From: Haematobia irritans
Taxonomy: Eukaryota > Arthropoda > Insecta > Diptera > Muscidae
Reading direction: 5' to 3'
DNA length: 64,000 nucleotides
Assembly: GCF_050003625.1 (NCBI RefSeq)
Contig: NC_134397.1
Location: 263,742,070-263,806,069 of the forward strand
Shown here one piece after another: positions 1-64,000 of the stretch. A program made the position numbers and the translations under genes. Within the stretch, counting starts at the first letter, position 1. Every line of letters begins with the position of its first letter. The notes beneath the pieces were generated by a model that saw only the letters and a program-made list of their open reading frames with translations, had not been told where the DNA came from and made no database searches.

Positions 1-971
1 CAGCCCGCAAAAGAGAGGAGCTGCTATGTCAACAATATTTTGGACATTTATTGATCGTTATTTATGCACAAGAAAAATACCAATCGTAAAATTAAGTTGA
101 GCGATCATAAAATATTGAGGCTAATTGTGAATGCGTTGTTATATCGTCTAACATGCAAAACCGACAAATACAAAATAATAATAACGCATCGAAAATATTC
201 GAGATTTATAAATATTGGGATATTTTTTGGGATAATGTTATATATAGAAAATGTATATATTTTGTAAATAATGACTTATATTTAAATTAAAAAAATAGGA
301 GGTTAAGGATTCTAAAAAAATTTAGAGGGATTTTGTATTAAAAAAAAACATTTCCCAGACAATTTTATTTATAAAATATTAAAATAATTTGCATGCAGTA
401 AAGAAAAAAGTAATAACGAAACCAACGTTTCCTTTAATATATATATTAAAAAAATATGAGGTTTAGGATTCTAAAAAAATTTAGAGGGATTTTGTATTTA
501 AAAAAAATATTTCCCAGAAAATTTTATTTCTAAAATATTAAAATAATTTGCATGCAGAAATGAAAAAGTAATAACGAAACCAACGTTTTCCTTTAATATA
601 AATATTATATAAATACGTTTCCTTTAATTTAAATTTAGATCATAGAAAACAACGATCTAAATTTGATTTTAGGGATTTTTGGTTGGAGTTTAGAAGAACT
701 CTAATTTATAAATTGTTAACAAAAAAATACAAGGTATTAACAACAAAAAGGATTGTTCCAAATATTAATAATAAATGCAAAGTGGTAACTATTTAATTAA
801 AAAATGGTAATATTTTCCAAATTAAAATTTAATTTTTTAAAATAAACTGTATTCTTATTTTTACCATATGAATTTCATAGAGAATTAATTTTGAAGGTTT
901 TAGTTTTTTTAATCTATATTATTATTTTTTTTTTGTACTACAAATCAAAAATCGTCAAAAAAAAACATTAC
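1..971. other. AT-rich non-coding stretch
   Basis: No gene is visible. Apart from the tandem duplication at 298-600, the sequence is low-complexity AT-rich DNA with homopolymer runs. It would be intron of the minus-strand filamin gene if the next filamin exon lies beyond the left edge. Confidence 0.5.
298..600. repeat. Tandem duplication, unit about 158 bp
   Basis: Two adjacent copies (about 298-442 and 457-600) share the blocks GATTCTAAAAAAATTTAGAG, ATTTCCCAGA, AATTTGCATGCAG and ACGAAACCAACGTTT in the same order with few differences. A partial third unit (ACGTTTCCTTTAAT) follows near 614. It looks like a local duplication; no ends of a known mobile element are visible. Confidence 0.75.
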
Positions 972-1203
972 CTTGATGTGTTATAATATAAAATGATGAC
1001 AAAAAATTCAATGGCAAAAAATCGTTTTTATGCAATTCCTCATTCTCTGGTATTAAAGTTTCGTTATAATAAACTTGTGGTTTTTCGACGTGATCACGTT
1101 CCGATACGGTAACTTTATAGTATTTCGGATGATAGTAATAGGTGAAATCTTCCCAAGTAGCTTCTGGAGCTTCGGGTTTTTCACTTAACCAACTGAAATT
1201 CAT
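972..1203 (-). CDS. Candidate alternative first coding exon, possibly of short filamin
   Basis: On the minus strand an ATG at 1203 in good insect context (AAAACATG) opens 77 codons beginning MNFSWLSEKPEAPEATWEDF. The frame reaches a donor, CAAG|GTAATG, with the last exon base at 972. Base composition is clearly less AT-rich than the surroundings. The peptide is acidic and aromatic (TYYYHPKYYK, VEKPQVYYNE) with no signal peptide, membrane segment or recognised domain. The donor leaves one base (G), exactly the phase left by filamin hinge exon 27509-27617, so both could splice to the same downstream filamin exon outside the window. An internal acceptor (TTTCAG|TTGG, first base 1192) would put it in a different phase from the hinge exon, so the first-exon reading is preferred. 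It could instead be the first exon of an unrelated gene nested in the intron. Confidence 0.5.
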
Positions 1204-2112
1204 GTTTTATGATTTTGGTTTGGAATTTATAAAAAAAAAATTGTTTGTTTTTTTTTGTGTTTATATATATATGTATTTGGTAGTTTGTATTTTATTTGCA
1301 AGTTTTGTTGGTTATTTTATTTTATGTAAATTACAACACATACACAGTAGTAGCACAAACACGCACACGAAGTGAAATTTAAAATAAAGACACTTAAAAT
1401 TTAGATTAACATTATTTTTTGTAATCAAAATTCAAAAAAATTGTAAATAAAAAACAAGAATATAGTAAAAGAAAAATCTAATGGAAAAGGAGAAGAAAAA
1501 TGCAAACAATAGTGTATTGGAAAATTGACACCATTTTTATTTTTTTTTTAATAAAAAAAAATCAAATTGCATAAACTTTTTTTAAAAAAGGTGTATATTC
1601 TAAGGGGATATAATAGAGGTTTTGTAGAAAGTTTTGTCGCGTTTATATTTTTGCATTTCAATTCTTTTCTATTTTATGGAATTTGTTCAACTTTCTATAA
1701 AACTCATTTTAAAGTATACATTTTTCCTAAGTTGCTATCTCGAATGTTTATAAGTAGATTTTTGTAAACAAATAAAACGTCTTTGACAAAGTTTCTATTC
1801 AACGATATCATATAAGTGCATATGGCCGCCAAAAAGTATGCAATTATTTAAATGAAAAATTTTAAAAGTAAACAAGTGTACAGCTCTGATTTTATTACGC
1901 ACTGAAATTTTCGAATAAATGAAATGCAATTTATATAGGTATATTTTCCCATTCATTAGAAGGTTTATTATTATTGCTTTATTTATATTCATATTTAAAA
2001 TTATGAGGAATCCTATAAATACCAATTACAAAAATTAAAAAAAAAATCGATCGAAAAATGTATGAGAAAGTAAAGAATTTGTAAATGATTTATCAAAGCT
2101 TTAAATATAGAA
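1204..2112. other. Non-coding; possible 5' leader next to 1204-1400
   Basis: No gene is recognised. Bases 1204-1400 lie directly upstream (minus strand) of the candidate first exon and would hold its leader and promoter. I see A-rich sequence there and a weak initiator-like TTCACTTC near 1370, but no convincing TATA or downstream element. The remainder is AT-rich without repeats I could match elsewhere in the window. Confidence 0.4.
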
Positions 2113-3677
2113 CAAGTATATACGGCCGTAAGTTCGGCCAGGCCGAAGCTTATGTACCCTCCACAATGGATTGCGTAGAAACTTCTTCTAAACACTGCCA
2201 TCCGCAATCGAATTAATTAAGTTGCGGTAACGCTTGCCGATGGCAAGGTATCTTATAACCTCCTAACACCGTTTTCTAAATTGTATGTAAGTCCATACGT
2301 GGTATATATTACATCAAAAAATATCGATTAAATACGTATATAATTCAGTTTGACAAATTTTTCTACAGAAATAAAATTTTAACAAAATTTTCTATAGAAA
2401 TAAAATGTTTAAAAAAATTTCCTATAGAAATAAAAATGTTGACAAAATTTTCTATAGAAAGAAAATTTTGACAAAAATTTCTACAGAAATAAAATTTTGA
2501 CAACATTTTCTATAGAAGTAAAATTTTGACAAAATTTTCTATAGAAATAAAATCTTGGTAGATTTTTTTTGGCTCGAGTGGCAACCATGCTTATGAACCG
2601 AATGAAATTTGAACAAAATTTTCACAAAATTTTCTATGGAAATAAAATTTTGACAAAATTTTCTATAGAAATAAAATTTTGACAAAATTTTCTATAGAAA
2701 TAAAATTTTGACAAAATTTTCTATAGAAATAATATTTTGGCAAAATTTTCTATAGAAATAAAATTTTGACAAAATTTTCTATAGAAATAAAATTTTGACA
2801 AAATTTTCTATAGAAAGAAAATTTTGACAAAATTTTCTATAGAAATAAAATTTTGACAAAATTTTCTATAGAAATAAAATTTTGGTAGATTATTTTTGGC
2901 TCGAGTGGCAACCATGATTATGAACAGATATGGACCAATTTTTTTGTGATTGGAGATCGGCTATATATAACTATAGACCGATATGGACCAATTTTGGTAC
3001 GGTTGTTAGCGGCCATATACTAACACCACGTTCCAAATTTTAAACGGATCGGACGAATTTTGCTCCTCCAAGAGGCTCCGGAGGTCAAATCTGGAGAACG
3101 GTTTATATGGGGGCTTTATATAATTATGGACCAATTCTTGCACGGTTGTTAGAGACTATATACTAACACCATGTTCCAAATTTCAACCAGATCGGATGAA
3201 ATATTCTTCTCTTAGAGGCTCCGCAAGCCATATTTGGGGATCGGTTTATATGGGGGCTATATATAATTATGGACCGATGTGGACCCATTTTTGCATGGTT
3301 GTTAGAGACCATATACCAACACCATGTACCAAATTTCAGCCGGATCGGATGAAATTTGCTTCTGTTAGAGGCTCCGCAAGCCAAATCTGAGGGTCCGTTT
3401 ATATGGGGGCTATACGTAAAAGTGGACCGATATGGCCCATTTGCAATACCATCCGACCTACATCAATAACAACTACTTGTCCCAAGTTTCAAGTCTATGG
3501 CTTGTTTCGTTCGGAAGTTAGTGTGATTTCAACAGACGGACGGACATGCTTAGATCGACTAAGAATTTCACCACGACCCAGAATATATATACTTTATGGG
3601 GTTTTAGAGCAATATTTCGATGTGTTACAAACGGAATGACAAAGTTAATATATCCCCCATCCTATGGTGGAGGGTAT
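2113..3677 (-). mobile_element. Helentron/DINE-like non-autonomous element, copy 1
   Basis: Read on the minus strand, the element begins near 3677 with TACCCTCCACCATAGGATG. It contains blocks of about 160 bp (GGACCGATATGGACC-type units, 2930-3420) and a 29-bp repeat array (2346-2890). Near 2150 comes an inverted partner of the start (TACCCTCCACAATGGATTG on the plus strand), then a GC-rich hairpin (TTCGGCC...GGCCGAA, 2130-2148). It ends GTATATACTTG at 2113. Sub-terminal inverted repeats, a central minisatellite and a hairpin about a dozen bases from a fixed end are the layout known for Helentron-derived non-autonomous elements such as DINE-1. The four copies here share these ends. It has no coding capacity. 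Class assignment is by structure only. Confidence 0.65.
2346..2890 (+). repeat. 29-bp minisatellite inside Helentron-like copy 1
   Basis: About 16 tandem units of the form TTCTATAGAAATAAAATTTT followed by GACAAAATT. They are interrupted at 2551-2625 by a GGTAGATT...GGCTCGAGTGGCAACCATG spacer that recurs at 2882-2915. The core TTTCTATAGAAA is a perfect palindrome. This is the same unit that forms the long free-standing arrays elsewhere in the window. Confidence 0.9.
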
Positions 3678-4765
3678 CAAAATTTCAAACTTGAAAGTTG
3701 TTGGTTCTGATATCAAGAGGATAGAATTGACAGAAGATTTTCATTGTTTTTTTTTTTTTAATACATAAAAGAATTTATATTCTGGTGACTTTACAATCGG
3801 GCAATACTCATGTATAAGACGAATGTTTACCACCGGCGATATTCGAACATCCAAGTCAAAAATTATTTTCTGCTCTGGAAACTTCCTTGTTAAAGTGCCC
3901 CAAACGCATATGCTAGTTTTTTGAAACATTTAGAAAATCCAAAAATTATCTTTGGCGTTAAAAATATCTTTCCACACTGAAAAAAATATTGTCGTGAAGT
4001 CAAAGATTTCAAGTCTTTAAAATACGAATGCAAATTTTTCTTAAAAATCGTTCAAATATAGGACATGTTTTACATCACTTTATTTTAAAGACGTTTTTTA
4101 CTTGAAATGTAGCATCATTTCTACTGGAAGTCGAGTCTGAATTTGGAAAATAAAGTCGTCTTTAACTCGTTTTTAAAGGACTTTGATAGCATATGAAGAA
4201 AAAAAGTTGAACAAGCGAAATATTAAAATTTGCTTCTTAGAAGCAAGTTCACAAAACCCAAATTTAAAAGAGAATTATGTCTTAAAAGTATCCTCACTTG
4301 TATTCTCCGCGCCTTTGGCTTGGAATCAATACCAAAATTTTTAAAGTAAAGACAAAATCTTTGGAACCGGGCATGCTATTTTTTCAGTGCAGAGTGGAAA
4401 ATATTTTTGTAAATTCTTTGTAGGGCAAAAAACGAAATCTAACGAATTAATGAATAGAAGACAAAATAACGGTGCATACTTTAAGGCATAAAAAATCTTT
4501 AGTTTTCAATTATTTTTGAATTATTGGCAAAAAAATGTGATTTTTCCTACATTGAATTTTAAATCTTCAACTCTGAGTTCTTTAGAAAGATAATAATAAA
4601 ATAGATAGTTGATAACAAAATTTTAAATTAGACATTTAAATAAATTGTCTACTTTTTAAGAAGAATACAAATATGTTAACTTCAATAAACTTTAAAATAA
4701 AATTAATTTAAAGAAAACTTAAATAAAAAACAATTCTATATATATTTTCAATTGATTGCCTTATG
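3678..4765. other. Intronic, no gene seen
   Basis: AT-rich unique sequence. A GCATACTTTAAGGCATAAA motif near 4471 recurs at 5301 and resembles the GCATACTTTTAGGCGG ends of another repeat family in this window. No splice-bounded open frame or RNA gene is visible. Confidence 0.4.
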
Positions 4766-5112
4766 TTAGGTTAGGTTAAGTGGCAGCCCGATGTATCAGG
4801 CTCACTTAGACTATTCAGTCCATTGTGATACCACATTGGTGGACTTCTCTCTTATCACTGATTGCTGCCCGATTCCATGTTAAGCTCAATAACAAGGGAC
4901 CTCCTTTTTATAGCCGAGTCCGAATGGCGTTCCACATTGCAGTGAAATCACTTAGAGAAGCTTAGAAACCCTCAGAAATGTCACCAGCATTTCTGAGGTG
5001 GGATAATCCACGGTTGAAAAACTTTTTGGTGTTCGGTCGAAGCAGGAATCGAACCCACGAACTTGTGTATGCAAAGCGGGCATGCTAACCATTGCACCAC
5101 GGTGGCTCCCTT
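4766..5112 (-). mobile_element. tRNA-derived SINE, copy a
   Basis: Reverse-oriented copy of the window's SINE. On the minus strand it begins GGGAGCCACCGTGGTGCAAT and carries an RNA polymerase III A box (TGGTGCAATGG) and B box (GGTTCGATTCC). It ends in short CCTAA repeats. Imperfect target duplications flank it: ATTGCCTTATG at 4755-4765 and ATTGTCTTATG at 5113-5123. The mismatch and several internal changes suggest it is older than copies c and d. Confidence 0.88.
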
Positions 5113-5333
5113 ATTGTCTTATGTTGGCCCATTAATCTAAATTTACATTATAATTCCAAATATCACTATAGAGCATAAATTAAAATTTGGAGCGGGATAT
5201 AAAAGGGTACAAGTAAATGTCCGAAATTCAAAATTATTTTCGGTGATAAAAATTCCAAAAAAAATCTAAAGAAACGAAAAATAAAAGAAAAAATAACATT
5301 GCATACTTTAAGGCATAAACAAGACACTAATTG

Positions 5334-5790
5334 TTAACCCTCTAATGCCCCACTTTTTTGCCAGCTAATTAAATATTCAATTTTAATTTCACGAAAATTT
5401 TTCCAATTAAAATTTTAATTGAGTTCTAAAAAATATTCAATTAAAAATTTAATTGATTCAACAAATTTTTTAATTGAAACAAAAATCAATCACAAAAATT
5501 AATAGTATCGATTAATTTTTTAATTGAATCAATGAATTTTTTAATTGATGTTCAATTAATTTTTTAATTGATACTATAATTTCTGTGATTGAAGACATTT
5601 CAATTAAAAAATTAATTGGATCAATTAATTTCGTGATTGAACCAGAAAAAATTTTTTTGTGTGTACGGTAAAATTCTGTAGATGCTGCAAAGCCTCTTGA
5701 ACTTTTTTTTTGGCTTAAGGTGTTTTTTACTAAAAACTTTCTGATTTAACGAAGACCGCCTAAAGGCTGGATTGGGCATTAGAGGGTTAA
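5334..5790. mobile_element. piggyBac-like MITE flanked by TTAA, copy 1
   Basis: Terminal inverted repeats CCCTCTAATGCCC (left) and GGGCATTAGAGGG (right) are bounded on both sides by TTAA. TTAA target duplication and CCCT-type ends are hallmarks of piggyBac-family elements. There is no transposase. The interior carries GCCTTTAGGCGGTCTTC near the right end and is interrupted by an AT-rich MITE at about 5385-5666. A shorter relative lies at 19782-20031 in inverted orientation. Confidence 0.85.
5385..5666 (+). repeat. CAATTAAT-type AT-rich MITE nested in the TTAA element
   Basis: The element runs from TTTCACGAAAATTTTTCC to AATTTTTTTGTGTGTAC. In between are palindromic blocks (CAATTAATTTTTTAATTG) and the diagnostic stretch TTTCTGTGATTGAAGACATT. 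The family recurs at least ten times in this window. Insertion into the older TTAA element fixes the relative age of the two. Confidence 0.8.
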
Positions 5791-5999
5791 TAAAACTTCT
5801 TTGGTTATTTATTTATTTTTTTTTTTAACTCTTGGCAATATAAAACATATTTGTCCAATTTCTGACTTTATCTGCATAGAATTTTGAATCACCAAATCTG
5901 AGTTCTGAGTTATGCCTCATACACATTACATTTTCAAAATTCACTGATTTCAACTGTCATTTGCCTTATAAAAAAAGGGATTTCAAATCCACGTTTAGT

Positions 6000-6556
6000 A
6001 CACAGAAAAAAAAAATCACCAAAATATTTCCAATTAAAAAGTTGAAATTTTTTTTCAATTAATAAATAAATTGATACAATTAACTTTTTAATCAAGATAG
6101 AAACATTAAGCTAATTTGTCAATGATTAAACATTTCAAAAATTTTAATTAAAAAATTAATTGATACAATTAACTTTTTAATCAAACTCGGAAGACTTAAA
6201 AAAAGTGATCGACATTTTTTAATTTTTAAATAAAAAATTATATCAAACTATCCATTTTTAATCCAACTAAAAACACAAAGTCAGTTAAGAAAGTAATTGA
6301 AAATAATTACGTTTTTAATGGAAAAAATTAATTGAGTTTTGCATTCAACATCAATTAAATTTTTAATTGAATCAATTAAAAAATTAATTGAAAATTTCTA
6401 ATAAAATCAATTAATTTTTAAATCAAGTATTTTTTTAATTTCCAATTAAAACTGTGATTGATACTATCATTTTCGTGATTGAAGACATTTAAATTAAAAA
6501 ATTAATTGGATCAATTAATTTCGTGATTGAATCAGAACAAAATTATTTTTGTGTAC
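6000..6556 (+). repeat. CAATTAAT-type AT-rich MITE, long variant
   Basis: It starts ACACAGAAAAAAAAAATCACC and ends TTATTTTTGTGTACG, giving imperfect ACACA...TGTGT termini. The right half matches the short form (GATTGAAGACATTTAAATTA, TTTCGTGATTGAATCAGA). The left half contains a different block with AAAAACACAAAGTCAGTTAA, shared with the copies at 29205 and 42074. About 557 bp; no coding capacity. Confidence 0.75.
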
Positions 6557-6940
6557 GTTTTAAATGAAACATTTTTGTTTTTAAAAATTTTTCTACTTTT
6601 TAAGAGCAATAATATAATATAAATAAATTTAATAAAATTTAAAATAAAATGTATTTAAAAAAACTTAATTGAAAAAACAATTTTATGTATTGGGTTATAT
6701 TGGACCAATCAACTATAGATCACAATTTAAAATTTGGAATTTGGGATATCAAAGGATATGGTTAAATTTCCGAAATAAAAAAGATTTATTTGATTTGAAT
6801 TTTATTTTCGGTGGCACACTTAATTTCAACTCATTAACAGAAATTTCTTTTCTATTGACGTATTTTCTTATGAAAATTTTATATTTTTTAAAACTTTTAT
6901 TAAATTTCAATCACATTGTTCAAAGTTAAATTATTTTATT

Positions 6941-7031
6941 TGTTGTTTTGATCTCAGCTTCAAAATCATTTCGATGACTAAACTACAAGAGTAGTTTAAC
7001 CCAACAGAGAAAAAGAATGTTTGTCAAATTA
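6941..7031 (+). repeat. Diverged fragment of the tandem retroposon-like repeat
   Basis: GACTAAACTACAAGAGTAGT followed by CCAACAGAGAAAAAGAATGT matches the terminal repeat of the unit at 26100-26649 with several substitutions. Only this end is preserved. Confidence 0.7.
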
Positions 7032-8919
7032 AATTATTTTCTTATTATTTGTTCAATTGCCTATTAATTTTTCTCCAAATATACTTTCGTATACAAATTT
7101 ATTTACTTTTCCAATTTTTTATGACTTTTTTGTTTGCATTTTTCTAAGAATTAAAAAAAAAATAATAAACGTGTCTCAGCCAAATAACTCACACTTTTTT
7201 GTATATTAGTTTACTATTAAAATATATATAAAAATATATTTTTTTAATAAAAAACACTTTCTGTTTTCTATTTATGTTATAAAAACTTTTTTTTAAAATT
7301 ATTTACACAAAGGCTTAATAAGGCCCTTTTAGATTTAGATTAGTACTCTCTAAGTACTATTCACTAAATGTCCTTTTTAAATAATCCTTGAATTTTATAT
7401 CTTAGGGTGGTGTTTGTTGTTTTTTTTTTTTTAATTTGTCTTTTAGGTTGAACTACGTGTTTTGCGGTTCCGTAAATGTGTCTATGCGTTTTCACGTCCC
7501 GTTTTCAATTGAGTTTTCGTAATTCCAAATTGAATTAAAGGTCTGCCTATCCGTATCGATTTGATCGATGCCAATGAAGAGTTTTTGATGTTTGTTTTTT
7601 TGTTTTTTTTTGTGTTAATTTTCTGGTGAAAATTGTGGCCGCAGCGACGCAACAGCCAAGGAGCAAAATTATCATGAATGTTTGAAAGGCAATGCTGCTG
7701 CAGGAATTGCTAACGTAGCAGAAGTTTATTGCCCAATTTGCTGTTGAGGGTGATGCTGCTGCTGTTGCTGCCTCCCACAAATACCATTAAAACATATTCA
7801 TTAACATACATACAAACACATACATATTATGGTATTGGTTTCCCCTTCTTTACCTATACATAGAAATATGAATGACTTTATAGGTATGTTGTTTTTTTTT
7901 TATTTGTTTCCCCAATAATTTTGCAAAATAAAAATTATCTTTCTGTTGCTGATATTTTTTTTCCTCTGCTAACGCAACCTACAATTTCGGAAAGCTTTCA
8001 ATTGGAAACATCTTTTCTTTCGATCTTCTAAATATTTTTAATTTTTCCTCCATATAATTTTTTGAGCATAAGATATAGAAATGAATCGATATTTTTTTGT
8101 CATCCCATTAAATATGAATATTTATTGATTTGTCTTAGAAGTCAATACAAATCGCAAGTGATTTGTCTTCTATAGGTCTAAGTTCGCATATTTTCTTTAT
8201 TTTTAGATGAATATAAAATTTGGCATTTCCATCTTCCATGTTTTTTTTTCACCTCCATATTTCCTATTGAAGGTGGCTATGGTAATTTTTATATATAATA
8301 AATTAAAAAATAATATTGAGATTTACTTATTTACTCGAAATCCATTAAAAGTGGATTTGAAAACCCTTTTTTATAAGACAAATGACATTTGAAATCGACT
8401 TAAATCGGATTTTGGAAGTGTAATGTGAATGTGGTATTATAATGTTTTATGTTTATTTTCAATTTGTCTCCAATTGAATCAAAAAGACAGCAATTCGTGC
8501 TATAAATAATAATATCTAATTTAACTGATATTTTTGTAACAATATTCATTATAATTTACTGACAGTTTATCAAATTAATTTGTATGGTAATAGTAGGTTT
8601 AAAGTTTTCGTTAAGTTTTAGATAGAGATAAAAATACTTCGAAAATAAAATAAGATTCGGAATAAAATGAAATTTTCGATAAATGAAATATCAAAAACAT
8701 TATAGGTAACATTTTTGAAAAGCTATGATTTGAATCTAGAATATGTGTTTAATTCAAACAGTTTTCACACGAATGCGAAGTGGTCGATGCTGTTTGGAGT
8801 TAGCCGTCAAAAATACTTCTAGTATAGGTATCATTGTGAAAATTCGACCACAGCTTTATAATTATGTCAAAACTATTTAATGATCAAATGGAATTGATTG
8901 ATGACGTTTTGGTGTAGTC
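7032..8919. other. Intronic, no gene seen
   Basis: AT-rich sequence. The stretch 7620-7790 is distinctly less AT-rich, contains CAG/CTG-type triplets (GCTGCTGCTGTTGCTGCC), and is open on the minus strand for 77 codons with one hydrophobic stretch. The frame has no ATG start in context, so I do not call it a gene. It may be a conserved regulatory or unannotated UTR segment. Confidence 0.35.
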
Positions 8920-10200
8920 CCCCCTACGAGTATATAGACCGATTTCCCAATTTTACTTCTTGGGCTTCTAGAAACCATAGTTTCTATCCGATTTCTTTGA
9001 AATTGGAAATCTAGAGGTATTTTAGGACCACAAATAGCAATGCCAAAAATGGTGCCTATCGGTCTATGTATTTATATAGCCCCCATACACAGAAAAAAAT
9101 TTCACGAAAATCTTTCCAATTAAAATCTTTATTGAGTCTTAAAAAATATTCAATTAAAAATTTAATTGAATCAACAAATTTTTTAATTGAAATAAAAATC
9201 AATCACACAAATTAATATTATCAATTAATTTTTTAATTGTATCAATTAATTTTTTAATTGACTGTCAATTAATTTTTTAATTGATACTATCATTTCTGTG
9301 ATTGAAGACATTTCAATTAAAAAATTAATTGGATCAATCAAATACAGAGGTATTTTAGGACCACAAATAGGTGTGAAGAAAATGATGGTTATCGGTTCAT
9401 GTGTTGCTATAGCCCCCATATAGACCGATCTTCTGATTTTTTTTTTTGGTTTCAAGAAAACGTGCGTAAATTTTAGGCAAATCGTATAGAAAGATTTGCC
9501 TAAAATTTAAAATCCAGAAGTATCCCTACGGGAAATGAATCAACCACAGAACCGGTACAGGACTAGTCCCTGGTGTGTATGGACCAGTTCCAGTTCTGGT
9601 CAAAACGTATGGAAGGACCGGTCACTTTAACATGGGTTTGTCATTGACGGGGTAAATTGACATTTTAGGACGCATCTTGGACTCATCCCAAAGGACACGT
9701 CCTGGGACAATTTAGCCGGAGCACCCCATAGACAGGTCCTCAGGAACAAGTTTCGGACAAACTCTTAGAAATCTGTTTCAATTTGGGCGTCCCAATCGAA
9801 CCCGAAATGAAAAAAAAATTTTTTTTTGAAACATGTCGAACAATTGGTTATTCTTATAATTTTATTTCACTAAATGTGAAAATGCTTGATATTAAAATCC
9901 TAATGGATCTAAGATTTTAATATCAAGCGAGTACGGGAAACTATAAATTACGACTATTTAAAAATTGCAACTAACTGGAGCACAGGTACCAGTTCTATGA
10001 TAGGTCCGTCAGTGGCAATTTGCATCAATTTCCCATAGGGATTTTAAGATCACAAATAGGTGTAACAGTAATGAGCTGAATCGGCCCATGTGTTGGTATA
10101 GCCCACATATAGACCCGATTTTACTCCAAGGGCAGTAGTTTTTATTCGATTTTCATGAAATTGCAAATCTTGTGGTATTTAAGTCGATTCGCCCTATTTT
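8920..10200 (-). repeat. Fragments of the 160-bp tandem-repeat element family
   Basis: Blocks at about 8920-9085, 9345-9470 and 10080-10200 carry the phrase set seen in 15345-16328: ATAGACCGATTTCCC, TTGGGCTTCTAGAAACC, GGACCACAAATAG and GTATAGCCCCCATATAGACC. They are separated by an AT-rich MITE (9086-9341) and unrelated sequence. A 16-bp perfect inverted repeat (GCTTGATATTAAAATC and its complement) sits at about 9884-9927. These are decayed remnants with no recognisable ends. Confidence 0.65.
9086..9341 (+). repeat. CAATTAAT-type AT-rich MITE, right-truncated
   Basis: It begins TACACAGAAAAAAATTTCAC, follows the family through TTTCTGTGATTGAAGACATT, and stops after AATTGGATCAAT without the usual TTGTGTGT end. 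It is inserted within a fragment of the 160-bp repeat family, since flanking sequence on both sides belongs to that family. Confidence 0.75.
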
Positions 10201-10460
10201 CATCGATATATTTTTAACCACTTAACTTATCACAGATACACGTTTGGTCGTCATCCCAATACCTTGCATTCAAACCACGATATAATCGGACATTCCTAGC
10301 TCGAATTATAATTTGTTTAGTGAAAAAAAGTCAGATAAACTAAAAAAAACGGGATATCTCAAAAACGGTTAAATAAAAAAAATTAACCTTCGTTTTCGAA
10401 TTCAGCAGATCAAAATAATAAGAAAAGTACATTTTTAATGCAAACTAGTGTTAACAAACA
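10200..10460. repeat. Diverged dispersed repeat shared with 45655-45850
   Basis: Both places carry, in order, CACTTAA.TTATCACAGA, ATTTAGTGAAAAA, GG.ATATCTCAAAAAC, ATTCAGCAGATCAAAATA and AAACTAGTGTTA. Ends and class are not determined. Confidence 0.65.
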
Positions 10461-11381
10461 CCGGATTCATAAAAATTCATATTTGGATATAAAAAAACAA
10501 GACCACTTCGGTATTAGGGAGATAACACAAAGAGGGACAAAAGAAAGCAGCTGATTTTATCAATTTAGAATCTTGAAATATTAACTAATAAACCACAAAA
10601 ACTCCTATTGGAGACTTCAGGGGGGAACACAACTAAAACTCTAGTTAAAATTTACATATATGGACGAACGAACACGTAACAATGAGACTGAAAAATATTA
10701 ATTTTATAACAAATTTAAAACAAGTTTTACACATTGTTATTATCTTAAAATATAGTTAACACCATTTAATTTAATATTCACTTCGATTTATTTCAATAGA
10801 AGCTTTTCTTATTTTGTTTTATTTATTTTAATTTGCACTTAATTTTATACTTTTTAATACTGCAAAATTCAAATGCTTACGTGCTCTCTATTTTGAAACC
10901 GTTCTTTAAGATTACAGAAGGAATAAAACAAAAACAAATTTAAACTTTAAAACCTTGCTTGCATAAGAAACAGTGTTGCCACACTCTTTGACAAACTTCT
11001 AACTTTGATTTTTTTTTTGGCCAATGGGATCGACCGCTGTGGAATGGTCTTACTGGTTATGGATTTACGAAAATGTAGAGCAGTGATAACAGTTGTAGCT
11101 AGTACAAAGTAAAATAAAAATCACTGCATTTACATTTGAAGGTTAATTTGGTGTAGTTGACAAGCATTTTAAATTTCTGTAGCCAGATCAAGTTTCATAA
11201 ATTAAAGATTTAATTAAAATGTTTTTGTTATAAATAATAAAATAATTTATTCAATAATACCAACTTCAATTTTTTAATACAGAAAATTACTGTTACAAAT
11301 CTTGCGATTTGTGACGTATTATTAATTTTTGCAATATATAACGTATACTCAGATGTACGATGTAGTGTGTAGCATACACAT
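10461..11381. other. Intronic, no gene seen
   Basis: AT-rich unique sequence. I found no splice-bounded coding frame, RNA gene or matched repeat. Confidence 0.4.
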
Positions 11382-11849
11382 CCCAGCAAAAAAAAAAGTT
11401 TGGAAGTACTTCTAGAGGCACAACTTTAAAAGCACTTCCAAAAATGTCCATCCAGAGATGTTCTTTATTTTAACTACTCAGGAAGTTCTTTTAATTCAAT
11501 TTTTTATAACTAGCTTTTTTTATACTTGTAAAGGGCAATTTTAACATTTTTTGTTTTAAATATGTTAAAAACAGGGTAAGGATTAATTAAATGGTATAAA
11601 TTATTTAAATTTTGTCGAAAAAATTTCTAAATTCATTCTAGAAAAATTGCGAAATTTTGAAAATATTTGAGGTCAAGGGTTTCAGGCAACTGTTAGATTG
11701 CATTAAAAATCATAAAAAATTATAAAAATTAATTATTTGTCAAAATACCACACAATTTTTTTAATTCACATCCAAAACAATGAATTCGGATCACATTTAA
11801 AGAAGAAGAACATTTTCACTACTTTTTTGGCAACGCCTTTTTTGCTGGG
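11382..11849. mobile_element. DNA element with CCCAGCAAAAA termini, copy 1
   Basis: It starts CCCAGCAAAAAAAAAAG and ends CTTTTTTGCTGGG, so the termini are inverted repeats of about 12 bp. The interior matches 17913-18476 over most of its length (AAAGCACTTCCA, TCAGGAAGTTCTTTTAATTC, ATATTTGAGGTC, CATCCAAAACA). It is flanked by AT on both sides; copy 2 is flanked by TA on both sides, which suggests a 2-bp target duplication. There is no transposase; superfamily unknown. Confidence 0.8.
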
Positions 11850-12166
11850 ATTTCATAGCATAGTTTTAGGCGGCCATATTAAAGGATAATTAGAAATGTG
11901 GGTTTAGAAAAAAAGTGCACAAAATTATATTATTAGATGCATTACTTCGATTTTAAGTTAAGGTACCGGATTCAAGTCCGAAGTTTTAAAGGATCTTGGA
12001 TCAAAATTAAAGAAAAAATTTTGATCCAAGGATCTTGGATCAAAATTAAAAAAAAAATTAAAAAATTGCACAAAAAGGAATTAATTAAAAAATGTCACAG
12101 AAATGTTAAAAAAAAATACAAAAATTAGGGTAAATGTGCCACTAAAACGGCACAAAGTTAACACTG

Positions 12167-12440
12167 CACACACAAAAATTCTTTTGTTATTCAATCACGA
12201 AATTAATTGATCATCAATCACAGAAATCATCGTATCAATTAAAAAATTAATTGAAAGTCATTTAAAAACTTAATTGATCCAATTAAAAAATTAATTGCTA
12301 CTATTAATTTTTGTGATTGATTTTTGTTTCAATTAAAAAAATTGTTGAATTAATTAAATTTTCAATTGAATATTTTTTAAAATTCAATTAAAATTTTAAT
12401 TGGAAAAACTTTCGTGATTTTTTTTTTAATTTTTTTGTAT
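12167..12440 (-). repeat. CAATTAAT-type AT-rich MITE, reverse copy
   Basis: Reverse orientation: it begins CACACAAAAATTC and proceeds through TTCAATCACGAAATTAATTG and palindromic AATTAAAAAATTAATT blocks. It ends near AACTTTCGTGATTTTTTTT. Confidence 0.75.
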
Positions 12441-14593
12441 CCGATTATCTTGGAAATGGACACACCAAAAAAGATTTTTATAGGTCCATATAAAACGATC
12501 TCCAGATTTGTAGACTGGAAATGTTTTCCTTTAATAAAAACGCGTGTATTATATGAGGGCCGGGATCAAAACAATAATTTTAGCGGACCATAAACTGGCC
12601 TTTATAAAACAAGAGAGGTAGTATCAGTAGCACAAAATCAACATTTTTATTCTCCAAATGTCAACAGCTTCAATTTGAATTTTTCAATTTTTGAAAATTT
12701 TTGTATGTTTAAGTCAAAAAGTTTCATAAAATACCGTAATTTTAAAATAATAATAATTTTAAGCCTTAATAAAAACTGAATAGAAAAACCATTGATTTCA
12801 TTACATAAGATGATGATGGATTTTTTTTTGTAGAAAATCCACAAAAAATCCAAAAAATATTCTTCTAAATATTTTTTTAAAGCAATAAAAGCCTACATGG
12901 CGTTCTTTCATAAAATAAAACCATATGTTTTAGGGATGCCAACTTGTTATGTTATGTTGATGCTGGCAACATCTGTCTAAATTTGTGCAATGATTTTATT
13001 TCCAAACTAGGATATAGGTCTTGATTAAACTTAATAGAAAAAAACATCGATTTCATTACATAAATTGACCATGGAATTTTTTTTTAGAAAAGTTTTTCTT
13101 CTAAATAAATTTAATGAAAAATATTTTTCTTATACATTACATATATAATTTTAGACAGTACCCCAAAAAGAAAAAAATTTCCCCATATATATTTGTTTGT
13201 AGTAGTGATCAACATGCAATTGGCGCAAATCAATCAAAAAACCTGGTATAAATGCGAAAAAAATTTTGATTTGAATATTTCATGAGTATTTTTTTTTTCA
13301 CTTGCAGCAATTGCCAGAAAGAAGACAACAACAAAACCAACAACAACAATTAACCATTACACACCATAAATTGTATTCAAAATAAAACTACTTCTGCATA
13401 TTCCTATGTGTGTATGGCTAGTGGTAGTGATGAACAGGAGGTTCAGTTCATAATCAAATCAAATACTTCCCACGTTCGCTGAAGGTGCATATATAGATAG
13501 TATAAAAATACTATATAAAAAAAAAAAATAAAGAAAAACAAAAACCATCGATTACCGTGTGATTCGTTTTCTGTAATTCATAATCTGAAATGTTGTGAAA
13601 ATTCAATATAGAAAAATTGACGTTTTGATGCAAAGATTTCTGTTGCTGCTCAAATTGATGTAGTTTTTTTTTCAAATGTTACCAATGTTGTTTGCCCAAG
13701 AAAAATATGAATGAAATGCATCATTAAATTTAGATCACTAGGAGACGTAGAATAACCCAAATTGAATAGATGTGAGAACTGAAGAAAAGTTGAATCTCTT
13801 TAAATTTCATTTAATGGAAATACACTTTCCAGAGAATTTCTTTGTAGGAAAATATATAAATGCTTGTATGAGATTAGAGTTAAAAACGAGGATTGGTAAA
13901 GAAAATCTTTTGTGATATAGAAAATTTGTCATAGCTGCACAAAATTTTATTTGCCAATATTAAATTTAAAATTTGTAAAATAACTAAAGCTTTGGTTACA
14001 CTAGGGAAATATTTGATCAAAACTAGTGTCAAACTTTTTTCCCCAGGAGCTTTTTCGAAATATCTGAATACCAGCTATGGAACACACTCATGTAGTGAGG
14101 CTAAATATCCAGTAAGAGCCACAAATGTTTGCTGTTTTAAATGTTAAATATTTGCCCAGTGTGACCACACCATAAGAATTGTATGGTTATTTAACGTTAT
14201 GCGGGTATGCTGAAGCGTATACTTAATATTAATTTTTAATAATATTTTTCCCTTGTTGCGTATGATAGTTATTAATACGTATACGTTGGCTTAGATTAGG
14301 CTAATTTGTTTGCCCTCGGGCATATTGCATACTTTCAGGCGACAGATTTCATAAAAGACTAAGATTAAAGTGAACAAAAAAAAAACAAAATATGGCATAG
14401 ACAATATAAGAAATATGGCATTCGATCTCACAAATATAGTATCCGGTGAAAAAAATTACAAAATTAGGTGAGTAATGAATCTCTTGGTAAAAGAAAAACG
14501 ATGCAAATTTTTTTTAATAAAAAATGCAAGAAAAAAATAAATAAGTACGTGCTGTTTACATTAATGATTTGACTCTATGTCGCAACTTATCAT
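12441..14593. other. Intronic, no gene seen
   Basis: AT-rich sequence with short triplet-rich patches (ACAACAACAAAACCAACAAC near 13327). GCATACTTTCAGGCGACAG near 14328 is another instance of the GCATACTTTYAGGCG motif. No gene or RNA is recognised. Confidence 0.4.
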
Positions 14594-14645
14594 TATACCC
14601 ACCACCATAGAATGGTGATGGGGGTATAATAAGTTTGTCATTCCG

Positions 14646-14907
14646 TACAGAAAAAAAATTCACGAAAATGTTTCCAATTAAAATTTTAATTGAGTTTTAA
14701 AAAATATTCAATTAAAAATATAATTGATTCAACAAATTTTTTAATTGAAACAAAAATCAATCACAAAAATTAATAGTATCAATTAATTTTTTAATCGGAT
14801 CAATTAATTTTTTAATTTTTAATTGACCTGCAATTAATTTTTTAATTGATACTATTATTTCTGTGATTGAAGACATTTCAATTAAAAAATTAATTAATTT
14901 TTGTGTG
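14646..14907 (+). repeat. CAATTAAT-type AT-rich MITE nested in Helentron-like copy 3
   Basis: TACAGAAAAAAAATTCACG to ATTTTTGTGTGCG. Element sequence on either side (TTTGTCATTCCG left, GTAACACATCGAAATA right) is contiguous in the other copies (compare 3612-3648 reversed), which shows the MITE inserted there. Confidence 0.8.
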
Positions 14908-14937
14908 CGTGTGTAACACATCGAAATAGGCATTACC

Positions 14938-15197
<260 letters not shown>

Positions 15198-15344
15198 TCA
15201 GGGAGAAATTCTAAGACGATATAAGCATGTCGGTATGTCTGTCTGTTGTAATCACGCAGTCTTCTATAATGGCGCTATCGTCCTGAAATTTGGCACAGAT
15301 TCGTTTTTTGTTTGCAGGCACGTCAAGTTCGGAGATGGGCTATA

Positions 15345-16328
15345 TCGGTCCAAGTTTTGATATAGTCCCCATATAAACCGACTTCCCGTGTTGGGGTCTT
15401 GGACTTATAAAAACCGTAGTTTTTATCCTATTTGCCTTAAATTGAAAATCTAGAAATACTTGAGGACCATAAAAAGGCCGAAAATGGTGCCCATCGGTCC
15501 ATGCTTTGGTATATATAGACCGATCTCCCGAATTTGCTTCATGGACGTCTAGAAACTGTATTTTCTCTCCTATTTGCCTGAAATTGAAATATGTGGAAGT
15601 ATTTTTGGACCTCAAAGAGGTGTATCGAAAATGGGGTGTATCGGTCCATGTTTTGGTATAGCCTCCATAAAGACCGATCTCCCGATTTTGCTTCTTGGAC
15701 GTCTAGAAACTGTATTTTCTCTCCGATTTGACTGAAATTGAAAAATGTTGAAGTATTTTTGGACTTCAAAGAGGTGTATCGAAAATGGGGTGTGTCGGTC
15801 CATGTTTTGATATAGCCTCCATATAGACCGATCTCCCGATTTTACTTCTTGGGCTTCTAGAAACTGTATTTACTATCCGATTTGTCTGAAATTGGAAATC
15901 TAGAGATATTTTGGCACCATAAAGTGGTGTGTTGAAAATGGTCCGTATCGGTCCATGTTTTGGTATAGCCCCCATATAGACCGATCTCCCGATTTTGCTT
16001 CTTGGGCGTCTAGAAACTATATTTTCTATCCGATTTGCCTGAAATAGAAAATCTAGAGGTATTTTACGACCATAAAGAGGTGTGTCGAAAATGGTCCGTA
16101 TCGGTCTATGTTTTGGTATAGCCGCCATATAGACCGATCTCCCGATTTTTATTCTTGGGCTTCTATAAACTGTATTTATTACCCGATTTGCCTGAAATTG
16201 GGAATCTAGAGGTATTTTGGGACCACAAATAGCCACGATTTGCTTGAAATTGAAAATATAGAAGTATTTTAATATCACAAATAGGTGTGTCGCAAATGGT
16301 GCCTGTCGGTCCATGTTTTGGTATAGCC
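15345..16328 (-). repeat. Tandem repeat, unit about 150-165 bp
   Basis: Six or so units, each containing CGGTCCATGTTTTGGTATAG, a CCATATAGACCGATCTCCCG block, TTCTTGG.C.TCTAGAAACT and a GATTTGCCTGAAATTG block. A 191-codon minus-strand frame (15766-16341) crosses the array but only repeats the unit. This is the internal tandem segment of the Helentron-like element. Confidence 0.85.
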
Positions 16329-16407
16329 TAGAGGAGTGCACGTGAGTAATAGTGACTCACGACTCAAGCGTGAGTCACGAAAATTTCGTGTCACGTGTAC
16401 ATCTCTA
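16329..16407. mobile_element. 79-bp palindromic mini-MITE carrying AP-1 and E-box motifs
   Basis: Imperfect terminal inverted repeats (TAGAGGAGTGCACGTGA at left; TCACGTGTACATCTCTA at right) enclose a central stem GTGACTCACG...CGTGAGTCAC with a 7-base loop. It interrupts the tandem-repeat element. It contains two perfect TGASTCA sites (16353-16359, 16371-16377) and two CACGTG sites (16339-16344, 16392-16397). It is much too small to encode anything. Confidence 0.7.
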
Positions 16408-17418
16408 GTATATCCCCCCTGGAATCCAGCTGACCACAAATAGGTCAGCAGAATATGGTATATGTCGACCCATGTTTTAGCATAGCTTCCACATAGACCT
16501 ATCTCAAGATTTAACTCCTTGGGCTTCTAGAAACCGTAGTTTTTATCCGATTTGCACAAAAATGTAAATATACTGGAATTTTAGACCCTCAAAAATCTGT
16601 ATCGCATTTATTTTTACCGGTCCATTTGGTAAGGCATCGATATAGACCGATTTAACTTCTTGAGGGTAAACCCAAAGAAGAAATTGTTTCCTCCGGAATG
16701 AAATTTTAGACAAACGAAATACCCCTTTCGAATAAAGTATTTTCGTTTAGACCAAACTTATCCGGATTTTTGATAAGCGATTCAACGATTGTCTCTAAAA
16801 TTTGTTTCAAAAGAAAACTTTGCTTGTCTAAAATTTCGTTCCTCAGAAAAGAAAACACTTCTTTCAGGGTATAGCAGGCGCACTGATCATGAAAATTGCT
16901 TGAAACTGAAAGTAGAATTTCCAGATTTTACTCATCGTATTCATGGCGGAAAAAATCCACAGATTTAAGATTTCAAATCAAGGCGTTATTTCATCATATA
17001 CACGATATGTTTATGATTTCTCTAAAACTCAAACAAAATTGGTTCTCATAAATCCAGAATCTGATCTAGTCTTCATAGGTAGAATCTTTAAATTTTTTCT
17101 TCGGGAAGCGTATTGGTTGAATTGATTTGCTTGGGATAAGATTTGTCATCAAACCGCCTAAAATTCTATATATTATCAAGTAATCCGCTACGACGAAGAG
17201 TTTTCAAAATAATATTTAATTCATGGTGGTTGGTATTTAAGATTCGCCCCGGCCGAACTTACTGCTGTATATACTTGGTTTTTATTATTTTATTATTTGA
17301 TTCACCTGTTATTAATTTTATGAATTTTTTTATTAACCAGTACTTATAACAAAAAGGCATTAGGAACATAATTGGACCATTGTGATTTGTTATAAACGAG
17401 AAATGTAAACGCAACATA

Positions 17419-17760
17419 GGGAGCCACCGTGGTGCAATGGTTAGCATGCCCGCCTTGCATACACAAGGTCGTGGGTTCGATTCCTGCTACGACCGAACAC
17501 CAAAAAGTTTTTCAGCGGTGGATTATCCCACCTCAGTAATGCTGGTGTCATTTCTGAGGGTTTCAAAGCTTCTCTAAGTGGTTTCACTGCAATGTGGAAC
17601 GCCGTTCGGACTCGGCTATAAAAAGGAGGTCCCTTGTCATTGAGCTTAACATGGAATCGGGCAGCACTCAGTGATAAGAGAGAAGTTAACCACTGTGGTA
17701 TCACAATAGACTGAATAGTCTAAGTGAGCCTGATACATCGGCTGCCACATAACCTAACCT
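17419..17760 (+). mobile_element. tRNA-derived SINE, copy b
   Basis: It begins GGGAGCCACCGTGGTGCAAT. The A box TGGTGCAATGG and B box GGTTCGATTCC are spaced as in a tRNA, and CCTTG/CAAGG can form an anticodon-like stem. A unique body (TCGGCTATAAAAAGGAGGTC, GATAAGAGAGAAGTT) and a CCTAACCT tail follow. The short duplication AACATA flanks both ends (17413-17418, 17761-17766). An 88-codon minus frame across it is spurious. Confidence 0.9.
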
Positions 17761-17773
17761 AACATATTTAATT

Positions 17774-18573
17774 AAAAAAAGTTTTTAGGACTTTTTTAAA
17801 TTAAATATGTTGCCTATCTAAAAGGCGTTGAATGTTACCTTCTTTTTGCTTCACTAGCATACGTATAGTTCATACGTTATAAGGTTTCTAACACGCCTAA
17901 AAGTATGAACTACCCAGCAAAAAAAATTGGAAGTTCTTCCAAAGGCACAACTTTAAAAGCACTTCCAGAAGATGCACTCCCAATGATGTTCTTTATTTTA
18001 GCTACCCAGGAAGTTCTTTTAATTCAATTTTTTATAACTTGGTTTTTTCATACTTTTAATGGGTAATTTTAACTTTTTTTGTTTCAACGAGGTTAAAAAC
18101 AGAGTAAGAATTAATAAAATGGTACAAATCATTTAAATTTTGTCGAAAAAAATGCTAAATCAAATCTGAGAAAATTGTGAAATTTTGAAAATATTTGAGG
18201 TCTAACGTTTCCGACAAGCGTTGGAATCCATTAAAAATTATAAAAATGATTTATTTGACAAAATATCACAGAATTTTTTAATTTACATCCAAAACATTGA
18301 ATTCGGACCACACCTAAAGAAGTGATGCAAATTCAGTGCATCGGCTGTTGAAATGGAGAACTTCCGTCCTATGACAAGCCCATGTTAAATTCATCGCTTC
18401 TGCGTCAATTTTGCACCACTTCCGGATCCAAAAAGAACATTTTCATTACTTTTTTGGCGACGCTTTTTTTGCTGGGTATTTCTTTCACTAGCTATTAAGC
18501 AAAAAGAAAGTAACAACCAACGCCTTTTAGATATGCAACATATATTAGTTTTAAAAAAAATCCTAAAACTTAC
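17774..18573. mobile_element. Foldback element split by the CCCAGC element
   Basis: The left arm (about 17774-17861: AAAGTTTTTAGGA, TATCTAAAAGGCGTTG, CTTCTTTTTGCTTCACTAGC) is the inverted complement of the right arm (about 18487-18573: ACTAGCTATTAAGC, AACGCCTTTTAGATA, TCCTAAAACTT). The loop contains TTCATACGTTATAAGG and CGCCTAAAAGTATGAAC and is interrupted by the 564-bp element at 17913-18476. The left arm starts 14 bp after the SINE tail. Confidence 0.75.
17913..18476. mobile_element. DNA element with CCCAGCAAAAA termini, copy 2
   Basis: CCCAGCAAAAAAAATTGG at left and TTTTTTTGCTGGG at right, flanked on both sides by TA. It is longer than copy 1 by about 100 bp near the right end (GATGCAAATTCAGTGCATCG, TTTTGCACCACTTCCGGATC). 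The inserted part contains the self-complementary-looking GATGCA...TGCATC. A 108-codon minus frame that runs off the element is not a gene. Confidence 0.8.
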
Positions 18574-19692
18574 AGTAGTTTCAATTGCTCGCCTATAACC
18601 AATCACAATTAATCTCCACCTGACCCTCGTTAAGAAATCGGTGACACGGCTGTCACTTGTCGCCAATGAAATCAAATGAAAAATCAATGCAACAAATGTT
18701 TTAGCGAAAAAACACATTTAGGAACGACACATCATTTAATGTAAAATATCATCAAAAGAAATTAGGCGCTAGAAATGAAAATTCACCGCCACTCCCCCAC
18801 TCACAATATGATGCCTTCAATCAATATTGTCTAGATATGTAAAGATTTTTAGAATCTAAAAAATATTTTATGGAATTCTAAGATCCATAGACGAAAGGCT
18901 AGCCTCATCATCTTTATGCTACGGTACGGTTTTCGATGTTGTTGTCAATTGGATTTTAGGTTCTACGCGAGAAAAATGCCAAATTTTGATTTTCAACTAT
19001 GTTAATAGTTTTGTATAATTATACACATATATAACGCATGTGTTTTGTCCATCATCCAATTAGATTTGCAGCACTAGCAACACATAACGTCATATCAGTG
19101 GATATGCAGAAGAGATCAGACAGAGAAATGAGCGGACAGACAGACATATGGTTGAGCGGGTGGTTGCATGGACAGACAATATTCAGTTGTCCACTGCTTT
19201 AGTCACAGGCTGTTATGAATAATTTGCCATAAATCATAAATTTAATTAAGTCATATTATTTGTTGTTATTGTAGTTGTTGTTGCTGTTGTTGTCAAAAAC
19301 AACAATAATAGAATAAAATAATAATTATAATAACAACAAAATATCATAAATTTGAAGAGCAGTGGACCCGCCCGGATTTTTTTTTTCTCTGTACATATGT
19401 TCGAATTGTAGGTGTCTCAAAAATTCAAAGTATACATTTTTCTTTCATGCGACATTTGTGACAGTTGGCCGTTTAGAAGGAATACCTTTTGCATTATTCA
19501 TATTAATAATATTTATATGTAGTTTATTTTCTATATATGTAGCTATAGGGTAAATTTGAATATACGCAAATTATTTCTTATTATGCTAAAAGTACCTATA
19601 TTTGAATATGAAAACTTTTTTTTAAAATGTATTATTTACTTTTGGAAAAAATCTGTATATGAAATATATTTTTTTAAAAGACGTTACTTATT
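18574..19692. other. Intronic, no gene seen
   Basis: Unique-looking sequence with a GTT/AAC triplet patch at 19259-19345 that is itself weakly palindromic (TTGTTGTC AAAAAC AACAA). No coding frame or RNA gene is supported. Confidence 0.4.
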
Positions 19693-19781
19693 AAAAAACA
19701 AGTAAGGAAAGTCTAAAGTCGGGCGGGACCGATTATATTATACCCTTCACCACTATTTATACCCACATTTTTGATACCATC

Positions 19782-20031
19782 TTAACCCTCTAATGCCCAA
19801 GCCCGCCTTTAGGCGGTCTTCATTTAATAAGGAAGCTTTTAGTAAAACACACCTTAAGACAACAGAAATGAGCAAAATAAAAACAAAACTTATTTGAAAC
19901 TATTCAAGAGGCTTTGCAGCATATGCTGAATTTTACGGTATAAATTTTTCTTGCCTAGTTCTCTTGCTTTTTTGTCGTAAACATTGTAAATTTAATCAGA
20001 TGGCAAAAAAATTAAGGCATTAGAGGGTTAA
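19782..20031. mobile_element. piggyBac-like MITE flanked by TTAA, copy 2
   Basis: TTAA|CCCTCTAATGCC at left and GGCATTAGAGGG|TTAA at right. The interior GCCTTTAGGCGGTCTTCATT and AAAACACACCTTAAG matches the right part of copy 1 in opposite orientation. It is inserted in the left arm of the 4.4-kb inverted-repeat element. Confidence 0.85.
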
Positions 20032-20509
20032 CACCTTCAAATTTGTTAGGAGCTGTATAAAGTTTTTTCCCATATACATATGTTTTAATTTGAACCGATT
20101 TGGACAACATTTTTTAAACTTTCACAAAATGTCTAGAATCAAAATTTAAATTGGTTAATGACCGGGAATGTGTTGGGGGCTATATATAGAGGATTGTCCC
20201 AAATACATACAGTTAAATATCACTCGATCTAGACAGAATTTGATAGACTTTTACAAAATCTACAGACTCAAAATTTAAGTTGGCTAATGCACTAGGGTGG
20301 AACACAATTTTAGTAAAAAAATATGGGAAACATATAAATCTGAAGCAATTTTAAGGAAACTTCGCAAAAGTTTATTTATGATTTATCGCTCGATATATAT
20401 GTACTAGAAGTTTAGGAAAATTATAGTCAATTTTACAACTTTTCGACTAAGCAGTGGTGATTTTACGAGGAAAATGTTGGTATTTTGACCATTTTTGTCG
20501 AAATCAGAA

Positions 20510-21950
20510 AAACATATATATGGGGGCAATAACTAAATCTGAAACGATTTCAACCAAATTTGGCACGCATAGCTACAATGCTAATTCTACTCCCTGTGCA
20601 AAATTTCAACTAAATCGGAGCAAAAAATTGGCCTCTGCGGTCATATGAGTGTAAATCGGGCGAACGATATATATGGGAGCTATATCTAAATCTGAACCGA
20701 TTTCAACCAAATTTGGCACGCATAGCTATAATACTAATTCTACTCCCTGTGCAAAATTTCAACTAAATCGGAGCAAAAAATTGGCCTCTGCGGTCATATG
20801 AGTGTAAATCGGGCGAACGATATATATGGGAGCTATATCTAAATCTGAACCGATTTCAACCAAATTTGACACGCATAGCTATAATACTAATTTTACTCCC
20901 TGTGCAAAATTTCAACTACATCGGAGTTTAAAATTGGCCTCTGTGGTCATATGAGTGTAAATCGGGCGAACGATATATATGGGAGCTATATCTAAATCTG
21001 AACCGATTTCAATAAAATTTGGCACATTTAACTACACTACTAATTGTACTCCTAGTGCAAAATTTTAACCAAATTGGGGTAAAACTCCGGCTTCTGGGAC
21101 CGTATTAGTCCATATTGGTCGAAAGATATATGGGAGCTATATCTAAATCTGAACCGATTTCAATAAAATTTGGCACACTTGACTATAGTACTAATTGTTC
21201 TTCTTCTGCACATTTGACTACACTACTAATTGTACTCCTAGTGCAAAATTGTAACCAAATTGGGGTAAAACTCTGGCTTCTGGGACCGTATTAGTCCATA
21301 TCGGGCGAAAGATATATATGGAAGCTATATCTATATCTGAACCGATTTCAACCAAATTCGTTATGCATATTTACAATCTTAATTCTACTCCCTGTGCAAA
21401 ATTTCACGTAAATCGGAACAAAAGATTGGCCTCTGGGCCATAGGAGTGTAAATCGGGCGAACGCTATATATGGAAGCTATATCTATATCTGAATCGATTT
21501 CAACCAAATTCGGTATGCATATTTATAATCTTAATTCTACTCCCTGTGCAAAATTTCACGTAAATCGGAACAAAAGATTTGCCTCTGGGGCCATAGGTGT
21601 GTAAATCGGGTGAAACCTATATGTGGAAGCTATATCTAAATCTGAACCGATTTCAACCAAATTCGGTATGCATATTTATAATGTTAATTCTACTCCCTAT
21701 GCAAAATTTCATGTAACTCGGAGTAAAACTTTGGCCTCTGGGACCATAGGAGTGTAAATCGGGCGAATGCTATATATGAGAGATATATCTGAACCGATTT
21801 CAACCAAATTCAGTACGCATATTTATAATGGTAATTCTACTCCCTGTGTAAAATTTCATGTAACTCGGCCTCTGGGACCATAGGAGTGTAAATCGGGCGA
21901 ATGCTATATATGAGAAATATATCTGAATCTGAACCGATTTGACTGATATT
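20510..21950 (+). repeat. Tandem repeat, unit about 153 bp, left arm
   Basis: Units restart at 20666, 20819 and 20972 (153-bp spacing) with GATATATATGGGAGCTATAT, then CTGAACCGATTTCAACCAAA, CTCCCTGTGCAAAATTTCA and TAAATCGGGCGAACG. Later units diverge and lose segments. Related to internal repeats widespread in fly genomes; not coding. Confidence 0.88.
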
Positions 21951-22416
21951 CTGCAAAATTTGCGAGACTGACAAAATATTCAATTATACGAAACGGGAAG
22001 AAGATCGGTTGATAAATGACCAGATGATTATGACCAGATGATCGGTTATAAATATATATAACAGCCATATCTAAATCTGAACCGATTTTTTCCAAAATCA
22101 ATAGGGATCGTCTTTGACCCGAAAAAGGACCTTATGCAAAATTTGAGGACGATCGGACTTAAACTGCGAGCTGGACTTTGCACACAAAAATACATCGACA
22201 TTCAGCCAGACGGACATCGCTAAATCGACTCAGAATTTAATTCTAAGCCGACCGGTGTACTAAAAGATGGCTCTATGACCATTCCTTCTCGATGTTACAC
22301 ACAAATGCACAAACTTCTGTGCCACAGTAGTGGCGAAGGGTATAATTATTATTTAAAAATATTTATACCCTTCACCAAGAAGGCAAAGTCGGAGACCCAT
22401 CGTTTAGTATACCGAT

Positions 22417-22421
22417 CGTCC

Positions 22422-22464
<43 letters not shown>

Positions 22465-22475
22465 CGTCTGTCTGT
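22417..22475. repeat. (GTCT)n microsatellite
   Basis: About 13 TCTG/TCCG tetranucleotides just right of the central hairpin of the inverted-repeat element. The minus-strand frame through it reads a QTDR repeat. The same CAGACGGAC-type motif, unexpanded, occurs in the left arm at 22205. Confidence 0.95.
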
Positions 22476-24061
22476 ATATGTAATTTTGTGCACAAAGTAC
22501 AGCTCGCAATTTAAGTCCGATCGTCCTCAAATTTGGCATAGGGCCGTTTCTTGGGACAGAGACAATCGCTATTGGTTTTGGAAAAAATCGGTTCAGATTT
22601 AGATATAGCTGCCATATACATTTATCCCCGATTTGGTCATAGTTAGTGTGTTTATCAACCGATTTTCTTGAAATACCGTACATCCGAATATTTTATGAGC
22701 CTCGAAAAACTTGCAAAATATTACCCAAATCGGTTCAGATTTAGATATAGCTCCCATATATATCATTCCTCCGACTTAGACTCATATGGCAACAAAGGCC
22801 AAAGTTTACTACCGATTTTCGTGAAATTTTGCACAGAGAGTAGAGTTGTACAAAGAGTTTAGATATAGCTCCCATATATATCTTTCGTCCGATTTGCACT
22901 TATGTGACCTCAAGAGCCAGAGTTTTGCCCTGACTTGCTTCAAATTTTACACGAGAGGTAGGTTTAACGGTGTCGTTATGTGTGCCAAATTTGGTTAAAA
23001 TCGGTTCAGATTTAGATATAGTTCACATATATATCTTTCGTCCGATTTGGATTATATGGCCTCAAAAGCCAGAGTTTTGCCCTGACTTGCTTCAAATTTT
23101 GCACAAGGAGTACGTTTAATAGTATCGGTAAATGTGGCAAATTTGGTTGAAATCGGTTCAGATTTAGATATAGCTCATATGACCACGGGGGCCAAAGTTA
23201 TACTCCAATTTACGTGACATTTTGCAGAGATTGCAGAATTATTATTCTAACTATGCAGTTCAAATTTAGTCAAAATCGGTTCAGATTATATATAGCTCCC
23301 ATATGTACGTACATCAGAGTTGGGAAAATATGGTATACCATATTTTTCATATTTTAAACCCATTTGCAATGGGATATTTAATATGATATTTAATAATGTG
23401 TCAAGTTTGATCTAATTTGGTTCAGATTTAGATAAAGCCTCCATATATTCGTTTTTCCGGTTTATACAAATATGGCCAAAATTCCCAAACTTTACACAAA
23501 ATTCTGTGATGATTTCCCGATATCTTAGTCATATCCTATACACTGTAATGCCAGAATTTCCACAGAACGGTTGAGTTTTAAATAAGGCTCCAAGTCGCCC
23601 GACTTGATCAAATAATATATGACAACCCACACTTGATCACATATCTTGGCGAAAACTAAACAATATCCTTGTAAAATCGCCACTGATGAGTAGCAAAAAT
23701 TGTAAATATTACTAAAATTGTCCTATATGTCGAATACATATGTATCGCCTGATAAATCATAAATGCTCTTTTGTATAATTGCATTAAAATTTCTCTCCCT
23801 TCATATTTCCTATATTTGTTTACTAACATTGTGTTTCATTCCAGTGCGTTAGCCGATTTCAATTTTAATTCTAGAGATTTTGTAGAAGTACAAAAAAATT
23901 GTCTCCATTATAAGTATTTGTATCTGGAAATGCAAATCTTTATATAGCTCCCAGCAAATTTGAAATAGTTGAGAAGGTAACACAAATGTTGGTCTACATA
24001 GTGGTGCAGGGTATAATATAGTCGGCCCCGCCTGACTTTAGACTTTCCTTATTTGTTTTTT

Positions 24062-25439
24062 AGATATTTTTATTCCTATTCGTACAGATTTTTCAATCAC
24101 GAAAATAACACTATTGCATATTTATAGGCGGAAATATATTCATAGCTTTCAATGTTAATATAATTATCGTATATGACCAATAGTGGCCCCGATTATATTG
24201 GATGGATAGATGGAAACACAAAATTGAATCCAAAAAGTACTTTTGAATTCATAAATGCATATAAATGGACATATCAACATACGAGAACTCATTGTTTTCT
24301 TATTCACAAAAATAGGATAACATTAAAATTATGATTAATACTCAAGGCATTAGTCAAATAGAACAAAACATTGTTTTTTTTTAGCATTGTCATTTTTCAC
24401 AACAACAAAAAATCCTATATTCGTTGGGATATTGACGATAATCTGTTTTTTAACTCGTATTTAAGAAAATATTGTCATATTGTTTATTTGCTTTGCCAAT
24501 GAATTAGCTTAACAAACACAATATATTTTTATGGATTTAAATATATCTTCTTTCAACACTTGAAAATGCAATGACTTTTACTGGTATTTAAAATGGCATG
24601 ACAAATTAAGCGATTTGTATATTCATCTATTATATATTTATCATAATTCCATATGGTGTTTACACTTTTTAAATGGTTTCTCATCGCATAACTGTAGCGA
24701 AAGAGGATATGAGATGCATGTATATTTGCAGTAAAGCCAATGAACTACATAATGTGTCACGATAAAAAAGATTTGAAAAACATTTTTTGGCATGCTATCG
24801 AGATATGTGTCAATCGAAGATGTTTTCTTTTTTTTTTTGAAATGCTGATTTTATTTTTAGATGCATCAAAAAACTGGCGACATTAACATACAATAATACA
24901 TTGAATCCGTAATTGTATCTGTATATGAATGCACGTAAACCACAGTGACTACCAAAACGAAATACACAAATAAAAAGTGCATACTTTCAGGCGGTGATTG
25001 TTAGTATAATTTAGGTATGTATGCAGTGTTGCCAGTATTTTTCTGGCTCTTGTCCCCAAATTATGATGTTTTCGTCCCCAAAACTCCCCAATTTAAATTT
25101 AAATTCCTCTCAAAAATCCCCTTTACATTTTTCACAAGTTAAAAAAAATAAAGAAAAAGGCTCTACTACAAAAAATCAGTAATAATTTAAAAATTAAAAT
25201 TTTGTCAAATCCTGAAAGCTGCAACAACATCAAGATTTCGAACCACAACACTAAGAGACTGGCGATCGTCTTCCAGATACTGAAGATATGACAATGGGAG
25301 TTCGGTCACCTTGTATTTATGAACGAAAACTTACTTCTAAATATTTAAGTAGTAAAATTGGGTGGAAGACACATTGGTAGAATTCTACCAGAAATGGTAG
25401 ATTTTTTACTGTTTGGTAGATTTGTAGAATTTTTGTTGT
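24062..25439. other. Intronic, no gene seen
   Basis: AT-rich sequence. GTGCATACTTTCAGGCGGTG near 24979 is an instance of the GCATACTTTYAGGCGG motif; a GTACATTTAGGCGGGG instance follows at 26036. No gene is supported. Confidence 0.4.
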
Positions 25440-25920
25440 TTTGGTTGATTTTGCAAAGAAGTACTTCATAAATTTTCTATATAAATAAACTTCTGAGAAA
25501 ATTTTCTATAGAAATAAAATCTTGATAAAATTTTCTATATAGAAATAAAATCTTGACAAAAATTGTCTATATTGAAATAAAAGTTTGACAAAATTTTCTA
25601 TCGAAATAAAATTTTTACAAAAATTTCAATACGAATAAAATTTTGAAAAAAAACTTTCTATGGATATAAAGTTTTAACAAAATTTTCTATAGAAATAGAA
25701 TTGTGACAATATTTTCTGTAGAAATAGAATTTTCACAAAATTTTCTATAGAAATAAAATTTTGACATAAGTTTCTATAGAAATAAAATTTTGAAAAAATT
25801 TTCCGTACAAATAAAATTTTGAATTAAATTTTCCATAGAAATACAATTTTGGCAAAATTGTTTATAGAAAGAGAATTTTGAAAAAATTTCCTATAGAAAT
25901 AAAATTTTGGAAAAATAGAT
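25440..25920 (+). repeat. Degenerate 29-bp minisatellite array
   Basis: About 16 diverged units of TTTTCTATAGAAATAAAATT type. A GGTAGAATTCTACCAGAAAT leader at 25377-25396 also precedes the array at 33890. Higher divergence than the arrays at 35-37 kb suggests greater age. Confidence 0.85.
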
Positions 25921-26099
25921 AAAACCGAAAAAACATCAAATAAATTGAATGGCCGACAAACATAGAATCAAGGATGTATGAACTCGGGTCAACATTTCAA
26001 CATTTACATGATTAATTGCTCGTACAAAATCAGTGCGTACATTTAGGCGGGGAAAATAATTTAATGTAAAATTTATATTTGTTTTTTAATTTGTAATAA

Positions 26100-26649
26100 T
26101 TTGTTTTGTTATTGTTGGTTTTGTTCTTTAAGCATTGTTGTTGTTTTTTATTTCAGCTTAAAACCATACATTGACTAAACTACAAGTGTAGCTTAACCAA
26201 CAGAGGAAAAGAATGTTTGCCAAATTTATTTGGGCAAAGCCCTATAGACTGCAAGATGGTTGGATGGACGCACGTTTCGGAATTACCACATTCCTCATCA
26301 GCATCCTCTACTTGCAGCAAAACTATCAACCAATTATCAGAATAAATTCAGGCAGTTTAATAAACCCAACAAAAACCACACTTGAACCCTCCGAAAAAAG
26401 GTTTTACATTGATAGCCGGCTTATGCCGAAATAAATTCGAAACAAACATATCTCTTTTCCTATGCCACTGTCAAATCATCGATTTGAATTCACATGGCTG
26501 GGTTTATTTTGAGCGTGCCTCCTCTTCTTTTTCCATTTGTTTTGTTTTGTTATTGTTGGTTTTGTTCTTTAAGCATTGTTGTTGTTTTTTATTTCAGCTT
26601 AAAACCATACATTGACTAAACTACAAGTGTAGCTTAACCAACAGAGGAA
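26100..26649 (-). mobile_element. Retroposon-like unit with 109-bp terminal direct repeats
   Basis: The segment 26100-26208 is repeated without a visible difference at 26541-26649 (GACTAAACTACAAGTGTAGC, TTAACCAACAGAGGAA). A 14-bp flank AATTTGTAATAATT occurs on both outer sides. On the minus strand each terminal repeat begins CCTCTGTTGGTTAAG and ends in an A-rich run (AACAATAACAAAACA). The long flanking duplication and A-rich end suit LINE-type target-primed insertion of a partly dimeric transcript better than a classical LTR element. The unit spacing is 441 bp. A second copy in opposite orientation lies at 34136-34685. Confidence 0.75.
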
Positions 26650-26689
26650 TTTGTAATAATTATAATGTTTAATAAACATAGGAGAATCT

Positions 26690-27020
26690 GCATACTTTTA
26701 GGATGCAATTGAATGTACGCTTTCTAGATAAAATTTTCACTTCAACCAATTTTGTACATTGGCGTAGCTGCTACGGTGCATTGTTGTGTCATCTTTTTAT
26801 TTTGTCACTAAATGTGATACTTTCTACGATTTTGCGCCACTTTGTTGCCATACTGTGCCACTTCTTAATTATATTCAATTATATTGTAATATATTTTACA
26901 CATAATTATATTCTTACAAAATGATCGAGTTCACGAGTGGAATATTATATTTGTGAGCAATATTTCTTTTTTTTCATAATTTTACAAGCGTATACTTTTA
27001 CCGCCTAAAAGTATGCATGC
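26690..27020 (+). repeat. Repeat with GCATACTTTTAGGCGG-type ends, copy 1
   Basis: The left end is GCATACTTTTAGGATGCAA and the right end TTTACCGCCTAAAAGTATGC. The interior GATCGAGTTCACGAGTGGAA and TATATTTGTGAGCAAT is shared in inverted orientation with 37105-37375. This suggests a DNA element with inverted ends of about 16 bp. The end motif alone also occurs near 4471, 5301, 14328, 17890, 24979, 26036 and 37109. Confidence 0.65.
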
Positions 27021-27508
27021 AATATTTTCTGTAGTAGATAAAGACCTAAATTAAAAAGGTTATTTCACTACACTGATATCAATTTTAATCAACTACACTG
27101 ATATAAATCAGTTAGATAAATACCTAAATTAAAAAAAAATTATTTCCCTACACTGATATAAATCCGTTTAATTGTTCAATTTTCTTGTAAGTGTGCCAAT
27201 TTGTATGTCTTGCAACGCTGACAGAAATTTTTTGTTTTTGGAAAATTGTATTAAAGTCGAATTATTATTTGTAACAAGAAGACATAATTTTATCCTGTTT
27301 TTGTAGAATTATTATTGATTTTAGAAGCAAAACTCGAACTTATTAGTACCCACCTTAAGGGAAAATTCACTTTTAGCTAAAAATATCCAAAATTAACCTT
27401 GATTTTGATAGATTGATTTTATAAAAATATTTTGTTTTTGGAGAATGACATATATATAACTAAAATACTTGTAATTTGTAAAAATGTTAAATTTGTTTTG
27501 TAACTTAC

Positions 27509-27617
27509 CAACTACGATGCCTCCGGTGGTGGGTACAGGGAATTTCTCAAATGCTACGGTTCTGTAATTACTATCACTTCTTCCGTTGACTAATTGCTGG
27601 TGCTGTTGTTGGGTTGT
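27509..27617 (-). CDS. cher: Filamin exon: hinge-1 linker, second part
   Basis: On the minus strand, acceptor TTTACAG|ACAACC and donor GTTG|GTAAGT bound 109 nt: 36 codons plus one base. The peptide starts TTQQQHQQLVNGRSDSNYRT and continues to ...FEKFPVPTTGGIVV. It follows in phase 0 from the exon at 33012-33074. The Gln-rich start is an unstructured linker. The segment from Phe to Gly-Gly resembles the first beta strand of the Ig repeat after hinge 1 in vertebrate filamin A. The last base (phase 1) must join an exon outside this window or skipped within it. No other stretch to the left fits as the next constitutive exon. Confidence 0.85.
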
Positions 27618-28079
27618 CTGTAAAGTTTAGGTAAAATAAGAAAAAAAATTCTAATTAGAAACTGGTTTTTGTTATTAAACAATATTTTTTGTTTTGGATA
27701 TAAAGACAATTCATAAAGTGGAATTTTATTAAAATTCCCATAAAACAAATACACGATACACCACAAAAGGATTACATATTAAAGGGTGATTTTACTCCTA
27801 ACCTTAAAAAACCCTTGAATTTGAAATTTATTCTATAAAAATATAAAACAAAAAAATAAATGTGTTAATTGCAATTGTTAATAGTTGTGAACACACATGT
27901 ACAAACAAAATATTATTGCGGTTTTTATTTTTTTGCACATTTTTTTCAAATATTTATGTGTGCACATGTGAGGTTAAATATAAAATAAATATTTAGCAAA
28001 TCCTCAAAATTTAATAGAAATGATTTTATATTTACTTCAAAATATATACAAACAAGTGCAAAAACATGTTGTACACTTG

Positions 28080-29200
28080 TACACTGAAACATTATTTGAT
28101 ACAATTAATTTTTAATAGAAATTGCTTTACTGGCGTAATTGATAGTAATCATCAATATAAAAAAATTAATTGACTAAATTAATGCTTTACTTCGTAAATT
28201 CATTAAAGTAATTTATTTTTGGTGTATGATTAAAAATTTTAATTGATTAATTATTTTTTTTAATGTAATAACTTTTTCAAATTCAATTAAAAATTTTAAT
28301 GCAATTTTTTTATTAATATTTCTATTTATTATTTTTTTTTTTATTAATATTTTCTATTAAAACTGGAACCAATACTAGATTTTCGAACTATCTATAGTTT
28401 TGAAACAAAAATATTCCTTGGGATGACGATGGTTTTTTAAAATTAATTTTAATTTTTAAAAAATGAGTATTATTTAAATCATTGGGTTTAAAGGTTCTGC
28501 TATTCCAAGATTTTATAATTATTTAGAAGATCTTATATTGTTGGGGTTAGATATGATATTTGCATCGTTGTTGTTAGCTTTTGCGGCAAAGCTTTTCTAT
28601 ATACCATATAAAAGGGAAATTTGGAAATTAGTTTTGCGATGATTTTTGAAGGAAAAAACGGAAATTCTTTATGGCTACGAAAAATTAATTTAAAATTTTA
28701 AATCTAGGATAGCTCTGCCACTACACAGAATTTTTTTTTTCTGATTCAATCATGAAATTAATTGATCCAATTAATTTGTTAATTGAAATTGTTTCAATCA
28801 CGAGAATGATATTAGCAATCATATAATTAATTAAAAATAAAAAAAATAGACTTGATTGAAAACATAATTATTTTTTTAATTAATACAATAAAAAATTTAA
28901 CTAATTTTGATTGAAAACGTAATTATTTTTTTATTTAATTCAATTAAAAATCTAATTAATTTTGGTTGCAATTTTTAAAATTTAGGCGATCAATTATTTA
29001 CAGTATCATTATTTTTTTATTTATAATTATTTTATTTAGATGCATTTTTTTGGGTAATTTATAAGAGTTTATGTTATGCATTTTCCAATTATGATTATAC
29101 AAATGTGTCACTAAATTAACTGATCTAATTATATTTTTAATTGAAATTGCTTCAACCACGAGAATGCTAGTATAAATTACAGGATTAATTAGAAATAAAA
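28080..29200. repeat. Degenerate CAATTAAT-type MITE remnants
   Basis: Poorly preserved copies around 28090-28360 and 28725-29170. The clearest piece is CTGATTCAATCATGAAATTA near 28740. Boundaries cannot be fixed. Confidence 0.55.
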
Positions 29201-29204
29201 ACTA

Positions 29205-32060
29205 CACAGAAAAAACTGTCACCAAAAAATGTCCAATTAAAAAGTTGATTGAAGTTGAAAAATTTTCCAATTAATAAATTAATTGATACAATTAACTGTT
29301 TAATCAAGATAGAAACATTACGTTAATTAAGTTAATGGTTGAAAATTTTTAAATGTTTGATTAAAAAATTAATTGATACAATTCACTTTTTAGTCAAACA
29401 CAGAAGAATACGTCAGTAAAAAAGGTGACGGATTTTTTAAAATTTTTAATTAAACATTTATTTCAAACAATCAATTTTTTAATCACACTAAAAACACAAA
29501 GTCAGTTAAGAAGGTATTTGAAAATAGTTACGTTTTTAATATAAAAAATAATAGAGTTTTGCAATCAACATCAATTAAATTTTTAATTGAATCAATTAAA
29601 AACTTAATTGAAATTTGCTAATAAAATGAAGTAATTTCTTAATGAAGTATTTTTTATGCCCAAATTTATACGCAGAAAAAAAATTCACGACAATTTTTCC
29701 AAATAAAATTTTAATTGAGCTTTAAAAATTATTCAATTAAAAATTTATTTGATTCAACAAATTTTTAAATTGAAACAAAAATCAATTACAAAAATTAATA
29801 GCATCAATTAATTTTTTAATTGGATCAATTAATTTTCTAATTGGATCAATTAATTTTTTAATTGATACTATCATTTCTGTGATTGAAGACATTTCAATTA
29901 AAAAATTAATTGGATCAATTAATTTCGTGATTGAATCAGAAAATTTTTTTTTTGTGTGTACTATCATTTCTGTGATTGAAGACATTTCAATTAAAAAATT
30001 AATTGAATCAATTAATTTCGTGATTGAATCAGAAAAAAAAATTTTTGTGTTTTTAATTGATAAAAAAAATTAATTGACACTTTCAATTAATTATTTTTTT
30101 ATGGGTTCAATTAAAAATTTAATTGATTTTAGTCGCGAACCTCCATTATTTTTCAATCAATTATTTGTTGTTTTATATTTATCTATTTATAGTTATTTTA
30201 CATTTAGATGAAAAAAGTTTATTGTAATGTTAGATGCAATGTTAGATGGATTTTTTTTTTAATTTTTAATTAAAAATTTATTTCAAACAATCAATAACAC
30301 TAAAAACACCAAGTCACTAAAGAAAGTATTTGAAAATAGTTACATTTTTAATATAAAAAAATAATAGAGTTTTGCAATCAACATCAATTACATTTTTAAT
30401 TGAATCAATTAAAAACTTAATTGAAATTTGCTAATAAAATCAATTGAGTTTTTAATAAAGTATTTTTTCATGTCCAAATTTATACACAGAAAAAATTTCA
30501 CGAAAAATTTTCCAAATAAAATTTTAATTGAATTTTAAAAAATATTCAATTAAGAATTTTATTGATTTAACAAATTTTTTTAATTGAAACAAAAAAAAAC
30601 AAAAATTAATAGTATCAATTAATTTTTTAATTGGATCAATTAATTTTTAATTTACCTTTAATTTATTTTTTTTGATTGATACTATCATTTCTGTGATTGA
30701 AGACATTTCAATTAAAAAATTAATTGGATCAATTAATTTCGTGATTGAATCAGAAAAATTTTTTTTGTGTGTACTATCGTTTTCGTGATTGGAGACATTT
30801 CAATTAAAAAATTAAATGGATCATTAATTTCGTGATTGAATCAGAAAAACATTTTTTGTGTTTTTAATTGATAAAAAAATTAGTTGAAACTAATTTTTTA
30901 TGGGTTCAATATTCAAATTTAATTGATACAACAAATTTTTTAATTGAAACAAAAATCAATCACAAAAATTAATAGTATCAATTAATTTTTTAATTGGATA
31001 AATTAATTTTTAATTGACCTTCAATTAATTTTTAAATTGATACTATCATTTCTGTGAAGACATTTCAATTAAAAAATTAATTGGATCAATTAATTTCGTG
31101 ATTGAATCAGAAAAAAATTTTTTGTGTGTACTATCATTTTCGTGATTGGAGACATTTCAATTAAAAAATTAAATGGATCATAAATTTCGTGATTGAATCA
31201 GAAAAACATTTTTTTTTGTTTATAATTGATTAAAAAAAAATTAGTTGAAACTAATTTTTTATGGGTTCAATATTCAAATTTAATTGATTCAACAATTTTT
31301 TTTAATTGAAACAAAAATCAATCACAAAAATTAATAGTATCAATTAATTTTTTAATTGGATAAATTAATTTTTAATTGGCCTTCAATTAATTTTTTAATT
31401 GATACTATAATTTCTGTGAAGACATTTCAATTAAAAAATTAATTGGATCAATTAATTTCGTGATTGAATCAGAAAAAAATTTTGTATGTACTATCATTTT
31501 CGTGATTAGAGACATTTCAATTAAAAAAATAATTGGATCAATTGGATTTCGTGATTGAATCAGAAAAACATTTTTTGTGTTTTTAATTGATAAAAAATTA
31601 ATGACACTTTCAATTAATTTTTTTATGGGTTCAATTAAAAATTTAATTGATTTTAGTCGCGAACCTCCATTATTTTTCAATCAATTATTTGTTGTTTTTT
31701 ATTTATTTATTTATAGTTATTTTACATTTAGATGAAAAAAAGTTTCTTGTAATTCTAACATTACACAAAAAAAAACAATTTCTAATTCTATCACGAAATT
31801 AATTGATCCAATTAATTTTTTAATTGAAGTGTCTTCAATCACATAAATGATACTATCAATTAAAAAATTAATTGAAGGTCAAGTAAAAAATTAATTGATC
31901 CAATTAAAAAATAATTGATACTATTAATTTTTGTGATTGATTTTTGTTTCAATTAAAACATTAGTTGAATCACTTAAATTTTTAATTGAATATTTTTTAA
32001 AGCTCAATTAAAATTTTAATTGGAAAAATATTTGTGAATTTTTTTTTTCTGTGTATCATC
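29205..32060. repeat. Cluster of nested/tandem CAATTAAT-type MITEs
   Basis: At least six copies, short and long variants, in about 2.9 kb. The left members start ACACAGAAAAAACTGTC (29207) and TACGCAGAAAAAAAATTCACG (29669). A reversed member runs from TTACACAAAAAAAAAC (31761) to TTTTTTTCTGTGTATC (32056). From about 30480 to 31640 the sequence is a tandem array of about 360 bp (TTCAATATTCAAATTTAATT at 30905 and 31265). A segment with GTCGCGAACCTCCATTATTT occurs at about 30130 and again at 31651, so part of the cluster is a segmental duplication of about 1.5 kb. Confidence 0.8.
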
Positions 32061-33011
32061 TTATGAATTTTCCGATTGTAACTTTGTTGGATTTTTCTTT
32101 GAATTCGAATCAAAATTTAATGCATCATTGAGTAGTATCTAGCTAATTAAACTAATTATTTCCGAGCATAATTTTCAATTAAATTTTTTTTATTGGACCA
32201 CATTTTTTATTTAATGAAAATATTAATTTAATTAAAAAATTAATTGCATCAGTTAATTTTCGTCAGCTTCAATCAAATTTTTAATTAGAAATATTTTAGG
32301 GATATATTTGTGTTATTTTAGAATACAAATTTCAATAATATTTTCAATTGGAAGTATTTTTTATTTAATTAAAATATTAATTGGCATAATTAATATTTTA
32401 ATTAAACTCGTAAAAAATTGAATCATACTCTTAACTGATTTTATTTTTAAATTTGTTTAACATGTTAATTGTATCATTTAATTTCTCATTTATTATGTTT
32501 TCAACTTCAATCAACTTTTTAATTGGAAATATTTTGGTGATATTTTTTTCTGCATATTTTATGGCTTCGGATTTAGCGGAAGAACACAAATTTCCCAAAC
32601 TTTCTAAGCTGTTTTTTTAATGGAAATGCATTTACATTAAAGAATTTTGTCGTTAATATTGTATAAGGGAAATTTTATTGTATATTCAAATTTTTAATTC
32701 AAGCTTAAAATCGGTGACAAATTGCAACCCAAAAAATATTTTCAACCAAAAAAATTAATATAATATTTTTTCTGTTTTTTCCTCTCTCTGCTTTATATGT
32801 TAGAATTTTGAAATTTTATTCCTGCGTTAGGGTTAACGTTCATATCAATGTAGTTTAGTTATTTCTTTGATATATAACATTTATGTATATTGCTCAACAC
32901 CTGTAAATTGCTTATGGTATGAGAAAAAAAGAAAGCAGAAACACCACCAGTTAGTAAAAAGATCATTAAAGGCTTATATACTTCGAATGGAAACTCTACC
33001 TGTCGCCTTAC
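32061..33011. other. Intronic, no gene seen
   Basis: AT-rich; 32100-32550 still shows faint CAATTAAT-type palindromes. No open frame or RNA gene. Confidence 0.4.
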
Positions 33012-33074
33012 CTGCGTTGTGGTCTTTATAACCTGTGTATGTTCTTCGATGTATTCGCTATATTGTTCGACAGC
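33012..33074 (-). CDS. cher: Filamin exon: hinge-1 linker, first part
   Basis: Minus-strand exon of 63 nt (21 codons) between acceptor TTTTTTATAG|GCTG and donor ACGCAG|GTAAGG, encoding AVEQYSEYIEEHTQVIKTTT plus Gln. Both ends are phase 0. Upstream it joins the Ig repeat exon ending ...GSFSIK (62937); downstream it joins the Gln-rich exon at 27617. The joined reading is uninterrupted, and both splice sites match consensus, which is why so small an exon is credible. It encodes the start of the linker after the repeat equivalent to human filamin A repeat 15. A symmetric (phase 0/0) exon of this sort could be skipped without shifting the frame. Confidence 0.85.
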
Positions 33075-33889
33075 CTATAAAAAAATTGAGGGAGAAAACA
33101 ATAAAATTAATTAACATTTTATAATAAATCAATATTAAAAAAATAATTAAAATAATAACAACAATAGATAACATACAGACCTCGACCTTTTTGATTTAAA
33201 TAACTCAAAAAAAAAAAAACTTTAAGAATGTTCAATTTTTTTGCACTTTCGCTTTTCAAATTTCCAAATTTGCCTATCTAAGAGGGAAGCACCATTATTC
33301 ATCTTGAAATAGATCTAATTTCAATAACACTATATTGAATATTTTTGTTGTTGTTATAGTTTGGCTATATGGTTTATAGCATTTAAGTGTTGATAGATTT
33401 ACAATGAAATCGATGTTGAAAAATGAATTTCAGTTCAATTATGGCATTGAGGTGGCATATATGAATTTTTGTTTTATTTATTTTTTTTTTCATTATATCA
33501 AATATTGAATTTATATTGTGGGGAAATCTGTGTATACACGAAAATCTCGTAAACAATATGAGAACATAATTAAATACATTTAAATTATATTTGTGAAAGA
33601 AAAATATGTACATTTTCGGTGTGCCTTTGCTATGGTCTCGTTATTTGTTATTTTTTGTAATAAACATTATTATTATTGATTGATGTTAAAGGATATTTGT
33701 TATTGTTTTTTGTGGGGTTTTAATAAATTGGTTTATAATTAGATATGATATATTCATATAAACAATTTTTGTATGACTTTTCGATTCGTTACAATGCGAA
33801 ACAAAAACTAAGAATAAAAATTTGAATGTTTATCGGTGTAGGTTGCCACAGTTTGGTAGAATTCTATCAAAAATTGAAGATTTTTTATA

Positions 33890-34135
33890 GATTGAAAGAA
33901 AGAAAATTTTGATAAAATTTCCTATAGAAATAAAATTTTTACAAAACTTTCTATAGAAAGTTTTGTTTTGAGATAATTTTCTATAGAAATAAAATTTTGA
34001 GAAAATTTTCTATTGAAATAAAACGTTTACCAAATTTTCTATAGAAATTAAAATTTGACAAAATTTTCTATAGAAATAAAATTTTGAGAGAATTTTCTAT
34101 TGAAATAAAACGTTGACCAAATGTTCTACTACTTA
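33890..34135 (+). repeat. 29-bp minisatellite array
   Basis: Eight or so units of AATTTTCTATAGAAATAAAA type. It is preceded by GGTTGCCACAGTTTGGTAGAA, a leader shared with 25377 and, reversed, with 39663-39700. It is interrupted at 34136 by the retroposon-like repeat. Confidence 0.88.
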
Positions 34136-34685
34136 TAGGGCTTTGCCCAAATAAATTTGACAAACATTCTTTTCCTCTGTTGGTTAAGCTACACTTGTAG
34201 TTTAGTCAATGCATGGCTTTAAGCTGAAATCAAAAAACAACAACAATGCATAAAGAACAAAACCAACAATAACAAAACAAAATGAATAAAAGAAAGAGGA
34301 AGCACGCTCAAAATAAACCCAGCCAACTGCACTCCAATCGATGATTTGACAGTGGCATAGGAAAAGAGATATGTTTGTACCAATTTATTTCGGCATAAGC
34401 GGGCTATCATACAAATCATTTTTTCGGAAGGTTCAAGTGTGGTTCATTGTTGGGTTTAATTAACTGCCTGAATTTATTCTGATAATTGGTTGATAGTTTT
34501 GCTGCAAGTAGAGGATGCTGATGAGGAATGTGCGTCCATCCAACCATCTTGCAGTCTATAGGGCTTTGCCCAAATAAATTTGACAAACATTCTTTTCCTC
34601 TGTTGGTTAAGTTACACTTGTAGTTTAGTCAATGCATGGTTTTAAGCTGAAATCGAAAAACAACAACAAAGAACAAAACAAAACG
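34136..34685 (+). mobile_element. Retroposon-like tandem unit, second copy
   Basis: Inverted relative to 26100-26649. CCTCTGTTGGTTAAG occurs at 34173 and 34597 (424-bp spacing). The block ATAGGGCTTTGCCCAAATAA precedes each occurrence (34136 and 34559), so the copy spans about 1.3 units rather than having simple terminal repeats. It interrupts a 29-bp array. No coding frame is convincing. Confidence 0.75.
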
Positions 34686-35639
34686 AAATAAAATTTTGAC
34701 AAAATTTTCTATAGAAATAAAATATTGACAAAATGTTCTATAGAACTAAAGTTTTGAGAAGATTTTCTATAAAAATAAAATTTTGACAAAATTTTCTATA
34801 GACATAAAATTTTGACCACATTTCCTATAGAAATAAAATTTTGACAAAATTTCCATAAAAATAAAATGTTGAGAAAATTTTCTATAGAAATAAAATTTTG
34901 AGAAAAATTTTTATTGAAATAAAATTGTGAGAAAATTTTCTATAGAAATAAAATTTTGACAAAATTTTCTATAAAAAAATAAAATTTTGACAAAATTTTC
35001 TAATTTTATTTTTTCTAATTTTATTTCTATAGCAATTTTTCTCAAAATTTTATTACTATATAATTTTGAGAAAAATTGCTATAGAAATAAAATTTTGAGA
35101 AAATTTTCTATAGAAATAAAATTTTGACAAAATTTTTTATATATAGAAATAAAATTTTGAGAAAATTTTCTATAGAAATAGAATTTTGAGAAAATTTTCC
35201 ATAGAAATAAAATTTTGAGAAAATTTTCTATAGAAATAATATTTTGACAAAATTTTCTATAGCATTAATTTTATCTTCATTTGAAATTTAATATTCAGAA
35301 GCTCGGTTTATCCGGTTTATCTACTATATAAATAAAATTTTCTATAGAACTAAAATTTTGAGAAAATTTTCTATAGAACTAAAATTTTGAGAAAATTTTC
35401 TATAGAAATAAAATTTTGAGAAAATTTTGTATTGAAATAAAATTTTGAGAAAATTTTCTATAGAAATAAAATTTTGACAAAAATTTCTATAGAAATAAAA
35501 TTTTGACAAAAATTTCTATAGAAATAAAATTTTGACAAAATTTTCTATAGAAATAAAATTTTAAGAAAATTTTCTATAGAAATAAAATTTTGAGAAAATT
35601 TTCTATAGTAATAACATTTTGACAAAATTTCCTATAGAA
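34686..35639 (+). repeat. 29-bp minisatellite array
   Basis: Some 30 units of CTATAGAAATAAAATTTTGA with the next bases GA or CA (GAGAAAATT and GACAAAATT subtypes interleaved). A short inverted patch lies at 35003-35060 (TAATTTTATTTCTATAGCAA). A non-repeat segment at 35270-35330 (GAAGCTCGGTTTATCCGGTT) resembles 37060-37090. Confidence 0.9.
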
Positions 35640-35984
35640 GGTTAGGTTAGGTTAGGTGGCAGCCCGACGTATCAGGCTCACTTAGACTATTCAGTCCATT
35701 GTGATACCACATTGGTGAACTTCTCTCTTATCACTGAGTGCTTCCCGATTCCATTAAGCTCAATGACAAGGGACCTCCTTTTTATAGCCGAGTCCGAACG
35801 GCGTTCCACATTGCAGTGAAACCACTTAGAGAAGTTTTGAAACCCTCAGAAATGTCACCAGCATTACTGAGGTGGGATAATCCACCGCTGAAAAACTTTT
35901 TGGTGTTTGGTCGAAGCAGGAATCGAACCCACGACCTTGTGTATGCAAGGCGGGCATGCTAACCATTGCACCACGGTGGCTTCC
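35640..35984 (-). mobile_element. tRNA-derived SINE, copy c, inserted in a 29-bp array
   Basis: The clearest insertion in the window. The 15-bp target AAATTTCCTATAGAA is present at 35625-35639 and 35985-35999, and the array resumes in register afterwards. On the minus strand it starts GGAAGCCACCGTGGTGCAAT, has A box TGGTGCAATGG and B box GGTTCGATTCC, and ends in CCTAACCTAACC. The target duplication length fits LINE-mediated insertion. It is younger than the array. Confidence 0.93.
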
Positions 35985-37060
35985 AAATTTCCTATAGAAA
36001 TAAAATTTTGACAAAATTTTCTATAGAACTAAATTTTTGAAAAAATTTTCTATAGAACTAAAATTTTGAGAAAATTTTCTATAGAACGAAAATTTTGAGA
36101 AAATTTTCTATAAAAATAAAATTTTGAGAAAAATTTCTATAGAAATAAAATTTTGAGAAAATTTTCTATAGAAATAAAATTTTGAGAAAATTTTCTATAG
36201 AAATAAAATTTTGAGAAAATTTTCTATAGAAATAAAATTTTGACAAATTTTTCTATAGAAATAAAATTTTGACAAAATTTTCTATAGAAATCAAATTTTG
36301 AGAAAATTGTCCATAGAAATAAAATTTTGACCACATTTCCTATAGAAATAAAATTTTGACAAAATTTCTATAGAAATAAAATTTTGACAAAATTTTCTAT
36401 AGAAATAAAATTTTGACATAATTTTCTATAGAAATAAAATTTTGAGAAAATTTTCAATAGAAATAAAATTTTGACAACATTTTCTATAGAAATAAAATTT
36501 TGACAAAAATCTCAATAGAAATAAAATTTTGACAAAATTCTCTATAGAAATAAAATTTTGACAAAATTTTCTATAGAAATAAAATATTGACCAAATTTTC
36601 TAAAGAAATAAAATTTTGACAAAATGTTCTATAAAATAAAATTTTGACAAAATTTTCTATAGAAATAAAATTTTGACCACATTTCCTATAGAAATAAAAT
36701 TTTGACAAAATTTTCTATAGAAATTAAATTTTGACATAATTTTCTATAGAAATAAAATTTTGAGAATATTTTCTATAGAAATACAATTTTGAGAAAATTT
36801 TCTATAGAAATAAAATTTTGACAAAATTTTCTATAGAAATAAAATTTTGACAAAATTTTCTATAGAAATATAATTTTGACAAATTTTTCTATAGAAATAC
36901 AATTTTGACAAAATTTTCTATAGAAAAAAATCTTAACAACATTGGCTATGGAAATAAAATTTTGACAAATTTTTCTATAGAAATAGAATTTTTTACATAT
37001 TTGTCTATAGAAATAAAATTTTGACAAAATTTTCTATAGCATTAATTTTATTTTCATTTA
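35985..37060 (+). repeat. 29-bp minisatellite array
   Basis: About 36 units of TTTTCTATAGAAATAAAATT, continuing the array split by SINE copy c. GAGAAAA units dominate the first part and GACAAAA units the second, suggesting local block amplification. It ends at GCATTAATTTTATTTTCATTT, as does the array at 35250. Confidence 0.92.
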
Positions 37061-37104
37061 AAATTTAATATTGAGAAGATTAACCCGGTTTAGCTACTAT
37101 AGAC

Positions 37105-37375
37105 AATTGTTCGTGCATACTTTTAGGCGGTAAAAGAATACACTGATAATATTATGGAGCAAAAATAATTGCTCACAAATATAATATTCGACTCGTGAAC
37201 TCGATCACATTTGCAAATTTAACGCTATTTGCGATCGTAATGTGTAAAATACAATTACAGTATAAATGAAAAAGTATCACATTTAATTAAAAAAATGACG
37301 CAAAAAGTATCACCGCTTGAAAAATATGGCAAATTGGACACTAAGGTGGCACTACGGTAATACTGCCACTATATA
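37105..37375 (-). repeat. Repeat with GCATACTTTTAGGCGG-type end, copy 2
   Basis: It begins GTGCATACTTTTAGGCGGTA, then ATTGCTCACAAATATAATAT and CGTGAACTCGATC, the inverted complement of 26900-27020. The far end is diverged near CACTACGGTAATACTG. Confidence 0.65.
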
Positions 37376-37386
37376 AGATAGTCATT

Positions 37387-37674
37387 AGGGCTGTTTTCTA
37401 TTAGCACCTTAGCAGTCATGGACTAAAAGAAAACAGAGTACTCGTTTATCCAGGACATCTCCAAAAAATAGGCAACACTGTCATCAGGTGTTTTTCTATG
37501 AGTTCGTCACAATAAATTTCTATTGTGAATCGAAGAACGTCACTGTATCAAAATACAATCTGGCAATACCGGCGCGACTTGCACTGATGAGATGTTCTGG
37601 ATACAACACCAGTGCAACGATGCTCTGGATATCCCATACAAATGTTGCATCCAGTGTTAAAAGAAAACAGCCCT
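37387..37674. mobile_element. MITE with AGGGCTGTTTTCT termini
   Basis: Inverted ends AGGGCTGTTTTCTATTAGC and GTTAAAAGAAAACAGCCCT enclose about 250 bp that is less AT-rich than the surroundings. It is flanked by ATT on both sides. No transposase frame; superfamily not assigned. Confidence 0.75.
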
Positions 37675-37689
37675 ATTGTCATCGAAATA

Positions 37690-37805
37690 TCGATTTCCGA
37701 CTATATAAAGTAAATTCTTCGACGATATAACCATGTCCGTCTATCTGTCTGTGGTAATCACGCTACAGTCTTCAATAATGATACTATCGTCTGGAAATTT
37801 GGCAC
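37690..37805 (+). repeat. Helentron-like fragment
   Basis: TTCGACGATATAACCATGTC, GTGGTAATCACGC and ATACTATCGTCTGGAAATTT match 15205-15300 of Helentron-like copy 3. Ends are missing. Confidence 0.65.
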
Positions 37806-39095
37806 ACATTGTTAATCAAATGGCTACAAATCCCAAACTATCTGACACGATATTTGGCGAAAGCAAAGAAGTTAGACAAATATGGCGAATTTATGAATGT
37901 CGTCTTATCTGACGGAAAAAATTGCCAATTGAGCAATTCGGAAACAAACTCCCAAAATGATCGTGGGGCATAACCGACCTTAAACCTATAAAGGTTGACT
38001 TATGTCCTGTTTCTGTATATCGGACGAAAAACCCATTCGAAAGGAAACCAGTCACTCGAATGAATTGACATGCCTTGCGAAACAGATAAACCAAAATCAA
38101 TTTTTTCATTTGAAATACGAAAGAAAGCCTTCGTTGGATATACAGGAACAGGGAATTAATGCATTTTTTGATTTTTTTTTAATTTGGTACCTGCACATGA
38201 ATAGATTAATTCCACACGTGTTTATCAGATGAATAAATAAAAAAATATTTTGACAAAACATATCGTTGGTAGAGGTAACATTTCCTTTTAGCCTCCCTAT
38301 ATATTTAGGCTTAGTTTTTATTGGATTTTTCCATAGCAACATTCGACATTCGTTGGGGAGGCATTTTTCGTTTTATTTTATTGATCATAAATCAAATTTG
38401 GTTCATTTTTAAAACACATTTTATGCTTATTAATGAATATATTTCAAATAAGCTACACTAGACATAATGATATGTGATATAGACAATTTTAGGGAAATTG
38501 TGTTATTTATATTCAACACAAGTGGAATATAGATTTTGAAAATTTCTCTGGAATAAAAAATGACTTTCATTTGACCTTAAACACTAAATATACGCTTATA
38601 CATATTTCGTGGAATGCCTTTAGGGAAGATGACAAACATACATGTGGCCAATATAATGCACTTTCCTTTCATTTAAAATAAAAATAAATTTCTATTCTGT
38701 GGGAATAGAAATATTCAGAGTTCTTCTTGAATATGTGATAAAGATACATTATTTTCAAAATATTTTATATTGTATTTAATATGTATGACAATGAAATATA
38801 ATTAGATGTGATAAAATGTGAAAATTTGTCTATTATTATTCTTTAATATGTCTATCAAAAATTTCTGTATATACCACATTAAAGTAAACAAATTATTTTT
38901 ATAAACAAATGTATTGAATAAGAAACATTTGCAAAATATTCATATGAAAAGAAGAACAAAGTAAGCACTTGGAGTGGCATAGATCCCAAAATAATATGCT
39001 ATACAGAGAGCGTCAAAATAAAGTGTACAAAGGATTTATGTTAATAAAGGATTTTTGTGAATATTGAGTTTTTTTAAATCTCTCCAAGTGGAGAC
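37806..39095. other. Intronic, no gene seen
   Basis: Mostly unique AT-rich sequence. Short open frames around 37890-38340 overlap on both strands and have no splice or codon support. TCCTGTTTCTGTATATCGGA near 38003 resembles the end of the palindromic MITE at 39098. Confidence 0.4.
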
Positions 39096-39097
39096 TT

Positions 39098-39238
39098 ACA
39101 GCCTGTTTCTGTATGTCGAACGAGCACTATCGATCGACCGAAATGCATAAAAACAGCTGATTTTTGGTTATAAATTCAACTGTTTGTTTCCATTTCAGTC
39201 GATCGATAGAGCTCGATCGACATACAGAAACAGGCTGT
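39098..39238. mobile_element. Palindromic MITE, 141 bp
   Basis: Long inverted arms of about 60 bp: ACAGCCTGTTTCTGTATGTC at left and GACATACAGAAACAGGCTGT at right, with TCGATCGACCGAAATG matched by CATTTCAGTCGATCGA further in. The centre is about 25 bp. It could form a stable hairpin in RNA or DNA. Confidence 0.85.
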
Positions 39239-39689
39239 TAAATACTCTATGGGTAAACCAGATAATGTGTAATAAAATCGTACATATAGAGGCTTAAATA
39301 AAAATAAATTTGGAACAAGTTCATATGTACACTTCGTTATGACGCTCACTGTACATAAAGTCTATTCGTAATAAAACTTTCCAGTAAACAAATATTCAAC
39401 CTTTTTAGATTTTTTAAGCAGATTTACAATTGCCAGAGATGTTATCAGTACGTACTGACAACTGCTTTAGTTTAAGTTTAGTTTAATTCGAGGGAATTTC
39501 GAGTCGTTTCTTGAAGGTCGCAAAACATGTCCCACTACCCCCGTGGTTTTTCTGTGATGCACATCGGCTATCTAAAGAAGGGTAAGAGTAAGATTAGTTA
39601 ACCATCATAGTACAGCCCAGTCTATGACGGTTGGCAGATGAATGAATCGACTCATATTCACAGTTGCCACTCGTGCTAAAATTAATCTA

Positions 39690-41760
39690 CCATAATTTTA
39701 GGAAAAATTTACCAAAAATATATCTATCTTGATAAATATTTTTACTAAACTTAGCGTTCTATTCTATACATTTTATTTCTTTGGATTTTTTTCTAAATTA
39801 TCTCTATAAAAGATTTTGCCAAATTGTATTTCTATACATTTTTTTCAAAATTGTATCTCTATAGATTTTTTTTCTTCAAAATTTTATTTCTATAGAAAAT
39901 TTTTTCAAAATGTTATTTGCAGAGAAAATGATGTCAATATTTTATTTGTATAGAAAACTTTGTCAAAATTTTATTTCTATAGAAAATGTTGTCAAAATTT
40001 TATTTCTATAGAACATTTTTTGTTAAAACTTTATTTCAGTATTTCAGAAAACTTTGTCAAAATTTTATTTCTATAGAAAATGTTGTCAAAATTTTATTTC
40101 TATAGAAAATTTTATTACTATGAACAATTTTGTCAAAATTTTATTTCTATAGAAAATTTTGTCAAAATTTTATTTCTATAGAAAATTTTGTCAAAATTTT
40201 ATTTCTATAGAAAATTTTGTCAAAATTTTATTTCATTTCTATTTTATTTCATTTCAATTTTCTCTAAATTTTATATCTATACAAAATTTGGTCAACATTT
40301 TATATCTATAGAAAATTTTATTTCGATAGAAAATTTTTTCAAAATTTTATTTCTATAGAAAATTTTGTCAAAATTTTATTTCTATAAAAAATTTTGGCAA
40401 AATTTTATTTCTCTAAAAAATTTTGGCAAAATTTTATTTCTATGGAACATTTTGTTGTTAAAACTTTATTTCAGTAGAAAATTTTGTCTAAATTTTATAT
40501 CTATACAAAATTTGGTCAAAATTTTATATCTATAGAAAATTTTATTTCTATAGAAAATTTTGTCAAAATTTTATTTCTATAGAAAATTTTGTCAAAATTT
40601 TATTTCTATAGAAAATTTTGTCAAAATTTTATTTCTATAGAACATTTTGTTGTTAAAACTTTATTTCAGTAGAAAATTGTGTCAAAATTTTATTTCTATA
40701 GAAAATTTTGTCTAAATTTTATATCTATAAAAAAATTTGTAAAAATTATATTACTATGGAAAATTTTGTAAAAATTTTATTTCTATAGAAAATTTTGTTA
40801 AAATTGTATTTCTATAAAAAATGTTGTAAAAATTTTATTTCTATAAAAATTTTGTCAAAATTTTAATTCTATAAAAAATTTTGGCAAAATTTTATTTCTA
40901 TAGAACATTTTGTTGTTACAACTTTATTTCAGTAGAAAGTTTTGTCAACATTTTATTTCTATAGAAAATTTTGTCTAAATTTTATATCTATAAAAAAATT
41001 TTGTCAAAATTTTATATCTTAGAAAATTTTATTACTATAGAAAATTTGGTCAAAATTTTATTTCTATAGAAAATTTTGTCAAAATTTTATTTCTATAGAA
41101 AATTTTATCAAAATTTTATTTCTATAGAAAATTTTGTCAAAATTTTATTTCTATAGAAAATTTTGTCAAAATTTTATATCTATAGAAAATTTTATTACTA
41201 TGGAAAATTTTGTAAAAATTTTATTTCTATAGAAAATTTTGTCACAATTTTATTTCTATAGAAAATTTTGTCAAAATTTTATTTCTATAAAAAATGTTGG
41301 CACCATTTTATTTCTATGTTATAGAAAATTTTGTTAACATTTTATTTCTACAGAAAATGTTGTCAAAATTTTGTTGTCAAAATTTTATTTATATACAAAA
41401 TTGTGTTGTCAAAATTTTATTTCTATATAAAATTTTGTTGTCATAATTTTATTTGTATAGAAAATTTTCTTGGCAACATTTTATTTTTACCAATACCAAA
41501 TTTCAAAATTTTATTTCTATGTTATAGAAAATTTTGCCAACATTTTATTTCTACAGAAAATTTTGTCAAAATTTTATTTATATACAAAATTTTGTTGACA
41601 AAATTTTATTTCTATAGAAAAATTTTGTCAAAATTTTTTTTTTATATAAAAAATTTTGTTGTCAAAATTTTTTTACCAATACCTATAGAAAATTTTGTCA
41701 AAATGTTATTTGTGTAAAAAATTTTGTTGTCAACATTTTATTTCTATAGGAATTTAAAAA
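39690..41760 (-). repeat. 29-bp minisatellite array, opposite orientation
   Basis: About 65 units of AAAATTTTATTTCTATAGAA with TTTTGTC, the reverse complement of the unit at 33-37 kb. Preceded by GTTGCCACTCGTGCTAAAAT, the complement of the GGCTCGAGTGGCAACCATG spacer beside the array at 2890. Some units carry insertions such as CATTTTGTTGTTAAAACTTT (40010, 40453, 40645, 40913), a sub-repeat about every 200-270 bp, i.e. a higher-order pattern. Open frames across it (41331-41717) are repeat artefacts. Confidence 0.92.
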
Positions 41761-42030
41761 AAAAAAAAATTATAGAAAATTTCGCTTTAATTGTATCTCT
41801 ATAGAAGATATTGCCAAATTGTATTCTTATAAAATAATAAAAATCTGCCTAAACCTTAAGAATGCTACAAATCTACCAAATATTAAAAATAAAATCAACC
41901 ATTTTTGGTAGAATTTTTAATGTTATTCCGGCCTCGGGAATACTAAATTGTTTGAATTGAGTTACAAATTCCTGCTTCGTCCAGTTCGACTTTCCAAACT
42001 AAATAAATACACTCTCTGGGGGCATTTTGT
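41760..42030 (-). repeat. Direct duplication with 42705-42990, left copy
   Basis: Shared in order with the right copy: TATCTCTATAGAAGATATTG, CCTTAAGAATGCTAC (GG TTACTACC in the right copy), TTGGTAGAATTTTTAATGTT, TCCTGCTTCGTCCAGTTCGAC and CACTCTCTGGGGGCA. The duplicated flank of the 29-bp array brackets an AT-rich MITE at 42074-42650. Confidence 0.8.
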
Positions 42031-42073
42031 TGTTAAAATTTATTTCAATAGAAAATTTTGTCAAAATTTTACC

Positions 42074-42650
42074 TACACAGAAAAAAAAATATCATCAAAA
42101 TATTTCCAATTAAAAAGTTAATTGAAGTTGAAAATGTTTTCAATTAATAAATTAATTGATAAAATTAACTTTTTAATCATGATAGAAACATTAAGTTAAT
42201 TAAGTCAATGATTGAAAATTTTAAAATTTTTAATTAAAAAATTAATTGATACAATTAACTTTTTAATCAAATTCGGAAGACTAATTCAGTTAAAAAAAAT
42301 GCTGATTTTTTTTTAAATTTTTAATTAAAAATGCATTTCAAACAATCATTTGTTAATCCAAATAAAAACTCTAAGCCAATTCAAATTAATATAAAAATAC
42401 TTACCTTTTTTAATTAATAAATTAATTGAGTTTTGCAATCAACACCAATTAAATTTTTAACTGAAACAAATAAAAAATTAATTGAAATTTGCTGAAAATA
42501 ATCAATTAATTTTTTTAATCAAGAATTTTTTCTATGCCCAATTAAAACTGTAATTGATGCTATCATTTTCGTGATTGAAGACATTTCAATTAAAAAATTA
42601 ATTGGATCAATTAATTTGGTGATTGAACCAGAAAAAAAAATTTTGTGTGT
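42074..42650 (+). repeat. CAATTAAT-type AT-rich MITE, long variant
   Basis: ACACAGAAAAAAAAATATC to AATTTTGTGTGTAT; contains AAAAATTAATTGATACAATT and GATTGAAGACATTTCAATTA. Inserted in residual 29-bp array sequence (AATTTTGTCAAAATTTTACC left, TAGAAAATTTTGTCAAAATG right). Confidence 0.8.
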
Positions 42651-42704
42651 ATAGAAAATTTTGTCAAAATGTTATTTCTATAAAAATTTTGTTGTCAAAA
42701 TTTT

Positions 42705-42990
42705 ATTTCTATAGCAATTTTTTTTTTATAGAAAATTTCGCTAAAATGTTATCTCTATAGAATATTTTGCCAAATTGAATTCCTATAAAATAATAAAAAT
42801 CTGCCAAAACCTTAAGGTTACTACCAATCTACCAAATATTAAAAAAATCTAAAATTTTTGGTAGAATTTTTAATGTTATACCGGTCTCGGGAATGCTAAA
42901 TTGTTTAAATTGAGTTACAAATTCCTGCCCCGTCCAGTTCGACTTCTTTTTTTATTTCCAAACTAAATAAATATACTCTCTGGGGGCAAA
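42705..42990 (-). repeat. Direct duplication with 41760-42030, right copy
   Basis: See the left copy. This one has a run of T's after CAGTTCGACTTC (42944-42956) absent from the left copy, and is followed by unique sequence. Confidence 0.8.
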
Positions 42991-43437
42991 TATCAGTCAA
43001 AGTAGGTCATCCTTGTTACCAAGGTCTCTCCTCAACATTGGCCTGTTCATCATCTTCATCATTTTTAATTAATTTATTTGGCTCATATGAAAAATACGCA
43101 AATTTGTTTTTATGCCAGACCACCAATGCCAACTACACTACTTTGTTCATTAAAATTTAATTAATTTAATAATATAAGTAATTACATATAATTAGATAAT
43201 GAAAATAATTTATTGGTTTAATATGGAGATATTTTTTCTGTAAAACCTGAACTTAATATCATCCTCTAAGCGCCAAAAACAATTTTTAAGATTTGAGAGA
43301 CATTGATTTTTGAACAATTTTTTGTAGATAATAATGATTTTTCAAATAAAACAAGTCATCCCAAAGTTAAGTGGGTTGGGCGGTATTTAAAAAAAAAAAA
43401 AAACATCGCGAAAGCATCGTAATAAAATCGAATACAT

Positions 43438-43770
43438 TCACTGAAGTAGTCGAAGGAAATTGTGAGTTTTATGTTTCATCACAAAACAAAATTGACTATT
43501 AATTTCGTTTATTTTTTTAAAATAAATTCACCTGAAATCTGGGGTATTTAACGATTTCCTGTCACAATTTCATTTAGAGAAAAATTGGGTTTTTTATATT
43601 AAAATTTTAAAAATTAAATTCATTCTGAGAAGTATTCGAAGGAAATTGTAAGTTTTATGTTTCATCATAAATCAAGTTGACTTGTTGTTTTTTTATTTGC
43701 TTTTTTATACATTTGTCTGAAGTCTAAGGCGTTCATTTTACGATTTCCTGCCACAATTTCATTTAGAAAA
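43438..43770. repeat. Tandem duplication, unit about 180 bp
   Basis: GAAGGAAATTGTGAGTTTTA, TGTTTCATCACAAA, ACGATTTCCTGTCACAATTT and CATTTAGAGAAAAA (43452-43583) recur with changes at 43630-43770. Internally, CACAATTTC and GAAATTGTG are complementary. Confidence 0.7.
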
Positions 43771-44410
43771 AATACATTAAATTAATTTTAAATTTTTATG
43801 GCAATTGTATTACATAACACAATATATGATAATATCCTCAAAATATCAAATCAAAAATAAACAATATATATATAATTGGAAATTTTTGCCAGCATACAAC
43901 AAAATTAAAAAAAATCAATAATTCGTTGTTGTTGTTCTTTTCCTTTCGAAGAACGGCACCAATCAAATTATAAATTAATAAGAAAAAAATACGCAATCTA
44001 TTAATAAATAAATCGGACAAAATATAGACAAATGTCCATTTGAATAAAGTAAATGATAGATACAAACATTTCTTTGCAAATAATTTGAGAAACATGAAAT
44101 TATAAAAACACTTCTTTGCCATTGGAGGAAGCTGGTAAAACACAAATCATCCACCATCAAAGTTAATGTACTATGACCAAAACTGTTTGAATTCGCTTTT
44201 GCAAGAGATTGAGAAAAATTTGTCAAATTCCAAGCAAAACAAATCACTCACACAAATTTTTGCAAAAATTGTTTTCTTTTTTTTGTGCATTAAGAAATAA
44301 ATAAAAATAATTAGTGACAATTTTTTGATCGCACCTTTTTTCACAGTTTATACAGAAATTGTAGTTCCAGTATCGTTCTTTCAACACGCCGAGTTAGATC
44401 TACTAAGAGC

Positions 44411-44520
44411 ACTCACTATTCGCTTGAGATTGGATAATGGCCGCTGTACGATGAATTTTTGTAGAAATTTCACGCCCTTTTCACGACAAGTCTCGCAACA
44501 GGACAACTTTTGACTGAATG
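44411..44520 (-). promoter_or_regulatory. Candidate internal promoter and non-coding first exon of filamin
   Basis: On the minus strand an initiator TCAGTC has its A at 44515. A downstream promoter element match TGTCGT lies at +28 to +33 (44488-44483), the spacing required in flies. A donor AATA|GTGAGT follows with the exon end at 44417, giving a 99-nt first exon in a less AT-rich island. Its place in the intron before the hinge exons would suit transcription of a short filamin lacking the N-terminal repeats. Motifs this short arise by chance, so this is a hypothesis. Confidence 0.3.
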
Positions 44521-46739
44521 TCGACAAAATTCACTAACGTTTTGAGTGGTCGATAATGGATGCAAACAAAAAGATGAGCAGGAAAAAATATTTCAAAAAC
44601 CAAATTATAACGGCCGGAAAGACATCACAACACATATACCACCATACTATGTAGTTAAAGTGGAATTTTGAGTGGCTAGAAAGCCACATACTCTTACTTA
44701 CTCACACCCATACATATTTAAGATTTTCAGTATTAGATTTATTTGTTGTTTTCTATCAAGCAGTCATCCATTGAAAACCCCCATTAATTTCTCTAATTCT
44801 CACATTTTCCCTCCTCAATGTATCCAACTTTAATGCTCAAACACACAAACACGCAACAGCAGCCACCAGTGTGTAGGTGTACAAGCATCTGCAAAGAAAA
44901 TTCACAACACTTCTTCATGTGTGTGGGGTATGGGGGGGGGTATGGTTGGGTATGCCAGAGAGTATGTGTGTTCAGCTTGCCACCACTATGGTGATGATGG
45001 CTATAGCACCAACAAGATTTCATTACTCGGAGAATATAAGTTTTTTTGTTATTTGTTATTGTCATCTAATTTTTTTCTTCTCGACATCAGAAAAATGCAC
45101 TTGAATTCAAAAGCAAAGAGAACTAAGGATGCATTGGAAATTGAGTGGAATTTCTAGCGGTGAATATTCATGCACTATACATACATATAATTCACATTTT
45201 AATATTACTTTCCCGTTGTATTTTATTTATTTTCATGTTTTGTTTTTGTTTTGGAAAGCAAGAATATTTTAAAATAATTTTATTATAATATTTTCAACAC
45301 CCACTAAGATTGTGTTGATCGTAAAATTGTTTTATAGCGTTTTTTTTTAAGTTATAATAAGAAATTATAAATGCATTCGAATCATAAATATGTCATGTCA
45401 GTGTCCCCCAGCTGAGTTAAAAGTGTGTGGAGATAAATTCGAATTTAAAATTTGCAGGAGATGTTTTAGCCGCCAAACGAAAAAGTACTTTAAATTCGAT
45501 TTAATTTTTCAAATTTGGATTTATTATTGCAATTTAATTATGTTTCACTAAACAAATTATATCTTGAGTTAGATGTGTCCGAGAGAACACTTTTCTGGCG
45601 GAAATTGACCATTGTAAAATACAATTTTTTTGAAAATTTGGCTTATATTTTTGGAACCACTTAATTTATCACAGACTCGAGATATAATTTATTTAGTGAA
45701 AAAGAGCGAAAAACTAAAAATAACGGAATATCTCAAAAACTGTTCCATAAAAAATTTTTAAACATTTTTTTTTTCAAATTCAGCAGATCAAAATACATAA
45801 AGTCGGCTCTCATCAAGTGTACATTTTCAGTGTAAACTAGTGTTACTAAAGAATTTCAGAAACTGCCTCTTTTAAAAATACTTTTGTAGCAATCATACAC
45901 AAAATTGGTTCCAAAACGAAAGTAGTACCATTCGATAGGATAGCTAAGCCAAATAATTTTTAGTATTTGTTTATCGAGTAAAATTTGGAACCAAATTTAT
46001 TATTTAATAATTCAAGTCAAATATTTTTCAAAAGAAACAATACAAAAATTAATCTTTACAATATTCAGACAACTAAAAAAGTCTTTAAGAAGTCAAAAAT
46101 AAGGAGGCATTTTTTATACATGTCGTTTGGAACATTGTTATTAAAACATCAATCAATAAAATTGTAAATTATGATTTTGGTAATAGTTTTTTTTTTTGAA
46201 ATTTTCTTAACAGAGATGTTTTTTCCTCGTTCATATTTTTATCTATATGCTCACACTTGATCAAACAAAAAATAGTTTTCAATATTCGGTCCAAATATAT
46301 TTCTATTGAGTTTCTTGCCCTACATTGTGTTTACTGACGCCAGACAGGGAAATAAAAATATTTTTCTATTTTTTTTTTGTTCGAATTTAATTAATTCTGT
46401 AATTTTAATTGTTTGTGATTGTTTCTGCTTCAAAGCGCGTGGCATCATGCGCACAGTTAAAAAAAATATTTATGTATATATTTTTTATTATATTTTGATT
46501 TTTTTCTGGTAGAAAGACAACAAACATTATTGTTGAGATTATCGGTCAACCATTAGTGTAAAATGGCAATGGCTATTCATTCGCATATAGAAAAACATAT
46601 TTTTTATGATGCTATGTGTGAATAAGGAAACCATTGGTTTTCATCATATTATTTTAGGATAATAAACGAGTGATAAGATTTAGAGATATGTCAGAGATAA
46701 TGTATATATTTTATTTTGACAATTACGATGTTTTTCTCT
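44521..46739. other. Intronic, mostly unique sequence
   Basis: Longest stretch of the giant intron with little recognisable repeat. It contains a G-run (GGGGTATGGGGGGGGGTATGG, about 44926-44947), a TG/AC-rich patch at 44840-44960, and the dispersed repeat at 45655-45850 shared with 10200-10460. Short overlapping frames on both strands at 44793-45157 have no gene-like support. This is where conserved enhancers would be sought. Confidence 0.4.
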
Positions 46740-49700
46740 ACAATATAAAAAACTTTGAAAAAATTTAATTTGTATATAAAAATAGGGCGTTTTTAATTAC
46801 TGTAGGAAATTTTATCAAGATTTTTTGGTATACGAAATTTTGTATAATATTTAATTTTTATAGGAAATTTTGTTTAACATTTCATTTCTATAGGAAGTTT
46901 GTCAAAATTCCATGCCTACAGGATTTTTTCTCAAAATATAATAGGGAATTTTGTCAAAATTCTACTTCTCTGGGAAATTTTGTCAAAATTCTATTTCTCT
47001 GGGAAATTTTGTCAAAATTTTATTTCTTTGGGAAATTTTGTCAAAATTTTATTTCTATAAGAAATTTTGTCAAAATTTCATTTCTATAGTAAATTTTTTC
47101 AAAATTCCATTTCTATAGGAAATGTTGTCATAATTTTATTTCTATGGGATATTTTGTCAAAATTTTATTTCTATAGGAATTTTTTTCAAAATTTTATTTC
47201 TCTGGGAAATTTTGTCAAAATTTTATTTCCCTGGGAAATTTTGTCAAAATTTCATTTCTATAGGAAATTTTGTCAAAATTTCATTTCTATAGAAAATTTT
47301 GTCAAAATCTCATTTCTATAGGAAATTTTGTCAAAATTTCATTTCCATAAGAAATTTTGTCAAAATTTCATTTCCATAGGAAATTTTGTCAAACTTTCAT
47401 TTCTATAGTAAATTTTTTCAAAATTTTATTTTTATGGGATATTTTGTCAAAATTTCATGTCTATAGGAATTTTTGTCATAATTTCATTTCTCTGGGAAAT
47501 TTTGTCAAAATTTCATTTCCATAGGAAATTTTGTCAAAATTTCATTTCTATAGGAAATTTTGGGAAAATCTCATTTCTATAGGAAATTTTGGGAAAATTT
47601 AATTTCTATAGTAAGTTTTTTCAAAATTTAATATTTATGGGATATTTTGTCAAAATTTAATATTTATGGGATATTTTGTCAAAATTTCATTTCTATATGA
47701 AATTTTGTCAAAATTCATTTCTATAGGAAATTTTGGGAAAATTTCATTTCTATAGGAAATTGTGGGAAAATTTCATTTCTATAGTAAATTTTTTCAAAAT
47801 TTAATTTCTATAAGAATTTTTGTCAAAATTTCATTTCTATAGGCAATTTTTGGAAAATTTCATTTTTATAGGAAATTTTGTCAAAATTTCATTTTCATAG
47901 TATTTTTTTTTTCAAAATTTAATTTCTATGGCATATTATGTCAAAATTTTATTTTTCTGGAAAATTTTGTCAAAATTTCATTTCCATAGGAAATTTTGTC
48001 AAAATTTCATTTCTATAGGAAATTTTGTCAAAATTTCATTTCTATAGGAAATTTTTTCAAAATTTCATTTCTATAGGAAATTTTTGTCAAAATTTTGTCA
48101 AAATTTCATTTCTATAGGAAGTTTTGTCAAAATTTAATTTCTATAGGAAATTTTGTCAAAATTTCATTTCTATAGGAAAATTTTGTCAAAAGTTTATTTC
48201 TATAGGAAATTTTGTCAAAATTTCATTTCTATAGGAAATTTTGTCAAAATTTCATTTCTATCGGAAATTTTGTCAAAATTTCATTTCTATAGGAATTTGT
48301 GTCAAAATTTCATTTCTATCGGAAATTTTGTCAAAATTTCATTTCTATAGGAAATTTTGTTAAAATTTCATTTCTATAGGAAATTTTGTCAAAATTTCAT
48401 TTCTATAGGAATTTTTGTCAAAATTTCATTTCTATAGGAAATTTTGTCAAAATTTCATTTCTATAAATAGGAAATTTTGGCAAAATCTCATTTCTATAGG
48501 AAATTTTGTCAAAATTTTATTTCTATATGAAATTTTGTCAAAAGTTCATTTTTATAGGAAATTTTGTCAAAATTTGATTTCTATAGGAAATTTTGTCAAA
48601 ATTTCATTTCTAATTGAAATTTTTTCAAAATTTTGTCAAAATGTTATTTCTCTGGAAAATTTTGTCAGAATTCCATAGGAAATTTTGTAAAAAATTCATT
48701 TATATGGGATATTTTGTCAAAATTTTATTTCTGTGGAAAATTTTGTTAAAATTTCATTTCTATAGTAAATTTTGTCCAAATTTCATTTTTATTGGAAATT
48801 TTGTTAAAATTTCATTTTTATAGGAAATTTTGTCAAAATTTTATTTTTGTAGGAAATTTTGTAAAAATTTCATTTTTATAGGAAATTTTGTCAAAATTTC
48901 ATTTTTATAGAAAATGTTTGTCAAAATTTCATATCTGTAGGAAATTTTGCCAAAATTTCATTTCTATAGGACATTTTTTATTTTTTTTCTATAGGACATT
49001 TTGTCAAAAATTCATTCCTATAGGACATTTTTTATTTTTTTTTTTCTATAGGACATTTTGTCAAAATTTCATTTCTAAAGAAAAATTTTGCGAAAATTTT
49101 TAAAGGAAATTTTTTTTGTCAAAACATAATTTCTAAAGAACATTTTTTATAATATAATTTTTGTGGAATATTTTCATAAAATTTTATTTCTACAGTGAAA
49201 TTTAACGTTGAAAGAAAATGATGTCAAAAATTCCTTTCGATGGGAAATTTTGTCAAAATTTCGTTTCTATTGGACATTTTTTTCAAAATTTTACTTCTAT
49301 AGTAAATTTTGTCAAAATTTCATTTTTATTGGAAATTTTGTTAAAATTTCATTTTTATAGGAAATGTTGTCAAAATTTTATTTTTATAGGAAATTTTGTC
49401 AAAATTTCACTTCTATTGAAAAATTTGTCAAATTCCATATCTATAGGAAATTTTGTCAAAATTTCATTTCTATAGGAAATTTTGTCAAAATTTCATTTCT
49501 ATAGCAAATTTTGGCAAAATCTCATTTCTATAGGAAATTTTGTCAACATTGCATTTCCATGGGATATTTTGTCAAAATTTTATTTCTCTGGGAAATTTTG
49601 TCAAAATTTCATTTTTATAGGAAATTTTGCAAAATTTAATTTCTATAAGAAATTTCGTAAAAATTTCATTTCTATAGGAAATTTTGTCAAAATTTCACTT

Positions 49701-50015
49701 CTATAGGAAATTTTGTCAAAATTTCATTTCTATAGGAAATTTTGTCAAAATTTCATTTCTGTAGGAAATTTTGTCAAAATTTCATTTCTATAGGAAGTTT
49801 TGTCAAAATTTCATTTCTATAGGAATTTTTGTCAACATTTTATTTCTATAGGAAAATTTTGTCAAAAGTTCATTTCTATAGGAAATTTTGTCAAAATTTC
49901 ATTTCTATAGGAAATTTTGTCAAAATTTCATTTCTATCGGAAATTTTGTCAAAATTTCATTTCTATAGGAATTTTTGTCAAAATTTCATTTCAATAGGAA
50001 CTTTTGTCAAAATTT
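46740..50015 (-). repeat. 29-bp minisatellite array, variant unit, left part
   Basis: Over 100 units of AAATTTCATTTCTATAGGAA followed by ATTTTGTCA. Differs from the 39.7-41.8 kb array by TATAGG for TATAGA and by ATTTC for ATTTT, so it is a distinct subfamily. The left edge is diverged (CTCTGGGAAATTTTGTC units near 46960-47250). It continues on the other side of the LINE at 52556. Frames up to 87 codons (YFYRKFCQNFI-type) are produced because three 29-bp units equal 29 codons. Confidence 0.93.
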
Positions 50016-51051
50016 AATTTTTTTTGTTTTTTTTTTATTGTAAGTTTATTTCTACATAAATTTAAATTCATTCTTTTAATGGCCTCAGCGCCAAGTAGGC
50101 ATTGTAGAGGCAAGCGGCAACATTATTATACATAATAAAAAAAAAAAAAAATATTTATAGAATTAAATAACTGATTGATATAGTATATATTATATAAGTA
50201 ATTACAAAATATTTATTTGTTTCCTTAATATATAATCTTTACATGCTCTTTTATATGCTGAGATTCTGGTAATGGATTTTATACTCTGTGGTAGATTATT
50301 ATATTTGAAGCTTGCAGTAAAATCTATTCTTTGTTTACTTTTTTCCAATCTGCACAGCGGAAGTCTGAGATTCTGCTGATTTCTTGTATTGCAATGTGTC
50401 TGATTTTGTATAAAATTTATTGTATGGTGACCCAATTTATGAATGCATTTATACACGAAAACTAGAACCTGATATTCATGAATTCCATAAATGGTTTGTT
50501 GGGTAGTTCAGTGGTAAATTATAAATAACTTTCAATGCCCTATTTTGACAGAATTGTAGCGATCTTAAAGCATTACAATTACTGTTGTAGCCATAAACAC
50601 TAGCTAAATATTTCACATGCGACATTATCAAAGATTGATAAATCATTAGTTTTGTCCTCTCATCGAGTTTCCATTTCAATTTATACAATATACCAATGGC
50701 TGGAGCAATCTTTCTCTTCACATCATCAATATGCAAGTCCCATGACATGTTACTTTGGAGAACAATACCCAAATGCTTGACATGATTTGTCTCCTCAATG
50801 GCCCTTCCATCAATAACCACGCGAAATTCATGATTTATAGCTGTAGAATGAGGGCGAAAACGAACAACTTTTGTCTTGCTTGGATTGATAAGTAAACCAT
50901 TGATCCTGGCAAACTCAAACAACATCGCTGAATCCCTTTCCATGAAAGATTTTAAAGCCACGTCATACTTATAAGGATAAAAAAGGCAAACATCATCCGC
51001 AAACATGAAAAGCTTGCCAACAAAGTCCATATTCATTAGGTCATTCAAATA

Positions 51052-51984
51052 AAGGGTGATTTGTTAAGAGCTTGATAACTTTAAAAAAAAAAAAAACGCA
51101 TAAAATTTGCAAAATCTCATCGGTTCTTTATTTGAAACGTTAGATTGGTCCATGACATTTACTTTTTGAAGATAATTTCATTTAAATGTTGACCGCGGCT
51201 GCGTCTTAGGTGGTCCATTCGGAAAGTCCAATTTTGGGCAACTTTTTCGAGCATTTCGGCCGGAATAGCCCGAATTTCTTCGGAAATGTTGTCTTCCAAA
51301 GCTGGAATAGTTGCTGGCTTATTTCTGTAGACTTTAGACTTGACGTAGCCCCACAAAAAATAGTCTAAAGGCGTCAAATCGCATGATCTTGGTGGCCAAG
51401 TTACCAGTCCATTTCTTGAGATGAATTGTTCTCCGAAGTTTTCCCTCAAAATGGCCATAGAATCGCGAGCTGTGTGGCATGTAGCGCCATCTTGTTGAAA
51501 CCACATGTCAACCAAGTTCAGTTCTTCCATTTTTGGCAACAAAAAGTTTGTTAGCATCGAACGATAGCGATCGCCATTCACCGTAACGTTGCGTCCAACA
51601 GCATCTTTGAAAAAATACGGTCCAATGATTCCACCAGCGTACAAACCACACCAAACAGTGCATTTTTCGGGATGCATGGGCAGTTCTTGAACGGCTTCTG
51701 GTTGCTCTTCACTCCAAATGCGGCAATTTTGCTTATTTACGTAGCCATTCAACCAGAAATGAGCCTCATCGCTGAACAAAATTTGTCGATAAACACATTT
51801 CGAACCGAACACTGATTTTGGTAATAAAATTCAATGATTTGCAAGCGTTGCTCGTTAGTAAGTCTATTCATGATGAAATGTCAAAGCATACTGAGCATCT
51901 TTCTCTTTGACACCATGTCTGAAATCCCACGTGATCTGTCAAATACTAATGCATGAAAATCCTAACCTCAAAAGAATCACCCTT
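51052..51984 (-). mobile_element. Mariner-like element (DD41D type) inserted in the LINE
   Basis: Ends AAGGGTGATTTGTTAAGAG (left) and, complemented, AAGGGTGATTCTTTTGAGG (right) are flanked by TA at 51050-51051 and 51985-51986, the standard Tc1/mariner target duplication. It is 933 bp, shorter than a full element of about 1.2-1.3 kb, because of an internal deletion in the transposase gene. It is the youngest layer of a three-deep nest (array, LINE, mariner). Confidence 0.92.
51159..51871 (-). pseudogene. Defective DD41D mariner-like transposase
   Basis: The natural start is probably the ATG at 51871 (MNRLTNEQRLQIIEFYYQNQ). After about 20 codons the reading jumps, with a change of frame near 51815, to YRQILFSDEAHF, so the helix-turn-helix DNA-binding region has been deleted. 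The catalytic core is intact: D in FSDEAHF, D in WFQQDGATCHTA, and D in CDLTPLDYFLWG, with 41 residues between the second and third. The C-terminus is complete (LRRSRGQHLNEIIFKK, stop near 51159). It is expected to be inactive for lack of DNA binding. Confidence 0.88.
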
Positions 51985-52555
51985 TATATAGCAAATAGTA
52001 GGGGCCCAAGACCACTACCCTGTGGTACACCATAGCAAACGTTACCCAAAAAACTTCGTGTATCCTTAATTTGCACAAACTGTTTCCTATTTGTCAAATA
52101 ACTTCTGAATAATTTAAGTTCAGGCCCTTGAACACCATAACATTCAAGTTTCTTCAACAAGATTTGATGATCAACCATATCAAATTCTTTGGTGAAATCA
52201 AAAAATATTCCTGCGACTCCACAATAACCTTTATCTAAACCCTGGCAAACATAACGCATTACATTCAAGACTGCATCCTCTGTACCACATCCTCTCCTAA
52301 AACCAAATTGCAGATCATAGAGCAACTTATTACATTCAAAATAATTCGACAGTTTCTCGTATATAATCCTCTCAAAGACTTTATCGATAGTTGAGAGTAT
52401 AGAAATGGGTCTAAAATCTCCCTCAGATTTTGGATTAGCTTTCTTAGGAATTGGAACAGTTTTGTGAATCTTTAGAATATCTGGATATTCGCAAGAATAA
52501 ATCATCTTATTGAAAATCTCTTTGAGGAATGGTGAAATCTTCTCTACACATTCTT

Positions 52556-53700
52556 AAATAAATTTCTATAGGAAATTTTGTTAAAATTTCATTTCTATAG
52601 GAAATTATGTCAAAATTTCATTTCTAAAGAAAATTTTTTCAATATTTCATTTCTATAGGAAATTTTTCATTTCTATAGGAAATTTTGTCAAAATTTCACT
52701 TCGATGGAAAAATTTGTAAAAATTTTATATCTATAAGAAATTTTGTCAGAATTTAATTTTTAGAAAAGTTTTCTCAAAATTATATTTTTATAGAATATTT
52801 TGTCAAAATTTCACTTCTGTAGGAATATTTGTCAAACTTTCATTTCTATAGGCAATTTTGGGAAAATTTCATTTCTATAGGAAATTTTGTCAAACATTCA
52901 TATCTATAGGAAATTTTGTCAAAATTTCATGTCTATAGGAAATTTTGTCAATATTTCATTTCTATAGGAAATTTTGTCAAAATTTCATTTCTTTAGGAAT
53001 TTTTGTCAAAATTTCCTTTCTATAGGAAATTTTGGCAAAATCTCATTTCTATAGGAATTTTTGTCAAAATTTAATTTCAATAGGAAATTTTGTCAAAATG
53101 ACATTTCTATAGGAAATTTTGTCAAAGTTTCATTTCTATAGGAAATTTTGTCAACATTTCATTTTTATAGTACATTTTGTCTATAGGAAATGTCAAAATT
53201 TCATTTCAATAGGAAATTTTGTCAAAATTTAATTTGTATAGGAATTTTTGTCAGAATTTCATTTCTATAGAAAATTTTGTCAAAATTTTACTTCTATATT
53301 AAATTTTTTCAAAATGTAATTTCTATAGGAAATGTTGCCAAAATTTCATTTCTATAGGAAATTATGTCAAAATTTAATTTCTCTTGGAATTTTTGTCAAA
53401 ATTTTATTTCCCTGGGAAATTTTATCAAAATTTTATTTCTTTGGGAAATTTTGTCAAAATTCTAATTCTCTGGGAAATTTTGTGAAAATTTTTTTCTTTG
53501 GGAAATTTTGTCAAAATTTTATTTCTATAAGAAATTTTTGTCAAAATTTTATTTCTATAAGAAATTTTTGTCAAAATTTCATTTCTATAGGTAATTTTTT
53601 CAAAATTTAATTTCGATCAGAAACTTTGTCAAAATTTCATATCTGTACGATATTTTGACAAAAGTTCACTTCTAAGGGAAATTTTTTAAAAATTTCATTT
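52556..53700 (-). repeat. 29-bp minisatellite array, variant unit, right part
   Basis: Same subfamily as 46740-50015 (AAATTTCATTTCTATAGGAA), and evidently the same array before the LINE inserted. Units near the right edge are diverged (TTTATTTCCCTGGGAAATTT at 53400), mirroring the diverged left edge at 46960-47250. Confidence 0.92.
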
Positions 53701-55435
53701 AATTTCCAATTTGCCGTTTAATATATTATGCTGCACTTATTTCGTTAATCTAGAGCATAATTGCTAATTTGTCAATCTTATTTCACCATGATAACAAAGG
53801 GTTAGAGTATAACAAAAATGTAAATTGCGAAGTCAATTAAGATGACCATCTATGCGTAAAAAAAAGATGACATAGACAAAAACAAAATCTTGGTTATTTT
53901 TACATCAAACTAAATACTGTCTATGTGAATAGGTGGCGAAATACTAAATGCTATAATATCTCGACAGGAAGGTTTTCTTATATTGTGGGCAATTTGCCCA
54001 TGCAAATGATATTTTACATTAGCCGGAACAAAACACTGGATACTAGGATAAAATTAATATGTGTACCATTCACTCATAAAAAGAAAGAGTGTATTAAGGG
54101 GCAAAAATTCCTCTAGTCAATATATTCTATAGGATACAAATTTTGACAAAATTTTCTACACAAATGTTTTCCATAGAAGAGGTATTTAAAAAAACTATAT
54201 GGAATATAAAAAAAATTTGAAGAAAATAAGTTTAAAAATTTTTGACAAAATTTCTTATATAAAAAAATTTCGAAAAAATGCCATAGAAAGAAATTTCAAT
54301 AAAGTTTATTTTTGATATTTCCTAAAGAATTGAAATTTCGACCAAAATTTCTTATTGAAATGTAATATGTATTAGCAAAATTTCCTACGCCAATTAAAAG
54401 TTCTATCGGCATATTGTCCTCAAGGGCGTTGTTCAATAAAATAATTAAAAATTCTTTTCTCATTTTTCAAAGACCACTGTAGTGATAAATTAGTTACCAC
54501 TGACTAATATACACTATCTGAAGATTTTGTTTTCGGGATATATTGTGCAGCACTTCACATGACAAAAATATCAACAACGTGACAATATTCACGACAACTG
54601 TTTGCCATACATGATGGCTCTTAAGAATTGTTTTGCAAAATTCAGGACATATCTTTCTTTCATTTATTCACAGTGGTGAGATAATTAATCATATCAAACT
54701 GAAGACCAACAACACACTGCTCATTGGGATGGTCATTTTATTAGAAGAACAATTCTTCTAAGCCCATCCATTAATCCATTTGGAACTTATTAATGATGAT
54801 ATTGACATATTTCAACAATTCTTATTGTTTACTTTTTTCCACTTAATCTCTTGGTCGTCTATGAAGAATGTGGAAAATATCAACAGATTAATTTCATAAA
54901 GTTGGACCAAGGCCAACAATTGTTTGCAAAAAAAAAAAGAAAAAAAAAGTCATAGACATTGTGGGTTTTGTTTTTTGGTGGGAAGGTGCAAGAATTGTCT
55001 AAACGTTTCTATCCTACCAGAAATGTGACATGTGTTAAAGTTGTCACATAATCTTGAGTTATGTGCGTCTCTTAGCATTGACACTGAAATGGATAATTAT
55101 TAAAATACGTGTTGAAAATCATAGAATAGGGTATAAAATGTGAGCGAGCGTGAGAAATGAAATTTAACCAAATTGAATTGCATTTTCGTAGGTGTCTAAG
55201 TAGAAGGAGAATCGGGACGAAATCTGCAAAGTGTTTGGTTGTACTTTGACTGATCTCTTGAGGGGTACTGGACTGCAGTTGGTTGCGGTCATGGGCGGCA
55301 ATGATAGAAAAGGACATCAAAGTTGAAAACCGAGCATTTTCTATTTATTACCTTGGCAACTCTAAACCTGAGTGAACGCGTTAAAAATGTGCTCCCATCA
55401 AATATAAAAAATTTCGTGATATTCTGATAGATTAG
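53701..55435. other. Intronic, no gene seen
   Basis: AT-rich sequence with a decayed repeat zone at 54120-54400 (GACAAAATTTTCTACACAAA and similar). A minus-strand frame at 55072-55320 has no splice or domain support. Confidence 0.4.
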
Positions 55436-55447
55436 TGGAAAAAAGTT

Positions 55448-55758
55448 AAAAAACGGCGTTTTTTTTTAGTAAAAATGTGGCCGAAAAAAAACCATATAAA
55501 AATTCATATAAAATATAAAATACGATGCTAACAGCAATTTTGGTTTTTTGCGTTGATTTGGTCTTTTCGGTCGTTTACCAAAAAAATTATAAGTCCGCTA
55601 TTTGTTGTAAGATTTTGTTAAGTAAGGGCTTATTTTCTTTGTAAAAAATTCAGCTATACGTAAAAAAACCAAAAATTAGCATCGTGTTTTATATTTTATA
55701 TGAATTTTTATATGGTTTTTTTCTGCCACATTTTTATTAAAAAACGCCGTTTTTTAAC
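55448..55758. mobile_element. Foldback element, about 311 bp
   Basis: Arms of about 105 bp: TTAAAAAACGGCGTTTTTTT, ACCATATAAAAATTCATATA, AAATACGATGCTAAC on the left, and their inverted complements TTAGCATCGTGTTTTATATT, TATGAATTTTTATATGG, AAAACGCCGTTTTTTAA on the right. The loop is about 100 bp. Arms are over 90 percent matched by eye. Confidence 0.85.
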
Positions 55759-56252
55759 CTTTTTAAGCCGCCAACATCCAAACTACTTAACCGATTTGAA
55801 AATTTTCTGAGAATGAGTTGTAGACGGTTCAATTTGCTTTAATTTGAGTAGTAGTAGGATCAAATAACTCAAAGAAGACGAAAGATATGCTCAAAATTGT
55901 AAGTGTACCTCCAAAAATTAAAAAAAAAAAGTTCAAAAATTTGTATCTCGAAAACCAATCGACAGAAAATTTTTTAAAACTCATTTTCGTGTTTAGTAGG
56001 TCAAAATCAATTATGCTAGAACCAATTCACAGAACGACTGTTGGCTAGTGTAATCAAGAGATGAGATCAGGTGATTATTAGCTAGAGAACAAGCTGTGAG
56101 AGCTGTCTCTCGCAAGCTGTGTTTAATATCGAGAGACAACAGCTGTTCGGTACGAATTTTACAGTAGAGCCTAAAACTATACTATAACAAGTATATACAG
56201 CAGTATGTTCGGCCGGGCCGAATCTTATGTACCTACCACCATGAATCAAATA

Positions 56253-57173
56253 ATGGGTGGTTAAATTGTAAGGGCCGATGTTGAATGTGAACCACACCTA
56301 AACGCCAAGTTTTTTCCGAATTTTATTTGACATTTCTCTATTTCAGACTTACTCAATTTGAACCATGGAAAGATACACAATCCAACAACGTGTTAAATGG
56401 TTCCAAGACATGGCAACCGTGGATGATCAATTTTCGAAGAAAATCATCTTCAGTGATGAGGCACATTTTCACCTCAGTGGATTCGTCAATAAACAGAATT
56501 GCCGCATTTGGGCGAATGAGAATCCAAGAGTGATTGTCGAAAAACCAATGCACCCACAAAGAGTGACTGTTCGGTGCGGTTTATGGGCTGGCGGCATCAT
56601 CGGGCTGTATTTTTTTCCAAAATGAGGCCGGTCAGGCAGTTACTGTGAATGGTGTTCGCTATCGTGAGATGATAACGAACTTTTTATGGTCCGAATTGGA
56701 AGATATGGATGTGGACAATATGTGGTTTCAGCAGAACGGTGCCACTTGCCACACAGCTAACGAAACAATGGCTCTTTTGCGCAACAAATTCAATGGCCGT
56801 GTTATCTCACGTAATGGCGATGTCAATTGGCCGCCAAGATCATGTGATTTGACACCGTTGGACTTTTTTCTTTGGGGTTATTTGAAAGAAAAGGTGTTCG
56901 TCGATAAGCCAGCAACAATTCAAGAGCTAAAGGATGAGATAATTCGGCACATTAACGGCATAGAACCTCCATTATGCCTCAGCGTCATCGAAAATTTGGA
57001 CCATCGGATGAAGGTGTGCCACCGAGGTCGCGGCGCCCATTTGGCCGATATTTTGTTCCATACACAATTGAGTAATACCAATATATCAAAATAAACTAAA
57101 ATTACAAAAATTTCCAAAATAGTTTGTGTTTTATTCAAAATCAACATCGGCCCTTGAAATTTTAACCACCCTT
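56253..57173 (+). mobile_element. Mariner-like element (DD41D type) in Helentron-like copy 4
   Basis: Ends ATGGGTGGTTAAATTGTAAG (left) and, complemented, AAGGGTGGTTAAAATTTCAA, with AGGGCCGATGTTGA further in on both sides. TA flanks both ends (56251-56252, 57174-57175). 921 bp. The transposase is related to that at 51159-51871 but the ends differ (GGGTGGTT against GGGTGATT), so the two are separate subfamilies. Confidence 0.9.
56365..57094 (+). pseudogene. Defective DD41D mariner-like transposase with catalytic D to N
   Basis: The start MERYTIQQRVK is followed directly by WFQDMATVDDQFSKKIIFSD, so the DNA-binding region is deleted at nearly the same place as in the element at 51052. A one-base insertion in the T run near 56610-56617 shifts the frame (stop at 56625). 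The second catalytic residue is Asn (WFQQNGATCHTA) where the relative at 51159 has Asp. The third Asp (CDLTPLDFFLWG) is kept, 41 residues on. The C-terminus (HRGRGAHLADILFHTQ) is intact. Three independent lesions mean it is inactive. Confidence 0.9.
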
Positions 57174-57832
57174 TATAATAGTTTACTTTGAAAACTCTTC
57201 GTCGTTGAGGGTTATTTGATAATATATTGAATTTCAGCGGGTTTGATGACAAATATTCTCCCAAGCAAATCAGTTCATCCAGTACGCTTCCCAAGGATAA
57301 ATTTAAAGATTCGACCTATGAAGACCAAATCAGATTCTGGATTTATAAGAATCAATTTTGTTTGAGTTGTAGAGAAATCATAAACATATCGTGCAAATGA
57401 TGAAATAACGCCCTTACTTGAAATCTTAAATCTGTAGATTTTTACCGCCATTATTTAAATGATTACGAGAGGTAAAATCTGGAAATTTTACTTCCACTTT
57501 CAAGCAATTTTCATGAGCAGTACGCCTGCTATACACTGAAAGAAGAGTTTTCTTTTCTGACATTTTAGACAAGCAAAGTTTCCTCTTGACACAAATTTTA
57601 GAGGCAATCGTTTAATCGCTTATCAAACATTCGGATTAATTTGCTCTAAAAGAAAATACGAATACGAAATAGGAATTTCTACGAAAGGGGAATTTTTTGT
57701 CTAAAGTTTCATTCCGGAGGAAAATATTTTTTTCTTCGGATGTACCCTCAATAGGAGAAATCGGTCTATATCGATGCCTTACCAAATGGACCGGTAAAAA
57801 TAAATGCGATACAGATTTTTGAGGGTCTACTA

Positions 57833-58608
57833 ACAGGTTGGCTGATAAGTCCCCGGTCTGACACATAGTCGTTAGTATTAAATGCATATTATTTTTATAT
57901 AGTACCAACCTTCAAATGATACGTGTCGAAATTTGACGTCTGTAAGTCAATTAGTTTGTGAGATAGAGCGTCTTTTGTGAAGCAACTTTTGTTATTGTGA
58001 AAAAAATGGGAAAAAAAGGAATTTCGTGTTTTGATAAAATACTGTTTTCTGAAGGTAAAAAATACGGTGGAAGCAAAAACTTGGCTTGATAATGAGTTTC
58101 CGGACTCTGCCCCAGGGAAATCAACAATAATTGATTGGTATGCAAAATTCAAGCGTGGTGAAATGAGCACGGAGGACGGTGAACGCAGTGGACGCACGAA
58201 AGAGGTGGTTACCGACGAAAACATCAAAAAACTCCACAAAATGATTTGGAATGACCGTAAAATGAAGTTGATCGAGATAGTAGAGGCCTTAAAGATATCA
58301 AAGGAACGTGTTGGTCATATCATTCATCAATATTTGAATATGCTGGCCCCCAGCGACTTTTTCTTGTTCTCAGATCTCAAAAGGATGCTCGCAGGGAAAA
58401 AACTTGGCTGCAATGAAGAGGTGATCGCTGAAACTGAGGCCTATTTTGAGGCAAAACCGAAGGAGTACTACCAAAATGGTATCAAAAATTGGAAGGTCGT
58501 TATAATCGTTGTATCGCTCTTGAAGGGAACTATGTTGAATAATAAAAACGAATTTTGACAAAAAATGTGGTTTTCTTTGTTAAACCGGGGACTTATCAGC
58601 CAACCTGT
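57833..58608 (+). mobile_element. Mariner element, internally deleted
   Basis: Inverted ends ACAGGTTGGCTGATAAGTCC and GGACTTATCAGCCAACCTGT (about 26 bp, near perfect, extending through CCGGT), flanked by TA on both sides (57831-57832, 58609-58610). 776 bp against about 1.3 kb for a full mariner. It sits at the inner edge of Helentron-like copy 4. Confidence 0.93.
58006..58558 (+). pseudogene. Defective mariner transposase lacking two catalytic residues
   Basis: The N-terminal helix-turn-helix part is good (NTVEAKTWLDNEFP, STIIDWYAKFKRGEMST, ISKERVGHIIHQYLNM). The frame then jumps straight to LAPSDFFLFSDLKRMLAG, so the segment with the first two catalytic Asp residues is deleted; the third (APSD) remains. 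An extra G after the ATG at 58006 shifts the first codons. A missing base near 58487 sends the last 25 codons out of frame; the correct register would end ...ALEGNYVE. It retains DNA binding but not catalysis, the converse of the other two elements. Confidence 0.9.
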
Positions 58609-58949
58609 TACCGACGTTGCGGTCGAAGCGCTGTTTTCACAAATTCTTTATTAATGCATCGGCAGTTATAATTTCAAATTGTCTGCCAAAAAATTTAATA
58701 GAATGAAAAGATTTATATAAAAGAACATTTGTTGTTGTTCTAAGTCCTATTTTTTTACGTTTAATAAGGCCGGCAGAGAACTGAACTGGGTGCTGTCAAT
58801 TGTCCCTAACAAACCTATCACAGGACTGGTTACTGATGCTATTCTTTCGATGTAAACAAATCCATAACTAATGTGCTTTATATAGGTGTATAGTCAACAA
58901 TTTGTCTATCTAATTCAGACTTTTATTTAAGGACTTTTATTTAACCCTT
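58609..58949. other. Intronic, no gene seen
   Basis: Short unique-looking stretch between the mariner and Helentron-like copy 2. Confidence 0.4.
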
Positions 58950-59017
58950 TCGACGTGGTATATATTACGTGGTATATATCAAACTAAAAAGGGCCGATTA
59001 AATACGTATGTAATTAA

Positions 59018-60365
59018 GTTTGACAACATTTTCTATAGAAGTAAAATTTGGACAAAATTTTCTATAGAAATAAAATTTTGACAAAATTTTCTATAGAAAT
59101 AAAATTTTGACAACATTTTCTATAGAAGTAAAATTTGGACAAAATTTTCTATAGAAATAAAATTTTGGCAAAATTTTCTATAGAAATAAAATGTTGGCAA
59201 AATTTTCTATAGAAATAATATTTTGATAATATTTTCTATAAAAGTAAAATTTGGACAATATTTTCTATAGAAATAAAATTTTGACAAAAAAATCTATAGA
59301 AATAAAATTTTGACAAAATTTTCTATAGAAATAAAATTTTGACAAAATTTTCTATAGAAATAAAATTTTGACAAAATTTTCTATAGAATTAAAATTTTGA
59401 CAACATTTTCTATAGAAATAAAATGTTGCAAAAATAAAATTTGACAAAATTTTCTATAGGAATAAAATTTTGACAAAATTTTCTATAGAAATAAAATTTT
59501 GACAAAATTTTCTATAGAAATAAAATTTGGACAAAATTTTCTATAGAAATAAAATTATGACAAAATTTTCTATAGAAGTAAAATTTGGACAAAATTTTCT
59601 ATAGAAATAAAATTTTGACAAAATTTTCTATAGAAGTAAAATTTGGACAAAATTTTCTATAGAAATAAAATTTTGACAAAATTTTCTATAGAAATAAAAT
59701 TTTGACAAAATTTTCTATAGAAATAAAATTTTGACAAAATTTTGTCCAAATAGAAATAAAATATAGAAATAAAATGTTGACAAAATTTTCAATAGAATTA
59801 AAATTTTGACAACATTTTCTATAGAAATAAAATGTTGCCAAAATAAAATTTGACAAAATTTTCTATAGGAATAAAATTTTTACAAAATTTTCTATAGAAA
59901 TAAATTTTTGACAAAATTTTCTATAGAAATAAAATTTGGACAAAATTTTCTATAAAAATAAAATTTTGACAAAATTTTCTATAGAAGTAAAATTTGGACA
60001 AAATTTTCTATAGAAATAAAATTTTGACAAAATTTTCTATAGAAGTAATATTTTGGCAAAAATTTCTATAGAAATAAAATGTTGACAAAATTTTCAATAG
60101 AATTAAAATTTTGACAAAATTTTCTATAGAAATAATATTTTGGCAAAATTTTCTATAGAAATAAAATTTTGACAAAATTTTCGATAGAATTAAAATTTTG
60201 ACAACATTTTCTATAGAATTAAAATTTTGACAACATTTTCTATAGAAATAAAATGTTGACAAAATTTTCAATAGAATTAAAATTTCGACAACATTTTCTA
60301 TAGAAATAAAATGTTGCCAAAATAAAATTTGACAAAATTTTCTATAGAAATAAAATTTTGGTAGA
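59018..60365 (+). repeat. 29-bp minisatellite array inside Helentron-like copy 2
   Basis: About 46 units of TTTTCTATAGAAATAAAATT with GACAAAA, plus a GTAAAATTTGGACAAAATT subtype at intervals. The blocks ATTTTGACAACATTTTCTAT then AAATGTTGC(C)AAAATAAAAT recur at 59400, 59810 and 60290, showing higher-order repetition of roughly 420-480 bp. Some five times more units than the equivalent array in copy 1. Confidence 0.93.
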
Positions 60366-60786
60366 TTATTTTTGGCTTGAGTGGCAACCATGATTATGAA
60401 CCGATATGGACCAATTTTGTGATTGGGGATCGGCTATATATAACTATAGACCGATATGAACCAATTTTGGCATGGTTATTAGTGGCCATATACTAACACC
60501 GGATCGGATGAATTTTGCTTCTCCAAGAGGCTCCGGAGATCAAATCTGGGGAAAGGTTTATATGGGTGGTATATATAATTATGGACCGATATGGACCAAT
60601 TTTTGTTAGAAACCATATACTAACACCACGTTCCAAATTTCAACCGGATCGGATGAATTTTGTTCCTGCAAGAGGCTCCGGAGGTCAAATCTGTGCATCG
60701 GTTTATATGGGGGCTATATATAATTATGGACTGATATGGACCAATTTTTGCACGGTTGTTAGAGACCATATACTAACACCACGTAT

Positions 60787-61134
60787 GGGAGCCACCGTGG
60801 TGCAATGGTTAGCATGCCCGCCTTGCATACACAAGGTCGTGGGTTCGATTCCTGCTACGACCGAACACCAAAAAGTTTTTCAGCGGTGGATTATCCCACC
60901 TCAGTAATGCTGGTAACATTTCTGAGGGTTTCAAAGCTTCTCTAAGTGGTTTCACTGGAATGTGGGACGCCGTTCGGACTCGGCTATAAAAAGGAGGTCC
61001 CTTGTCATTGAGCTTAACATGGAATCGGGCAGCACTCAGTGATAAGAGAGAAGTTCACCACTGTGGTATCACAATGGACTGAATAGTCTAAGTGAGCCTG
61101 ATACATCGGGCTGCCACATAACCTAACCTAACCT
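60787..61134 (+). mobile_element. tRNA-derived SINE, copy d
   Basis: Perfect 12-bp target duplication AACACCACGTAT (60775-60786 and 61135-61146) inside Helentron-like copy 2. It starts GGGAGCCACCGTGGTGCAAT, has A and B boxes as in copy b, and ends CCACATAACCTAACCTAACCT. It has the longest pentamer tail of the four and the most intact ends, so it is probably among the youngest. Confidence 0.93.
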
Positions 61135-61652
61135 AACACCACGTATCAAATTTCAACCGGATCGGATGAATTGAGCTCCTGTAAGAGGCTCCGGAGGTCA
61201 AATCCGGGGATCGGTTTATATGGGGGTTATATATAATTATGGACCGATATGGACCAATTTTTGCATGGTTGTTAGAGGCCATATACTTACACCATGTACC
61301 AAATTTCAGCCAGATGGGATGAAATATGCTACTCTTAGAGACTCCGCAACCCAAATCTGTGGATCCGTTTATATGGGGGCTATACGTAAACGTGGGCCGA
61401 TATGGCCCATTTGCAATACCATCCGTCCTACATCAATAACAACTACTTGTGCCAAGTTTGAAGTCGATAGCTTGTTTCGTTCGGAAGTTAGCGTGATTTC
61501 AACAGACGGACGGACGGACGGACATGCTTAGATCGACTCAGAATTTCACCACGACCCAGAATATATATACCTTATAGGGTCTTAGAGCAATATTTCGATG
61601 TGTTACAAACGGAATGACAAAGTTAATATACCCCCCATCCTATGGTGGAGGG

Positions 61653-62936
61653 TGTAAAAAAATTAGTGATACCTATAAAAATTCGGGGTCGAAAGGGAAA
61701 TAGTGGGGACTACTTTTGTACCCAGTTTATGGTGGAGGGTACATAAAATTCAGCATGGCCCAACTTTCGACCGCTTTTACTGTGGTTGAAAAAATAATGA
61801 ATATTGTTTTAGAGACTTACCTGTTTTCCAGTTACATAGCTATTGCAAAATTGTTAATCACTTTAAAAATCTGGGCGTCGTTTAAGCATTAAATAGCCGT
61901 TTTGTAAATGCAATTGGTGGTATTTCGTTTTATGAAGCTCAGTGCAGAAAAATGAACAATTCTTCAAATTGCCAGCGCTCAAATAGGTTAAAAACTAAAT
62001 TAGCAATTATTGATATAAGCATATTGTTTAAGAATTCAAGTTTGTGTATCTGTAATTGTGGAATAATTAAAGTACCATTCACAGAAGCATTTTCACTTCA
62101 GTAATATTCTTTTTTTTAATATTAAGAACATGAGTTTAAAAGTAAAAAAAACATACATGTGAAAATGCTTTAAAGAAAAAAAAAAATAATGTTAATGATA
62201 AATAATACACATAAAAACACAAACAGCTTAAATATAAAAAAAAAATAAATAAAAAAATCAACAAAATAAAATATGGTATAAATATATAAAACTGGGTGCC
62301 AAAAGAAAGCTTATCTTTGATATAACTAAATAAATTAAAAAATAATATTGATAAAAAAGCAAAAAAAAATGTTTTTGTCATTTTTTTATGTGTTTGAATT
62401 TGAAAAGGCCGCTGTTTTAGCTTGTTTGTTTTTGTTCTAGGGCATGCAAATTGAAAGAAAGTCTTTTGAAAAGTTTATTTTTGTTGTTTTACTTTTTTGG
62501 AATAAATTTTGTATATTTTGTTCTTAGATGTTCATTGTTTTAGGTAGTGATGTTACAATTTATTTAAATGTAAAAAAAAAACAAATGGTAACGAATAAAA
62601 GTAACTTTTTGTTTTTTTTTTTTGGTAAAGCTAGTATTAATCTAAAATTAAATTAAAAAGGATTTTGTTTAAATATTTAAACTGTTTGTGACATTTTGTG
62701 TTTAAAATTATATTTATATTACTTTTTTTAATTTTTCTCAATTTTTTTATTAACAAAAAAAGTGTTTGCTTAATTTCTTCAATAATTGCTAATTTTTAAC
62801 AGTTTTTAATCTGAATCTTTGAGGCCAGCAAGGACTAGATAGCTTCAACTTTGGCTTGGTCTTTGTTTAAATAGGAGGATTCTGTTTTTTTTTTTTAACT
62901 AGGGATTTGCTAAACAAAAATCATAAATCAAACTAC
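61653..62936 (-). other. 5' part of the giant filamin intron
   Basis: AT-rich with A and T runs (62130-62400, 62560-62640). The proximal 500 bp next to the donor is especially T-rich on the plus strand. No gene is seen; the repeat-end remnant at 61728-61785 is noted under Helentron-like copy 2. Confidence 0.5.
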
Positions 62937-63072
62937 CTTAATTGAGAAGCTACCATTGGGTATATCTTTGCCACCGAATTTAACATTGATATCATAATCG
63001 CCAGGATCATTTAGGGCATAGAAGATATCGAAGAAACCATCCTTTTCAATGACATCGATGTCAACGATTTCC
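62937..63072 (-). CDS. cher: Filamin exon: end of the Ig repeat before hinge 1
   Basis: 136 nt between acceptor CAACCAG|GGAAAT and donor AAG|GTAGTT. The first base completes a Lys split with the upstream exon, then 45 codons begin EIVDIDVIEKDGFFDIFYAL and end ...GGKDIPNGSFSIK. DGFFDIFYALNDPGDYDINV is the filamin signature (DGTY...Y.....PG.Y.I.V) and IPNGSF replaces the usual IPGSPF. It matches the position of human filamin A repeat 15, directly before hinge 1. Reading past the donor gives Val-Val-stop, so an unspliced message would encode a filamin ending here. Confidence 0.92.
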
Positions 63073-63153
63073 CTGGTTGCGAATAAAGACAAAAACAAAA
63101 AGGTCAATAAATTTTGGGAATTTTTGCAAAAAAAAAAACTTCCTTCAACTTAC
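63073..63153 (-). other. Filamin intron, 81 bp
   Basis: GTAAGT...CGCAACCAG; joining its flanks gives SKTGKEIVDID with no frame change. Confidence 0.93.
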
Positions 63154-63606
63154 TTTCCTGTCTTTGAAGCAATTTTACAGGTCACAGCACCATCACCTGC
63201 CTCTCTGGCATCCACGGTTAAATGACTCTTACTACCGGAAGGTTGGATTTTGGGAGCCTCTTCAACCAATTTACATTTCTTGGCTTCACCCGTTTGGAAG
63301 GCTTCCAATTTGAAAGGTGATCCTTCAATTTCTTGACCTCCATACTTAATGCTAACATTGTAAGTGCCGCACTCATCTGGGACAAAGGAGACCACATAGG
63401 TACCATCGTTGATTTCTTGAAGGCGGGGTTTAATATGTTTGCCTTTGGGATTCTTAATATCCACATTGATATCAGCTTGGCCTGCCTTTTTGGTATCGAC
63501 TTCAAATTCAGCAGGTCTGGAGGCAGGAGTTTTCCTCTTGTCATTGACACCCTTGATCTTAACCTTTTTGGGTTCGGACTTTGGGAATACAGTCATAACG
63601 AAGGGA
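63154..63606 (-). CDS. cher: Filamin exon: Ig repeats equivalent to 14 and 15
   Basis: 453 nt; acceptor TTTTTTTAG|TCCC, donor GGAAA|GTAAGT (phase 2 in, phase 2 out). It completes the previous repeat (SPFVMTVFP), encodes a full repeat (about KKVKIKGVNDKRK to EGSPFKLEAF) and starts the next (GEAKKCKL...CKIASKTGK). The repeat hallmarks DTKKAGQADINV, NDGTYVVSFVPDECGTYNV and YGGQEIEGSPF are clear. Filamin is an actin cross-linking dimer; these Ig repeats form the rod and bind partner proteins. The neighbouring introns are short (81 and 66 bp), in contrast to the giant intron downstream. Confidence 0.95.
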
Positions 63607-63672
63607 CTAAAAAAATAAAATATAAGAAAATTTAATAGCCCTTTCCATTTTGTTAATCATATTTCCACTTAC
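63607..63672 (-). other. Filamin intron, 66 bp
   Basis: GTAAGT...TTTTTTTAG; phase 2 on both sides. Joining its flanks restores CSPF, the expected end-of-repeat motif. Confidence 0.93.
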
Positions 63673-64000
63673 CTGCAAGGCACTTCAGTATCAGCAAAGG
63701 TTATGGTGCAAGTCAAAACGGATCCCTCCTTGGGTGGTGAGTAATGGACACAATAGATACCATCACCCTTTTCTTCCACTCGCAAATCCTCTATGGGTTT
63801 ACCTTCTGAATTTTGTATTTTCACAGCAATACGACCGGGGCCAGCATCTTGGACATCAATAAAGAAATGTGTTGGCACAGCCTCACGCACTTCGCCATGT
63901 TCAATGCCAGGGCCATAGACCTTGACCTTTGAAGGATCCGAACGTTCCTCCACATATACGGTGAATGGCGAACCGGGTATATGTTTATCAGCAAAACGTA
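63673..64000 (-). CDS. cher: Filamin exon, cut by the window edge: Ig repeats equivalent to 12 (end) and 13
   Basis: Open from the window edge to donor TGCAG|GTAAGT at 63673 (phase 2). It encodes the end of one repeat (RFADKHIPGSPFTVYV) and most of the next, from DPSKVKVYGPGIEHGEV through AGPGRIAVKIQNSEGKPIED and GDGIYCVHYSPPKEG to FADTEVPC, which continues as SPF in the next exon. VYGPGIE is the characteristic filamin GPGL/GPGI turn. Among fly genes, cheerio is the orthologue of vertebrate filamin A; the more divergent filamin-type gene jitterbug is the alternative, less likely given the close match of repeat order and hinge. Confidence 0.94.

Follow-up and report, generated by a model that had tools for sequence, protein, structure and literature searches.

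A candidate conserved first coding exon for a short filamin in Haematobia irritans

Short filamins of Drosophila and the filamin gene of Haematobia irritans

The closest described systems are the short filamins of Drosophila. In the available part of PMC5173320, FLN90, which predominates among the filamins of larval fly muscle and is required at the neuromuscular synapse, is presented as no more than the C-terminal part of the long protein, with nine predicted repeats and appearing as a doublet on blots. The cloning primer given there (ATGCCTAGCGGTAAAGTAGAC) encodes MPSGKVD, from which we see that the cloned form starts in the exon that opens the repeat following the hinge, without the 77-residue head described below. 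The accessible text of PMC5521747 assigns the small Cheerio isoforms CherA and CherB to a 90–100 kD class, and gives CherA as the last 8 Ig domains; a count that differs from the nine of FLN90 (PMC5173320). In the sections available of a third study, the promoter that drives the short transcript, Cher90, was deleted in Drosophila, the C-terminal part of the protein is numbered as domains 14–22 (nine), with domains 14–19 forming the mechanosensor region, and a figure legend mentions untranslated exons without naming the transcripts that hold them (PMC5011733).

Against this background we examined a 64,000-nucleotide stretch of the Haematobia irritans genome (hereafter ‘the window’), which carries part of the filamin gene, the orthologue of cheerio, on its minus strand. 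The parts of the long form that lie within it are:

63673..64000, minus strand: filamin repeat exon, running off the window (protein comparison, including P0029)
63154..63606, minus strand: filamin repeat exon (protein comparison, including P0029)
62937..63072, minus strand: filamin repeat exon 5' of the hinge (protein comparison, including P0029)
33012..33074, minus strand: hinge exon AVEQYSEYIEEHTQVIKTTTQ (match to P0029; use of a second donor, after 33000, brings in VRRQ)
27803..27832, minus strand: 30-base hinge micro-exon, NKFQIQGFFK (10 of 10 residues match P0029; splice sites read)
27509..27617, minus strand: final exon of the long-form hinge, TTQQQHQQLVNG...FPVPTTGGIVV plus G, ending in the same phase as the exon at 972..1203

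Since the 2224-residue protein P0029 matches the exons of the window, with 306 of 307 residues across the three repeat exons and 36 residues in the last hinge exon, we take it to be the long filamin of the species itself. Hinge 1 appears to be spliced in three ways, through tandem donors (33074–33000, with or without VRRQ) and the micro-exon at 27832–27803; the filamins P0016, P0023 and P0035 show the three corresponding lengths. Long frames resembling pieces of a reverse transcriptase and of transposases, as judged by eye, lie inside the gene at 50202–52553 (minus), 56567–57094 (plus) and 58001–58558 (plus).

The intron that begins at 27509 extends past position 1 of the window and is therefore longer than 27 kb, with the next filamin exon lying beyond; a long run of TA repeats within it, at 14890–15224, is open in several frames as YIYI. 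It is in this intron, after the hinge exons and before the next repeat, that the candidate exon is located.

A conserved reading frame in the intron after the hinge

The elements of the candidate exon, read on the minus strand, are as follows:

972..1203, minus strand: candidate first coding exon of a short filamin (open reading frame plus donor; seven of seven matches at full length; relatives in P0008 and P0015)
970..971, minus strand: splice donor GT, in the context CAAG|GTAATG, at which similarity among the seven relatives ends
1207..1209, minus strand: in-frame stop TAA, two codons 5' of the ATG at 1203
1204..1700, minus strand: putative 5' untranslated region with an internal promoter, placed by position and approximate in extent

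Starting from the ATG at 1203–1201, in the context AAAC-ATG, the frame runs through 77 sense codons to G|GTAATG, with 972 as the last exon base; the 232 bases of the exon thus comprise 77 codons plus one base. The last hinge exon (27617–27509) likewise leaves a single base at its donor (...GTAGTT G|GTAAGTT), and in both cases that base is G, which bears out the initial annotation in describing a 77-codon frame, opened by an ATG, with a one-base donor in the phase of 27509. The TAA lying two codons upstream of the ATG argues against the frame being read into from an exon further 5'. In base composition the exon (GC 0.33) stands beside 500-base flanks of 0.21 and 0.19 and an intron-wide value of 0.30.

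The peptide was searched against approximately 5.8 billion proteins at E ≤ 10, and all seven candidates returned proved to be matches; these span the full 77 residues at 66–82% identity (E 5.3e-36 to 9.6e-27), although P0006 is almost the same sequence as P0007, which means that the seven are not all independent. The same Met opens each of the seven and none reaches further upstream, a pattern that in part reflects the preference of open reading frame calling for Met. With a stop upstream in the window and this shared Met in the seven, the conserved frame shows no in-frame coding sequence 5' of it, although two filamin models described below do use it internally. At the other end, six of the seven read THQ-G-(K/N), as would be expected of a GTAA-type donor that has been read through, and have nothing in common beyond it; the seventh, P0006, a UniRef gene model from Glossina austeni, reads THQ-V before continuing into unrelated, non-filamin residues, which perhaps reflect a wrong terminal exon. 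The initial annotation had named a frame not conserved among related flies as an outcome that would refute its proposal; the frame proves to be conserved. No relatives of the peptide were found in collections of viral contigs and genome contigs.

The peptide is acidic and rich in aromatic residues (10 Glu, 3 Asp, 8 Tyr, 5 Phe and 2 Trp; computed pI 4.85). Searched alone, it matches no Pfam family at E ≤ 1, and would not by itself be classed as a filamin repeat (PF00630); nor does any solved structure resemble it at E ≤ 10. AlphaFold2, run on the peptide with eight sequences, returned a mean pLDDT of 42.5 and no confident fold.

Upstream of the exon, a scan of 2 kb for initiator, TATA and downstream promoter elements gave nothing convincing as a core promoter: four initiator-like matches, none with a downstream element and one (at 2086) with a TATA-like match. 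A tandem array of a 29-base unit, AAAATTTTGACAAAATTTTCTATAGAAAT, occupies 2349–2884 on the plus strand, about 1.1 kb upstream of the exon start.

Relatives within filamin models and competing explanations

The junction between the candidate exon and the next repeat in Haematobia irritans was deduced from P0029, which reads ...FPVPTTGGIVV[A]EVKMPSGKVDKP, with the residue encoded across the junction in brackets; because this residue is Ala after a donor base of G, the exon following the hinge must begin CN. The same arrangement, G|CN, is seen in long fly filamins (...GGIVV[A]EVKMPSGK), and the exon at 972..1203, joined likewise, would give ...YIITHQ[A]EVKMPSGKVDKP (that is, THQ[A]EVKMPSGK).

Relatives of the exon were also sought within filamin models of other insects. 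A search with a lengthened query, counting proteins of approximately 762–2424 amino acids, gave one match from six candidates, P0008 of Glossina morsitans, in which residues 11–77 of the exon peptide follow ...GGIVV at 66% identity over 67 residues, with 13 non-filamin residues, looking like translated intron, standing between the exon relative and AEVKMPSGK. A further search drew on the best 120 of 279 filamin matches, all of at least 1845 amino acids, and here BLAST (E ≤ 1) found the exon in two of the 120: P0008 again, and P0015 from the ant Temnothorax longispinosus. In the ant protein an in-frame join places the relative between hinge and repeat, reading ...DFAPLIFQSIFYVDTKK[A]EVKMPSGN (...YVDTKK[A]EVKMPSGN), where four long forms from two Temnothorax species have GGTVT[S]EVKMPSGN instead. 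The placement proposed at the outset, after the hinge and before the next repeat, is in this way matched by the position of the relatives in both fly and ant. Within the best 120 of 279, a hinge-type junction was recognised by pattern in 108; the others comprise the two that hold the exon and ten more that do not fit the pattern.

A profile built from the window peptide and its seven relatives, with the ant sequence excluded, picked out a single one of 119 filamins, P0015, at 34.0 bits (E 1.9e-10); 50 column-shuffled control profiles scored at most 6.6 bits. The exon is thus probably older than the split between flies and ants, a dating that rests on one ant model. Both filamin models that hold the exon use it internally in a long protein, but look like gene-finder fusions of two transcripts. 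A short-form protein carrying the 77-residue head was not found among proteins of approximately 762–2424 amino acids or among the best 120 of 279 filamins.

The internal position in P0008 and P0015, two of the best 120 of 279 filamins, raises the alternative of a cassette exon, included whole or shortened between hinge and repeat in some long filamins and lengthening hinge 1. Its odds are increased by the presence of seven AGs in hinge phase inside the exon before its last base, although no pyrimidine tract was noted at these when judged by eye. The details of the two models speak against it: the join in P0008 (V followed by EAPP) would need an AG where the window has CCCG, and P0015 drops the last two residues of its hinge exon (VT) and joins at a Met, as would two fused transcripts. 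For inclusion of the whole exon, the TAA two codons before the ATG stands in the way, and the acceptor-like TTTCAG beside the ATG does not share the phase of the hinge donor. We rejected an internal exon entered through this TTTCAG on the grounds of its phase and because five of the seven relatives read MNFGW, the codons of which cannot hold the AG. Altogether we consider a cassette exon improbable. That the filamin intron harbours a small gene of its own, for which 972..1203 would be the first exon spliced to a separate 3' exon, seems more improbable still; such a gene would suit the continuation of Glossina austeni P0006 into non-filamin residues, yet both strand and phase are those of filamin, and the ant model joins its relative directly to a filamin repeat. 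As for a chance open reading frame in an AT-rich intron, length by itself is not significant and would not have sufficed to reject it, there being four ATG-initiated frames of at least 77 codons on the minus strand of 27500–1, that of the exon included, versus 1.5 expected from 200 first-order simulations; it is conservation, at 66–82% identity over 77 residues in all seven matches together with the match in an ant filamin, that leads us to discard this explanation.

A further possibility is less a competitor than a variant of the start-exon reading, with which its odds overlap: a single short mRNA might yield two proteins, one of 100 kDa from the ATG at 1203 and another of 90 kDa by leaky scanning to the Met of EVKMPSGK. 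The masses computed for the two, 100.3 and 90.4 kDa, bracket the 90–100 kD class, and both the doublet on blots and a cloned open reading frame beginning MPSGKVD, as reported in the part of the FLN90 study available, would fit. On the other hand, the context AAAC-ATG looks good by the fly consensus, and an out-of-frame ATG at 1043 intervenes. A separate, non-coding first exon would explain FLN90 equally well, and untranslated exons are mentioned in the accessible legend of PMC5011733. We regard two products from one mRNA as possible but unlikely.

Predicted product and its place among short filamins

The reading we prefer, to which we give a probability of about 0.82, is that 972..1203 is a real and conserved exon, matched in phase, that serves a short filamin as its alternative first coding exon. 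A start exon would account at once for the initial Met, the stop 5' of it and the phase. From the observed coding conservation, place, frame and phase we infer a sequence of events in which an internal promoter within the intron after the hinge exons would give an mRNA starting near the exon; translation would begin at the ATG at 1203, the exon serving as a start rather than an inclusion, and splicing in phase 1 would join it to the exon opening the next repeat (fly domain 14), bypassing the actin-binding domain and N-terminal repeats as well as the hinge. By human numbering this repeat is presumably repeat 16. The predicted protein, assembled from the exon and the rest of P0029, in which nine repeat ends follow the junction, would carry 77 unique residues followed by nine repeats, with a length of 919 amino acids, a mass of 100.3 kDa and no actin-binding domain; starting instead from the Met of EVKMPSGK it would have 838 amino acids and 90.4 kDa.

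The head may do more than extend the N-terminus. When the exon is joined to the next repeats, alignment to chains of human filamin C (2d7n) and filamin B (2ee9) begins at exon residues 63–64 (for 2d7n, PLNFLSSFYIITHQ against PFNLVIPFAVQKGELT), the part derived from the exon being its last 14–15 residues only, and only in this joined form. These positions are taken in the hinge version by PVPTTGGIVV, which scores slightly higher against both 2d7n (67.5 versus 65.4 bits) and 2ee9 (58.0 versus 54.3 bits); for filamin A (2k7p), the alignment starts at the junction in the exon version but takes in the hinge in the other. The human filamin A, B and C entries concerned (2k7p, 5dcp and 2d7n), which we take to be repeats 16–17 or 16, are related to the repeats encoded by the next exon (E 3.2e-53 for 2k7p), and the fly exon would supply a different sequence for the start of the repeat. 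Our model would have the last ~14 exon residues replace ...PVPTTGGIVV of the hinge as the first strand of this repeat, with which the mechanosensor region opens; a plausible but weakly supported replacement. The rest of the head, acidic and rich in tyrosine, would form a tail, perhaps one for binding a partner. The initial description of an acidic, tyrosine-rich N-terminus with no known domain holds for the peptide on its own and needs qualifying at its end, where the last 14 residues can be aligned, on weak evidence, to the beginning of a repeat in human filamin.

Like the predicted product, FLN90 and CherA derive from the 3' portion of the gene, lack the actin-binding domain and fall in the 90–100 kD class, as far as the available parts of their descriptions go. 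The cloned FLN90, starting at MPSGKVD inside the repeat, lacks the 77-residue head as well as the beginning of that repeat, and the predicted protein, with 77 residues placed before it, falls outside the FLN90/CherA type; because the cloned form starts where it does, the exon at 972..1203 should make the larger short form. The expectation that a short filamin begins here is thus upheld in frame, phase and place but not in size, the product of ~100 kDa differing from the documented 90-kDa form. CherB, compared by size class only, matches the predicted 100.3 kDa in lying within 90–100 kD.

The place and the idea of a short filamin start are, as far as the available parts of these studies extend, already known in Drosophila, and the exon fits the larger short form among them; because short fly filamins are known, we see it as a well-supported piece of a known system, not a new one. 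No description of the exon or its peptide, the conserved head, was found in the accessible portions of the literature covered, the first Drosophila filamin papers of 1999 aside. The Drosophila small-ORF gene Purriato was considered and set aside, being linked to filamin in the text available only via the chaperone-assisted autophagy pathway.

A conserved start exon with a sequence of its own means that one short form may carry a head absent from the cloned FLN90, and such a head, at 77 residues, could explain both the FLN90 doublet and the 90–100 kD range; the exon is also a defined target, removable without affecting the long form. More tentatively, and at odds we would put below even, insects from ants to flies may have kept an ancient second start in the filamin gene. 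The short form made from it, lacking an actin-binding domain and opening its mechanosensor region with an exchanged first strand and a conserved head that is acidic and tyrosine-rich, would then be no simple truncation, but a protein whose force sensing or partner binding differs from that of the long form.
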